DNA of 64,000 nucleotides from Solen grandis (lineage: Eukaryota; Mollusca; Bivalvia; Adapedonta; Solenidae), in contig CM037788.1 in assembly GCA_021229015.1 (NCBI GenBank), positions 41,086,049 to 41,150,048 of the forward strand, written 5' to 3'. Positions 1 to 64,000 of the stretch are shown here, piece by piece; the first letter of the stretch is position 1, and each line of letters begins with the position of its first letter. Under the pieces are notes generated by a model. It had not been told where the DNA came from. It was given only the letters and a program-made list of their open reading frames with translations, and ran no database searches. The position numbers and the translations under genes are program-made.

Positions 1-3135
<3,135 letters not shown>

Positions 3136-4290
3136 GGTGTAAATATTATCTTACATTCTTACGGTTCAAAGTCATGGTCACAACTGAAGGTAATGTAAAC
3201 CTTTGATCTTATGTCCTCTGCATATTTCCTTTCTTCTGGGCTGTCAAATGTTTACCTGAGTGAGAGTAACCCATGTCCCAATCATGAAAATTTAACCTTT
3301 GATCCCAACTTGAGGAATTTCAGTAAACTTAACCATGCTTGCTCAGTGTCAAAGTCACAATGAAAGGTCAACAGATACAATGTTTGATTTCGTGTCTGCT
3401 CTATATCTTCTCTTATGATTTATATTATATAGTCAGTTATTCACCTCAGTGAGACGATGTGCAGAACCCATGTCAGAATGATGGCAGCTCATGGCTAAGG
3501 TCACAATTGAAGGTCAACTGTTCCAACCTTTGATTTCATGTTCACTTAATATTTCCAGTAACCTTTAAAGGATATTCATTAAACTTTAGTAAAATGTTCA
3601 CCTCAGTAAGACAATGTGCAGAATACATGTGAAACCTATGACCGACCAAGGTCACAAATTAAGTTAAGGTCACAATCTTATGTCAAATACCGGCACAATA
3701 GCTCAGTGGTAAAGTGTCCGCTTTGCGTTCGGGAGGTCTTGGGTTCGAATCTCAGCCGGGATACTTCCTCCGGTGACAGCGTCAAACAAAAGGCGTATAA
3801 AATTGGTAACCAGACGAACCCTTGCCTGGAACTCGGTAAAATGGGGTTGACATAGGAACTCGTTACTCAGTACTTGTTCTACCCAGGAACTTGTCTCCCG
3901 TAGATCGGTGTTACACGCCGGGCACGTAAAAGAACCAAAGGCTTTATTCGCAAAAAGAGCTAGGGTGTCAAAACACCGACTCCTTGTATCCAACTACTAT
4001 CTCTTCCGTTGCAGTCTCTTCAGAAAAAAAACCCACTCGTAATGTCTAACATTGCAATTATAATTAGAAAACGATTGCTAGCCATTACAATAGAAGAAGA
4101 AATGGTTGGACCTTGTATTTCGTCATGGGTCACATGTTTGAATCTTGGATTTCATCATGGATCAAAAGCTTGGACCTTGGATTTCATTACTGAAGATATC
4201 CCATCAAGAAATTATATTGGTATACATCTCCTTCTACTCCGTTCGCCATTTTGCGCTGAGAGATATAGTTTTTAATATAGTCTTTTAGAT
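3136..4290 (+). repeat. Dispersed repeat block (CACCTCAGTGAGAC / AAGGTCAC family)
   Basis: Recurring phrases such as CACCTCAGTGAGACGATGTG, CAGAACCCATGTC, AAGGTCACA and CCTTTGATTTC are shared with 24513-24652, 25810-25950, 26695-26960 and 27185-27310. Its right end (GCCATTTTGCG then GAGATATAG, near 4245-4270) is matched at 28008-28032, so both blocks belong to one interspersed family of a style common in mollusc genomes. A SINE is nested inside. No coding capacity is visible. Confidence 0.6.
3690..3990 (+). repeat. tRNA-derived SINE
   Basis: The head has an A box (TAGCTCAGTGG at about 3699-3709) and a B-box-like GGTTCGAATC at about 3742, with CCGGC/GCCGG ends that could pair like an acceptor stem. 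The anticodon and T stems do not pair well, so it is not called as a functional tRNA. A body of about 230 bp follows, including ACGCCGGGCACGTAAAAGAA. This fits a tRNA-headed SINE inserted in the dispersed block. Confidence 0.7.
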
Positions 4291-4592
4291 TGCCTTGTTC
4301 AGATTAGTACGGTGTGGAATGTATTATTGAAATCATATATAATGTACTGTTTCAAAGACTTTTGCATTTTTAGCCCCAACAACATGATAAAAAGTTCATA
4401 CTTGTAAGAAGCACTAGGTAGCTTAAATAAATTGAATCAGGATATCATTGTTAAATTGCAGCGAGTGTAATAATATAGACTAAACAAGGGGACATAAAAA
4501 AGAACTATGTCATGGAAATAAAAAGAATGAAACATAACGTTGGTATGTTTGTTACATATGATATACACTCAGGTGTATAGGAGCATCATCAT

Positions 4593-4623
<31 letters not shown>

Positions 4624-5904
4624 AGCAGCAAAAACATAATGACGCAATAATCATAGTTTATAATTTAAGCTGCTTTTAGTTACTTGAAGAACTATGTTAA
4701 ATGTCGTTTTTGGCAATACCTATGCTATCTGAATTTGGATTTCTACGAGAAAATGGGTCAAACAAAGTAAATGCAACATAAAGATACTTTGTAATATATG
4801 CTTTTGATCCCTATCTTCACTGGCTTGCAAACAATTTTAAGAAATATCAAAACTTTTGAGAAAAAAAAATCAGATATTTTTTTTGGCCATGAAACACTTA
4901 CAAATATGTTTGTTATCAAACACTTTTTTTTCTGAAAACGTCTCATATCTATGCCAATTTAAATAGGAGTGCACATATTTTTAAGCAATTTAGGTTTAAT
5001 CTCCCCCCCACACACACACTTTAGCAATCTGGTATATCATAAACATATTTTTACATAGCTCTTTTTTATCAATATTTCTTACCTTGTTTACAATTGTATA
5101 TTCTTCTTGTGTATGCATGTTAGGACATTCGAGGACAGATTCAGTCCTTGACCAAGGCCAGGTCTATCTAGGTAACCACAAGTTGTCACCAGGGCCTTGA
5201 CAATATAATTGCTGATTCATAGTGCATTTATAAATACTCTAGTTTCACCTTCCTTAAAATACAGGTTTATCACGTGCTGATCTTATATATCAAGACGACA
5301 TGGTCGTTATTGTCGGAATTTTAATGGATTTCATTTTTATTTGTTAATGCGTATGAAATAAACAATATTTTACTTAAGGTATCCCGCCTCTTAATTCAAA
5401 ATGAAAAAAAACAAAACGTTTCGGCACATAATTATTTAAGCGCACTTTAAGTACTTTAAGTATTAGAAGAAAACATGTAATAAAGTCATTTTGATTTACT
5501 GGGGAGGGGGGTGGGGTGATACAATACAGCTGGATATATCGTTCTAATTAGAAACGTTGTGCCCCGCCAGGCCTTTGAAACTTGTAACACAAAATTGAGA
5601 TGCAAGAGCTCATAACTAAATACAACAATTAACAGTTGTCTTTTTTCCACAGTGAAAACATTAGAAATCTTATTTTAGTAACACATTTACAAATTTATCT
5701 ATAATTTGATATACATGATTAATATATGATAGTTTTACTTTATAGATCGTGTATAAATATATGTAATGTTTACTTTTTAATGTCGCGGATATTACTTTAC
5801 AAGTATTGCAATGCATTCTGTTTGAATTCCAATTCTCATGTTACTCTTCTAAACAGCTTTTGAGCACATACCTATACATATTTCAGTATGTAAAATTAAC
5901 ACTG
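4291..5904. other. AT-rich non-coding stretch
   Basis: Apart from the ATC/AGC microsatellite I see no exon-like segment, RNA gene or element boundary here. It may be intron of the DUOX gene whose exon lies at 6409, or intergenic DNA. Confidence 0.5.
4583..4630 (+). repeat. (ATC)n(AGC)n microsatellite
   Basis: Trinucleotide runs of ATC followed by AGC. No surrounding gene feature. Confidence 0.9.
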
Positions 5905-6019
5905 TTACTGTAAAAGTCATTAATTTTCGTGGGGGCAAATTTTCGTGAACTGTGAGGATGGATTTATCCACTAATGTTAATACAACGAAAATTGATTATT
6001 TATTTGACTTTACAGTACA
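5905..6019. mobile_element. MITE, TACTGTAAA...ATTTTCGTG family, copy 1
   Basis: Terminal inverted repeats read TTACTGTAAAAGTCA at the left and TGACTTTACAGTA at the right, with TTAATTTTCGTGG and CGAAAATTGA just inside. The length is about 115 bp with no coding capacity. Other copies or pieces lie at 7357-7400 (cut by a gap), 26973-27170 and 57601-57725. Confidence 0.7.
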
Positions 6020-6408
6020 CTGTATACTGAACAGAACAGTATCCACAGTATTCATTTAGACCATTTCACTCCGAAATGAGACGTAAGCCTACGTAAATCA
6101 ACGAGCACTTTCAGATCACCTAAACACGTGCTGGTGTAAACTTTCACACATTAGTTGTTAAATGGGAAATAAACATACATTTGAGATTTTCCCCAGTCAA
6201 TGATTGGTCAGTTTAAATCTGCAAATTATACCGGGTATTGCCAATCCCCCGATGAAATGGTCTATTTCCATAAATAAGTGTACCCGCGGACTTTGTTGTA
6301 TTACAGATTCAACGAAAAAATAATAACTTTTGCAGTAAAATGCATGCGTTAATTACTAGTTGCAGCACAAAACACGTGCATAAATCATTATATATTTTGT
6401 TTTTGAAG

Positions 6409-6596
6409 GCCAGTTGGTTGCACTTGAGTTGATAGACACGGACGATACCACGTGTCCAGTTGAATTGCTGACCATCCCAGTTCCTAGGTGCGACCCCGAA
6501 TTTGACCCGGAATGTTCCGGAAACCAGCGTTTGCCGTACGAAAGGATCGCTTATGACAAAGAAACTGGACAGTCCCCAAACATTCCCCGCAAACAG
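6409..6596 (+). CDS. DUOX: Single internal exon of dual oxidase (peroxidase domain)
   Basis: The exon is flanked by a pyrimidine-rich AG acceptor and a CAG|gtacgg donor. It is 188 nt (2 nt completing a Gly codon, then 62 codons). The translation starts QLVALELID, continues through CPVELLTIPVP, CDPEFDPEC and LPYERIAYDKETGQSP, and ends IPRKQ. The order Cys-Pro-x-Glu-Leu, Ile-Pro, Asp-Pro-x-Phe-Asp, Leu-Pro-(Phe/Tyr)-x-Arg, Asp-x-x-Thr-Gly-x-Ser-Pro, Pro-Arg is that of the extracellular haem-peroxidase-like domain of dual oxidases, which make hydrogen peroxide at the cell surface. Another animal haem peroxidase is possible, but the nearby DUOXA favours DUOX. DUOX proteins are about 1500 residues, yet no further exon of this gene is visible on either side. 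Confidence 0.75.
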
Positions 6597-7356
6597 GTAC
6601 GGGAACCAATGCCTGTCGATATTTGATGTGACATACATCACATTTGTAATCACATTCGTAGAAAATATGTTTCCAGTACAATTTATTTCGAACTTCAGGT
6701 CTTTCAGGTCTTTGACCAATTGTTGTATGTAAGAGGTAATGGTCATTGTACATAACTACAAACAATTTAATCTCAAAATATGTCTCGGAAATTATGCTTT
6801 TTATAATTATTTGTACAAAAAAACAACTTATCATGCAGTTCATTTTCTCTCAATGGAATTAGAAAAACATTTTGGATAACGAGAATCAGGTGCAGCGTTT
6901 CGATTCATATTGCGTTATGTGTTTGGTTTTCCCGTGTATTGATTCATGGTTAAAAAAAAGAGCTTCTACTGGAAGGTGTGAATGAACAATAAAGGTTATA
7001 ATCGAGTCTCGTTCTGGAAGGAATATAAGCTTAATGTTACAAGGGGTGTTTCAAAATCATGTAAAGATAGCTCTCATAAATATTTACGGTACGTTAGGCG
7101 TAATAAAACAAGTTGATATTTTCATAAACCCGTTTGTAACGACACTTAACTTGTTATGTCCTAGCATTCGGGTTATCACTGTTGCAAAACGCTGTTTTGC
7201 GTCACAGCCTCTAAAAGAAAGGAAAAATACGAAACAAGTTAGAAATAAAAAAAGAAAGAAAAAGAAGAAAAAAAAGGTTTTGCCAACCTACCGACTTTTT
7301 TTTTAGATGTTTGTGGAAACGAACAGTTTATTTTTTGCCGTATTTATGCGATAGTT
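6597..7356. other. Non-coding stretch after the DUOX exon
   Basis: AT-rich with A-rich runs near 7250-7280. No following DUOX exon is recognisable before the assembly gap at 7401. Confidence 0.5.
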
Positions 7357-7400
7357 GTAGTGTGAAATCATTAATTTTCGTGGGACACAAATTTTCGTTG
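7357..7400. mobile_element. MITE, ATTTTCGTG family, copy 2, cut by gap
   Basis: The left terminal part (GTGTGAAATCATTAATTTTCGTGG, written here only as its TCATTAATTTTCG core) runs directly into the N run. The rest of the element is lost in the gap. Confidence 0.65.
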
Positions 7401-7500
7401 NNNNNNNNNNNNNNNNNNNNNNNNNNNNNNNNNNNNNNNNNNNNNNNNNNNNNNNNNNNNNNNNNNNNNNNNNNNNNNNNNNNNNNNNNNNNNNNNNNNN
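7401..7500. other. Assembly gap (100 N)
   Basis: Exactly 100 N, the conventional placeholder for a gap of unknown size. The left edge lies inside a MITE. Order and distance across it are unproven. Confidence 0.97.
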
Positions 7501-8119
7501 GCGCTTTGATAAAGATTTCGAGGTTGATCACGATAAACCTTGTATAGTGGACAGTCTACTGGGATCACGCTTGTCGCGTCACGTCCAGTCACGTCACGTC
7601 ACGTTATCGTTGTGTCAGGTAACTGTTACCATTGATGCCTCATGTTCTGGCAATTGTGAAGGTCACTAATGCTGAATTTTGAAAACTGAAATTGATTGCC
7701 ATATTGGATAGCGGTGTTTCACTTTCTGTTGTACTAATGTTTAAAAAAAAACACATGGTTAATCTACAGAATAGAGTTTTAAACAATTACAGACTTCATC
7801 ATAAAACCACTAAGACCAATCCAATTTTCGTTTTGGGCATTGTCTGTACTTTAAAAGGTTCCCAGACATCCAGTTACGTAAATGAATAAGGTTAAAAGCT
7901 TTATCCTGGAGAAAATGTGAACATGAAAGTGGGGGGTCGTGCCCGCTTATAGACTGATAAGTTGTGATAATCTCTCGGATTTTGAGGTATTTATTAAAAT
8001 CAGTCCTGATTTTTAGGTGGTAGCTGCTTGAGACAGTGTGCATTTTAAACAGAAATCTATTGTTGATGGCAGGATTTAATATGGCCAATATGTAAAAGTG
8101 GTTGTAAAATTTAAGAGAG

Positions 8120-8550
8120 AGGGATATAAAATATATAATACAACAAGGTTATCCAAGTGCAAGTTTAAAGTATGTACATATATAATATATAATACAACAA
8201 GGTTATCCAAGTGCAAGTTTAAAGTATGTACATATATAATATATTATACAACAAGGTTATCCAAGTGCAAGTTTAAAGTATGTACATATATAATATATTA
8301 TACAACAAGGTTATCCAAGTGCAAGTTTAAAGGATGTACATATAAAATATATTATACAACAAAGTTATCCAAGTGCAAGTTTAAAGGATGTACATATAAA
8401 ATATATTATACAACAAGGTTATCCAAGTGCAAGTTTAAAGTATGTACATATAAAATATATTAATACAACAAGGTTATCCAAGTGCAAGTTTAAAGTATGT
8501 ACATATAAAATATATTATACAACAAAGTTATCCAAGTGCAAGTTTAAGGT
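8120..8550 (+). repeat. 54-bp tandem repeat
   Basis: About eight copies of a 54-bp unit containing GGTTATCCAAGTGCAAGTTT and ATGTACATATA. Because 54 is divisible by three, a 121-codon open frame arises with an 18-residue period; it has no other sign of being a gene. Confidence 0.9.
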
Positions 8551-9883
8551 ACACATCAAAGTCAGTAGCCTATCTACGTCAAATATTTCGAGTATCAAGT
8601 GTTACTAGTCAGTGGTCTCATGCCATTATTTTTAACATCACTATAAGATCGCTCGAACGTACTCAACAGATTATTTTGAACTTTAAATGTAAACCCTGTC
8701 ATTAATCTCCGCCTTGAAATAATCATGAGTTAACTTCGATTAAATGTCAAATGTATTAATTTATATCGATATTTTGACACAGTGCAATGCACTCTTCATG
8801 GACAGTATCGATCATTATAAACATACACATATTTATATAACTTAGTCAGCACAAAGGGTTTCCGATGGATATATTGAGATACGTCCGAAGGTTTTTATGA
8901 GGTATTATGTCATATCCCAATACGTCCGTCCGTCTGTCCGTTCGACCGCTAACATCTTGTCTGCGCGATAACTCCCGAACGGGTTGACATATTTGGAAAG
9001 TGTTTGGTCCACATGTTTATCCTAATAAAATGAAGACCACGTTCGATTTTTAGAGAAATCTATATTTTTGACACATGTATTACGCCTTTTCAACTTAGAA
9101 TTTGCAAAAAAAAGATCCACCTTGTTAGTGCTAGCTTGTGGAAATGACGATATTTTCCAAAGTTCAGTTTGTTTACCTTGGGATTTGGATTGTTGTAGAT
9201 GTGAAAATAAAATAAATAAGATTGAAAATTCGTGCTTTGGGAAGTTTCTTCAATGTTATAGTGTATGTGTACACACAACACACACACACACGAGTTGTCC
9301 AACATTCAGAATGAATTGACAGTCAAGACTAAAAGGTTTAGCTGGAAAATCAAGTTTTAAACTCTAGGGAAAAGAAAAACTGAAAGGGGTATTAGCTGTT
9401 GTAATATGCAAATTTGGGCAAAACTGCATGAATTTAAAGAACTTTTCAGAGGGGAGGCGCCTATAACAGCCACTGTTTAAGAAGGGAAAAAAGCCCTGTT
9501 GTTATTTAATTGTTCAATTTTTTCAAGATAAAATCCTGAAATCTCTGCGTATCTTTATGCTAAGTGTATTTTAAGTATGTTTTAGCTAATGTAGATCTAA
9601 ACAGATTTAAAAAAAAAAAAAACGGTATCTCAAGACCGAAGCTGAGGTATTTTATTTGAGGTCACTTGGACAGATCTTGTATATATTTACCTGAAGAAAG
9701 ATTGCAATCAAATGACTAAATGCGGTCATGGCAAATTTGTTTGCATAACATTCGAATTGTTTCCATGGGAAGAAAAGCATTTAGCCTCTTACCTGCTACG
9801 TGCGTCACCGCATGAAAGACGTGTGTTTTCTCTAGACGAACTCACAAATTGCACGCGTCTCTTTGGGTTTTTCTTTTAGATTT

Positions 9884-10045
9884 ACATCCCACCGACAACA
9901 TTTCATGCATTAAGTGATTACATTAGATAGGTGTGGAGTTGCCATACTGCAGTATTACACCGTAGACATAGCTGTCCCATTTGAATTACCCTGACCCCTG
10001 ACACAAGCTTTTGAATCCCCGAGCTGTGGGCTACTTTGGCGAAAT
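9884..10045 (-). repeat. SINE fragment (TGCCACACTGCAGTAT family), diverged
   Basis: Shares CATCCCACCGACA, GCCATACTGCAGTATTACA and GTAGACATAGCTG-like phrases with the better copies at 16966-17225 and 44541-44770, same orientation. The tRNA-like head is not clear. Confidence 0.4.
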
Positions 10046-10368
10046 AAGTATGATATGATGGGATCGAAAAGTAAGCTAATGAGGTGTGGGTAAAACAGAT
10101 CTGTTAATAATAACGCCATATTTTACATTACTTTATTGTATGTTTCACATCAATCAGCGTATGTTATTGTATAATAGTAATAGTAACAAGGATATATACA
10201 ATTTCATTTGTGCAAGAATGGGCGGCTTAATTCTATCTCTATTTCTGCTTATTCCGTTCTTATGTTGGATATATTGATTGATGATTATATTCCTAGATGA
10301 CTTTTTCCGAGGTGTTTACCCCAATAAAATGTACAGGGAAGTTCGAAGCCTTTGTTAATAGTTGACTC

Positions 10369-10425
<57 letters not shown>

Positions 10426-11640
10426 TTCTTTTTATTTCCAGAGATGGTACACTTTGATACGGCTAGTTTACAGTCTTGCAGTAGGGAGCATTATCCTAGG
10501 TAGTATATTTTAATGTGTGTGTTTGAATAGTTCTAAGCGTATATGCGCAAAAAAAAAAAAAAAAAAAAACTTAATTGCATTATTCCCTAGCCTAATTACA
10601 ACCATCCTGTTTCAATATGCATTTCAAACGTATCTAAAACAATAAAACAAGAAGTATTCAAGGACTGAGAGTCCTAATGTTGCGTTAAGCATAGCCAGGA
10701 ACAGAAAAGGAGAAAGAAAGACAAGTGGTATGAAATTGGAAATGTTTTCCATATTAAATGGATCTTGTACTTATTTTATCATTTTACTTTGAGGATAGAA
10801 CACACGTTTTTTTTGTTTTGTTTTTTTGTTTTTTTTTCTTGTTTTTTTTTTAAGGAATATTACATGCCATAGGTATGAGAATTGTACTGCGCGCCACTGG
10901 CGTACGTCACAAAATGTCATTCATGTAGTATTTTCAACGCAACACTTTCAACTGCATGTTTTGATACTTTGTATTTGCTGTGATATTGCGTGCTTGAAAT
11001 GTCTTAAAATATACCACTTTGATAGGTTTATATAACACATGACATATATAGATTATCAGATATTTACAAAGCTCGAAATCTAATTACTGTATAATTTTAC
11101 CCACATTTGTCATGTTATATAAATCAAAGAATCAAATAATTGTTCATTAAAAGCGTGAAAACCGACCAAAGCGAGACAGTTGTGCTATTAGGATATGTTA
11201 CTGATTTTCATCATTTAATGTATGGATGGTATAAATGACGTTTACGAGTTATGAACGTACAATCGTGGCTGGGTCGGCCATTATCGAACGTTTGCCTCAC
11301 TTCGTTCACATTACCGTAGGACAATGCATAAATATGTAAATATGACTTTAAATATATCCATAAGTAGACTGATATTGTCATCTCCTTTGAAACTGGAAGA
11401 TGCTTGATTCGTTTACTGATAATTGAATTCTAAACGCCTTTGAATTATTTCATTTTTTTACACATCTATCCAACAATAAAAAGATAATACTAACAATATG
11501 TTGTGTACAATATCTCTATTCATATAAACAATGTTAAAAACAGTTTTCGATATGAGTAATGTTATATTCATTATCATGCATTAGAGTCCAAGAACTTTAA
11601 CAAATATGTAACACTATGTGCGAGAGATTTTTTCTTCAGA

Positions 11641-11700
11641 TCATTATCATCATCATCATCATCATCATCATCTTAACAACTCTTAATTGATATCATCACA

Positions 11701-11750
<50 letters not shown>

Positions 11751-11751
11751 A

Positions 11752-11789
<38 letters not shown>

Positions 11790-11790
11790 T
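11641..11790. repeat. ATC and ATT microsatellites
   Basis: Runs of ATC, ACC and ATT trinucleotides ending about 45 bp upstream of the first visible DUOXA exon. Confidence 0.9.
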
Positions 11791-11836
11791 TTATTATAAT
11801 TAACTAATGCGTCATCGTATCGGTTTGTTTACACAG

Positions 11837-11971
11837 TGAGCCTGTTCGGGTACTGCTGGCAGCTAGGAGAGGTGGCGGTCCATGCACCCTACATCTACCG
11901 TAACGAAGGCAACATGAAAGGCACGCTTGGCGTGCGGGTTGGGCTACAGACAATCAACATCACTCTGCAAG
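11837..11971 (+). CDS. DUOXA: DUOXA exon (extracellular loop start)
   Basis: Acceptor ACACAG, donor CAAG|gtacgt. Enters with two bases of a split codon and leaves one. Encodes the segment from LFGYCWQLGEVAV to INITLQ, including the N-I-T sequon. Confidence 0.9.
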
Positions 11972-14900
11972 GTACGTTCGGCCAGGTTCTGGACCGACTC
12001 AACACTAGTCATACTTTTTGGTCACCTTGATTTCATCCTTAGACATCTCCTCATTTTTCAGATTTATCGTAACATTTCATAAATTCCAAGCTCAGCGGTC
12101 TAATGTTAGTGTTCAATGACCACGGATCCGGAGGTTGGGGGTTCGATTCCTGCTAGGGTCAAGAATCTCAAAACTTTCCAGGAAACAAAGTACTGGTCAT
12201 ACACTAGAACTATCGAAAGTAATTAATGTATACACAAAATCATTACTTTTCGTAGACATTAAGTAACCTGTAGTAAATGTATTGTATCCATTTTGAGGGC
12301 TGACCACAAAAACAGTCCCGTCTCCTTCTATTTCTATACAATTAGAAGAGTTTCACGGTCAGCCCTCGATGTATAAACACGCGAGGTGAATAATGAATGC
12401 AGGTGAATGTTTTGCTCCAGCATACCAATAATACTAGTACCAAATATTATATTCTGGAAATCTAATATATATATATATATATATCAAGTAAATCTGATAT
12501 AATCTTATAGACTCTATTGAAAGTACAGATTCCCTCCTACTAAACCACCTGGCAGGAGTTGATTTGTAGGCATTTTCTTTTACAGGTACCTTTTATGAAA
12601 GTGATTTCAGCTACAATGAGGAGTTATTGCTTGGAGACGGTAAGTCTCTTTTCTTTCTTTACATTTGTTTCGCTGATTTTGAAATAACGTTTCCTTGGTT
12701 ACTTCTGACTTATTCTTGGAAACCTTATTCTATTTCCGAAAGGAGAAACCTGACAAAGCATGATCAATCGTTTCATGTGTTATTTACGAGTCTCGTATGA
12801 GCACTTTTTTCCTGTATTGGTTTTTTAGATTCTGTAAAATTATATTGCAAAATAAATTTAAGTGACCTGAGCCGCAGATGTGTATAATTTTATTTGAGTC
12901 AGCATAACACATATAATGTGACATTAAAATCTAAATGCATTAAGATGGTCGTATTTCAATGGATCTATATTTAGTTGATTGATGATACATAAAAACAGAC
13001 ATATTTCAGACATTATGCATTCATAATTAGACACCTCCATAATTAGCTGGAATTTTGAAATGCTTTTTGAAATGCAACTTGCATTGATAATTAGACTATT
13101 ATAATTATACGTTTGAAATGTAAACTGCTTAAACGATTTTGTAATACTTTATCTAGTGTTGTATCACAAACCCAACTTGTGGAAAGCCCTGGACAGAGGG
13201 TTGCCGCAGCCACTCCTGACTGTAATTGACAATTTCCACGTCGACGAAGGTGGGCTTAGGTTCGGACGTTCTGTGTGGTTTGCCGGCTACTTCTGTAATA
13301 TCCTCCTATGGTATGATATCAGCCATTACACTATAGAAGAAAATTACTGTTTTAATGATTTCCATATCACATTGTTTATTAATATACATGTATCTATCAC
13401 TCATTGACTTTCTTATTCATTTCCTTCCTATCAGTTCGTTCGTTTCGTTTTTTTATCCCTCCGTCTGTCGATCGACCAGTTTATCTGTTAGACATTGTTT
13501 ATTAATATACATGTATCTATCACTCGTTGACTTTCTTATTCATTTCTTTCCTATCAGTTCGTTCGTTTCGTTTGGGTTTTTTTTTGTTTTTTTTTGTTTT
13601 TTTGTTGTTTTCTATTCCTCAGTCTGTCGATCGACCAGTTTATCTGTTAGTCGTTCTATTTAACGAAAATAACTGATGAATGTAATGGTTATAAGTCCCA
13701 ATGTAGATTGTAGAGTTTACGGTTAACTCGGAGGAGAATTTAAGACGATCGCGACTGTTTCTATTATCACACAAGAGTATATGTTGCACAATCACCGGTA
13801 ATGCAAATATAACAGTTTTCGTTTAAATAGAAACGCTAGATGATGGAAAAGTCTAGATCGAAAAAGGGTTGTGTGTTGTATTTCAGCTGCAAAGTTTTCT
13901 ATTCTGTTACCAGAAATTTTAACCGGTGTTAGGATAAATATTGCCGTAATTGTCTACTGTACTGTACATACCACGACGAATGACGTTACTCACTTCAAAG
14001 AAAAATGATTAAGAGGACCAGAATCTACAGCGCATGCGCGTCATTCCTGAGCGAAATGTACACGGGATTTCGATAGCAGGTCTACAGGCCTATATATATT
14101 TACATAAATGAATATTTATCAACTCCTAAATTTCCCCTGAGTAAATTCTCCACCAACATACTTAAAGTGTGTTTTCTTAAAGAATATGGTGACCTATTGT
14201 TTTTAAGCTTTTTTTTCTTATGAAGAAGTACCTAAAAAGTATTAATTGAAAAAAAAATAAGTTAAATCTGAATGTTTGAATATTAGAAAAAATAAAGTTA
14301 ATACAAATACTGTTGGTTTGTAATTTTTTTCAAAATAATGCTTTGTTTACTCATTAAATTTAATGTTACACCAATATCATAAAACTTACTAATAATTGTA
14401 AATCAATTGAAGAAAAAAATAGTTTTCATAGGTGAAATTTCATTCTAAACTTCTACTATATAGGGTATACTAATAAAATCAATCATATTTTTTTCTAAGG
14501 CTGGTGACCCCCCCCCCCTTTTTTTTATTATTTTTATTATTAGTAGTAGTAGATCAAATAATATACTAACAATATAACAATATACAAGGAACAAGGAATC
14601 GGGAAATTCTGAATTGAAACTTCATAGGTAGATAGATCTCAAGGAGGAGAAGTGCAGTGTATAAGAACTATAACTCTGTTTTAAAATAATTTAGGAGTTT
14701 TTTGCCATTTGTTATTTTTCATACTTGAGTTAAAGTCCCTGTAATGATTCCGCTACATTTCGGACCTCATGGCCTTTCACGGAAATAACCAAGATTAAGA
14801 AGCGGAACCATTCCAGGGACTTTACCTTAAATTTTGTCCGGAGCTCATATAGTATAATAAAGTACCCAGTGACAAAGCGCAGTTCGGGGAGCATCCGCCG

Positions 14901-17900
14901 ATTCTACCGGCAGTTGTTTCATTCTGATTCCAAATGTATCACGAAGAGAATCGAAACGGATATTACATCATCTTCCCGCAATGACGGAGAATCACGCCTT
15001 CGGTCCGATTCTTTGAGCTTGCATCAAAAGTTTTCTTATTACTTGTTAAATGCTTTGCGAAGAACAACCAGATATTTATTTATATCCTTGGATTTGTACT
15101 TATTTCAGGACCGCTTTTGCATTCTGGATAACAGGAAATATTCTGCTGTGCAGTGTGGTGTGGTACGGCGCGGCCTGTTTTACCCTCACCGGCGTCTGCA
15201 TGGTAACTGCCTCTGTCGTGTATCATAGCCTAACTCCGACGGTGGATATGAAGATGCATTGCGCAGAATCGAATCTTCGATTTAGTTACGGCTGGTGTTT
15301 TTGGTCTGTGCTTGTTTTCGGTAAGTAAACATATTATTTATTTATTTTTATTTTAGGTTTCTCATCCTTAACGCGAACAAAATACACGCAAATATAAAGA
15401 ATATATGTAGTCTGTGGAATATTTTACATCTTACAGAGAAATATAATCATGGGTATGATCTTCACCACAAGCAACGACCGACAAAAAGGACATGCTTCTT
15501 GATGTTTTTATCTGTTATTGAAAAGAATATCATTAAAAAAAAAACATCGTTAACTGTGGAATGGTATTTAAGCAAAAATTACACCATGCTTGGTGACTAG
15601 GCCATGTTTGATGACAATGTCATTGTGTTTGGTGATGATATCCTAGTGCACTTGTAGAAATAGATGTATTCGTCGTGACAAGTGTATCATTGGCATTCTT
15701 CTTGATTGTAATGTGCTTCGCTGCATTCCAGAGTTCTTGGTTATAAGGATGTCGTGATTTATGAAATTGATGCATCGCAATTCTTGCTAGTGCCTCTCAC
15801 CGTCCTCTGGCAAACAGTTTCACTAGCTAGTTCGGTCACAGAGCCTAAGTGCTCAGTTGTTAAAGCAACCTGCTAGTATTGGAGAGGTCTCTGGTTCGAA
15901 TCCCCGTGCAGTTTCTGTAATGAAAATAAGCACTTGTAGTAAGCACTGTTTACATGCTGGTCCCGGGACCGAGTGATCAGAGCGTCCGCCACGGAATCGG
16001 GAGTTCGTGGGTTCGATCCCCCCACAACATACCAAAGTCAAAGAAAATTGCTTAGCTCCCTTGCTTGGCGCTCAGCATATGAGAGGTTAATGTGACTGAA
16101 TACTGCAGTGTGGCAGTTCTATATTAGTATCAAGTACTACAACTAGAGATAGTCTCCAAGTGACTGAAATACTATCGACAGGCCGTCAAACCCAATAATT
16201 AAACACTGTTTAAAAAATCGTATTTAGGTCAGTGTTGGAAATTGGTAGGACTTCTGAGTAATTGGTTTTTGTCAGGAAGCAACATTGTCATAAGAATAAT
16301 TCACTAAGCACAATGGCATGGTCACAAAGCATAATGACATGGTCACTAGACGTAATATAAATGTCACGCAACATAATGTCATTATTACCATGTTCAGCGT
16401 AACTTTTGCTTAAATACCATTCCATACTCTTTGCTTAATTACCATTCCATTGTAATCGTCTCAAGCTCTGATCATTGTTCAGGCATTCTTACAACAATAA
16501 TCGGGCTAGCTCTGTTTCTACTGGACCACACATCGTCCGAGAAGTTATCAGAATTTTTTGTGTTAGACCCTGGATTTGATGACATCGATGACTACAAGCA
16601 AGTCTCCAACACGGCCGATATTCCAGAATCTCCAACATCCACGTTGCAATTGGTAAGTCAGCCAGATTAAATTGCTTCCGTGTACTACTTCTCGGTCTGG
16701 AGGTTTGGATACTATGGAACGTCACAAACATAAACTGATACCTTGAAAATGAATTACATTACTAGTATGTCAGTAGTTCCCATTTATTCACTGACAAAAT
16801 TGAAAGATTCACGAGGTCACTCACCAGATCATTTTATAGTTGAGTGTCTTGTGTGTCTGTTGCATGGTTCAGAAAATGTAAACCAGCAACTAACTTAGTT
16901 CAAATTTTCTTTCATTAACAGGATAGTGAACACGAGCATCAGATTATTGTTGGGTTAACATCCCGCCGACAGTATAGATTATATTTATTTGAGATATATA
17001 GTGCTGCCACACTGCAATATCACGGCGAAGACATGTGGCATGATGGCACATCCAGTTACATTGTTTTGACACCTTTTGAATCAGTATTTGCCAAACGCCA
17101 ATCAAGGAAGCTATGCCAGTGCCAAATGCGACTATATATACTACTTTGCTATGTCGCGTCCAGGAATCGAACCGCTGTTCTTCCGATCTCGAGGCAAACG
17201 CTTTAACCACACAGCACCGGTCTCAGATGATTATTGCAACCAACAGCAATGTGTACAAATCTACGTCGTTATAAATCACTTTGATGTTCTTTTTTATCTG
17301 TAACAGAAAAAAAAAATCAAAATTTGAATTATCATTACCAAGCAATTACAAAAATATGGCAGATTCAGGTTTAAATAGCTGTAGTATCTAAAAAATCTTG
17401 ATTTATGGAAAATGCCTTTCATATATTTGTCCCAGAAGTGTTCGAGGGATAAAGAGACATTCAGACATTAGCCCTTCCCTTCGTGAATGTTCATATACAT
17501 GTACAAAGTTAGGACTTGATGAAAATTACTAATGCTGCACTTAAGGTAAGATACCTGTAATGGTTCCGTTTTTCTTGGTAGATGTTAAGTGGTCCGAAAT
17601 GTAGCGGAACCATTACAGGTATCTTACCTTAAAATGGAGGTTTCTTTGACGTGCAGATGAGCAAACAGAGTAGACCCTGATCAGACAGCCTCTTCCAGGA
17701 GTCTAACTTGGGTTTGCTCTGTTTTGCCAATGTGTCCAAACGAGTCTACGAGGTAAAGTTCAAATTAGGTCAAAGGCAGGTGTATTGACTTGCATGAAGA
17801 GAGTAGGTCATGTCAAAATACATTTTCATGAGGATTTTAGTTTCAGTTCTATGATGCTTCACCCCATTAGATTAAGTATGTTGTTCTAATTTATTTAAAA

Positions 17901-20537
17901 TCTAAAATGCACTTTTTGTAGGTAAAATATAAATACCCAACGTAAATAACTTTGATTAAGTGTGATTTCAAATGATGTTTAATTTAAAGGTGTCTGAATC
18001 AAAACACATCATGCATCAAAAATAGATTACATAAAATTTCCTTTTAAAAGGAAGGCTTGCCCAGTTTATTATTAACCTGTCGTTGCTTAACCGCCAGCTA
18101 TTTTGTTCGAGTCTTGGCCAAGTACTGTCGAATGTTTGAATATATATTTCTAGAATTGTTGGCACATGCTTGAAAGTGTTGTTTAATACTGTGTGTATAT
18201 ATGAACAAATTGCGTCAAAACTTTTTATACATATTTTATGCTAAATTACAAACCGAACTGTGAAAGCCAATATAATAATTGGGCTAATAATAATTAAAGG
18301 TATATTCGGATATGTATTTTGTTAAAAATCAAAGCAGACTTCCAGAACAAGCAGAAGAGGCTCGAAGTTGCCTGGGGCGAATCATATCGAACTTCAAGCC
18401 CATGTGTCATTAAAAATTTGGGAAATCCGGATGTGACGTGCACACAAGCGGATAATTTCGGCTATCTGCCAAATGTAAAATGTCCGAAATGTTACGAGAA
18501 CAATGATGAGGAAATCAAAAATCCGTGTAAATTAATTGGACAAATAAATGCATTTGTAATGTACACGTGGCTAACAGCAGTCACAATTTTCACATGAACG
18601 TTTTCAAATTAATTACCACAGTCAAGGTTAGAAGCAACAATTGATGTGAATACTTATTGTCTGTCTGTCACAATATATTGATGTATGGGTCATTGATCTT
18701 GAAGATCATTTACATGCTCTTCTAGTATAATTCTTTGATGAACTCTTTACCTCACATAGACACATTTTGGGGCTTAAGTAGTAGATTGGTTGGGGTCTCC
18801 TCTGTTTGTTTATACAATATTGTTGCTCAGATTCTACAGTCTTCATAATGATATAATTTAGTTCAGTAGAATATATTCATCAGACATGAATATGACTGAA
18901 GTAAAGGGTTAGATATAAATATGATTTTGAATCGTGATTGAGACCTTTTGTTTTTGATTTTCATTGTAATAAAGAAATCCAAGCTAGCAGATTGCTTACG
19001 AACCAGTGCCAGGGAAAGGTAAAACAAAGGAAGGTTTCTAATGGAAAAACAAATTAGCGGAGATAAAAATCTGCATGACAGAGAAAACAATCCAAATCAC
19101 AAACTTACTTAGTTGAGGCACCAACTGACTTAAACCAAGTGTTAATTGTTGACCTAAAATATTTAACCATTGTATTGGGATTTCATTTCATACGTAAAAT
19201 GTTTAATTAGAATCTAATTAGGAAATACCGAAAATGTCAAGAAGGGAAAGTAAAGATAAAGCAACCTTGGCACCAACCATTGCCACCAACAGTGAAAAAA
19301 GTTTATATTGCTGAGATTTGGAAAAACGTGAAGATATGTCTGGGTGGTCAGGTTTTGTTAAGAAGTGTCATATTTTCCGAATTGTAAAATGCGGCAACAC
19401 GTTTGAATCTAAACGCCTAATCAGTATTACATCTTGAAAACCGATAGTGTAATAACCTATGAAATATGGTTTTATAAACGTTTTATGAATTAATTTCATA
19501 CACCTTTGAGTTTTCATTTGTGTTCTCAAATCTGTTTATAATGATTTCAACGTAATCATGGGATACAGTTTTAAAACCGTAAAACTGGAAAATGACACGT
19601 TTAATTTAATCCTTGAGTATGACGTCACTCCATCACCATCGATGTTTTAAACAAGTTATTAATTACGGTCTAGTGCGAGAAGACAATTTGTGGGGATGAA
19701 AATCTCAACAACAATTTTCCAAAGACCTGTGCCTATAGATCTTTGTTTTTGCCTGTCAATAAATAACATCTAATGCAAGGATTTAATATATATGCAAACA
19801 TTTTTTTTTCGTTTATCTACCAATATGGCAATCTTCTTTTCATAAGTTCTGCATTTATATTACAATCACATCGTAGACAGGATTGCCAAAAATGAAAAGG
19901 TTGGTTTTTACCATTGCTAATTACTGGTTAAGTGTCAAATGTTGCGAAATAAATAAAATAAATGAATGATAACAGAGTGTTTGAGAGGGGAGGATCAACC
20001 GCAAGTACGATTGTACTAGATTTATCATCACATCATTTCTATTTATTTAAATCTTTGCATGTATATGTATTTTTATTTTTAGGGCGAATCTCATGTCATA
20101 CTAATATGTATGATACTAAAATAAATTTATGTATGTATAACTTTTGTTGTTGTTTTCAAGTTAAATAAGTTTTCGAGTCTAAGTTCTTAAGAAAGTATCA
20201 TTGTTTTTTCTATTTTATATAGACCCGAGACAAACACAGCAGCGCCCCAAAACTAGCCACAAACTGGTATACAAACTATGGCTTTGAATCCCCGTCCCCG
20301 CGCTCGAATCCTGTGTTCCAAGTTGCAGACCCTTTGCTTCTGCCAGGCAGCTTGAAACGGAAGGATTTAGAAACAGATTCTGGTCGCCCGCGCTCTTTCA
20401 GCGACATTGCAGAGGAAGAGAGTGGCACATCTGCAAAGCCGGGAGTAAGTGACCAAGATGGCGGATCTCACCGCCAAGCTGACCCTGATCAGGTGCTACG
20501 AAGACTCAGTGAAATATACATAGATGTAGAACAATAA
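11837..20537 (+). CDS. DUOXA: Dual oxidase maturation factor (DUOXA), six exons, N-terminus missing
   Basis: Coding exons are 11837-11971, 12586-12639, 13157-13310, 15109-15320, 16483-16652 and 20223-20537. All junctions are GT-AG and the phases join without a break into 345 residues plus a TAA stop. DUOXA is a multipass ER membrane protein that binds dual oxidase, moves it to the cell surface and is required for peroxide output. Family hallmarks seen: GEVAVHAPYIYRNEG-like segment, RVGLQTINITLQGT (with an N-I-T glycosylation site in the large extracellular loop), FSYNEE, ALDRGLPQPLLTVIDNF, then hydrophobic segments ending CNILLW and running on through exon 4, with another in exon 5 (ILTTIIGLALFLL). 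The C-terminal tail is long, polar and Ser/Pro-rich, as expected for a cytosolic tail. About 75 N-terminal residues with the first membrane spans are not found; they may be diverged, in the gap, or misassembled away. A DUOX exon lies upstream on the same strand. Confidence 0.9.
12090..12165 (+). repeat. tRNA-like SINE head
   Basis: AGCTCAGCGGTCTAA resembles an A box and GGGTTCGATTCC a B box, about 50 bp apart. It lies in a DUOXA intron. Stem pairing is poor, so not a tRNA gene. Confidence 0.45.
12586..12639 (+). CDS. DUOXA: DUOXA exon (short, 54 nt)
   Basis: Acceptor TTTTACAG, donor GACG|gtaagt. Encodes GTFYESDFSYNEELLLGD in frame with both neighbours; the Tyr-Asn-Glu-Glu motif is conserved in the family. 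Confidence 0.88.
13157..13310 (+). CDS. DUOXA: DUOXA exon (RGLPQP segment and start of a membrane span)
   Basis: Acceptor TTATCTAG, donor TATG|gtatga. Encodes YHKPNLWKALDRGLPQPLL onward and the beginning of a membrane segment (FAGYFCNILLW). The last codon is split with the next exon (TG|G, Trp). Confidence 0.9.
13369..13650 (+). repeat. Tandem duplication of a 123-bp segment
   Basis: The segment beginning ACATTGTTTATTAATATACA at 13369 is repeated at 13492. The second copy has an expanded T-rich tract. It lies 58 bp after a DUOXA splice donor. The shared CCGTCTGTCGATCGACCAG phrase is in both copies. Confidence 0.9.
14729..14830. mobile_element. Short MITE with GTAATGGTTCCGCT-type inverted repeats, copy 1
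   Basis: The left end (TAAAGTCCCTGTAATGATTC) and right end (AGCGGAACCATTCCAGGGAC then TTTA) are imperfect inverted repeats around a roughly 50-bp centre. Related to 17541-17632 in another intron of the same gene. Confidence 0.7.
15109..15320 (+). CDS. DUOXA: DUOXA exon (membrane spans)
   Basis: Acceptor TTATTTCAG, donor TTCG|gtaagt. Two hydrophobic stretches (AFWITGNILLCSVVWYGAA; FTLTGVCMVTASVVY) are followed by a polar loop and YGWCFWSVLVF, which begins the last span. Confidence 0.9.
15840..16190 (+). repeat. tRNA-derived SINE(s)
   Basis: Two tRNA-like heads lie close together: one around 15843-15905 with B box GGTTCGAATCC, and one around 15963-16023 with B box GGGTTCGATCCCC. The second is followed by a body with CTGCAGTGTGGCAGT at about 16102, which is the reverse complement of the phrase in the minus-strand copies at 16966-17225 and 44541-44770. 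Confidence 0.65.
16483..16652 (+). CDS. DUOXA: DUOXA exon (last membrane span and tail)
   Basis: Acceptor GTTCAG, donor TTG|gtaagt. Completes the final span (ILTTIIGLALFLLD) and begins the acidic, Ser-rich cytosolic tail. Confidence 0.88.
16966..17225 (-). repeat. tRNA-derived SINE
   Basis: On the minus strand the head at the right end has a B box (GGTTCGATTCC, reading from about 17172) and the body carries CACACTGCAATATCACGGC as seen on plus. Same family as 15960-16190 and 44541-44770. It lies in the long DUOXA intron before the last exon. Confidence 0.65.
17541..17632. mobile_element. Short MITE with 28-bp perfect inverted repeats, copy 2
   Basis: The left end TTAAGGTAAGATACCTGTAA continuing TGGTTCCG is mirrored exactly at the right end, around a 36-bp centre. 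The element begins and ends with TTAA/TTAA-compatible sequence. Confidence 0.8.
17633..20222. other. DUOXA intron, remaining part
   Basis: No exon recognised. An open stretch at 18319-18597 has slightly higher GC but no splice sites that suit the gene and no recognisable family. A short palindromic CAAACAGAGTAGACCCTGAT / GGTTTGCTCTG block at 17660-17730 recurs at about 22680-22745. Confidence 0.5.
20223..20537 (+). CDS. DUOXA: DUOXA last coding exon and stop
   Basis: Acceptor TTTATATAG. 104 codons and TAA. The sequence is polar, Ser/Pro/Asp-rich, ending LRRLSEIYIDVEQ. The tail varies among species, so the assignment rests on frame continuity and the canonical splice sites rather than similarity. 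Confidence 0.75.
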   Translation, partial: TRDKHSSAPKLATNWYTNYGFESPSPRSNPVFQVADPLLLPGSLKRKDLETDSGRPRSFSDIAEEESGTSAKPGVSDQDGGSHRQADPDQVLRRLSEIYIDVEQ

Positions 20538-21493
20538 GTTAAGATGGAGAAAAAAACTTTATTGTTCTGTGAATTAAAAGTTTTTTGTGACCGTCATATT
20601 CAATCTTGATTATATCTACGGAATTCCATTAAAAAATATTAACTGATACTTCTCATGAACTATTGTGGGGTGTAAAATGTCATATAATGTTTGTATATAA
20701 AACATTATCACATTTCTCTGGTTACTTCAGTATACATGTACTTAAGAATACTTGTTTTATCTTGTTGCCTTATTTACCTCCATTAATTAGTGCCATAATA
20801 TATGTGATGATGAGGGCATACCTTGTAACAATGTAATATGTTCATTTTACACTTGTTTGGTAAAGATAGAAATATCTCATGAAATTATCAAAGTTAAGAA
20901 AATGCCTTGCAAATTATGTATACATGTATGAAAAAAAGAAAAACACAATAAGGCTGTGAGATTTATGATAAAGTTTTTTTTTAATTTTTTCCAAAAAAAA
21001 CTGTTACCTTTTTTTTAAGATTTTGTTTTAGGGAATCTTGATCTATTGAAACCTTGTGTCCAATGATGGAAGGAGAACTTGCATCTGAAAAGTCAATATT
21101 TTACATATGATTGCTTTATCAAGGTGAAATATTGTTGCTATAATTCCTTTTTTCTTCTTCTTTTTTTCAAAATTATCATTATGTTCTTGATTATTTGCAT
21201 ATAATACTACATCTTCATCATTCTAGCATAATAAGTTAAAATAAGTTTTACTTGCTTTATATTGTTTTATGGTCCCTGACCATGCCGATTGATTGTCAGA
21301 CTGACAGATAAGCTATTGGGTGTATGAATTTATTTATGCACAGTTGTTTGTACATTGTCATCATGAGTCCCAATGTCTGTGTATCCTTTGTGCACTTGAT
21401 TAAGACATATTTATCATGTTATTGTATAGTACTTTTAACAATAGATCGAAGGGACAAAGAAATAATATATAAATGAAATATATTTTTATTGAA

Positions 21494-21528
<35 letters not shown>

Positions 21529-23488
21529 GGGGAGTATGTTGTTGTTGTTTTTTTCAATACAGAAGAAAATTAATGAAATGAAAAATGTTTTGCCTTGGAT
21601 TTCACACAAGTTTGTGAAAGCAGGCTAATGTCTTGTTTTTATTTTACTAGTAGGTCTTTCATTTTTGTTGTAATTAATTGTTATTAATTTGTTTTATTTT
21701 TATATATTTGTTTGTGCTTACCGCGATTTAACTTAATTATGAGTCGCGTGCCGATTCGAGTGAACATTTCTTTCATATTTATGTTTAATAACAATATCTT
21801 AATGAGAAAAGAAATCTCAGATGGGCACTGTAGCCAGTAAATAGTTTCATTCATTCATGTAGTAGTGGAACATGAATCAGTGAAAAAAATATATCATGAT
21901 GACAACTACATCATTGCATTTCAGAATCAAAGGAATTTAGTGTCATGGGGGTGGGGGCAAGGACTGTCCATGGCATTCTGGGTCCCAGGTGCAAAGTACT
22001 GGTCCCTAAGTTGTAAGAAATTGTTTCCCAGTCGACGAAAATTAAGTAGGTTTAAAATAAGGTTTATGTAATGATATGGCTGAGACTTTAAGTAATTTAT
22101 TTTGATACTTAATTAATAGGTCGTGCATGCGTGTTCTTTTTGCAGGCAAACGCTATGATTCACAAGGAAATAGGCTTGGTTGTAGGAAGGATTTTTTATT
22201 CTGTGACCAATATTTGTATTACAAGTTATGTACATTCTGCTGCATTTTGCATTCATTTCCATTTAATTATTTGTATTGGCCTTATTTAGTAATAAAACTG
22301 TCATCACATATATTACATTCAAATACCAAACAGGTAACCTCTCACCTTTTAAAATGCATTAATGGCTGGGCATGCAAATAAAAGTTTGACATGGAATTTA
22401 AATGAAGGGAAATATTTTTTTAAATAGTTACTTTTTAGTTTAATCATGTACAGGCTGCTTTCAACAGGGTTCTTGTCTGACAAATGGCGTCCTTGACAGA
22501 GACTTCGCTAGAAAGCAGAAATCCTCCCATACATCTATATAGGAGCTGCTCAGATAAACGGGGTCCTTTTCCCTGGGTCCAGGACTTCAAACTAGGGAGT
22601 TAGTGGGCACTGAATGTTTTAACTTCATATAACAGATATACATGTACTGCTTGCACTAGACTCATTTTGAAGCATTGACAAACAGAGCAGGCCCAAATCA
22701 GACAGCTCTCTCCAGGTACTGTCTGATCAGGGTCACCTGTGTTTGCTGATATAGTATTACAAAGAAAACCCATTGTTTCATATTCTAATTTTAGCAAATT
22801 AATTTATATTCATAAAGTCAAAAACTACAAGAATATGTACATGAATATTCATGAGGTAGAGGGTAAAGTTGTTTACTAACTATCACAATTTCCCTCACCA
22901 GTGTGAGGTAAGGAAGCCTTCCAACTGGTTTGCAGTAGATTTGGTGGTGTTCAGCCTATTGCTCCATCTGTAATATTACCTGTACGAAAATACTAAGCCA
23001 ATTCTGCACAGAATCTGTACCAAGTCTTGGCAGATTGCCAGAGTGTAATTACCATTGTGGATTTATAATTCTATTATAATTAACCACTTTCATATACAGG
23101 GTATTTTCTGTACAGAATTCAGTATTTTACTTGACTTTTTTCTGATTTATTTTAGCCTTTGAAAAATCTCCACGAGTCAGACTCTTCTTGTTTTTGTATT
23201 ACAGAATCTGCACAGACTGTCTGTATTAAGTCTGTAAAGATACTGTTAAAGTCTGGCTATTCTGTTTTATACAAGAATAAGTAGGTGTCATTATACTGAC
23301 TGAAATACTGTCGCAGTCTCCAGTTTGCTTAAATCTGTTTACTTAACTTTGTTTTGTTCCGATTTATAAATTGATAATATCATTAAATATTTATTAAGTA
23401 TATTGTTAAATTGTATTACAAAGCATTTTGTTGTATTGTGGACAATTGTTTGATGAATATTACTTTTATTATGTATAGTAGTTGTGAA
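20538..23488. other. DUOXA 3' UTR and intergenic DNA
   Basis: The start is presumably 3' UTR; several AATAAA or ATTAAA candidates exist (for example near 22375) but none is decisive. A (GT)n run lies at about 21496-21524. SINE-body fragments with GCAAAGTACTGGTCC lie near 21990. No further gene seen. Confidence 0.5.
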
Positions 23489-24652
23489 CTAGTTCATATT
23501 TTTGTACTTTTTAGTCAAATGATACAACTGTTTCATTGAAGTAATTCCATTTTATTTTGCATTTACTCTTCTCTCATTGCAATTCAAAATAAAATAAAAA
23601 AATAAATTCCAATGAAATGTATATATGCGTTATTGTAGTTCCTTTATCAGTCGATACTTGGTTCCTTCTCCTAAGATAATAATTCAAAGCCATTACATGG
23701 TATTTTGATATCCATCTTGCTTGGCACTCAGAAGGCTGTGGGTCGATCCCCTACCAGGACATATCCAAGCCATTACATGGAATTTTATATCCATTGTTGG
23801 CACTATCCATCTTGCTTGGCACTCAGATGGCTGTGGGTCGATCCCCTACCAGGACATATCCAAGCCATTACATGGAATTTTGATATCCATCTTGCTTGGC
23901 ACTCAGAAGGCTGTGGGTCGATCCCCTACCAGGACATATCCAAGCCATTACATGGAATTTTGATATCCATCTTGCTTGGCACTCAGAAGGCTGTGGGTCG
24001 ATCCCCTACCAGGACATATCCGATGGCTGTGGGTCGATCCCCTACCAGGACATATCCAAGCCATTACATGGAATTTTGATATCCATCTTGCTTGGCACTC
24101 AGAAGGCTGTGGGTCGATCCCATACCAGGACATATCCAAGCCATTACATGGTATTTTGATATCCATCTTGCTTGGCACTCAGAAGGTTGTGGGTCGATCC
24201 CTACCAGGACATATCCAAGCCATTTACATGGTTTTTTGAATCCATCTTGCTTGGCACTCAAAGGTGTGGGTCGATCCCTACCAGACATAATCAAGCCATT
24301 ACATGGTATTTAAATACATCTTGCTTGGCACCCAAAAGGTTGTGGGTTCGATCCCCTACCTGGACATAATGAAGCATTTTGATATCAACCTTGCTTGGCA
24401 CTCAGAGGTGTGGGTCGATCCCATACAGACATAATCCAAGCCATTACATGGAATTTTGATATCCATCTTGCTTGGCACTCAAAAGGTTGTGGGTTCGATC
24501 CCTCTACCTGGACATTTGGTCAAGTGTTCACCTCAGGGAGACAATGTGCAGAACCCATGTCCCAACCATGCTGAATCAAGGTCAATGTCACATTTGGAGT
24601 TCAATTTGAACCTTTGATTTCATATCCGCTACATATCTTCTTTACCACTGGA
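23489..24652 (+). repeat. Segmental tandem duplication unit 1, with 80-bp array
   Basis: A unique leader (23489-23690, starting CTAGTTCATATTTTTGTACT) is followed by about ten copies of an 80-bp unit (about 23686-24516). The unit reads CCATCTTGCTTGGCACTCAG...TGTGGGTTCGATCCC...CAGGACATATCCAAGCC. Each unit carries a tRNA B-box-like GGGTTCGATCCC or GGGTCGATCCC. A 136-bp piece of a dispersed repeat (24513-24650) closes the unit. Confidence 0.85.
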
Positions 24653-25440
24653 CCTAGTTCATATTTTTGTACTTTTAAGTCAAATGATACAACTGTTTCA
24701 TTGAAATTATTCCATTTTATTTTGCATTTACTCTTCTCTCATTGCAATTCAAAATAAAATAAAAAAATAAATTCCAATGAAATGTTTATATGCGTTATTG
24801 TAGTTCCTTTATCAGTCGATACTTGGTTCCTTCTCCTAAGATAATAATTCAAAGCTATTACATGGTATTTTAATATCCATCTTGCTTGGCACTCAGAAGG
24901 CTGTGGGTCGATCCCCTACCAGGACATATCCAAGCCATTACATGGTATTTTAATATCCATCTTGCTTGGCACTCAGAAGGCTGTGGGTCGATCCCCTACC
25001 AGGACATATCCAAGCCATTACATGGTATTTTAATATCCATCTTGCTTGGCACTCAGAAGGCTGTGGGTCGATCCCCTACCAGGACATATCCAAGCCATTA
25101 CATGGATTTTTGATATCCATCTTGCTTGGCACTCCGATGGCTGTGGGTCGATCCCCTACCAGGACATATCCAAGCCATTACATGGAATTTTGATATCCAC
25201 CTTGCTTGGCACTCAGAAGGTTGTGGGTTCGATCCTCTACTAGGACATAATGAAGCCATTACATGGTATTTAAAAAACATCTTCCTTGGCACCCAAAAGG
25301 TTGTGGGTTCGATCCCCCTACCTGGACATACATGGAATTTTGATATCTATCTTGCTTGGCACTCAAAAGGTTGTGGGTTCGATCCCTCTACCTGGACATA
25401 CCCAAGCCATTACATGTTATTTGAATATCCATCTTGCTTG
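24653..25440 (+). repeat. Segmental tandem duplication unit 2, with 80-bp array
   Basis: Repeats the leader of unit 1 at an offset of 1164 bp, then seven to eight copies of the same 80-bp unit. The closing dispersed piece reappears at 25812-25945, almost identical to 24513-24650. Confidence 0.85.
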
Positions 25441-25579
25441 GCTCACACAAAGAAAGCACATAAGTTGGGTATTCAAAGACTAGATGACTTACTGCCAGAA
25501 GATTTTGATTGGGTGTGGTACTATGCCTTTGGCCTATGTGATATTGCAGTGAGACATAACTATCTGTCTCTTATGTAGT
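25441..25579 (+). CDS. Possible orphan terminal exon, unrecognised
   Basis: Directly after the 80-bp array an open frame runs KKAHKLGIQRLDDLLPEDFD, then WVWYYAFGLCDIAVRHNYLS and LM before TAG. Codon use looks more protein-like than its surroundings and CACACAAAG could act as an acceptor. I do not recognise a family and see no partner exon, so it may be part of a dead retrocopy or chance. Confidence 0.2.
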
Positions 25580-25657
25580 CCAAAAATGTCTGTCCATGAC
25601 AAATACATATAAATCAAAGCAAGAAAACAAATAAAACAGGAGGTTACAATGCATTTA

Positions 25658-25658
<1 letters not shown>

Positions 25659-25714
<56 letters not shown>
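25659..25714 (+). repeat. (ATT)n microsatellite
   Basis: About 18 ATT units. Confidence 0.95.
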
Positions 25715-26972
25715 GGGATGTCCCTCGTCTGTCTGTTCGTTTGTCTGTCCATAACATTTTCATGTCCGCTCCATACCTCCTAAACCCTTTGAAGGATTTT
25801 TATTTAAATCTGGTCAAGTGTTCACCTCAGGGAGACAATGTGCAGAACCCATGTCCCAACCATGCTGAATCAAGGTCAATGTCACATTTGGAGTTCAATT
25901 TGAACCTTTGATTTCATATCCGCTACATATCTTCTTTACCACTGAAAGGAATTTTCGTCGGGCCCGCTTGCAGTGAGCTCGACATAGTCGCCACAACGGC
26001 GGTACGGTGTATGTGCGTGCGTCCGTCCGTGCGTGCGTCCTTCCGGATTATGCTTGTCCGGACCATTACTCTGTGATCAATTTAAAAATAACACAAATCT
26101 TCACCATGATGAGACACTGTGACGCACGCAAGAATCGTGTGTTGAGCTTACAGGTCAAGGTCATTCTTTGGGGTAAAAGGTCAAAAATAAGTTTTGCTTG
26201 TCCGTGCTTTTACCTTGTCATGGATGGAGGGATTATCAAATAATTTGACACAAATGTCAAGCTAAGTGAGACGATGTGTCGCGTACAAGAACCAGATTCG
26301 TTATTCAAAGTTCAAGGTCATACAAAGAGGTCAATTGTCATGTAGCTGGATTTGCTTGTCCGGGCTGTAACTTAGACATGGATTGCAGAATTTTCAGATA
26401 ACTTGGCAGTAATGTTTGCCTACATGATCCGAAAAATTTAGCACAAGAGTTGGGTCCATAGTGTCAAGGTCAAGGTCACACTTAGAAGTGAAGTTCATCG
26501 CGCTGGATTAGCTTTTTGGGGGGCTTTAAATTTTCAAATGATTTGGCAGTAAGTTCAGCCTCAATAAGATGATGTGTTGCACTAAAGAGTTGGGTCCCTA
26601 GCTTCATGGCCAGGGTCACGTTTAGAGGTAAAAGGGGCACATAAGTCCGCGGGCTCGACATGTTGCCCTTGGGTATCTAGTATCAAATTTAAGTTAAATA
26701 TTCACCTCAGTGAGACGATGTGCAACTATGTCAGTTCAAGATCAAGGGTCAAATTTGAAGGTCAATATTTTGAGTCATCGATTTCGTGTCTGCTTCATAT
26801 CTCTTTTACAAGATGGAGGATTTTCATTAAACTGAAAAGTCAGATGTCCACCTCTGTGAGACAATATGAAGAATCCTTGTCCCAACCATGCCGATACAAG
26901 GTCACAAAAAAGGTCAGTAGTCGAACATTTGATTTTGTGCCAGCTCAATATCTTATTTACCGATGGAAGGAT

Positions 26973-27170
26973 TTACTGTGAAATTAGTAATTTTCGTGAA
27001 CACTAATTTTCGTCGATTTCGTGGAGGATTTTATCCACGAATATTAATCCCACGAAAACGTGTCTCTTATATGGTTCTCACGGATCCACGAATAAATGTA
27101 TCCACGAAATGCCCTTAAGTACATAATCAATGAAATTTAATGCCAACGAAAATTAATGATTTTACAGTAC
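26973..27170. mobile_element. MITE, TACTGTAAA...ATTTTCGTG family, full copy
   Basis: Left end TACTGTGAAATTAGTAATTT, right end AAATTAATGATTTTACAGTA. Several internal CGTGGA / TCCACGAA inverted blocks. About 198 bp, no open frame. Confidence 0.8.
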
Positions 27171-27660
27171 ATACATTTTTAATCAATTGATCACCTCAGT
27201 GAGACGATGTGCAGAACCCATGTCAGAATTATTCCAGCTCATGGTCAAGGTCATTATGTAGGTCAAAGTTTCAACCTTTGATTTCGTGTTCACTTAATAT
27301 CTCCTTCTTACCTAATCTCAGTCCAGTCTATGCAGAATAAGTCTTAAAGTATAGCTTTCAACTAAATGAGTGCTTGTATTTGAAGAGTTGAAATAAATGG
27401 CAAGAGCAGTGTATAGAAAAAAGTAAAGATATCGGTTTGGCCCCAACAACGTACCGATATGGTATTTGAAATTGTAAATTAAATGGTTTTACTTGTTATG
27501 TATATTGTAATTAATTTTATTTTATAATGAATGCGAATGTTTGTTTGTTTTTTAATATGTACATTATACAGTGTCTTATAAGTTGCTATGCGGCTAGATA
27601 TTAATGTTTTATTTGTGTAACGTTGGATCCTATTGTAAATATTTATATATGACACTCTAA

Positions 27661-27665
27661 TAAAC

Positions 27666-27709
<44 letters not shown>

Positions 27710-27826
27710 ATATCGTGCCAGGCCAGAGTTGCGATATACCGATAAATACCGGTATATATACCGATGAATACCGGTATATATACCGATGAATACCGGTATA
27801 TATACCGATGAATACCGTGCAACCCT
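27661..27826. repeat. (GTCT)n microsatellite and palindromic 22-24-bp minisatellite
   Basis: GTCT runs at about 27665-27708 are followed by four tandem copies of a unit containing ATACCGGTATATATACCG, itself a near-perfect palindrome. Confidence 0.85.
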
Positions 27827-28149
27827 AGTGAGAATATGAATCCCAAGGCCGGTCAAGATCATAAATGGAGGTTAAGGTTACAGTCATATGTCAAATGTTT
27901 TAACCTTGGATTTCGTCAAGGGACAATGGTTGGACCTTGAAATTTGTGACTGCGGAATGATATCCTATGAACAAATTATATCGGTATACCCCTCCTTCCA
28001 CTCTCACCGCCATTTTGCGGTGGAGGATATAGCTGTCTTTTAGTTTAGACTTTGTTCTTCATTGATTACGAAACAAGTTATCACAATAGATAACCCACAA
28101 GTTAGACAGAAGATAGGCCAATCCAAACCGAGAAACATTCCTGGACTAA

Positions 28150-29214
28150 TCTGCCTTTTAGCAAGGTGAGCTATTGTGACCGATGAATGTTCGGCGTCCG
28201 TCGTCAACAATTAGCTTAAACGACACATCCTCCTTACCTACTGGGCCAGTTTTCTTAAAACTTACAGGATTGTTCCTTGGTGGTCCTCTTCCAAAGTTGT
28301 TCTAAGAATTAAATGCCATGCCAAAATCTTGTTGCCATGGCAACTAATAGGGGAATGTGTGAACATTTCAAAATTCTTCTCCTCCAAAAGTACTGACAGG
28401 ATTTTGAAATATGTTTGCACAGATGTTTCTTTGGTTACTCTCTACTAAGAATCGCCAGGAGCGGAGAGCATTTTCCTATTACAAATTTAAACAAGAAGTA
28501 TCTTTAAAAAAGATACACGGCCGTGGTGTACTATTTATTTTTAGTCTTAATTCTGCATCTTGATTGGAGGATATTTGACCCAAGTATTATGAATGTCTTT
28601 CAAGCGTTCAAAATATTTAGAGCGGATATGAAATTGCTGACGATCGGACAGACGAACGACCAGTTCACAACAAAATACGTCCCTTCAGGTAATACAACTG
28701 GATGGGTGTTCCTCGGAACACTTGAGTCACCTGCATTCCAGCAGTTGTCAGAGAAAGGGTGAACATCAAATGATCAATATACTATACTTATCCACCATAC
28801 AGTGTTGAAGTTATGCTCTGATACATCACGTCTTTTCCAGGATACGAAGGGGTTGAAGGTTTCAAATCCGACATGTGTTTTTATCCTTTAAATATGGTTT
28901 GTTTTGTGTGTGTGTGTGTGTGTGTGTGTGTAGTTGAATTAATTATTTTGAAAGTTTAGACATGTATCAATAAATTTCCGTCGAAAAATCGAGGTTTTAG
29001 GAATGTATATACAAAGCGAACAAGTTGATTTCTTTTCCGGAAGGATACTTTCGATTTTGCAGTCGACCAATCAAAACTTACAGTATTTATCAGCTGTTTA
29101 GTGACCTTCACCTTAAAGTTTAGACAGGAAGTTCAAGTGAAAACAAAACGCCAACGGCTGAAAAATCTTCTTGTCCAAAAATACTGGCTGGATTTCAAAG
29201 TTTTTTTGTTGTTG

Positions 29215-29260
<46 letters not shown>

Positions 29261-30910
29261 GTTGTTGTTGTTGTTGTTTTTTTGCACAAATATTTTTGGG
29301 TCTATCTCTACCAAGACTGTAAAAATTATTTGGATCGGTCGTAAAACATATCCGCCAGGGGGCGGGGCCCGTTTTCCTTGTATGTTTATAGTACAAATTT
29401 GAAAAATCTTCTTGATGAAAAGTACAGGCTGGATTCAAAGGTTTTTTTGCACATATATTTCTTGCGTTCTTATGATTGTAAAAATATTTGGATCGGTCAA
29501 AAAACATGGCCGCCAATAGCGGAGCCTGTTTTCCTTATTTGTGTATAGTACAGATTTGAAAAATCTTCTTGTCCAAAAGAAAATTGGATTTCAAAGTTTT
29601 TTGGCAGAGATGTAGCCTGGGTGACTTGCTACCAAGATTGTAAAAAAATTATTTGATCCGTTGAAAAACATGGCCGCCAGAGGGCAGAGCCAGTTATATG
29701 TATATAGAACAAATTTGAAAAATCTTCTTGTCCAAAAGTAATGGCTGGATTTTAAAGTTTTTAGTACAGATGTTCTTTGGGCTTTCTCTATTTATCAAAA
29801 AATTTGGATCCGCCTTAAAACATGGCTGGCAGGGGGCAGAGCCCACTTTATATAATATCGTAAGATATTTGCTGTTTCTTTTCCTCCCACTATTTAAACC
29901 TGGTGCTCAGGGCCTTCATGACCCTCTTGTTTCTATGGTTCAGAATGGTGTAAAATGGCATAACCAGCGGTAGAGGTTTAAACAGATGTACATAGTCATA
30001 CATTGAAAAAAAGAGGTGTTCTATGGGACACATGTTTCCTCCTGAAAGAAATGTGACAGAATGGACAGACCTCTGCTTACAGCAGGTGTTACAAAAATGT
30101 TTACTCATTACTATTTAACAAACTTGTTTTAATCCTACACCTTAAGATATGAATGAGGAAGTCTCTCCGCTATGTCATAGCGATACAACATTATCATCCG
30201 TTGCTACTCAGCTGTGGATTTAATGTATAACAGAATGAAACTTGATTAGTTTTTATAGAAATCTGATGTCTCACCACTTCCCCTCAAATATACACTGAAA
30301 CACACAGTGATATATGTACAAGAGCCCTCTCATCAAGGTCCGCTTGATTTACTTTGAAAAAAGTAGTATATCTACCATAATTTCAGTTACCAAAACATTA
30401 GCTAACTTTTGAAAACAATTACTTTAAATAGAAATACATAGTATTTTTTCACATGTACAAGTGTTATTAGGATGACAGGCAACAGGTAAGCCCTGTGTGG
30501 TTATGGACCTTGTGTGTGACACTTCCTCTCATCAATATATTTTCAAAAACAAAATTTTGTTTCAATAGCATAAGTAGAACAGGAGTTTTAAAAAAAAAAA
30601 AAAAGGCCAGAGTTATGGACCTTGTTTTTAAATGAAATTTCACTCTAATAGCATTAGTAGAAGAGAGTTATCTTAAGGACACAAAATTGTGAAAAGGGGG
30701 AATAACTCAAAAATGCGGATGTCTGAGTTATGGACCTTGTGTATAACACTTTCTCTCATCAAGTTCTTTCCAGAAATGAAATTTCACCTCACTAGCCTAA
30801 GCAGAAGAGGAGTTATCTTCCAGAAAAAAATGTGTGGCAGACAGACATACTGACAACTCTGACAAAAAACAATATGCCTCCTCCACATAAATATAGGGAG
30901 GGGAGACATA
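28150..30910 (+). repeat. Dispersed repeat blocks
   Basis: 28165-28470 begins AAGGTGAGCTATTGTGACCG, a phrase typical of mollusc interspersed repeats. 29100-29850 has four diverged roughly 150-bp repeats with GAAAAATCTTCTTGTCCAAA, GGATCGGTC and CATGGCCGCCAG. 30300-30905 has three diverged repeats with GTTATGGACCTTGTG. (TG)n runs lie at 28907-28931 and 29219-29259. No gene seen. Confidence 0.6.
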
Positions 30911-32211
30911 ATTATCTGAACAAATTTATTCACGTGCATTATCACTGCAGGGTGTAGGAAAAAAGTTAATAAAGAAAAACTATGAAGTTCAAAATAGCAT
31001 TTGCAAAATGTTGATGTTCAAACAACACACTTGACATTTAAGTATGTATGTAAATTTAGACATATACCAAAAGATAGAATTTATCAATATCGTTCGTCAA
31101 ATAAATTATTTATGTATCTATAATTGATTGTGGATTATATGTCTGCTTGTTTTTGTTTTGTTTTTAATGTAAAAATTATGAAAATGTAAGAGAACACTTG
31201 CGGTTTACATGGTACACTTCAGAATTTACACCCGACTATTTTATCAGTTATTACCCAGCAGTGATGATTCAGTCATCAATAACGCTTCTTGTTACTACTC
31301 AAATATAATTTACTGAGTGCAATAAATTTGGAAAATTGCTAAAGTATAATTACCAATTTTGAATGAAGACTTACTTTCTTAAATTAACGAATTAAATAGT
31401 TCCATATATGTTCAAATTGTATATAACCTGTTTTATAAAACAAACTCTATACATTGTATAAAATGAAATGTTTTGTGGGCGAGGGGATTTTACTTGCTGA
31501 TTAAAGAATATGTACTTGTAATTGAAATAAAAAAAAATACAAAAGAAAAAAGAATGCACAAAGTTTCAAGTCCTTACCGTGTTTTGTTTACGAGTTGTAT
31601 GAAAAAAATAAAGGGAGATACCGTTTACACTGGCAGATTTGCCGCACTATTTATCCAGAATTAAGTTTATAGAGGGGATGCCCCTTATACGATGATATAC
31701 AGGTTTTCAGGTTCTTTTTTCCATCACTGAGAAGTGAAATTTACAAGTATACGATCTCCGGAGCATACTAAAAACCACAATACAATAATATGCTGTAAAG
31801 TCTATATAAAACAAACAATAAACAATACCAGGTTATTGATTTTGTTATTAGTAATTGTTCCTTCCTATGGCTACTTAGCGGATGTAAGAGTAGCAACCTT
31901 AGAAATGTTCTCCCGCTCATCTTTCAACGATGGGAGCCAGCGAGTCTCAAGAAGTCATATCCGCCATATAGTGACATGGAACCAGCCAACAGCAAGCTAG
32001 CCTCAGTCCACCATAGGGAAGCCCTCCCTCCAATCCAGGGCGATGACAGTAATATATTCGAAATGTTCCACTAAAACAAAGAACTATAATTGAAGATGAT
32101 GAATACCCCCAGATACCACTTTGTCACTGTTACTGTTACCATGCCAGACACTCTTGATAAAGTTGAAGGATAAGAATAAAAACACAACAAAACCAGGAAC
32201 AGGTCTGATAC
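30911..32211. other. AT-rich intergenic DNA
   Basis: No exon, RNA gene or element boundary recognised, apart from the left target duplication of the fold-back element at 32203-32211. Confidence 0.5.
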
Positions 32212-33483
32212 GGGGGACGGACAAAATCCCCCCCGGACATCATCCCCCCCATGAAATTTTGTATAGGCGGACATAATCCCAACCCCCCCCCCCCCCCCCC
32301 CACCCAGAAGTTTGTCAAGGCGGACATAATCCCTCCCAATAGATTTTACGGGGCGGACAAAACACCCCTCGTGAATTTTCCAGGGCGGACAAAATCCCCC
32401 TCTCGAATATTTTTTTTGCTTGGAAAATGAATTTTTTATTTCACGTTTCGTTCAAAAACATAACAGCGCAAAACTAGAATTGAGATAAATGGACATATAA
32501 TTTTATCTTACACATAACTGAAAAATATACATAAATATAAATGAACGAGACAAAAGGTGATTTATATTTTTAATTTTCCCATATTATCAAAATCTGTAAA
32601 AATTAAGAATTCCTGTTGAATTATTAATGTCTCATATTAATAGATTTTAAGATACAATTTTTATCTTTATTACAGAATTTACAAAACATTAAAACATATC
32701 TAGTTAAATTATATTGTCATGAATAATGATTATTTGAACATTTTACTTTTTACAAGTTATTTAAAAAATTGTAACTTTTTGAACTGTTATATATTGATGA
32801 AATGGTAATGAATTCCAATTTATTAAAGTTTAAAATAATGGTGTAATATTCTGAAATTATGCGGCCCAAACATATTACATTGCGGCCTTTTTTCTTCTTA
32901 TCTTGGTTGATTACCACTATTCGTATTTAGCATTATTTTCATGTTCACACCTTTATTTATTATTAACTGGTGTAATTAGTTAAGGGACTGTTCAAATTAA
33001 TCAATTTAGACAGGGATGGCCTTTATTAACATGTATTAAACGGGCGTGAAAAGGTCCCGGAAAAATATGGGTCCCACTAAATGAAAGTTCTCCAGCTGAA
33101 GTTAGTGGATAATTCAGTCTATGTTGTAATATCATGATCACTTATATATATAATACAAATAAAAGAAAAATATAACTTGCATTATCAACTGGTGTAATTA
33201 GTTAAGGGAATGTTCAAATAAACCAATTAAGACAGAGGTGGCCTTTATTAACATGTCTTAAACGGGCGTGAAAAGGTGAAAAAAAAATTATCGAAGCAAA
33301 TACAATAATGAGGGGGATTTTGTCCGCCCTGGAAAATTCACGAGGGGTGTTTTGTCCGCCCCGTAAAATCTATTGGGAGGGAATATGTCCGCCTTGACAA
33401 ACTTTTGGGGGGGATTATGTCTGCCTATACAAAATTTCATGGGGGGGGGGGATTATGTCCGGGGGGGAGTTTATCCTACATTC
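32212..33483. mobile_element. Fold-back element with ~190-bp inverted repeats, Mutator-like
   Basis: The left arm (about 32212-32410) and right arm (about 33302-33483) are long inverted repeats, themselves built of tandem GGCGGACAWAATCCC motifs. The element is flanked by exact 9-bp direct repeats GTCTGATAC at 32203-32211 and 33484-33492. The AT-rich core holds two direct repeats (about 32965-33055 and 33186-33275, starting AACTGGTGTAATTAGTTAAG). No transposase frame, so it is non-autonomous. Long inverted repeats and 9-bp target duplications fit the Mutator superfamily; this is an inference. Confidence 0.85.
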
Positions 33484-33492
33484 GTCTGATAC

Positions 33493-35527
33493 TTATACAC
33501 TATCGCAATAAAGCAATTGCTGCAAAGCGCCCTCTTGTGGGAATTAATAATATTCGAAAATATCTTGAGGTTATGATTTAAGTACAAATCAGTGGTAATA
33601 TAATTTTAAAAAATCACATTTGGTGTACTTACTGCACTAGGGATGCGCTTTCATTTGACAAACTTTATTTTGCATGACCCCTGGGATGGGGCCCAGAGGG
33701 GCTAGTCCCGGGCGGGCTGGTGGGGGTAGGGGGCATTTGTGATTTTCAAACACGTCTTGTTATAAGAATATATAACATTATAAAGAAAACAAGAGTACCG
33801 TCGCTGTGATTGTATACATGTCAGATATAGGAACTCCCATCTAATTGCATGTATTGTTGTATTGGGGTTTACCGTCGCTGCGATAGTATTTCAATCATAT
33901 AGCGACGTCCAGCTAATTACAGGTGGAGGAAGACCCCGAATACACAGAGGTACCCGGGTAGAACGACCGACCTGCCGCAAAATTGCATGTGTATGGAGAG
34001 CCTCAGATTTACCGCAGGTTAATACATGAACAATTCTAGTGATCTTATTATGATTGTCTCAGTAACGGAACTTCGTCTGTTTTCTCTAGAGGCAAAAAAA
34101 GATACAGAATAAAACATTTCATTTTCTCCCTATTACTTTGTAATGCCTGATCAGATCACAATAATCTGCGTACCATTGAAATGGTCAGGATTCAGGCAAC
34201 AGTCATGTTCTTACTCTTATTTGCAATAGTCAATACAGTATTTTTCAAAATATAGCCAATCGAATACAATAGGTGTACCAATTTTTTTTTTCAGCCATGG
34301 AAAGCCAGTTTTTTCTGTACTGTTGAAACCCTGATCAGCACAAACTGAAATATTCGGAGAGATCATCCAAAGGACTAAAAATAAAACACATAGTCTCTCC
34401 ATAAAATGGTTTTCGTTTTCGATTCATTTAAGGTTAAAGAAAACACAATATTCGAAATTTGACCTTGACCTTTGCAAATTGTGTCTATTTAAAATCAAGT
34501 GACCCCTGGTGTGGTGCCAATTTTGACCAAAGGGCCATAATGTGAACAAACTTGGTAGCTGTTCACTAGGCTATGTTACACACCAAATATCTAAAAGTAC
34601 CAATTTGAACAATTTTTGAAAGAGGGACTCATATGGATCAATTCTGTGAAGTTTTTTTTCAAAATCCATTCAGCGGATGTGTAAAGGAAACAGTTGAGGG
34701 ACAAAGGGCCAACCAAAAACGCTCAACATAAGCATGAAGGGGGCATTAACATCATCATAAAACATGACTACAGGGTGTAGGAAAGAAAGAAAAATATTAA
34801 AGGTAACTTTACTTTACTGTAGATCACAGTGCATTTAATTCATGAAAAACAACATTGGCAACAGCTTCAATAACAGGTGTAAATACATGTGAGTTGCTTT
34901 ACAAACTAATCATACTGTCATTAAAGTAAAACTGTTATTCAATATCAAGTCCTACCTGACATATTTGAGTATAGTCTTGACTATTAGTGTTTAATTCCAT
35001 ATATACATAATTTTACATGATCCAAAATAATCCTAAGAAGATAAATGTTTTTCAAATGTAATTGTGTATTGTTCACAACCATATAAAAGATGCTTGATAC
35101 TAAAAGTGATGAGAAAAAAATATTTGAAAACACTCAATAAAATGGTATGAAAATTGAAATGAATAATGAAAGCCCCCAAGGAGCATGACGCTTTAATTAA
35201 AATGCACCATTCCTATGTTGGCACCTTTCACGTGCCATCTCTCACAATAACAATAATCTGTACTTTTCTGACTCTTTTCCAGATTTATGAACAACATTAA
35301 TCTGTTTGTAGTTTTGGATTTTTTTATATAAATGCTTTTTTGAGTGTTTTTTTTCTTTTTTGTTATACTTATCTTTTAAACATTAACACAGAAAGGTACC
35401 CCAACAAAGTCCACTTTTCTTTTAAACATTAGCACAGAAAGGTACCCCAACAAAGTCCGGCCAATAGTTCACACACTCGATGCAGACCCTGATTCAGACC
35501 ACTGAGTATCAGCCTCCATATCTCAAA
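33493..35527. other. Intergenic DNA downstream of TSN
   Basis: Contains dispersed-repeat phrases (TACCGTCGCTG twice at about 33796 and 33869; TGACCTTGACC and GACCAAAGGGCCATAA near 34450-34550). A minus-strand open frame at 34217-34402 starts with a signal-peptide-like stretch (see findings). A 50-bp direct repeat (AACATTARCACAGAAAGG...) occurs at about 35379 and 35425. The part next to 35527 is presumably TSN 3' UTR. Confidence 0.45.
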
Positions 35528-35740
35528 CTACTCCGCAGGCTTGAGTCCTCTTATAGTCAGATCATACACAACTTCCTCCACTTTCTTCAGATCGTATTTC
35601 AAACCATCAAATCTCTTTCTTAAGGAGTCATTTTTCAGGTTCAGCAGACGAAATCCAGAGTCCATATCAGCAACAAACTTGGCAATGCGCATTGGTCTCC
35701 CATAGTCACCAGCAGTTACTGAGTTCACAGCAAGTCTGGC
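35528..35740 (-). CDS. TSN: TSN exon 6 and stop
   Basis: Acceptor GTATTCAG, 70 codons and TAG. Encodes ARLAVNSVTAGDY to IRGLKPAE, the most conserved part of translin. Confidence 0.97.
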   Translation of the reverse strand, partial: ARLAVNSVTAGDYGRPMRIAKFVADMDSGFRLLNLKNDSLRKRFDGLKYDLKKVEEVVYDLTIRGLKPAE

Positions 35741-38700
35741 CTGAATACAGAAAGTGCATCAATTTAGCCACCAATGAAATTTTATTCCATTCCAGTATTA
35801 CTTATCTCAACTGGTCATTTTCAAGCTGTTAATCAGTTGGAAATGGTGATCACTTAATCTTCTTAAATCATGCAGAAATAATCAAATCTCAGTTCAATTC
35901 TGAAATTGTAATTTGTGAAGAAAATATATTTGCTTCATTGCATCCTGAATTTCCTTCACTCCATGCTTTGTCAATGATAGTATAAGTCTCAAGACAGTAT
36001 GTCTTGTAGAAAAAGAAAAACGTTGAATTTAGATTCCAAATACAAAATGACATTAGTTTAACAAAGGAAAGTGACAGACTATTTTATCATATGTAGTAAC
36101 AGTAAAATCATTTATGACTAGTTTTACCACTTTGAGTTATTCCATTTGACAGTGTGTGCAAGTACAGCATTATATATATACATGTATATATCATCACATG
36201 GAACTACCGACATATAAATGTGAATGAACTGTTGTGAAATGATTCATCAAAAGAATTGGGAATTTACTAACAAATGGGGATCAGATTTATAAGTCCAACA
36301 ATAGTATTTGTAGAACATATTTTTGTTTTTGCATTCAAATAGTAGTAGTACAGGAATAGTTTCCTCATATTGAATCAGATCACTTGAAACAATATTTGGA
36401 TGTAACACTATTAATATCAAGGTTTGGTGAATATTGATATAAGCAGAGTTTACTGTATTTAAATATTTAGGGACCTATTTCATTCTCGTTCCATAAACAA
36501 ACCTATATCATTTATAGTAATGTCAACTTGTCATTTAAATACATATTTTTTAGAACTTAGGACAGTTGAATATGCTCCTATCTTATTCAAGATTAACCCT
36601 TTCCCTCATAGAGGACACCATGAAAAGACCTATGCGAACAGCATAAAACCAGATCAGCCTGCGAGTAACTCACAGGCTGATCAGGTTTTATGCTGTTCGC
36701 TGCTCCTCAGTAGTCTGGAAATGAGGATTTTATAATTAAATTTGGTAAGGTTTAACTGTGGTTTTCTGCAGATCAGGCTTCATGTGGTACCTATTGAGTG
36801 CGTCAAAATGAGTCTATATGAGGGAAAAGGTTAAAAGGAATTTCATAAACTTAGCAATAAAAAATTAAATGGAAGTTATCAGAGTGAGGTTTATTAGTCT
36901 TTTTAGTGAGCAGGGAATAATGACTTTCTAGGTGTAATAACAATGATCAATATGAGGAACTGAGTAAGAGAAATGTATCATGACAATTAAAGATAAAAGA
37001 GCTAAGCATATAATATGTAATTACATATATGTGTAGCAGAGCGTAATTTTAATGGTTTGCCTCATGTTCTCATTTGTTTATGTCTCATGTACATTGTTCT
37101 GTTATTGTGATCGTCTATCTACTTCCTGTTTGTAATGTCACATGCACGTTCTGTAATTGTCCAAGAGAATGAGAGAGTATGTCAGAGAGAGTCCGAGTGA
37201 GGTATACCCTAATTAAGAGTTATGTAAGGTTGTTATGATGCGAGTATGATGCAAGTTTTCTATTGGTTGGCCCGTCCCCCGTGCTTCTTTCCCTCGCTTT
37301 GTTCTTAATTTCACCACCAATTTTATAACTCTAGGCACTTCGATTTCCGATGTCATTCGATAAACATCCAGTCGTCGCTCTTACCTTTGAGTTACATTAT
37401 CATTTTGATGTTATATTATTCGACGTGCCTGGTGAGTTGTGGAATTGTTACTAAAACAATATTAGTATAATTACTATAACTATTTTAGTAGATTTTATCA
37501 GAAATACAATGTAAATCTTAATATTTTATCTTGTGAGTAAACGTTGGTGATTACATGTGCAATTACTCTAAAATATGTTCAACTTGTTTATTGTATTTTG
37601 TATGTTGCAGGTTTTTCTTTGAACCACGTCAAATATATTCATTGAATCCCAGCTGGTGTTCTTGTAATTAACACCCACTACATATGTAAATAGAGAGTGT
37701 ACCTAGACATCCCAATGTTTGATAAGTCATTATGATACTGAACCTTTACCATATAGGCCATATCAAGGAATGATCGATGTGCATCAGTCAGACATGTCAT
37801 GAATAAGCATGAATTCTTAAACGTCTGTACTACATGATTAAATTTGCAACAAGAACTATCACTGAAGGTGAATTATACCCCTACCTTTGATTTGCTTTGA
37901 TACAGAAAAAGGGCAATGACTGTAACAATAGCATTTTAATATTAGATATAAGAAATATGGCATAATTCCTTATTATTCCCTCTTGGTGACTTAGAACTTT
38001 TTCTTTTTTTTCAAAAGAGTTAATAAAGAAGGATTAAGGTATGAGACAGACACTGACCAGTTCACTTGCCAGCTGTAAGAGTCCCATAAGGTAGTCATCC
38101 AGGTCTATATGGAAGCCTTCCTCTCTCTGGATCTTCACTGAAGTATATTATGCAAGTCAGGTTATATGACAAAACATGTCAAAATGTCATTCCAGTATGA
38201 TGATTGGTCTGATTAGATCAACATCTTACGACCTGCTCCTATAAGGATTGATTAAAGTCGCAGTAAATCATCAGATTCTAACCACCTTCTCTAGAGACAC
38301 TCTCTAATCATCATCAGATTCTAACCACCTTCTCTAGAGACACTTTCTCTAATCATCAGATTCTAACCACCTTCTCTAGAGACACTCTCTAATCATCAGA
38401 TTCTAACCACCTTCTCTAGAGACACTCTCTAATCATCAGATTCCAACCACCTTCTCTAGAGACACTTCTCTAATCATCAGATACTAATCCACCTTCTCTA
38501 GAGACACTCTCTAATCATCAGATTCTAACCACCTTCTCTAGAGACACTCTCTAATCATCAGATTCTAACCACCTTCTCTAGAGACACTCTCTAATCATCA
38601 GATTCTAATCACTTTCTTTAGAGACACTCTCTAATCATCAGATTCTAACCACCTTCTCTAGAGACACTCTCTAATCATCAGATTCTAACACTTTCTCTAG

Positions 38701-41700
38701 AGACACTCTCTAATCATCAGATTCTAACCACCTTCTCTAGAGACACTCTCTAATCATCAGATTCTAACCACCTTCTCTAGAGACACTCTCTAATCATCAG
38801 ATTCTAATCACTTTCTTTAGAGACACTCTCTAATAATCAGATTCTAACCACCTTCTCAAGAGACACTCCCTAATCATCAGATTCTAACCACTTTCTCTAG
38901 AGACACTCTCTAATCATCAGATTCTAACCACTTCTCTAGAGACACTCTCTAATCATCAGATTCTAACCACCTTCTCTAGAGACACTCTCTAATCATCAGA
39001 TTCTAACCACCTACTCAGAGAACTCTCTTTTCATCAGATTCAAACCACTTCCTCTAGAGACACTCTCTAATCATCAGATTCAAACCACTTTCTCTAGAGA
39101 CACTCTCTAATCATCAGATTCTAACCACTTTCTCTAGAAGCACTCTCAAATCATCAGATTCTAATCACCTTCTGGGATACTCTTCTTTAACAAATTCTTA
39201 TCACCTTCCAAGAAAGGTAAAATGTTTCTTAATTAAGATAGTTATATGTGATGAAACCTGGTTCTATTCCTATGAGCCTGAAAGTAACTAACAGAGTTCA
39301 CTTTAGAAACATAATTTGTCTCCATCTCCTGAAAAAGCACATCTTCCCAAGTCAGCTGGTCATGTCAATCATTTTCTGTGACACTTAGAGCAAAGTTCTT
39401 TATCACATGGTACCAGAGGGTGAGTATTACTCCATTTAGATTAAAGGATTTCCTTAAAAACTGTTCCTCTGAATTTCTGAAGAAAAAAAATGGTTTTGAA
39501 ATTATGGATAATTTTCATTTTAATCTATTGAGTTCAGACCAATAAACTGCAATTAAATAATGCAAACTAGACATGCATTCATTAATATGTGATTGAGATG
39601 ACCTTGCATTTACTGGTAATTATAAACAATGTTGTATGTACTGTTAATTATACACAATGTAAATAACATAATGATCATGTTAATATGCAACTGATTTACA
39701 GCAACCATCATCAATTAATTTTCCATAACACTCAATCATCATTTATCTCTGAAAATCTCAAATCATTAAAAAATCATTATTTCGACATGGAAGATATACA
39801 CACAGTAGCTATCATAAAGTAGAGTGCGCATGTGATAGTTGTTGGATGTGAACATCATATTATCTTGTGCCATGCGATAACAACTGTGTGTATATCCAGT
39901 GGTTATCATAATCATGTACGCATGTGATACAGAAATATCTTTCATGTCTCAATATACCTAAGCAAAAAGAAGAGAAATAAGCCATCTTTTACCCCCCCCC
40001 TTTTTCTTTTTTAAAACAACAAATAGCTATATGTTTCTTTGACCTAAATTACTCAAGATTTTAAACAAATCAAATCTGAGAACAAACGGCTACAAATCCC
40101 TCATGACCAGTCAATATTAACCATTCTGACAAGACTAAAGACATGTGATGCCCACCTCCAATCATGTCTGCAACTCTGATCCTTGTTACCAACGTTTCTG
40201 ACTCCAAATATGTAATAAAAGCTGACAGGAAGGCCAACCTCTGCATCAAGAATCGCCACTGGTCATTGTATCTGTAAATATATTATTTTAGTTACTATTT
40301 TTCCTTAATATTTTCATAGAAAACAAAAAATTGATCCCAATTAAAACCTGTGCCTGACTCAATGTACTCTTAACAAAAAATTATTTTATTGTGGGCTGAG
40401 CACGAAACTTACCTTTTCTTCTTTCACTATAATTATGCATTATAGAACAGGTGCCCAAATATAAACCAAAATAACACTTTATACAATATCTTTATTGGCA
40501 TAAAATAGCAATATACATATTCATAGCCATGAACAATGGAAAACATAAATCCATACATGCGTGAAAAGCAATGGAAGAAAAAAATATTTTCAGAGAAGAG
40601 TTAAGAGAGAGTAAAATTATAGAGTATGACAATATAATTTTTGTTGATCATGTACACTTGTTTAATAGCATTAATTCAATTTATACAATGTATGCACTGA
40701 ATTAACCCTTTCCCTCATATAGACTCATTTTGACGCACTCAATAGGTACCACATAAAACCTGATCTACAGAAAACCAGTTAAACCTTACCAAATTTAATT
40801 ATAAAGTCCTCATTTCCAGACCACTGAGGAGCAGCGAACAGCATAAAACCTGATCAGCCTGCGAGTTACTCGCAGGCTGATCTGGTTTTATGTTGTTCGC
40901 ATAGGTCTTTTCATGGTTTCCTCTATGAGGGAAAGGGTTAATATACATGTACTAATTATTATGATAATACTGCATGTCACAAATGTTATTTATTGCAAAT
41001 ATGTTGCAGACAAGGATTTTTCATGGTTTCCCAGGTGCCAAGTACTGATCCAGCCAAGCTTCTGTCAAAAGGAATCAGAACAAGTTGTAAGAACTTGTTA
41101 CCAAATCAACATAACAATAAATAAGTTCAAACTAAAATGCTGTTTTTGAATCAATACTTAGGCATACAATGATCAAAACCATAGTACCTAAGGATATAGT
41201 ACATTATCCAAACAGACCGCTTAATTTGTGCAGAACTTTTAATACCGTACTTGATTTTTGGAGTACATTTGTATTATATTATTAACAACAATTAAACAAT
41301 TTTTTTGTTGCTTCTGTAGTGTTTTTTTAATTCAATTAAGAAGAAACACAATTTAACATTAATACAATTTTTGTATACTGCATATCTGACCACAGCATAC
41401 ACAGTGGAATATTGTACAACCAGACTTTGTAAAAATTAAAGGTGCACCATTACAAATCATTTCTTCAACTTATCCTCAAGTAACTGTAAGCTTTTATATG
41501 TTTAGTTTCATGATTTAAATTCACTATGATCATTCCTGACTGATGATGTCAGACTGCGTGATTACAAGGTAAATATTTTTCATCTGATCTATATTACCTG
41601 TAGTACTGATTTATATTACCTGTAGTACTGGTTTATATTACCTGTAGTACTGGTTTATATTACCTGTAGTACTGATTTATATTACCTGTAGTACTGACTT

Positions 41701-44700
41701 ATATTACCTGTAGTACTGATTTATATTACCTGTAGTACTGACTTATATTACCTGTAGTACTGGTTTATATTACCTGTAGTACTGATTTATATTACCTGTA
41801 GTACCGACTTATATTACCTGTAGTACCGACTTATATTACCAGTAGTACTGGTTTATATTACCTGTAGTAATGGTTTATATTACCTGAAGTACTGATTTAT
41901 ATTACCTGTAGTACCGACTTATATTACCTGTAGTACCGATTTATATTACCTGTAGTACTGACTTATATTACCTGTAGTAATGGTTTATATTACCTGTAGT
42001 ACTGATTTATATTACCTGTAGTACCGACTTATATTACCTGTAGTACCGACTTATATTACCTGTAGTACTGGTTTATATTACCTGTAGTACTGGTTTATAT
42101 TACCTGTAGTACTGGTTTATATTACCTGTAGTACTGATTTATATTACCTGTAGTACTGGTTTATATTACCTGTAGTACTGGTTTATATTACCTGTAGTAC
42201 TGGTTTATATTACCTGAAGTACTGGTTTATATTACCTGTAGTACTGGTTTATATTACCTGTAGTACCGACTTATATTACCTGTAGTACTGGTTTATATTA
42301 CCTGTAGTACTGGTTTATATTACCTGTAGTACTGATTTATATTACCTGCAGTACTGGTTTATATTACCTGTAGTACTGGTTTATATTACCTGTAGTACTG
42401 ATCTATATTACCTGCAGTACTGATTTATATTACCTGCAGTACTGGTTTATATTACCTGTAGTACTGGTTTATATTACCTGTAGTACTGATTTATATTACC
42501 TGTAGTACTGGTTTATATTACCTGTAGTACTGGTTTATATTACCTGTAGTACTGATTTATATTACCTGCAGTACTGGTTTATATTACCTGTAGTACTGGT
42601 TTATATTACCTGTAGTACTGATCTATATTACCTGTAGTACTGGTTTATATTACCTGCAGTACTGGTCTATATTACCTGCAGCACTGATTTATATTACCTG
42701 TAGTACTGGTTTATATTACATGCATTACTGGTTTATATTACCTGCGGTACTGGTTTATATTACCTGCGGTACTGATTTAAATTACCTGCAGTACTGGTTT
42801 ATATTACCTGTGGTACTGATTTATATTACCTGTGGTATTGGTTTATATTACCTGCAGTACTGATTTATATTACCTGCAGTACTGATTTATAATACCTGCA
42901 GTACTGATTTATATTACCTGTAGTACTTGTTTATATTACCTGTAATACTGGTTTTCCGGTATTTTCTGACCCAAGACTACCATGTTTTGCTGCACTGTGT
43001 CAAACAATGGTAAACACTTCTTGCATATCCCTGACACTGAAGCAATGAAACACATGAAAACAAATATGCAACTAATTATAACAAATTCAGAATATTTATA
43101 AGAGTTGCTACAGACTACTAATCTATTTAACTTAAGTTAATAAAGGATTAAAGCAGCTTGTTCACAGATTTTCAATAGAAATTCAAAAAAAAGAAAATTT
43201 CTTCTCTCCCTCATTAATGTTGATAAAGTCTTTGTTTCCTGACAAATAAACTCAGAAAGTGTAGGTCATATTGCACAAGAAAATGTTATTTTTGTAAATG
43301 CAACTTTGACAAATATAGAATACTGTATCCCCAAAGCAGATGCTTGCGTAACACATTCCGCAACATGGCGTCTTCACCACTTCAGAGTAGCAATTTGTAT
43401 GAAGTTAGTGCATGTGCTAAAAATGAATACTATGAAAATAGAAAATCTAAATACAGGTTTTACAATAATTATTCAAATATAGTTTCAATACAGTCTATGA
43501 CAGTACTGCCTGTGATGGAGAAACCACCCATTTTTTACAATCATGGATGGCTGCATCGAGTTATTGATAGACACACATAATTTATTTAAAATCAAATTCT
43601 AAGTCAATGACCATCTGCTAATGAGCTGATTTAATGTACATTAAAATTTAAACTTATTTATTTATTTATTTATGTAGATTGGGAAACAAGTTCTTACAAC
43701 TTATACTATCCCTCTCAACATTTCCTGGGTTGGACCAGTACTTTGCACTTGGGAAGGTCATAAATAATTCTTGCCTCCAACTGGGATCAAACCCATAACC
43801 TTTGGATAAGTTACCACTGGACCACGGCACCCTCAAAGTCTTTGTGACTGATACATTTAACCATGCACTATTTAAAACATTGTTTCTAGTTTCCTTTTCA
43901 GTGAAAGCTAAAAAGATGTTTAAATAGTTAATTTATAATAATTAAATGTACTGTCTATTATCATTAATAATAATAATTAAATATACTGTTTATTGGTTAG
44001 CAGGCCTTATCTAAGAGACAGTGTCAGCCTTGAGATAATTTGTTTCCATCTGAATGTTACAAATATACGTACCATTTTTGATCCCTTCAGCTTGGTGCAC
44101 TGTTTGTAACTGTGTCAATATTTCTCTTGCATTTTGCTCTAGTTCTCTTACAACAACTCTTATTTCCTGAAATATAATTCTTCACTCAGATATTATGAAA
44201 GAGAAAGAGATCAGTTTGTATTATGTAATGTACCAGAGCAAATGATATTTATGATGGAAAATATGTTAAAACTATATGGATGTTCCTCAAAATTTATAGA
44301 TTTAAATTGGGATCTACCTACAAGTTATCACTATACAAAATCAAGGTCATATCATTGGAGTGAATCCATCCTAAAGAAGTGACATACATTTGTAATGCTC
44401 CTGACATTTTTTTTAACAAAATCAACTATGGGGGTTAATTCAAGAATTAGATGAGCTATTAAAAGTAGTGGTTCTTGTGCACTGCACTTCTACATCTCAT
44501 AAGGTATTCATGTTTCAGGCTACGTCTACTTGATACAGATATATAGTGCTGCCACACTGCAGTATTGCGCTGTAGACATGTGGCATGATACCACACCCAG
44601 TCACATTATCCTTACACTGGGCCAACCTATCTGTGAACTACTCGTATATGCTGAGTGCAAAGCAAGGGAGCTATACAAGTACCATCTTTAATGACTTTGG

Positions 44701-47700
44701 TATGTCACAGCCAGGAATCAGACACACAAACTCCTGATTCCAGATTGAATGATGAACCTGCTGAAGCGTGACTGACAGACAACCAAGAAGTCATTCTTAT
44801 GTGTCACCTCTGCTTACTGCAGGTGACACAAAAACTGGAAATATAAAAGATGAGGACTCAATCATTTATGGTCATATGAACACTGTGACTCTGACCTAAC
44901 CAAGTGAAGTAACCTTGACCTTCAAGCTAGGGACCTGGTTCTTGTTTGCAAAACATCCTTTTGTCCTATGGACCTCTTCCATGCTAATTCAAAACACAAC
45001 TAAAATTGTGTCCATAGGACATGGATGCCCCTGCCATTTTGTTTATAATAGATTGACATTTTTGTAAGTGAGTATGATGAGAAACTGGAAATACAAAATG
45101 AACGCTGGCTTCAACCAAGATTTGGAATTATTTGACCTTGACTTTCAAGCTAGCAACCTAGTTCTAGATTGCGACACTTTATTTTGTCCTTAGGATTCCT
45201 TGTGCCAGGTTATTTCAAAGCACAACCATACACAACTAAGTTACAGCCTGGACATGAATCTTGCCCGGACTTACACACACACCTGTGTAATATTATATGC
45301 CCATTGCAAGTTCATGCCGGGGGCATAGAAAAAAAAAGAAGCTAATGATGTATTTTCATTAGGATCATTTGTGCCAAGTTATTTCAAAACTCGCCCATAC
45401 ACAAAAGAGTCAACCAAATGCAGTGACCTTGACCTTGAAGCAAGTGACCTGTTTCTTGTTCGCAAAACATTGTCTTGTCCCTAAAGGATAACTTGTTTTT
45501 TTATAAAAATTCTTATTGCTTTTTTAAAATTAAAAGGGCAGGGACAAGATTTAAACCCCTTCCTTAAGGAAAAACACATCGTCTTGTCCTAAGGATTACT
45601 TGTGCCAAGTTGTTTCAAAACCCACCAGACATAACAAAGTTACTGCTGGGTCAAAATTTTGTGGTCAACTGAGTGCTGTAACATTGACTTTCAAGCTAGT
45701 GACATGTACATTGCTTTGTTCTAAGAATCACTTGTGCCATTTTATTTCAAAACACAATCATACACAACAAAATGACACCAGGAACATGATTGCTTGCACA
45801 GACTAACATGCAGGTCTAAAAATATAAATGTGAATTACCTAAGCAGTCAGACTGGTTATCAATATTGCTCACGTGGATATACGCTGCACAGAGAAAAATC
45901 GACAAGCAGTCTATGACAAGACCTTCACCTGTGTATTTCACAGAAAGGGCAGTTTTGATAGTTGACACTTCAGTGTTGAAGGGTTGAGCAGATTTTCAGC
46001 AAATTACACTAATTGTATGAGTGAATGAAGGATACCCTTAGAGATCATTATTATTTAATTGCTGGTAGAATCAAAAGATAGTCATAAGTTAAGTTGTTAC
46101 AGCTCTGATTTATGATCTAGTCAAATTTTTTTGGCAAACGAAAGTAAGTGGTAAAAACTTAATTATCCACTATGATACAGTTTGTTTTTTTTATCAACCC
46201 ATCTTTCCCAATAAGTGTTTTTAGAGTAATTAAAAAAAGATTCAGTCAATACGCCAACCCCTCAATCAAAGTTGGTGATGTTATCTCCATATTAAGGGAG
46301 CATGGAGAATTAAGTTACACATTAAGACGGGCGGCACGAAATACCCAAATCTACCCAAATCTTACCCAAATCTTCCCAAATCTTACCCAAATCTACCCAA
46401 ATCTTACCCAAATCCACCCATAAATCATGAGATATAAGGAAATAATTGTTTGTATTTACAAATAATACTGAAATTTTATCAAAACAACGTGTACACGATG
46501 TATTTTTGATCTTCCGAGCGATCTATATTCCGGGTCCAGTAATTGTGTAAGATGCGGTTGGTGACTGTACTGCAGTATAACATCCTTTATACCTTACCTG
46601 TGTACGTAATGTTTATTCTTCCCTGTTTCAGTCGTTTCGGTACTACCATTAAATTTTATATTAATATTTACATACCCAAATCTTCTCAAATTTCTACCCA
46701 AATCTCCTCAAATCTTTACCCAAATCTTCTCAAACAATAGACTAATCACCCTTTAAAGCATTTAAAAAAAAGTTGATTTTAATTATTGTAAATAAATCAT
46801 AGTAACTGTAAGATCTAAAAAAAAATGTATATATATAATTATGTACACAGGTATGAAATCTTACCCAGATCTACCCAAATCCTCGCCACAAATCATGCGA
46901 TCGGTTTTCTCACCAAAGCATCTCTTTTTTTTTTATCTTTTTTTTTTTTAGATATAACTGTAACTACAAAACAGCAATTAAAATCATTTTTGATGAATGT
47001 TATACTGCAGTACAGTAACCGACCGCATCTTACACAATTATTGGATCCTGAATATAGATCGCTCGGAAGTTAAAAAATACATTGTGTACACATTGTTTTG
47101 ATAAAATTTCAGTATTATTTGTAAAAACAAACAATTATTTCCTTATATCTCATGATTTATGGGTGGATTTGGGTAAGGTTTGGGTAGATTTGGGTAAGAT
47201 TTGGGAAGATTTGGGTAAGATTTGGGTAGATTTGGGTATTTCGTGCTGCCGCATTAAGACTATCTAGAGCAATGTTCTGTAACATCTAAGGCTTACATAT
47301 TACTTATTTCATTTCTAACTGCTAACAATATATATATATAATCTTAAGCCTGTTTATAGAGGGTTTTTTTTTTTAATGATAACTGATTTACACAGGGAAA
47401 AAAAATCTTGAAAATTGCGGTTTTTTCCCCACAAAATGAAAATTGCATTTTTTTCCCCACAAATAGGGCTAGGGCACCTTCCCGAAAACTGGAAAAAAGG
47501 CCCTGGACAAATGCAACACTAAATGCATTTTGCCATTTCATGATGGAAGCATAAAAAGAGCTATAATCTGTTGTTGGCTAGGCATCTTATGTGTCCTGGC
47601 TCCATCTGTAATCAGGAGATGGAGAGCTTGATCCCTTAGCATGTATTGACAAAGCTAGTTGATAAATAGGAAAGCACATGAGAAGGATTTCTCTTTTAAA

Positions 47701-48029
47701 AGTTGAATGGGTTGTTTGTCTTTGATAAATTTATTTTGAGATCAAAATTTAAAAAAAAAAGACCAATGCCAGTTTATGAACCCAGCAATATGACAATCAG
47801 TTTGCTATGACACTTCACTCGTGTATATAGCTTATTATCTGCCTTATGTAGGATTTGAGGGATTAACTGCTGTTTCCCACGTATGTGTTACTCTTACGAC
47901 ATGACTGTTCACAACTAATGATTGAAAAACATTTAAATCGTTTTGACATTGTACCTCTCTTAATGATTGATCTCCTTCTAACTGCTGCTGAAATTCTGAA
48001 AAAATTTGACCGACATTGCCTTCTGCCAT
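35528..48029 (-). CDS. TSN: Translin, complete, six coding exons
   Basis: Exons on the minus strand, 5' to 3': 48029-47955, 44166-44073, 43036-42940, 40271-40156, 38137-38058, 35740-35528. All junctions are GT-AG and phases agree, giving 224 residues (human translin is 228). Translin binds single-stranded DNA and RNA, forms an octamer, and with TRAX makes the C3PO endoribonuclease that helps remove the siRNA passenger strand and process tRNA. Recognised segments: MAEGNVGQIFSEFQ start, LREEIRVVVRELEQNAREIL, QYYRYNDQWRF (the second basic, nucleic-acid-binding region), LESETLVTR, GFHIDLDDYLMGLLQLASEL, VNSVTAGDYGRP (includes VTAGD), GFRLLNLKNDSLRKRFDGLK and VEEVVYDLTIRG. The start is ATG at 48029, aligning with the usual N-terminus; an in-frame ATG nine codons upstream is less likely. 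Introns total about 11.8 kb and are rich in repeats. Confidence 0.96.
36597..36830 (-). mobile_element. piggyBac-like MITE, copy A
   Basis: TTAA on both sides (36593-36596, 36831-36834). Ends CCCTTTCCCTCATAGAGG and TATATGAGGGAAAAGG. Opposite orientation to the other copies. The centre holds a long palindrome (AGCATAAAACCAGATCAGCC... against GGCTGATCAGGTTTTATGCT). In TSN intron 5. Confidence 0.85.
37032..37682. mobile_element. Probable solo LTR
   Basis: Starts TGTAG and ends CTACA (matching 5-bp inverted ends in the TG...CA form of LTRs), 651 bp, flanked by TATG at 37028-37031 and 37683-37686. It is somewhat richer in GC than its surroundings. A TTTTATAACT box lies near 37321. No internal retroelement genes adjoin it. 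Family not assigned. Confidence 0.5.
38058..38137 (-). CDS. TSN: TSN exon 5
   Basis: 80 nt, acceptor ATACTTCAG, donor CTG|gtcagt. Encodes KIQREEGFHIDLDDYLMGLL and QLASEL. Confidence 0.95.
38266..39170. repeat. 40-bp tandem repeat in TSN intron 4
   Basis: About 22 copies of a 40-bp unit with TCTCTAGAGA (palindromic) and AATCATCAGATTCTAACCAC. It begins about 130 bp upstream (in gene sense) of exon 5. Copies are more than 90% alike by eye. Confidence 0.95.
40156..40271 (-). CDS. TSN: TSN exon 4
   Basis: 116 nt, acceptor TATTTACAG, donor GGAG|gtgggc. Completes the split Arg (AG|A) and encodes YNDQWRFLMQRLAFLSAFIT, YLESETLVTRIRVADMIG. Confidence 0.96.
40706..40937 (+). mobile_element. piggyBac-like MITE, copy B
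   Basis: TTAA duplications at 40702-40705 and 40938-40941. Ends CCCTTTCCCTCATATAGACT and CCTCTATGAGGGAAAGGG. Central palindrome of about 33 bp per arm (GCGAACAGCATAAAACCTGA ...). In TSN intron 3, between exons 3 and 4. Confidence 0.9.
41588..42939 (-). repeat. 22-bp minisatellite of the TSN exon 3 splice donor
   Basis: About 60 tandem copies of a 22-bp unit. In TSN sense it reads AACCAGTACTACAG|gtaatata. The native exon 3 end and donor (42953-42932) is AACCAGTATTACAG|gtaatata, one synonymous base different from the commonest copy. The array starts at the true donor with no spacer and runs into the intron. Variants include ACTGCAG and TACCGAC types. Confidence 0.95.
42940..43036 (-). CDS. TSN: TSN exon 3, source of the adjacent 22-bp minisatellite
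   Basis: 97 nt, acceptor GCTTCAG, donor ATTACAG|gtaata. Encodes SGICKKCLPLFDTVQQNMVV then LGQKIPENQYY and two bases of Arg. The exon 3' end plus donor is the template of the array at 41588-42939. Confidence 0.94.
43683..43832 (-). repeat. tRNA-derived SINE fragment
   Basis: On the minus strand the head has TGGTCCAGTGGTAA (A box) and GGGTTTGATCCC (B box), read from about 43832 down to 43782. The body includes GTGCAAAGTACTGGTCC in complement. It lies in TSN intron 2. Confidence 0.6.
44073..44166 (-). CDS. TSN: TSN exon 2
   Basis: 94 nt, acceptor TATTTCAG, donor AATG|gtacgt. Encodes EIRVVVRELEQNAREILTQL and QTVHQAEGIKN. Confidence 0.95.
44541..44770 (-). repeat. tRNA-derived SINE (CACACTGCAGTAT family)
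   Basis: Matches 16966-17225 in the same orientation (TATATAGTGCTGCCACACTG; GACATGTGGCATGAT). In TSN intron 1. Confidence 0.65.
44870..45800. repeat. Dispersed repeat block in TSN intron 1
   Basis: At least four diverged repeats with GACCTTCAAGCTAG, TTGTCCT(AT)GGA, TTGTGCCAAGTTATTTCA and CATACACAA phrases. No coding content. Confidence 0.55.
46329..47252. mobile_element. Fold-back element with ~260-bp inverted repeats, hAT-like
   Basis: The arms (about 46329-46590 and 46970-47252) are inverted copies, roughly 90% alike by eye. Their outer part is a tandem of ACCCAAATCT motifs. Exact 8-bp direct repeats ATTAAGAC flank it (46321-46328, 47253-47260). No transposase frame. The 8-bp duplication fits the hAT superfamily, an inference. 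The core holds further CCCAAATCT pieces. It sits in TSN intron 1. Confidence 0.88.
47955..48029 (-). CDS. TSN: TSN exon 1 (coding part)
   Basis: 25 codons, MAEGNVGQIFSEFQQQLEGD to SLRE, donor GAG|gtacaa. Phase 0 exit. Confidence 0.93.
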
Positions 48030-48110
48030 TTTCTGAGTTTCAAAAATGAAGCACACTGCCGCAGTGTTGTTGTAAGAATAGATTTATTTTCAACACCGGT
48101 TTGTTCTCAA

Positions 48111-48163
48111 GCCAATCAGAATTTACATTCACTGCGAAGTTAGCAAGCGTCAAAATGGCTGCC
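48111..48163 (-). promoter_or_regulatory. Candidate TSN promoter elements
   Basis: About 80-130 bp upstream of the TSN start codon lie GCCAATCAG (inverted CCAAT box, 48111-48119) and CAAAATGGCTGCC (48151-48163), close to the YY1 site often found near starts of housekeeping genes. No TATA box is evident. Function is inferred only from motif and position. Confidence 0.35.
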
Positions 48164-49784
48164 TTGTGACAAGATTTGTTTAAATGTTTAAATGAATAGA
48201 AAGTTTAGTTGTAAAGATGCACCAAAGGAAAACAAAACCTAGCCATGTATGATTTAATTTTCATTCAAATTCTCTTAGGCATGAACTTAACATTTAAAAC
48301 ACTGTTATTATTTTGTTGTAAATCGATAATTGTTGTCATGCAAGGTTCAATATATTGAATTTAGTAAACGATGCTGTCCGGTAATCTTGCGCACCTAAGC
48401 ACTTATCGGCAAATTTACTACGAATCAAATTAATACCGAGTAACCATTATTATTTTCCTATTTGCAAAAATCTTCAAGACATACAATGATACAGATATTA
48501 TTTGGAAATAACTCATTGAACTATATGTGTGCAACAATGTAAACACTCATCACATGATTAATCACAACATTCAATTGTCCGGTGATCTTGCGCAGGCGAT
48601 AGCAACTGGATACACCTTAATTTCACATCTATCATTTCAACGGGGGAAAAAAGGAATTTTACAACGTTTTAGTAGTGGAAAAAAGTTTTAATATGTGTAA
48701 TATTTATCTTTCTTTCGTGCAGGACGTAAACTCTTTGAACTGGATGAATAGACAGGAATAATGGGAAAATAGGTCAGTGGGCGTGTTTATGAATAAATAA
48801 TTAGGATGACGAAATAATGTAAAACAAACATGTTTAACAGATAATATTTCAACTTTCTTACCTTGCTTTGGTTCAGAGTAAGTCCAAATAAAAAATTTTG
48901 CTTGAAAAAATCTTACGATAGCGTAGTATATATCGTCGGAGGTCCTAACTTTTTTTCCTCTGATTTTTGTACGAAATTTTAATTCAAACTGATAAATATT
49001 GCAAAATTTATCTCGCACCACTCTTTTTATATGTTTTTTCTTAATACAAAATGATTTCCATGCAGAATGGCCCTTTTACACTCATATTTTTAAAATAAAA
49101 GTATCTCAGAATTCCATCTGCTGTGTTTACATATTTATAAATGGAAGTCATATATTATTATGTGTACAATTCGCAACTGCTATGACGTCACCTAGGGGTG
49201 GAGTTAGGACCACACTAAATGATGGCATAATATTTGACTCGTAATGTATTTAATGTTATTTTCGAGTGAATAATTATTTATAAAAGAATTATTTTGGGGG
49301 GTATCAATGTGAATTTGATAGAATTAATTGGTACGTGAACAGTTTTTATTCTATCTATTTTATTTATGTTGCATTTCCTAATTGAATCTTAGGGGGGCGC
49401 AGTTTGGGCACTCGAGGGTACTTAGTGACTAGTATCCAGTTCTCGCCAGCGTAAGAAGTTAAATCCAGAAGAAAGAAAAAAAAAAAAATCACACAAATTT
49501 AAAAAAAATATATATATATTTCTGAATATTTAAATCCTCCAAATGGCATGAATTGTCATTGTAATTGATAACAAATAGATTAAAAACATTCCTCCAAAAC
49601 CAACAACAATTGGGGGTTGACATTAATGCATAATGAAAAATAGATAGGCAGTTAAAAAAAGATCCAAAATGGCATCTTGTATTCTCGGTTTCGAACTCAA
49701 AAGAGTTTGTCATGAGCATGGTGGACATATATAGAGTGCCCACTGAGTTTTGTAACTGGGGATACAGTTGCTATTTGTCCTCAA
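48164..49784. other. Region upstream of TSN
   Basis: Two direct repeats TGTCCGGTRATCTTGCGCA lie at about 48373 and 48576. A TGACGTCA (CRE-like) site lies at about 49181-49188. A minus-strand open frame at 48862-49021 ends at a good donor (CAAG|gtaaga); see findings. No gene is otherwise recognised. Confidence 0.4.
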
Positions 49785-50018
49785 CCCTTTCCCTCATATA
49801 GACTCATTTTGACGCACTCAATAGGTACCACATAAAGTCTGTTCTGCAGAAAACCACAGTTAAACCTTACCAAATTTAATTACAAAATCCTCATTTCCAG
49901 ACCACTGAGGAGCAGCGAACAGCATAAAACCTGATCAGCCTGCAAGTTACTCGCAGGCTGATCTGGTTTTATGTTGTTCGCATAGGTCTTTTCATGGTTT
50001 CCTCTATGAGGGAAAGGG
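49785..50018 (+). mobile_element. piggyBac-like MITE, copy C
   Basis: Same ends and central palindrome as copy B. Right flank TTAA (50019-50022), left flank TCAA (49781-49784), so one side of the target duplication has mutated. Confidence 0.88.
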
Positions 50019-50688
50019 TTAACTCAAATATACTCAAATATTCAGTTCTCGCCGTATCGGTATTTTCTAGCTATTTACACTAATTAATGCAATGTTTCAC
50101 CTTGAATGTGATGTTATTTTACAGGGAAACCATCGACAATTGGCAAAATTGATTGATCCTTTTTTTCAAACTGTTTTTCAAGGAAAGTGTTTGGGAAACA
50201 GGTAAACACATTCATTTAATAAAGAAGTACCGATTTATACCATTTTCTCTAATGCTCCTTTTTATCATTTGTTAAAACACCTGTTAAATATACCAATAAC
50301 ACTCAGCAAGCAAACAATTACTGATTTATGTAAACCATTACATCTGTATTTATTATACTCTTAAAATAGTATATGTTTGATTATGAATACATGCACTTCT
50401 GAAGAATCCTTATGTACAGAAGTCATTTGGAGCCATATTTGTTATTAATCTGATGATACTAGAGAATTTCACACTTCATTATTATAAAATATAATACAGC
50501 ATACCCATTTTCCACCTGTAGAGGGTTTTTTACCCCCAAAATTGTCCATGTACTCTCTATATGAAAGGATACAAAATTAAGAACAAATAGCAATTGTACT
50601 CCCAGTTACAAAACTCGTAGGGCACCCTTTAATAAAATGGACACTGTGAGTGTGATAGTGTTTTTTGTTCTCATTTGGTTCATATTGA

Positions 50689-50800
50689 ATTTTGCACACC
50701 AACCTGTGCTGTTAGGAAGAAAACAAAACCTCATTGCAACTGGTGTTTATAGATTTTGTCTCTATATGTTCACCATACTCATGACATTTTGAGCTCACTG

Positions 50801-50834
<34 letters not shown>

Positions 50835-51181
50835 GTCTTTATTTGGTGTGGATAACATATTTGGTTTGAACCAATCTTCCATATGGTCCACATTAAGAAA
50901 ACAGTAAAATATATATACAACATACAGTTACAATAAAATTATTACAACATGCATAAACAATGATATATATTAAAGTAGCATAGAAAAACAATAGGCCATT
51001 AAAATGACCATTTACTAGAATTTTGCACACCAACCTGTGCTGTTAGGAAGAAAACAAAACCTCATTGCAACTGGTGTTTATAGATTTTGTCTCTATATGT
51101 TCACCATACTCATGACATTTTGAGCTCACTGTGTAAGTAAGTAAGTAAGTAAGTAAAGTCTTTATTTGGTGTGGATAACAT
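50689..51181. repeat. 163-bp direct duplication with (GTAA)n
   Basis: The segment from AATTTTGCACACCAACCTGT through the GTAA run to AAGTCTTTATTTGGTGTGGA occurs at about 50689-50851 and 51019-51181. The two copies differ mainly in the number of GTAA units. Confidence 0.9.
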
Positions 51182-51489
51182 ATAATATAAATCTTAAAGC
51201 CAATGAAAAAAGAATAATTAATTAAAAGCACACAATACATATACAGTTAAGAGTCCTACTGGGAATAATCCAATGAATATAAAACTTTTTGAATAGAGAA
51301 AGCTGTACGAATATTTGCAGGTATAGAATTCCAAAGTTTTGGGCCTGAATAAGAAAGACTTTGACAAAATAGTTCTACATGTGTTTTGGTAGTTGAAAAC
51401 TCAAGATGCCATTTTGGAAATAATATTATTGACTGTTGTTGGATTTTGACAGTTATTTTTTCACATCTGTTTTCAATTACCATTGACAA
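51140..51489 (-). mobile_element. LINE 3' end (non-LTR retrotransposon remnant)
   Basis: The minus-strand frame 51489-51256 ends with SYSGPKLWNSIPANIRTAFS, a form of the Gly-Pro-x-x-Trp-Asn-Ser-x-Pro segment found at the C-terminus of many non-LTR reverse transcriptase proteins, then a stop. Downstream in the same sense is a 3' UTR ending AATAAAGACTTTACTTACTT, a tetranucleotide tail. The reverse transcriptase core is absent: a 5'-truncated copy. A second such tail lies at 50795-50860. Confidence 0.65.
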
Positions 51490-52620
51490 TTTATGACATT
51501 GAAGGAATATATTGATGCATTTGATAGTATATTTAATATAAGTGAGGGATTGTTTTGTTAATTTTCTTGCAATAACTTCTTATACTATTGAGAACTGGAT
51601 ACTCCAGGATACTTATAGCGAACGAGCCCCTATAATTTTGGAGATACAAAGTCTTTTCAATGAGGCACTCTCTGCACAACATGCTATTTTTGATACTGGT
51701 TGTCACACCTCTGATAGCGCCAAACAGAAAGTGAAAGATATCATGAATTACAGGTACACAAATGTGGATAAGGGGGATACATGGCCAATTTTGGGACATG
51801 CTGTATTATAATTATCAAGTATGAATTTTGCTATCAGATGAATAACAGCTGTGGTTCTAAATGACTTCAGTTCTGCACATAGGGTTATTGAGAAATGTAT
51901 TGATAATCAAACATGCACTTAAAGAAAAATGCTGGTTTACATTAGTCAGCCATTGTCTGCTAGCTGGAGTTAAGGTAGATTTAACAGGTTGTTTTAAAAA
52001 AATAATAAAAAGAAGCAAAAGTGAAAATTGTATAAAATCAGTATTTCTTTATTAAATGAATGTTTTTATATTTTTCTTTAATATATTTAATAAAAAAAAA
52101 AACAGGTGGAAAAAAAAATCAATCTATTTTGTAAATTGTTGATGGTTCATTGTAAATTACATCACACTGAGGTGAAATATCACATTAGTGTACATAGCTT
52201 GAGAATACAAATATGTGAGAAATGTATACTTGAGGACATTGATTCAGTTAAAAGTAGGAGTACCTCCTGCTGCTGTAAAATGCAGTGGGATTACTCTGGA
52301 GTTAGTATGCATGCATGCAATATGAGCTGTTAATGTGGCACAGTGGGATGACACATGAAGTAGTTAACCCCTTGTTTTAACAAATGACTACACTGGACAG
52401 TCTAGATGTACTGTACTAGCTGCTGGTATTGTCGGTCTCACATGGTGGCATACTCAAAACTTGTTCCAGTAAAAGACTTGTAGGCTTGTGCATTATTCTC
52501 TCATGGATAGATATACAAATTCATTTACATCCATTTCCAGTTCAAACACAAAATTTCTTCATATTTCAGTGAATTATGTATATATAAATTCACAATTATA
52601 AGGAAAAATAAATGTGTAAT
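51490..52620. other. AT-rich intergenic DNA
   Basis: Short open frames only; none recognised. Confidence 0.4.
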
Positions 52621-52624
52621 TTTT

Positions 52625-53945
52625 TAGCTCATCTATTCAAAGAATATGAGAGCTATTGTAGTCACCCTGGCGTTGGCGTTTGGTTAAAGTTTTGCGTGCA
52701 AGTTACTATCAACCTTATATCTCAATAACCATTTATGGTATTGATTTGAAAGTTTATAAATATGTTCAGAGGCATCAGACAACCAAGGTAGATAACTCTT
52801 GACTGAATTTAATATGAATTATGGCCCCTTTTTAACTTAGAAATTTTGGTTAAAGTTTTGCATGCAAGATAGGTACTTTCATGCTTATATCTCAGTATCC
52901 AAGCATGGGATTGATTTTAAACATCTTTAATACGTTTAGGGGTATCATACTTTCATGGTAGATAACTTTTGATGGAATATATTACAAGTTATGGCCCCTT
53001 TTTTAACTTAGAAATTTTGGTTAAAGTTTTGCATGCAAGGTACTTTCATGCTAATATCTCAGTATCCAGGCAGGATTAATTTGAAACATCTTTAATACGT
53101 TAGGGGTATCATACTTTCATGGTAGATAACTTTTGATGGAATATATACAAGTTATGGCCCCTTTTTTAACTTAGAAATTTTGGTAAACGTTTTGCATGCA
53201 AGGTACTTTCATGCTAATATCTCAGTATCCAGGCATGGGATTGATTTGAAACATCTTTAATACATTTAGGGGTATCATACTTTCACGGTAGATAACTCTT
53301 GATGGATAATGTTACAAAGTATTGCCCTTTTAACTTAGAAATTTTGGTAAACGTTTTGCATGCAAGTTACTTTCATGCATATATCTCAGTATCCAGGCAT
53401 GGGAATGATTTTAAATATCTTTAATATGTTTAGGAGTATTATACTATCTAGGTAGATAACTTTTGATGGAATATATTACAAGTTATGGCCCCTTTTTTAA
53501 CTTAGAAATTTTGGTTAAAGTTTTGCATGCAACATACTTTCATGTTTTCTCACCGGGGAATTTTTAAAATCTTTAATTTAGGGGTATCATACTATAAAGG
53601 AAGATAACACTTGATTGAATAAATTAAAAATTATGACCCCCTTTTAACTTAGAAATTTGGTTAAATTTTTGCATTCAAGCTACTATCCAGCTTATATCTC
53701 AGAAATTGCTTGTGGAATTGTCTAGAAAGTTAAGGAGTGTCTTCAAGGGCATCAGAAAACAGGAGGATAACTTTTGGACTGATGCAAATTATGGCCCTTT
53801 TCTAACTTGGATTTTTGGTTTAAGTTTTGCATGCACAGTGTTATTGTGCTTATGTCTCAGTAACTATACATGGGATTGATTTTAGACATCATAAATATAT
53901 TAAGGGGTATCAAACTATCAAGGTATATCATTTTTGACTATTATT
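52625..53945 (+). repeat. Dispersed element with ~170-bp internal tandem repeats
   Basis: Opens with TTTTTAGCTCATCTATTC and GAGCTATTGTAGTCACCCTG, a beginning common in mollusc interspersed repeats, then six to seven copies of a roughly 170-bp unit (AAGTTTTGCATGCAAG; CTCAGTATCCAGGCATGGGA; GTATCATACTTTCATGGTAG). No coding content. Confidence 0.75.
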
Positions 53946-54239
53946 ATGTACAGGGAATGTGAAGGGCAAGAATTTAAATAGATTTCATTTGATTTACCAA
54001 CAAGCATTTTGAATAGTCGAGTGTGCTGTCCTCTGACAGCTCTTGTTATTTTATGAAAAACAGTGGGGTTTTTTTTCACAATTTTAAAAGTATGAGACCC
54101 ATTCACAAATTTGGGTAAAATATGGTTATTTCCAGTCAGTGGGGTCCTTTATTTTTTTTTATTTGCTGAAGAGACTGCAGATAGAAGTCAAGAGACAGTT
54201 TTAGATACAAGGGAGTCTGGGTGCAATAGCCTTACTCAT

Positions 54240-54495
54240 TTTGCAAATAGACTCCTTGGTTTATTTATGTGCCCAGTGTAAAGCACCGATATACGTGAGA
54301 CAAATTCCTGGTAAGCCAGTACTGAATATAACAACCAAATTTTCTGAGCCAGGCAAGGGTGCATCTGTAACCTGAGTTTCATACGACTTTGGTTTGATGC
54401 AGTCGCCAGAGGAAAGTGCACTGACTGGGATATGAAACCCCAGATTTCCCCATTGCTAAGCGGACATTAACCACTGAACTATTGCGCCAATTATA
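54240..54495 (-). repeat. tRNA-derived SINE
   Basis: On the minus strand from about 54492: GCGCAATAGTTCAGTGGTTA (A box) and GGGGTTTCATATCCC (degenerate B box), then a body with GCACTTTCC and CACTGGGCAC. Confidence 0.5.
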
Positions 54496-55343
54496 ATCTC
54501 TGGTAGAAGACTGTCATCTGCAAACTGCAAAAACTTGAAACAGATATGGATCTCACTCTGATAGGAACTTGTTCATAGAGACTGAGGCTCATTTTGACTC
54601 ATATACCTCTTATTTCATGCTAACAATTTTGGTCAGCTAGATCAAGATTTTTGTATATATATAAATGTGCCTGAATCTGTTATACATTGTAGATCCCAAT
54701 TCTGAGTTTTACACTAATATGATCTCTAGATGATGAAAACCTGCTCCAGTGAATCATATAGTGTAACCAGAGGATGGTGTGAAAATGTTCTCAAATTTAT
54801 AACTTGCAGTATTGAAGCATTTTGTTCTTAACAAACACAGTCAATGGGAATGTTCGAAACAAGTTTGCTTTGTTCAGGGACTTCTTATTCAAAGTGTCTT
54901 GTCTAATACATTTTAACAATTCATACTGACCACAGGGTTTTCCCTTGGATATTTTCAAATAGGGGACAAAAGACCTCTTGATGTATAGATAAAGAGACAA
55001 GATTGAAATATTCAGGGGTTATTTTGAAATTTGAGGGTCAAAAATGGGCAGTTTTGTGCTTCCAAGGAAATCCCTGCCTTCTGAAAAAAAATGTGATGCT
55101 TGGGTGACATTTGTATTTGTGAGCATGTCATTTGCAATTTGGGTGGTTAGAAAATATTGAGTAGACCCTCATTAGACTCCAATATCCAGTGATATTCATG
55201 TGAATTTCAAAGATAGGCAACAAAAAAAGCCACAGTAGATTTTCTACAGCAGTTTCATGAAGAGTGTAATATTCAAATCATTACCATAGACAAAAACAAT
55301 TGAAAATTTATGTAATAAATGAGCTGCATTTTTTCAACTACAG
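54496..55343. other. Non-coding stretch upstream of the first visible RNF32 exon
   Basis: The first RNF32 exon with the start codon should lie upstream of 55344, but no clear candidate is visible here. Confidence 0.4.
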
Positions 55344-57361
<2,018 letters not shown>

Positions 57362-57364
57362 TAA

Positions 57365-57500
57365 CCCTTTCCCTCATATAGACTCATTATGACGCACTTA
57401 ATAGGTACCACATAAAGCCTGATCTGCAGAAAACCACAGTTAAACCTTACCAAATTTAATTATTAAGTCCTCATTTCCAGACCACTGAGGAGCAGCGAAC
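57365..57500 (+). mobile_element. piggyBac-like MITE, copy D, cut by gap
   Basis: TTAA at 57361-57364, then the left half of the element. It stops at GCAGCGAAC, the start of the central palindrome, where the N run begins. Confidence 0.85.
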
Positions 57501-57600
57501 NNNNNNNNNNNNNNNNNNNNNNNNNNNNNNNNNNNNNNNNNNNNNNNNNNNNNNNNNNNNNNNNNNNNNNNNNNNNNNNNNNNNNNNNNNNNNNNNNNNN
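57501..57600. other. Assembly gap (100 N)
   Basis: Exactly 100 N. RNF32 is cut in mid-gene on the left and SEL1L3 starts in mid-gene on the right. Confidence 0.97.
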
Positions 57601-57725
57601 TTTATTTTGTGTGGATTTATGTCTTAGAAAACTCGAGGTATGTTAAATGAACGATAGTCGTGGATAAAGTCCTCCACGGAATCAACAAAAATGAGTGACC
57701 ACGAAAATGTATGATTTTATAATGC
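57601..57725. mobile_element. MITE remnant, ATTTTCGTG family
   Basis: GTCGTGGATAAAGTCCTCCACGGA and CACGAAAATGTATGATTTTA-like segments match the inner and right end of the family seen at 26973-27170; only short cores are identical. The left end is lost in the gap. Confidence 0.5.
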
Positions 57726-58281
57726 ATTAGTGATGGTAGGGTTGTATAACAGTATGGTATATTGATCAAGAAATTACTGATCAATTAAATACAGTAAATT
57801 TGCGATAAATGGAGTACCGAAGGGGGGGATATAAAATCATCGGGTTATCGCGATGTTCGGACAATCGAGAGCACATGTTGTATTCATTTTCTTGGAAAAT
57901 AACCTATGTAAGGACTAGGAATGTATCTTGGAATGTGTGGTATTCGGATGTTCGCAATTTAATAGCACTAAATGTAGTCGACTGATCCGACACCGTTTTC
58001 CATTATATAATTAATCAAACACTTTGCAATATAATTGTATAAAGCAAAAAGGCAAGTAAAAAAGTGTTGCCAAATATTAAGTTACCCACTATTTCTATCT
58101 GATTTGATGAAAAACGTTTTCGTCTTAAATCTAATATTAAAGTTATTAATATTTATAAATACACATGTGTTTTTTGACCGTAATAAAATGATATTTTCTA
58201 TTTTGTGTTCAATACAATTGTTGTTAAAATTTACACCACCTGACATGTGGATGTATCTCTCTCTCCGTCTGTCCGTCACAG

Positions 58282-58417
58282 TCACCCCGGGGAGGCAGTA
58301 TACATGGACGACTCTGAGGGGCTCTTCACTTTTGGCGGGACAGAAATCATGTCCAGCTTTCGGGGGTATATAGGTCAAGCTACGTACTACAGGAACCGGG
58401 TACTGGAGCACACACAG
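58282..58417 (+). CDS. SEL1L3: SEL1L3 exon (LamG-like domain)
   Basis: Acceptor CCGTCACAG, donor CAG|gttcgt. 45 whole codons after one split base. Confidence 0.85.
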
Positions 58418-61400
58418 GTTCGTATATGTGCTGTTGTTTGTGTCACAAATTTGCGGTAGTCGTGGTAACAGATGCTATTAATTATTTGCATCTAGGTAGT
58501 GTATTAGTGTTGATTAAAACTTCGCGTGAGTTGCTGAGATATCTTGACACTAAGATGATCGCCGTTCATGACATTTTCTACTAAGGCATAAAAAAACGTT
58601 GTTTGTATCCACCAGCCCGACCGACCCTATTTGTAACCATACCGATTTTAAACATATTTTATTAAGTTGTTTTTTTATTCAAATTCTTTACATCAAAATG
58701 ATTATGTTATATTAAAACGTATTCCTGACAGATAGTGGATTGTGGCTTACACAAGTTCTTCGTCAGTTTCAACTTGATCCTGTGAGTGGCCGTGTCTATC
58801 ATCTCAATCTGCACGGTGATGAAAAAGCCATTGTTTCATAAACCATTTACTAGTATAATATACAATAAATGAATATCCCTTATGTCATATTTGTACATGA
58901 GGCTGGTATCAGTGGGTACCGCCACATGACTAACAGTTTACCACGAACATAATGATTTCATATTCCGTGATAATATGTCAGGGTTTTTATTCCTCAATTA
59001 TATAGTTCTATTAATTCCCCCTCAGATTCCGTTCCCGAGCCGATTTCATCCAATGTTCGAGTTAAAGTTGACCCGGAGAGAGGAGAAGTGCCGGGCGTAC
59101 ATTGACTGGGTGTCCCATAGGATAGTCGTACACAAGGCCGCACTCCGCCGGGAAATCCGACAGAGTAGGTGTTCCAAAATGTGTTTATTGCAATATTGAA
59201 AATAAGTTCCAAAAATCTTTTCATTGAACAAAAATGCGTGTTTTACTAGATATCATGTTTCTTAAGCATACAAATAGAATGTATTAATACCACTGTTAAG
59301 GCATTATTATTTGAAATACATTACTTGCTTCGTGCTTTTTCTATTTCATAGATTTAAACATATTCTGCAAATTTCAATAAATGAAAAACTTTGCTTTTGA
59401 TAAAAAAGAAACCTAAATGAATTCGGTCTTTCTTGTAACTTGTATACCAGAAAAGATGTGTTTCCGCTTAGCTTTTCAGGCAAGTGGTATTTTACAATTT
59501 CAGACTCCTGTACTCGGCCATTTTTGGAAATTCTCAAAAAAGCAACAAAGCTCAAACGGCCTGCTCAAACCTGCGGCCTTCATGGTCGCGGTAGGAGCCG
59601 CACGTGGTCTAGTGCCGACAATATCGTCCGAAAAATGGTCATGGAGAACGAAGTCATAAATTTCACAACAATCGCAGATCATCTTTACGACAATGCTACC
59701 ATCTTGCTGGTAAGATACATTTGTATAATATGAAACGGTAGCAACGGTTATGGTCATTGATTTACAAACTCCCGGGCCCTCTCCGCAGTGGATTCAAACC
59801 CGGTACTTTGATTTTTAGGATTTTTTCGAAATTGTGGCAGGTCGATTCTAGACTCCCTATGCCTGGGCGTCGCTTCACTAATGAAAAAAACCCAACAAAC
59901 TTATGACCCAAACGATTTAATAGCTTTCTATGACATTCTTGCACAAACAAATACTTTCACAACAATAAACTTTACAATAATATAAAAGTCTATTTTTACA
60001 TGATGTTTGATTATACGCACACTGACAATTATTAATACAAATTATTGGTGATGCCGCTAAACTACGCAATTAAAATATTTATTTATACCGTTTTTCAAAC
60101 ATTTTCAAATCTATTTGTTTGTAGGATGAGTCTATTGAAAATGTTCCACGTGCATTTCCGATACTGAAGCAGTCCGCGTGCTATGGTAACTACGACGCCA
60201 TGTATATGGTGGCAGTGATCTTAAATAACGGAATCTACGTCAAATCAGACGAAATACAGGTATGGGTCAACACATGCGATTTTTTTCTTATGTTTTGATC
60301 TTATAAATCTTAGAATAAAATATAAATTGAAGATTTTATTTTCTTCAAAATTAATAATAAGTACAGAGACTATATTTTTCTTCTGAAACAGAGTGTAGCC
60401 TACCTAATGTTGGCGGCCTTGGATAATCATCGGTTGTCTGCCCTTGCGCTTGGCCACAAACACCGCTACGGTATAGACGGCGTACCCATCGATCTGGAAC
60501 AAAGCTATGGTACTTTTATTAAAAAATCTTTTTTTAACAAAATCTTAAATATAAATACAAATATGCAGATTTTACAAACTCGTGAAGAACCTTTGTGTCT
60601 CACATCCTAAAAGATTAAACCACAATCTACAGTTTTGCCTGTATGAGGCTGATTAATCTGCATTGGAGGAAATTGCCCTGATTGGACTTCATCTCAGTAT
60701 ATCCTGGATTCACAAAATATGTCTTCATGTATTTTCTTACATCACATTTTGCCTTTGATTATTTACCGTTATGTAACGACACCAGAGACAAGCAAGTGGA
60801 GGCAAGTCAAGATTTTAGTCCACAGTCATGGATCAAATAAAACAATATGTTTTCTATTGATGGCCTTGACACGGTGAATTGATTTATCAAAGATCCATTA
60901 TTCTTCCAAAAGCAGTGTCCTTAGGATAGAAAAGCAGATGTGTGTTACAGATGTGTTAAGAGATGAAATCTTCATGTATTCGTTGACGACAAAGATAAAT
61001 CAATTGTTCACAAAAATACCTGATTTGCATTATTATTTGCAAAGCTTAGTCAACGTTTTCCATAGACCTTCCGTACACGAATCGCCAGTACATAAATTGA
61101 TGACGTAGCAGAATGATTAAAAAATGTGAAACAACGACGGTTTTTTAATTCAAATTATTTCCGATTCTGTGTCTTTGGGAATATCGCCAATGCAAAATAT
61201 AAACAATGGTTGTATTTTGACATTCATACAAAATACTAAATGGCCTGATTTGATCAACATTTCATTTCATTAACTGTATTACCGTATTTTGATATCATAT
61301 GTAATGTTATTTTATCATCTCTTTTTCATGAAATTTGTATCATCATGGGCCTTTAAAGCCCGAAATACATGAATAATCAAATTGGGTATTTTTATTTTAA

Positions 61401-63042
61401 GTGTATCACAAGTATGTAGCAGACACGACGAGAGAGGATAAAGAGACACATCGAGACACGGATGTAAGTACGACATACATGGACCAAACTTTTTGAACAC
61501 TTTAAAGGCCAGTTTGAGACTTGTACAAGAAACGCATTGAAAACATCAAATGAAAATATCGATCTTTCGACCTCCCGCTCCCTATTTCAGATATAAAATA
61601 TATCACACACAATAAAAGCAATAGAAATTAGAAATGTTAATGATGCTGATGTTGTTCTTGCCCCTTGAGCTGTTGCTGATTAGTACGGTACTTGTTAATA
61701 AAATATATTTTTCTTGCTCATCTTTTCCAAGTTATTCATTCTCAAACCTTAGAACAATGTTTTATGGACTGTAGAATTTTAAACCGCGATAAATATTTTA
61801 TTTCATCTAAGAAAGAATACCAAAGAATGTTCAAACATCAAAATATTTGTCCCATTTCTTCTTTACATGGATATAACAAGATATTCGATTGCTGGTAGAG
61901 TAGTGTAAACCGAAGTCCGGTTTCCCGTGACATTGGACCATGTGATAATTCCACGACCTTGTGATAGTCAGACCCAAAAAAAAACACCGAAGGTTTTCTC
62001 GCTGTGTGATCTCGACTGCAAGTGGTTTTGTTTAATAAACATCTTTTCAATCATGAAAGTATATAAATGATTTATTTGGCAAGCGAGAACAAAATAGTCC
62101 ACAACATGCATTTCAATGTATGTATGGCACAGCTGGGAGTGTTCGGTCCGCATAAGCTGTTTGATTCGCGACATATATACAAGGTACTTCAGCTGGACTC
62201 CAACTCCGGTCTGTCAGAGTGCATTGTTTACTGTGACATAGGAAACAAAAGTTCCGCTGCTGTCATGGGCCGACTGAGGGGGAATGCAGTTCGAACATAT
62301 TTATTTGCATTAACGTCGTGCGAAATGATAACAATACAAGTATTTTTCATTTGAAGTTGTCATTTTACTTTCTACATATAGAACAAAGATCTATATCGAA
62401 CACTTTAATGGCTTTTAAGGGGATTTTTCCGGAAGTGGAGAATCAATTTATACATGTTATAGTATCATTTTCATATCTAAAGTAAACATCATCCTTGACA
62501 ATGCATTCTTATGTAAGAACGAGTGGACATGCAGTGACAGGAAAACTGACAAGCTGTCACTTCATGGCAAGTGATAATCACACGTTCATATAATGTCTTA
62601 ATCTATTGTAAATATTCTATTTGCAATAAACTATGTCTGTTAATTCCTTAATACAAGATTGTTTAAAACAAAAATTGGTTTTTAAATTTAAGTTTGTTGA
62701 TAGTTCCATTGGTTATTTGCTAGCATGCTTGCTTTAGTTAAATTTAGAAGATATTATCGTATGCATTTTCTCATTTCTAAATACATGGATTCGAAGCAAA
62801 CGATAAACATGACTGAATTAATTCCTTCCCATGAGGGAGTAAACTTGTTTATATGTTCGCACTAAAAAGACCAGTGAGCAAACATGGATAAAAATTAGAA
62901 TTTGAAAGACAAATAAAAAATTCTTTAAAGTTATATACATGTACATAATACAAAAAAAAAATGGATTTCATTTCATTATAAATAGGTCGACATTGCACTG
63001 GAACAATACGAGATCACGCCAATACGATACGAGGTGGCCAAG
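58282..63042 (+). CDS. SEL1L3: Protein sel-1 homolog 3 (SEL1L3), partial, seven exons
   Basis: Exons 58282-58417, 59026-59164, 59504-59709, 60125-60259, 60392-60509, 61402-61463, 62986-63042; GT-AG and phases consistent throughout. The first encodes EAVYMDDSEGLFTFGGTEIM and SSFRGYIGQATYYR, typical of the concanavalin/laminin-G-like domain (Gly-x-Ile-Gly-x-Ala-x-(Tyr/Phe)-Tyr-Arg). The fifth (YLMLAALDNHRLSALALGHK HRYG) is a Sel1-like repeat with the Ala-Leu-Gly-x-(Lys/Arg)-(His/Tyr)-x-x-Gly core. The sixth (YHKYVADTTREDKETH) continues the Sel1 pattern. SEL1L3 is a single-pass membrane protein of unsettled function. Both ends are missing: the N-terminal half beyond the gap and the C-terminal repeats beyond the window. 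Confidence 0.85.
59026..59164 (+). CDS. SEL1L3: SEL1L3 exon
   Basis: Acceptor CCCCCTCAG, donor CAGA|gtaggt. Encodes IPFPSRFHPMFELKLTRREE then KCRAYIDWVSHRIVV. Confidence 0.82.
59504..59709 (+). CDS. SEL1L3: SEL1L3 exon
   Basis: Acceptor CAATTTCAG, donor CTG|gtaaga. 206 nt. Encodes SCTRPFLEILKKATKLKRPA to DHLYDNATILL. Frame fits both neighbours. Confidence 0.8.
60125..60259 (+). CDS. SEL1L3: SEL1L3 exon
   Basis: Acceptor TTTGTAG, donor CAG|gtatgg. 45 codons: DESIENVPRAFPILKQSACY then GNYDAMYMVAVILNNGIYV. Confidence 0.85.
60392..60509 (+). CDS. SEL1L3: SEL1L3 exon (Sel1-like repeat)
   Basis: Acceptor TGAAACAG, donor TATG|gtactt. Encodes SVAYLMLAALDNHRLSALAL then GHKHRYGIDGVPIDLEQSY. Confidence 0.9.
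61402..61463 (+). CDS. SEL1L3: SEL1L3 exon
   Basis: Acceptor TTTTAAG, donor GAT|gtaagt. 62 nt: VYHKYVADTTREDKETHRDT and D. Confidence 0.82.
62986..63042 (+). CDS. SEL1L3: SEL1L3 exon (short, tentative)
   Basis: Acceptor ATAAATAG, donor AAG|gtgcgg. 19 codons: VDIALEQYEITPIRYEVAK. Phase 0 on both sides fits the previous exon; similarity is weak, so the exact end is uncertain. Confidence 0.65.
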
Positions 63043-63316
63043 GTGCGGAATGTTACTACATCGCGACGTTTTAAACATCGCTTTGTACCATTGTGATGTA
63101 TCGTGCTGTCGTGCTCTCTTATCTTACCATGATATGCGACGCAAGATGCAACCTGACAGTTCTTCCTCAGTAAAGTCTTATTATATATCTGGTCACGAGT
63201 AGCAGGAGTATTTATATCATACGAGACACATAATTGTGTTAACTGTCGTTGCATACGGGAGAACATTTGGGGCGAGAACATGGATATTTCCTTGCTTTAA
63301 TTTTATTTTATTGTTG

Positions 63317-64000
63317 TCTGGATGAAAAGACAGTTCAGTCAGTAGATTGACTACATGACTAGGCAGTTCAGTAAGTATATTGACTGGATGACTAGACAGT
63401 TCAGTAAGTATGTTGGCTGGATGACTAGACAGTTCAGTCAGTATGTTGGCTGGATGACTAGACAGTTCAGTCAGTATGTTGGCTGGATGACTAGACAGTT
63501 CAGTAAGTATGTTTGGCTGGATGACTAGACAGTTCAGTCAGTATGTTCGCTGGATGACTAGACAGTTCAGTCAGTATGTTGGCTGGATAAATCGATAGTT
63601 CAGTAAGTGTGCTGACTGGATGACTAGACAGTTCAGTCAGTATGCTGACTGGATGACAAGACAGTTCAGTAAGTATGCTGACTGGATGACAAGACAGTTC
63701 AGTAAGTATGTCGGCTGGATGACTAGACAGTTCAGTCAGTATGTTGACTGGATGACTAGAAATTTCAGTCAGTATGTTGACTGGATGACTAGACAGTTCA
63801 GTCAGTAGGTTGGCTGGATGACTAGACAGTTCAGTCAGTATGTTGACAGGATGAATAGACAGTTCAGTCAGTAGGTTGGCTGGATGACTAGACAGTTCAG
63901 TCAGTAGGTTGACTGGATGACTAGACAGTTCAGTCAGTAGGTTGACTGGATGACTAGACAGTTCAGTCAGTAGGTTGGCTGGATGACTAGACAGTTCAGT
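63317..64000 (+). repeat. 33-bp tandem repeat
   Basis: About 20 copies of a 33-bp unit (GACAGTTCAGTCAGTATGTT then GGCTGGATGACTA), continuing off the window. The period is a multiple of three, so an 11-residue repeat frame appears (about 63620-63808). It follows the last visible SEL1L3 exon by about 270 bp, so is most likely intronic. Confidence 0.92.

What the first reader, a model, noticed from the sequence alone, without database searches (positions are those of the whole stretch)
41588..42953. Minisatellite made of about 60 copies of the translin exon 3 splice donor
Seen directly: in TSN sense, exon 3 ends CAGTATTACAG|gtaata at 42940, and from there about 60 head-to-tail 22-bp copies of the same junction follow (last 14 exon bases plus first 8 intron bases; commonest form differs by one synonymous T/C). 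Each full copy is a CAG|gtaata donor with good potential to pair with U1 snRNA. Reading past the true donor gives ...TAC AGG TAA, so use of any distal copy adds a stop right after Arg-89, where the nucleic-acid-binding QYYR-YNDQWR segment begins. Inference: the array arose by slippage of a 22-bp piece spanning an exon/intron edge. It could act as a decoy or reservoir of donors, or as a U1-binding array, tuning translin output or truncation. I know of no described case.
Basis: partly seen in the sequence, partly recalled or inferred. Interest (0 to 1): 0.9.

Follow-up and report, generated by a model that had tools for sequence, protein, structure and literature searches.

The report
Sixty-one-fold copied translin splice donor
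A translin gene, likely a clam's, carries 61 tandem 22-base copies of its own exon-3 splice donor just inside the next intron; splicing likely still starts at the true edge, and any copy used instead would cut the protein off at residue 89.

Summary
In an intact six-exon translin gene (minus strand, 48029-35528), exon 3 ends at 42940 and is followed without a gap by 61 full 22-bp copies plus a 14-nt partial copy of the exon 3/intron 3 junction (42939-41584), half of the 2,668-nt intron. 58 of 62 in-register donors, true one included, are exactly CAG|GTAATA. Joining any of the 61 distal donors to exon 4 gives the same 89-residue protein, ending at the equivalent of human Arg-86, a nucleic-acid-binding residue.

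'No described case' is wrong: human IFI6 (6-16) has a minisatellite that supplies several splice donors (Turri 1995, known to me only through citing papers). Here the unit is 22 bp, was likely copied from a coding edge, and every distal choice is a stop.

Most likely this is a minisatellite seeded by duplication of the exon edge and tolerated because splicing stays at the exon-defined first donor, with slight leakage to the nearest copies. Predicted U1 pairing is equal in 59 of 62 donors, and predicted RNA accessibility does not favour the true one. No significant constraint on the donor core was found. No RNA, no second individual and no relative's DNA of this gene could be examined.

The parts
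42940..43036 (-). translin exon 3, 97 nt, encodes ...KIPENQYY and the first two bases of Arg-89
   Evidence: AG and GT borders; protein aligned to translins
42940..42954 (-). last 15 exon bases, AAACCAGTATTACAG, shared with the consensus repeat unit at one mismatch (synonymous T/C)
   Evidence: searches place the exon edge in register with the array
42932..42942 (-). true exon 3 donor, CAG|GTAATATA (first intron base 42939)
   Evidence: needed for the intact 224-aa translin
41584..42939 (-). minisatellite: 61 full 22-bp units (consensus GTAATATAAACCAGTACTACAG) plus a 14-nt partial unit; 61 distal donors, 57 exactly CAG|GTAATA
40272..42939 (-). translin intron 3, 2,668 nt, of which the array is 1,356 nt
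40156..40271 (-). translin exon 4, completes Arg-89 and continues YNDQWRF
35528..48029 (-). whole translin coding region: exons 48029-47955, 44166-44073, 43036-42940, 40271-40156, 38137-38058, 35740-35528; intact 224-aa frame
   Evidence: Pfam Translin E 5.9e-60

Best explanation
Intron 3 of this translin gene starts with a minisatellite of 61 full 22-bp copies (plus a 14-nt partial one) of the exon 3/intron 3 junction, which likely arose by tandem duplication of that edge and later growth in blocks, and splicing is predicted to stay mostly at the exon-end donor. Shown: the array, its register with the exon, near-identical donors, the stop after Arg-89 for every distal donor, and a repeated 10-unit block. 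Inferred: U1 can bind many copies, but exon definition from the exon 3 acceptor fixes the first donor in most transcripts. Leakage should fall on the nearest copies; only 9 of the 61 distal donors would keep exon 3 at 300 nt or less. Each leak would give an mRNA with a stop upstream of later exon junctions, so it is likely removed by nonsense-mediated decay, or yields translin 1-89. The array is thus most likely a tolerated passenger with a small dosage cost, not an adapted device.
For: Array and register. The exon edge is dictated by a conserved protein stretch: Y87 and Y88 invariant and Q86 nearly so among 21 aligned translins (20 of the 120 hits listed, of 1,293 found; residue 89 itself is Lys in 3 of the 21), so the exon most likely predates the array. 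Gene intact: 224-aa frame, Pfam Translin, 78% identical to Mercenaria translin. All 61 distal donors give the same 89-aa product. U1 duplex energy is -8.1 kcal/mol for 59 of 62 donors, the true one included. Block growth: identical units at lag 10 in 31% of pairs, 0 of 2000 shuffles reach it at that lag and 6 of 2000 at any lag from 1 to 24. Six other arrays of over 400 bp lie in the window, so minisatellites are common here. [quoted passage not shown]
Against: No RNA was examined, so use of the first donor is inferred from the need for intact translin. Predicted RNA accessibility does not favour the true donor (rank 16, 44 and 36 of 62 in three settings). The 22-nt spacing may be close enough for steric hindrance at the true donor, which would make the array costly. 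The passage leaves room for distal choice, and I recall, without a call, that with two equal donors in vitro the one nearer the acceptor can win. No variant in the 9-nt donor core is shared by two copies (0 of 4 types), while 8 of 12 variant types elsewhere in the unit are (Fisher p 0.077); this hints at constraint. One exonic base does set the true donor apart: T at -6, against C in 60 and A in 1 of 61 units, so a local cue is not fully excluded.
Confidence: 0.62

Rival explanations
1. Leaky-donor dosage brake: a notable share of transcripts use distal copies, each giving the stop after Arg-89, so that repeat number sets translin output through decay of those mRNAs.
For: 57 of 61 distal donors have the exact core of the true donor and 41 of 61 are identical from -5 to +9; all give the same stop; U1 pairing and predicted accessibility do not favour the true donor. 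IFI6 transcripts do use two downstream repeat units as donors, according to PMC4526556 (passage).
Against: No RNA data. Most copies would make exon 3 very long (52 of 61 over 300 nt, up to 1,439 nt), against exon definition. No significant constraint on donor cores. A search for proteins like translin 1-89 found no candidate, though a collection with this species' transcripts may not be in it.
Confidence: 0.18
2. U1-binding array: U1 bound along the array protects the rest of intron 3 from premature cleavage and polyadenylation, or holds the transcript on chromatin.
For: 59 sites of the true donor's predicted strength in 1.36 kb, against 0.73 equally strong sites per kb per strand elsewhere in the window. 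The array has 0 AATAAA and 0 ATTAAA, the rest of the intron 3 and 4. U1 is said to prevent polyadenylation up to 1 kb from its sites (PMC5389562, passage).
Against: The intron is only 2.7 kb and its true donor would already cover part of it. No significant excess constraint on the U1 core. The array also carries 60 AATATA, a weak signal variant by recall. At 22-nt spacing not all copies are likely to be bound at once.
Confidence: 0.08
3. Ratchet or intron-gain substrate: nearly every unit ends CAG|GTAA, an acceptor-like end fused to a donor, so array units could splice to each other or seed new introns.
For: [quoted passage not shown]
Against: The consensus unit's last 15 nt before CAG are 47% pyrimidine and AGs are frequent, 124 in the array. 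Neither test is strict: the real exon 4 acceptor has 40% and the exon 2 acceptor has another AG 11 nt upstream. The intron is short for recursive splicing (recalled).
Confidence: 0.05
4. Assembly artefact or wrong repeat number.
For: Long tandem arrays are often mis-sized; no reads were available.
Against: The units carry 16 variant types in a non-random order with a 10-unit block structure, the flanks are not repeat copies and the gene is intact, so the array is likely real even if the copy number is off.
Confidence: 0.05

Closest known systems
Human IFI6 (6-16, G1P3) minisatellite providing multiple splice donor sites (Turri, Cuin and Porter 1995, NAR 23:1854; not held; title seen in reference lists)
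   Same: A minisatellite at an exon's donor whose units are themselves donors; two downstream repeat units are used in IFI6 (passage of PMC4526556).
   Different: From recall, the IFI6 unit is 12 bp and adds in-frame residues. Here the unit is 22 bp, matches 15 coding plus 7 intronic bases, and every distal choice is an immediate stop. Use of copies is untested here.
Intron gain by tandem duplication across an intron/exon border (PMC4974935, abstract)
   Same: Tandem duplication of a segment that spans such a border and carries AG|GT.
   Different: There a duplication makes a new intron; here 61 copies lie inside an existing intron, and the frame is complete without any new one.
Duplicated 5' splice sites with multiple U1 occupancy (PMC5389562 passages; Hodson 2012 and Eperon 1993 cited there, not read, for the first)
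   Same: Several donors compete for one acceptor.
   Different: By recall those are built test substrates with few sites; this is a natural series of 61 at 22-nt steps.
Recursive splicing ratchet points (recalled)
   Same: Acceptor-like and donor ends fused as CAG|GTAA.
   Different: No clear polypyrimidine tract (47% pyrimidine), 2.7-kb intron, dozens of copies.

Membership tests
Splice-donor minisatellite (IFI6 kind) | Tandem array that overlaps an exon's donor in register | tested here: met
   the array continues the exon edge without a gap.
Splice-donor minisatellite (IFI6 kind) | Units are donor-like | tested here: met
   58 of 62 exactly CAG|GTAATA; 59 of 62 with the true donor's predicted U1 pairing.
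Splice-donor minisatellite (IFI6 kind) | More than one unit used as donor in mRNA | not testable with these tools
   No RNA of this species; a protein search for the 1-89 form found no candidate, which is weak.
Intron gain by tandem duplication | Duplicated AGGT-bearing segment across an exon/intron border | tested here: met
Intron gain by tandem duplication | A new intron spliced from the duplicate | not testable with these tools
   The coding frame is complete with the six exons alone; no RNA.
Recursive splicing ratchet point | Polypyrimidine tract before the fused AG|GT | tested here: inconclusive
   Consensus unit 47% pyrimidine over 15 nt; four real acceptors of this gene (exons 2 to 5) 40-73%.
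Translin gene | Intact translin domain | tested here: met
   Pfam PF01997 E 5.9e-60; PDB translin E 4.3e-40 for the exon 2-5 part.

The most novel reading that the evidence does not exclude
A coding exon's splice edge has become a self-made donor array that sets gene output: repeat number tunes how often U1 leads splicing astray into a stop at Arg-89, so translin dosage would vary between individuals with array length.
Probability: 0.13. Interest if true: 0.8.

Novelty: new variant of a known kind. Interest (0 to 1): 0.5.

Why it matters
It is a natural series of 61 nearly identical donors at 22-nt steps behind one exon. The donor core is exact in 57 of 61, predicted U1 pairing is the same in 58 of 61, and predicted accessibility does not favour the true site, so position is what mainly remains to choose the site. 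Counting junctions per copy in ordinary long-read RNA would measure how exon definition falls off with distance in a living animal. If leakage is real, repeat number would be a heritable dial on an RNA-binding protein.

Tried and rejected
RNA structure as the selector of the true donor: rejected. A fold around the true donor looked stable (z -2.42, 3 of 200 shuffles as good) and pairs the exon end with the next copy, but local accessibility ranks the true donor 16th, 44th and 36th of 62 in three settings. Changing the exon T at -6 to the array's C in silico raised the true donor's accessibility in two of three settings and lowered it slightly in one, and raised that of copy 1 in all three; so the exon T tends to hide both. 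A mid-array fold had z -1.05, 33 of 200 shuffles as good.

Selection on the donor core: 4 of 16 variant types fall in the 9-nt core (binomial p 0.15); 0 of 4 are shared by two copies, against 8 of 12 outside (Fisher p 0.077; 61 full units). Rotation control: 3 of 22 blocks carry no amplified variant, among them the donor core. Control arrays in the window, using only units that fit without indels: 40-bp 2 of 40 blocks, 18-bp 0 of 18, 33-bp 0 of 33; the 54-bp and 80-bp arrays, with 7 and 8 units, gave 12 of 54 and 41 of 80 and are too small to say. The 164-bp array was not used. Not significant. Greater divergence next to the exon (first 12 units) is suggestive only: in 171 of 2000 shuffles one of five blocks reaches it. 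Distance from the consensus does not fall significantly with copy number (Spearman p 0.35).

Truncated translin 1-89 in protein collections: no candidate. Copies of the junction elsewhere: none in the window outside this register, none as exact 20-mer in viral contigs or genome contigs, which are viral and prokaryotic collections. Rfam: nothing at gathering threshold in the window. Literature searches for further splice-donor minisatellites gave nothing nearer than IFI6 in what was listed: 4 papers, none, one review, not opened, 10 of 48 listed. One search, on translin with bivalve repeats, listed 6 of 134, none holding the word translin. One search listed 8 of 61 papers on U1 telescripting; none opened.

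Full report
What is there. The minus strand carries an intact translin gene. Exons are 48029-47955, 44166-44073, 43036-42940, 40271-40156, 38137-38058 and 35740-35528; joined they give a 224-aa frame from ATG to stop, a Pfam Translin match at E 5.9e-60, and 78% identity to Mercenaria mercenaria translin, with Mactra, Mya and Dreissena next among the hits that bear a species name. The species is therefore likely a clam, but no call names it.

Exon 3 ends TATTACAG at 42940. From 42939 to 41584 follow 61 full 22-bp units and a 14-nt partial one, in one register without indels. The consensus unit is GTAATATAAACCAGTACTACAG. The exon's last 15 bases match the unit with one difference, a synonymous T/C. 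A 20-mer over the junction has 62 matches in the window with up to 3 mismatches, all in this register, against 0.01 expected. So the exon edge is part of the array. The exon spells a conserved stretch: Y87 and Y88 are invariant and Q86 nearly so among 21 aligned translins, 20 of them chosen from the 120 listed hits; residue 89 is Lys in 3 of 21. The exon is therefore most likely the source.

Donors. Counting the true donor there are 62 sites in register. 58 are exactly CAG|GTAATA; the exceptions are copies 2, 7, 10 and 50. From -5 to +9, 41 of 61 distal sites are identical to the true one; from -8 to +10 none is identical and 33 of 61 differ at one base, because the exon has T at -6 where 60 of 61 units have C and one has A. 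Predicted pairing with the U1 5' end (recalled sequence) is -8.1 kcal/mol for 59 of the 62, the true site included; the donors of exons 1, 2, 4 and 5 range from -5.7 to -8.9. Outside the array 94 of 7,196 GTs in the window, both strands, pair as well, 0.73 per kb per strand. The copies are thus about as good as the real donor, though not a full consensus, since +5 is T.

Consequence. Joining each of the 61 distal donors to exon 4 in a script gives one and the same product: 89 residues ending ENQYYR. Arg-89 aligns with human Arg-86, one of the residues R21, R36, R86, R92, Q96 and R192 named as the known nucleic-acid-binding region in PMC3834833 (passage). With copy 1 the stop ends at coding nucleotide 270 and junctions follow at 288, 404 and 484, so decay is likely by the usual distance rule (recalled).

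History. Units identical at a lag of 10 make up 31% of pairs; 0 of 2000 shuffles reach this at lag 10, and 6 of 2000 at any lag from 1 to 24. Six consecutive units, 14 to 19, recur at 24 to 29. So the array likely grew in part by duplications of blocks of about 220 bp. The 12 units next to the exon are the most divergent (mean pairwise 2.68 against 1.91 overall), but 171 of 2000 shuffles match that, and distance from the consensus shows no significant trend along the array.

Is it kept by selection? 4 of 16 variant types lie in the 9-nt donor core; none of the 4 is shared by two copies, against 8 of 12 outside (Fisher p 0.077). In a rotation control 3 of 22 blocks, the core among them, carry no amplified variant; the 40-bp control array has 2 of 40 such blocks. 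This is a hint at best. The window holds seven arrays of over 400 bp, this one included; another, of 40-bp units, lies wholly in translin intron 4. Minisatellites are ordinary here; the unusual thing is where this one was seeded.

How it most likely works. Little that is local singles out the true donor: U1 pairing does not, the bases from -5 to +9 do not in 41 of 61 copies, and predicted accessibility does not favour it; the T at -6 and the exon upstream of -15 do differ. The gene is intact and conserved, so the true donor must be used (inference). The likely selector is exon definition from the exon 3 acceptor: 9 of 61 distal donors would give an exon of 300 nt or less (the 300-nt yardstick is recalled). 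[quoted passage not shown] 22 nt may be near that limit. I therefore predict dominant use of the first donor with slight leakage to the nearest copies.

What is known. [quoted passage not shown] The paper itself is not held; PMC4526556 says that two downstream repeat units serve as splice donor sites, giving three mRNA species (passage). The present array is of the same kind but differs in unit, in its likely origin from a coding edge, and in that all distal choices are stops. Tandem duplication across an intron/exon border is also known as a route to intron gain (PMC4974935, abstract).

Limits. No RNA, no reads, no second individual and no DNA of the same gene from relatives could be examined. 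The search of the window's own genome did not complete. Absence of closer reports rests, in an open-licence library and, on the listed part only.

Noticed in passing
46330-47250: Element in translin intron 1 with 254-bp inverted arms, 95% complementary, 413 nt apart, with TACCCAAATC subrepeats in the arms: looks like a foldback-type mobile element.
   Followed up: no
38266-39173: Second minisatellite in the same gene (intron 4): 40-bp unit, 22.6 copies, wholly intronic; used as a control array.
   Followed up: partly
40834-40900: Near-perfect palindrome with 33-nt arms (94%) in intron 3 downstream of the array; a similar sequence is visible near 36634-36700, so likely a dispersed repeat.
   Followed up: no
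285-395: Run of 111 C just before an 18-bp minisatellite of 2.7 kb; possibly an assembly or read artefact.
   Followed up: no
58085-58474: Reading frame with a weak Kazal-type inhibitor match (E 4.9e-05), possibly an exon of another gene.
   Followed up: no
42933-42948: The exon end GTATTAC can pair with the GTAATAT of a following copy, and the exon's T instead of the array's C completes that pairing. With the T, predicted accessibility is lower for copy 1 in three of three settings and for the true donor in two of three, so it does not favour the true donor.
   Followed up: yes
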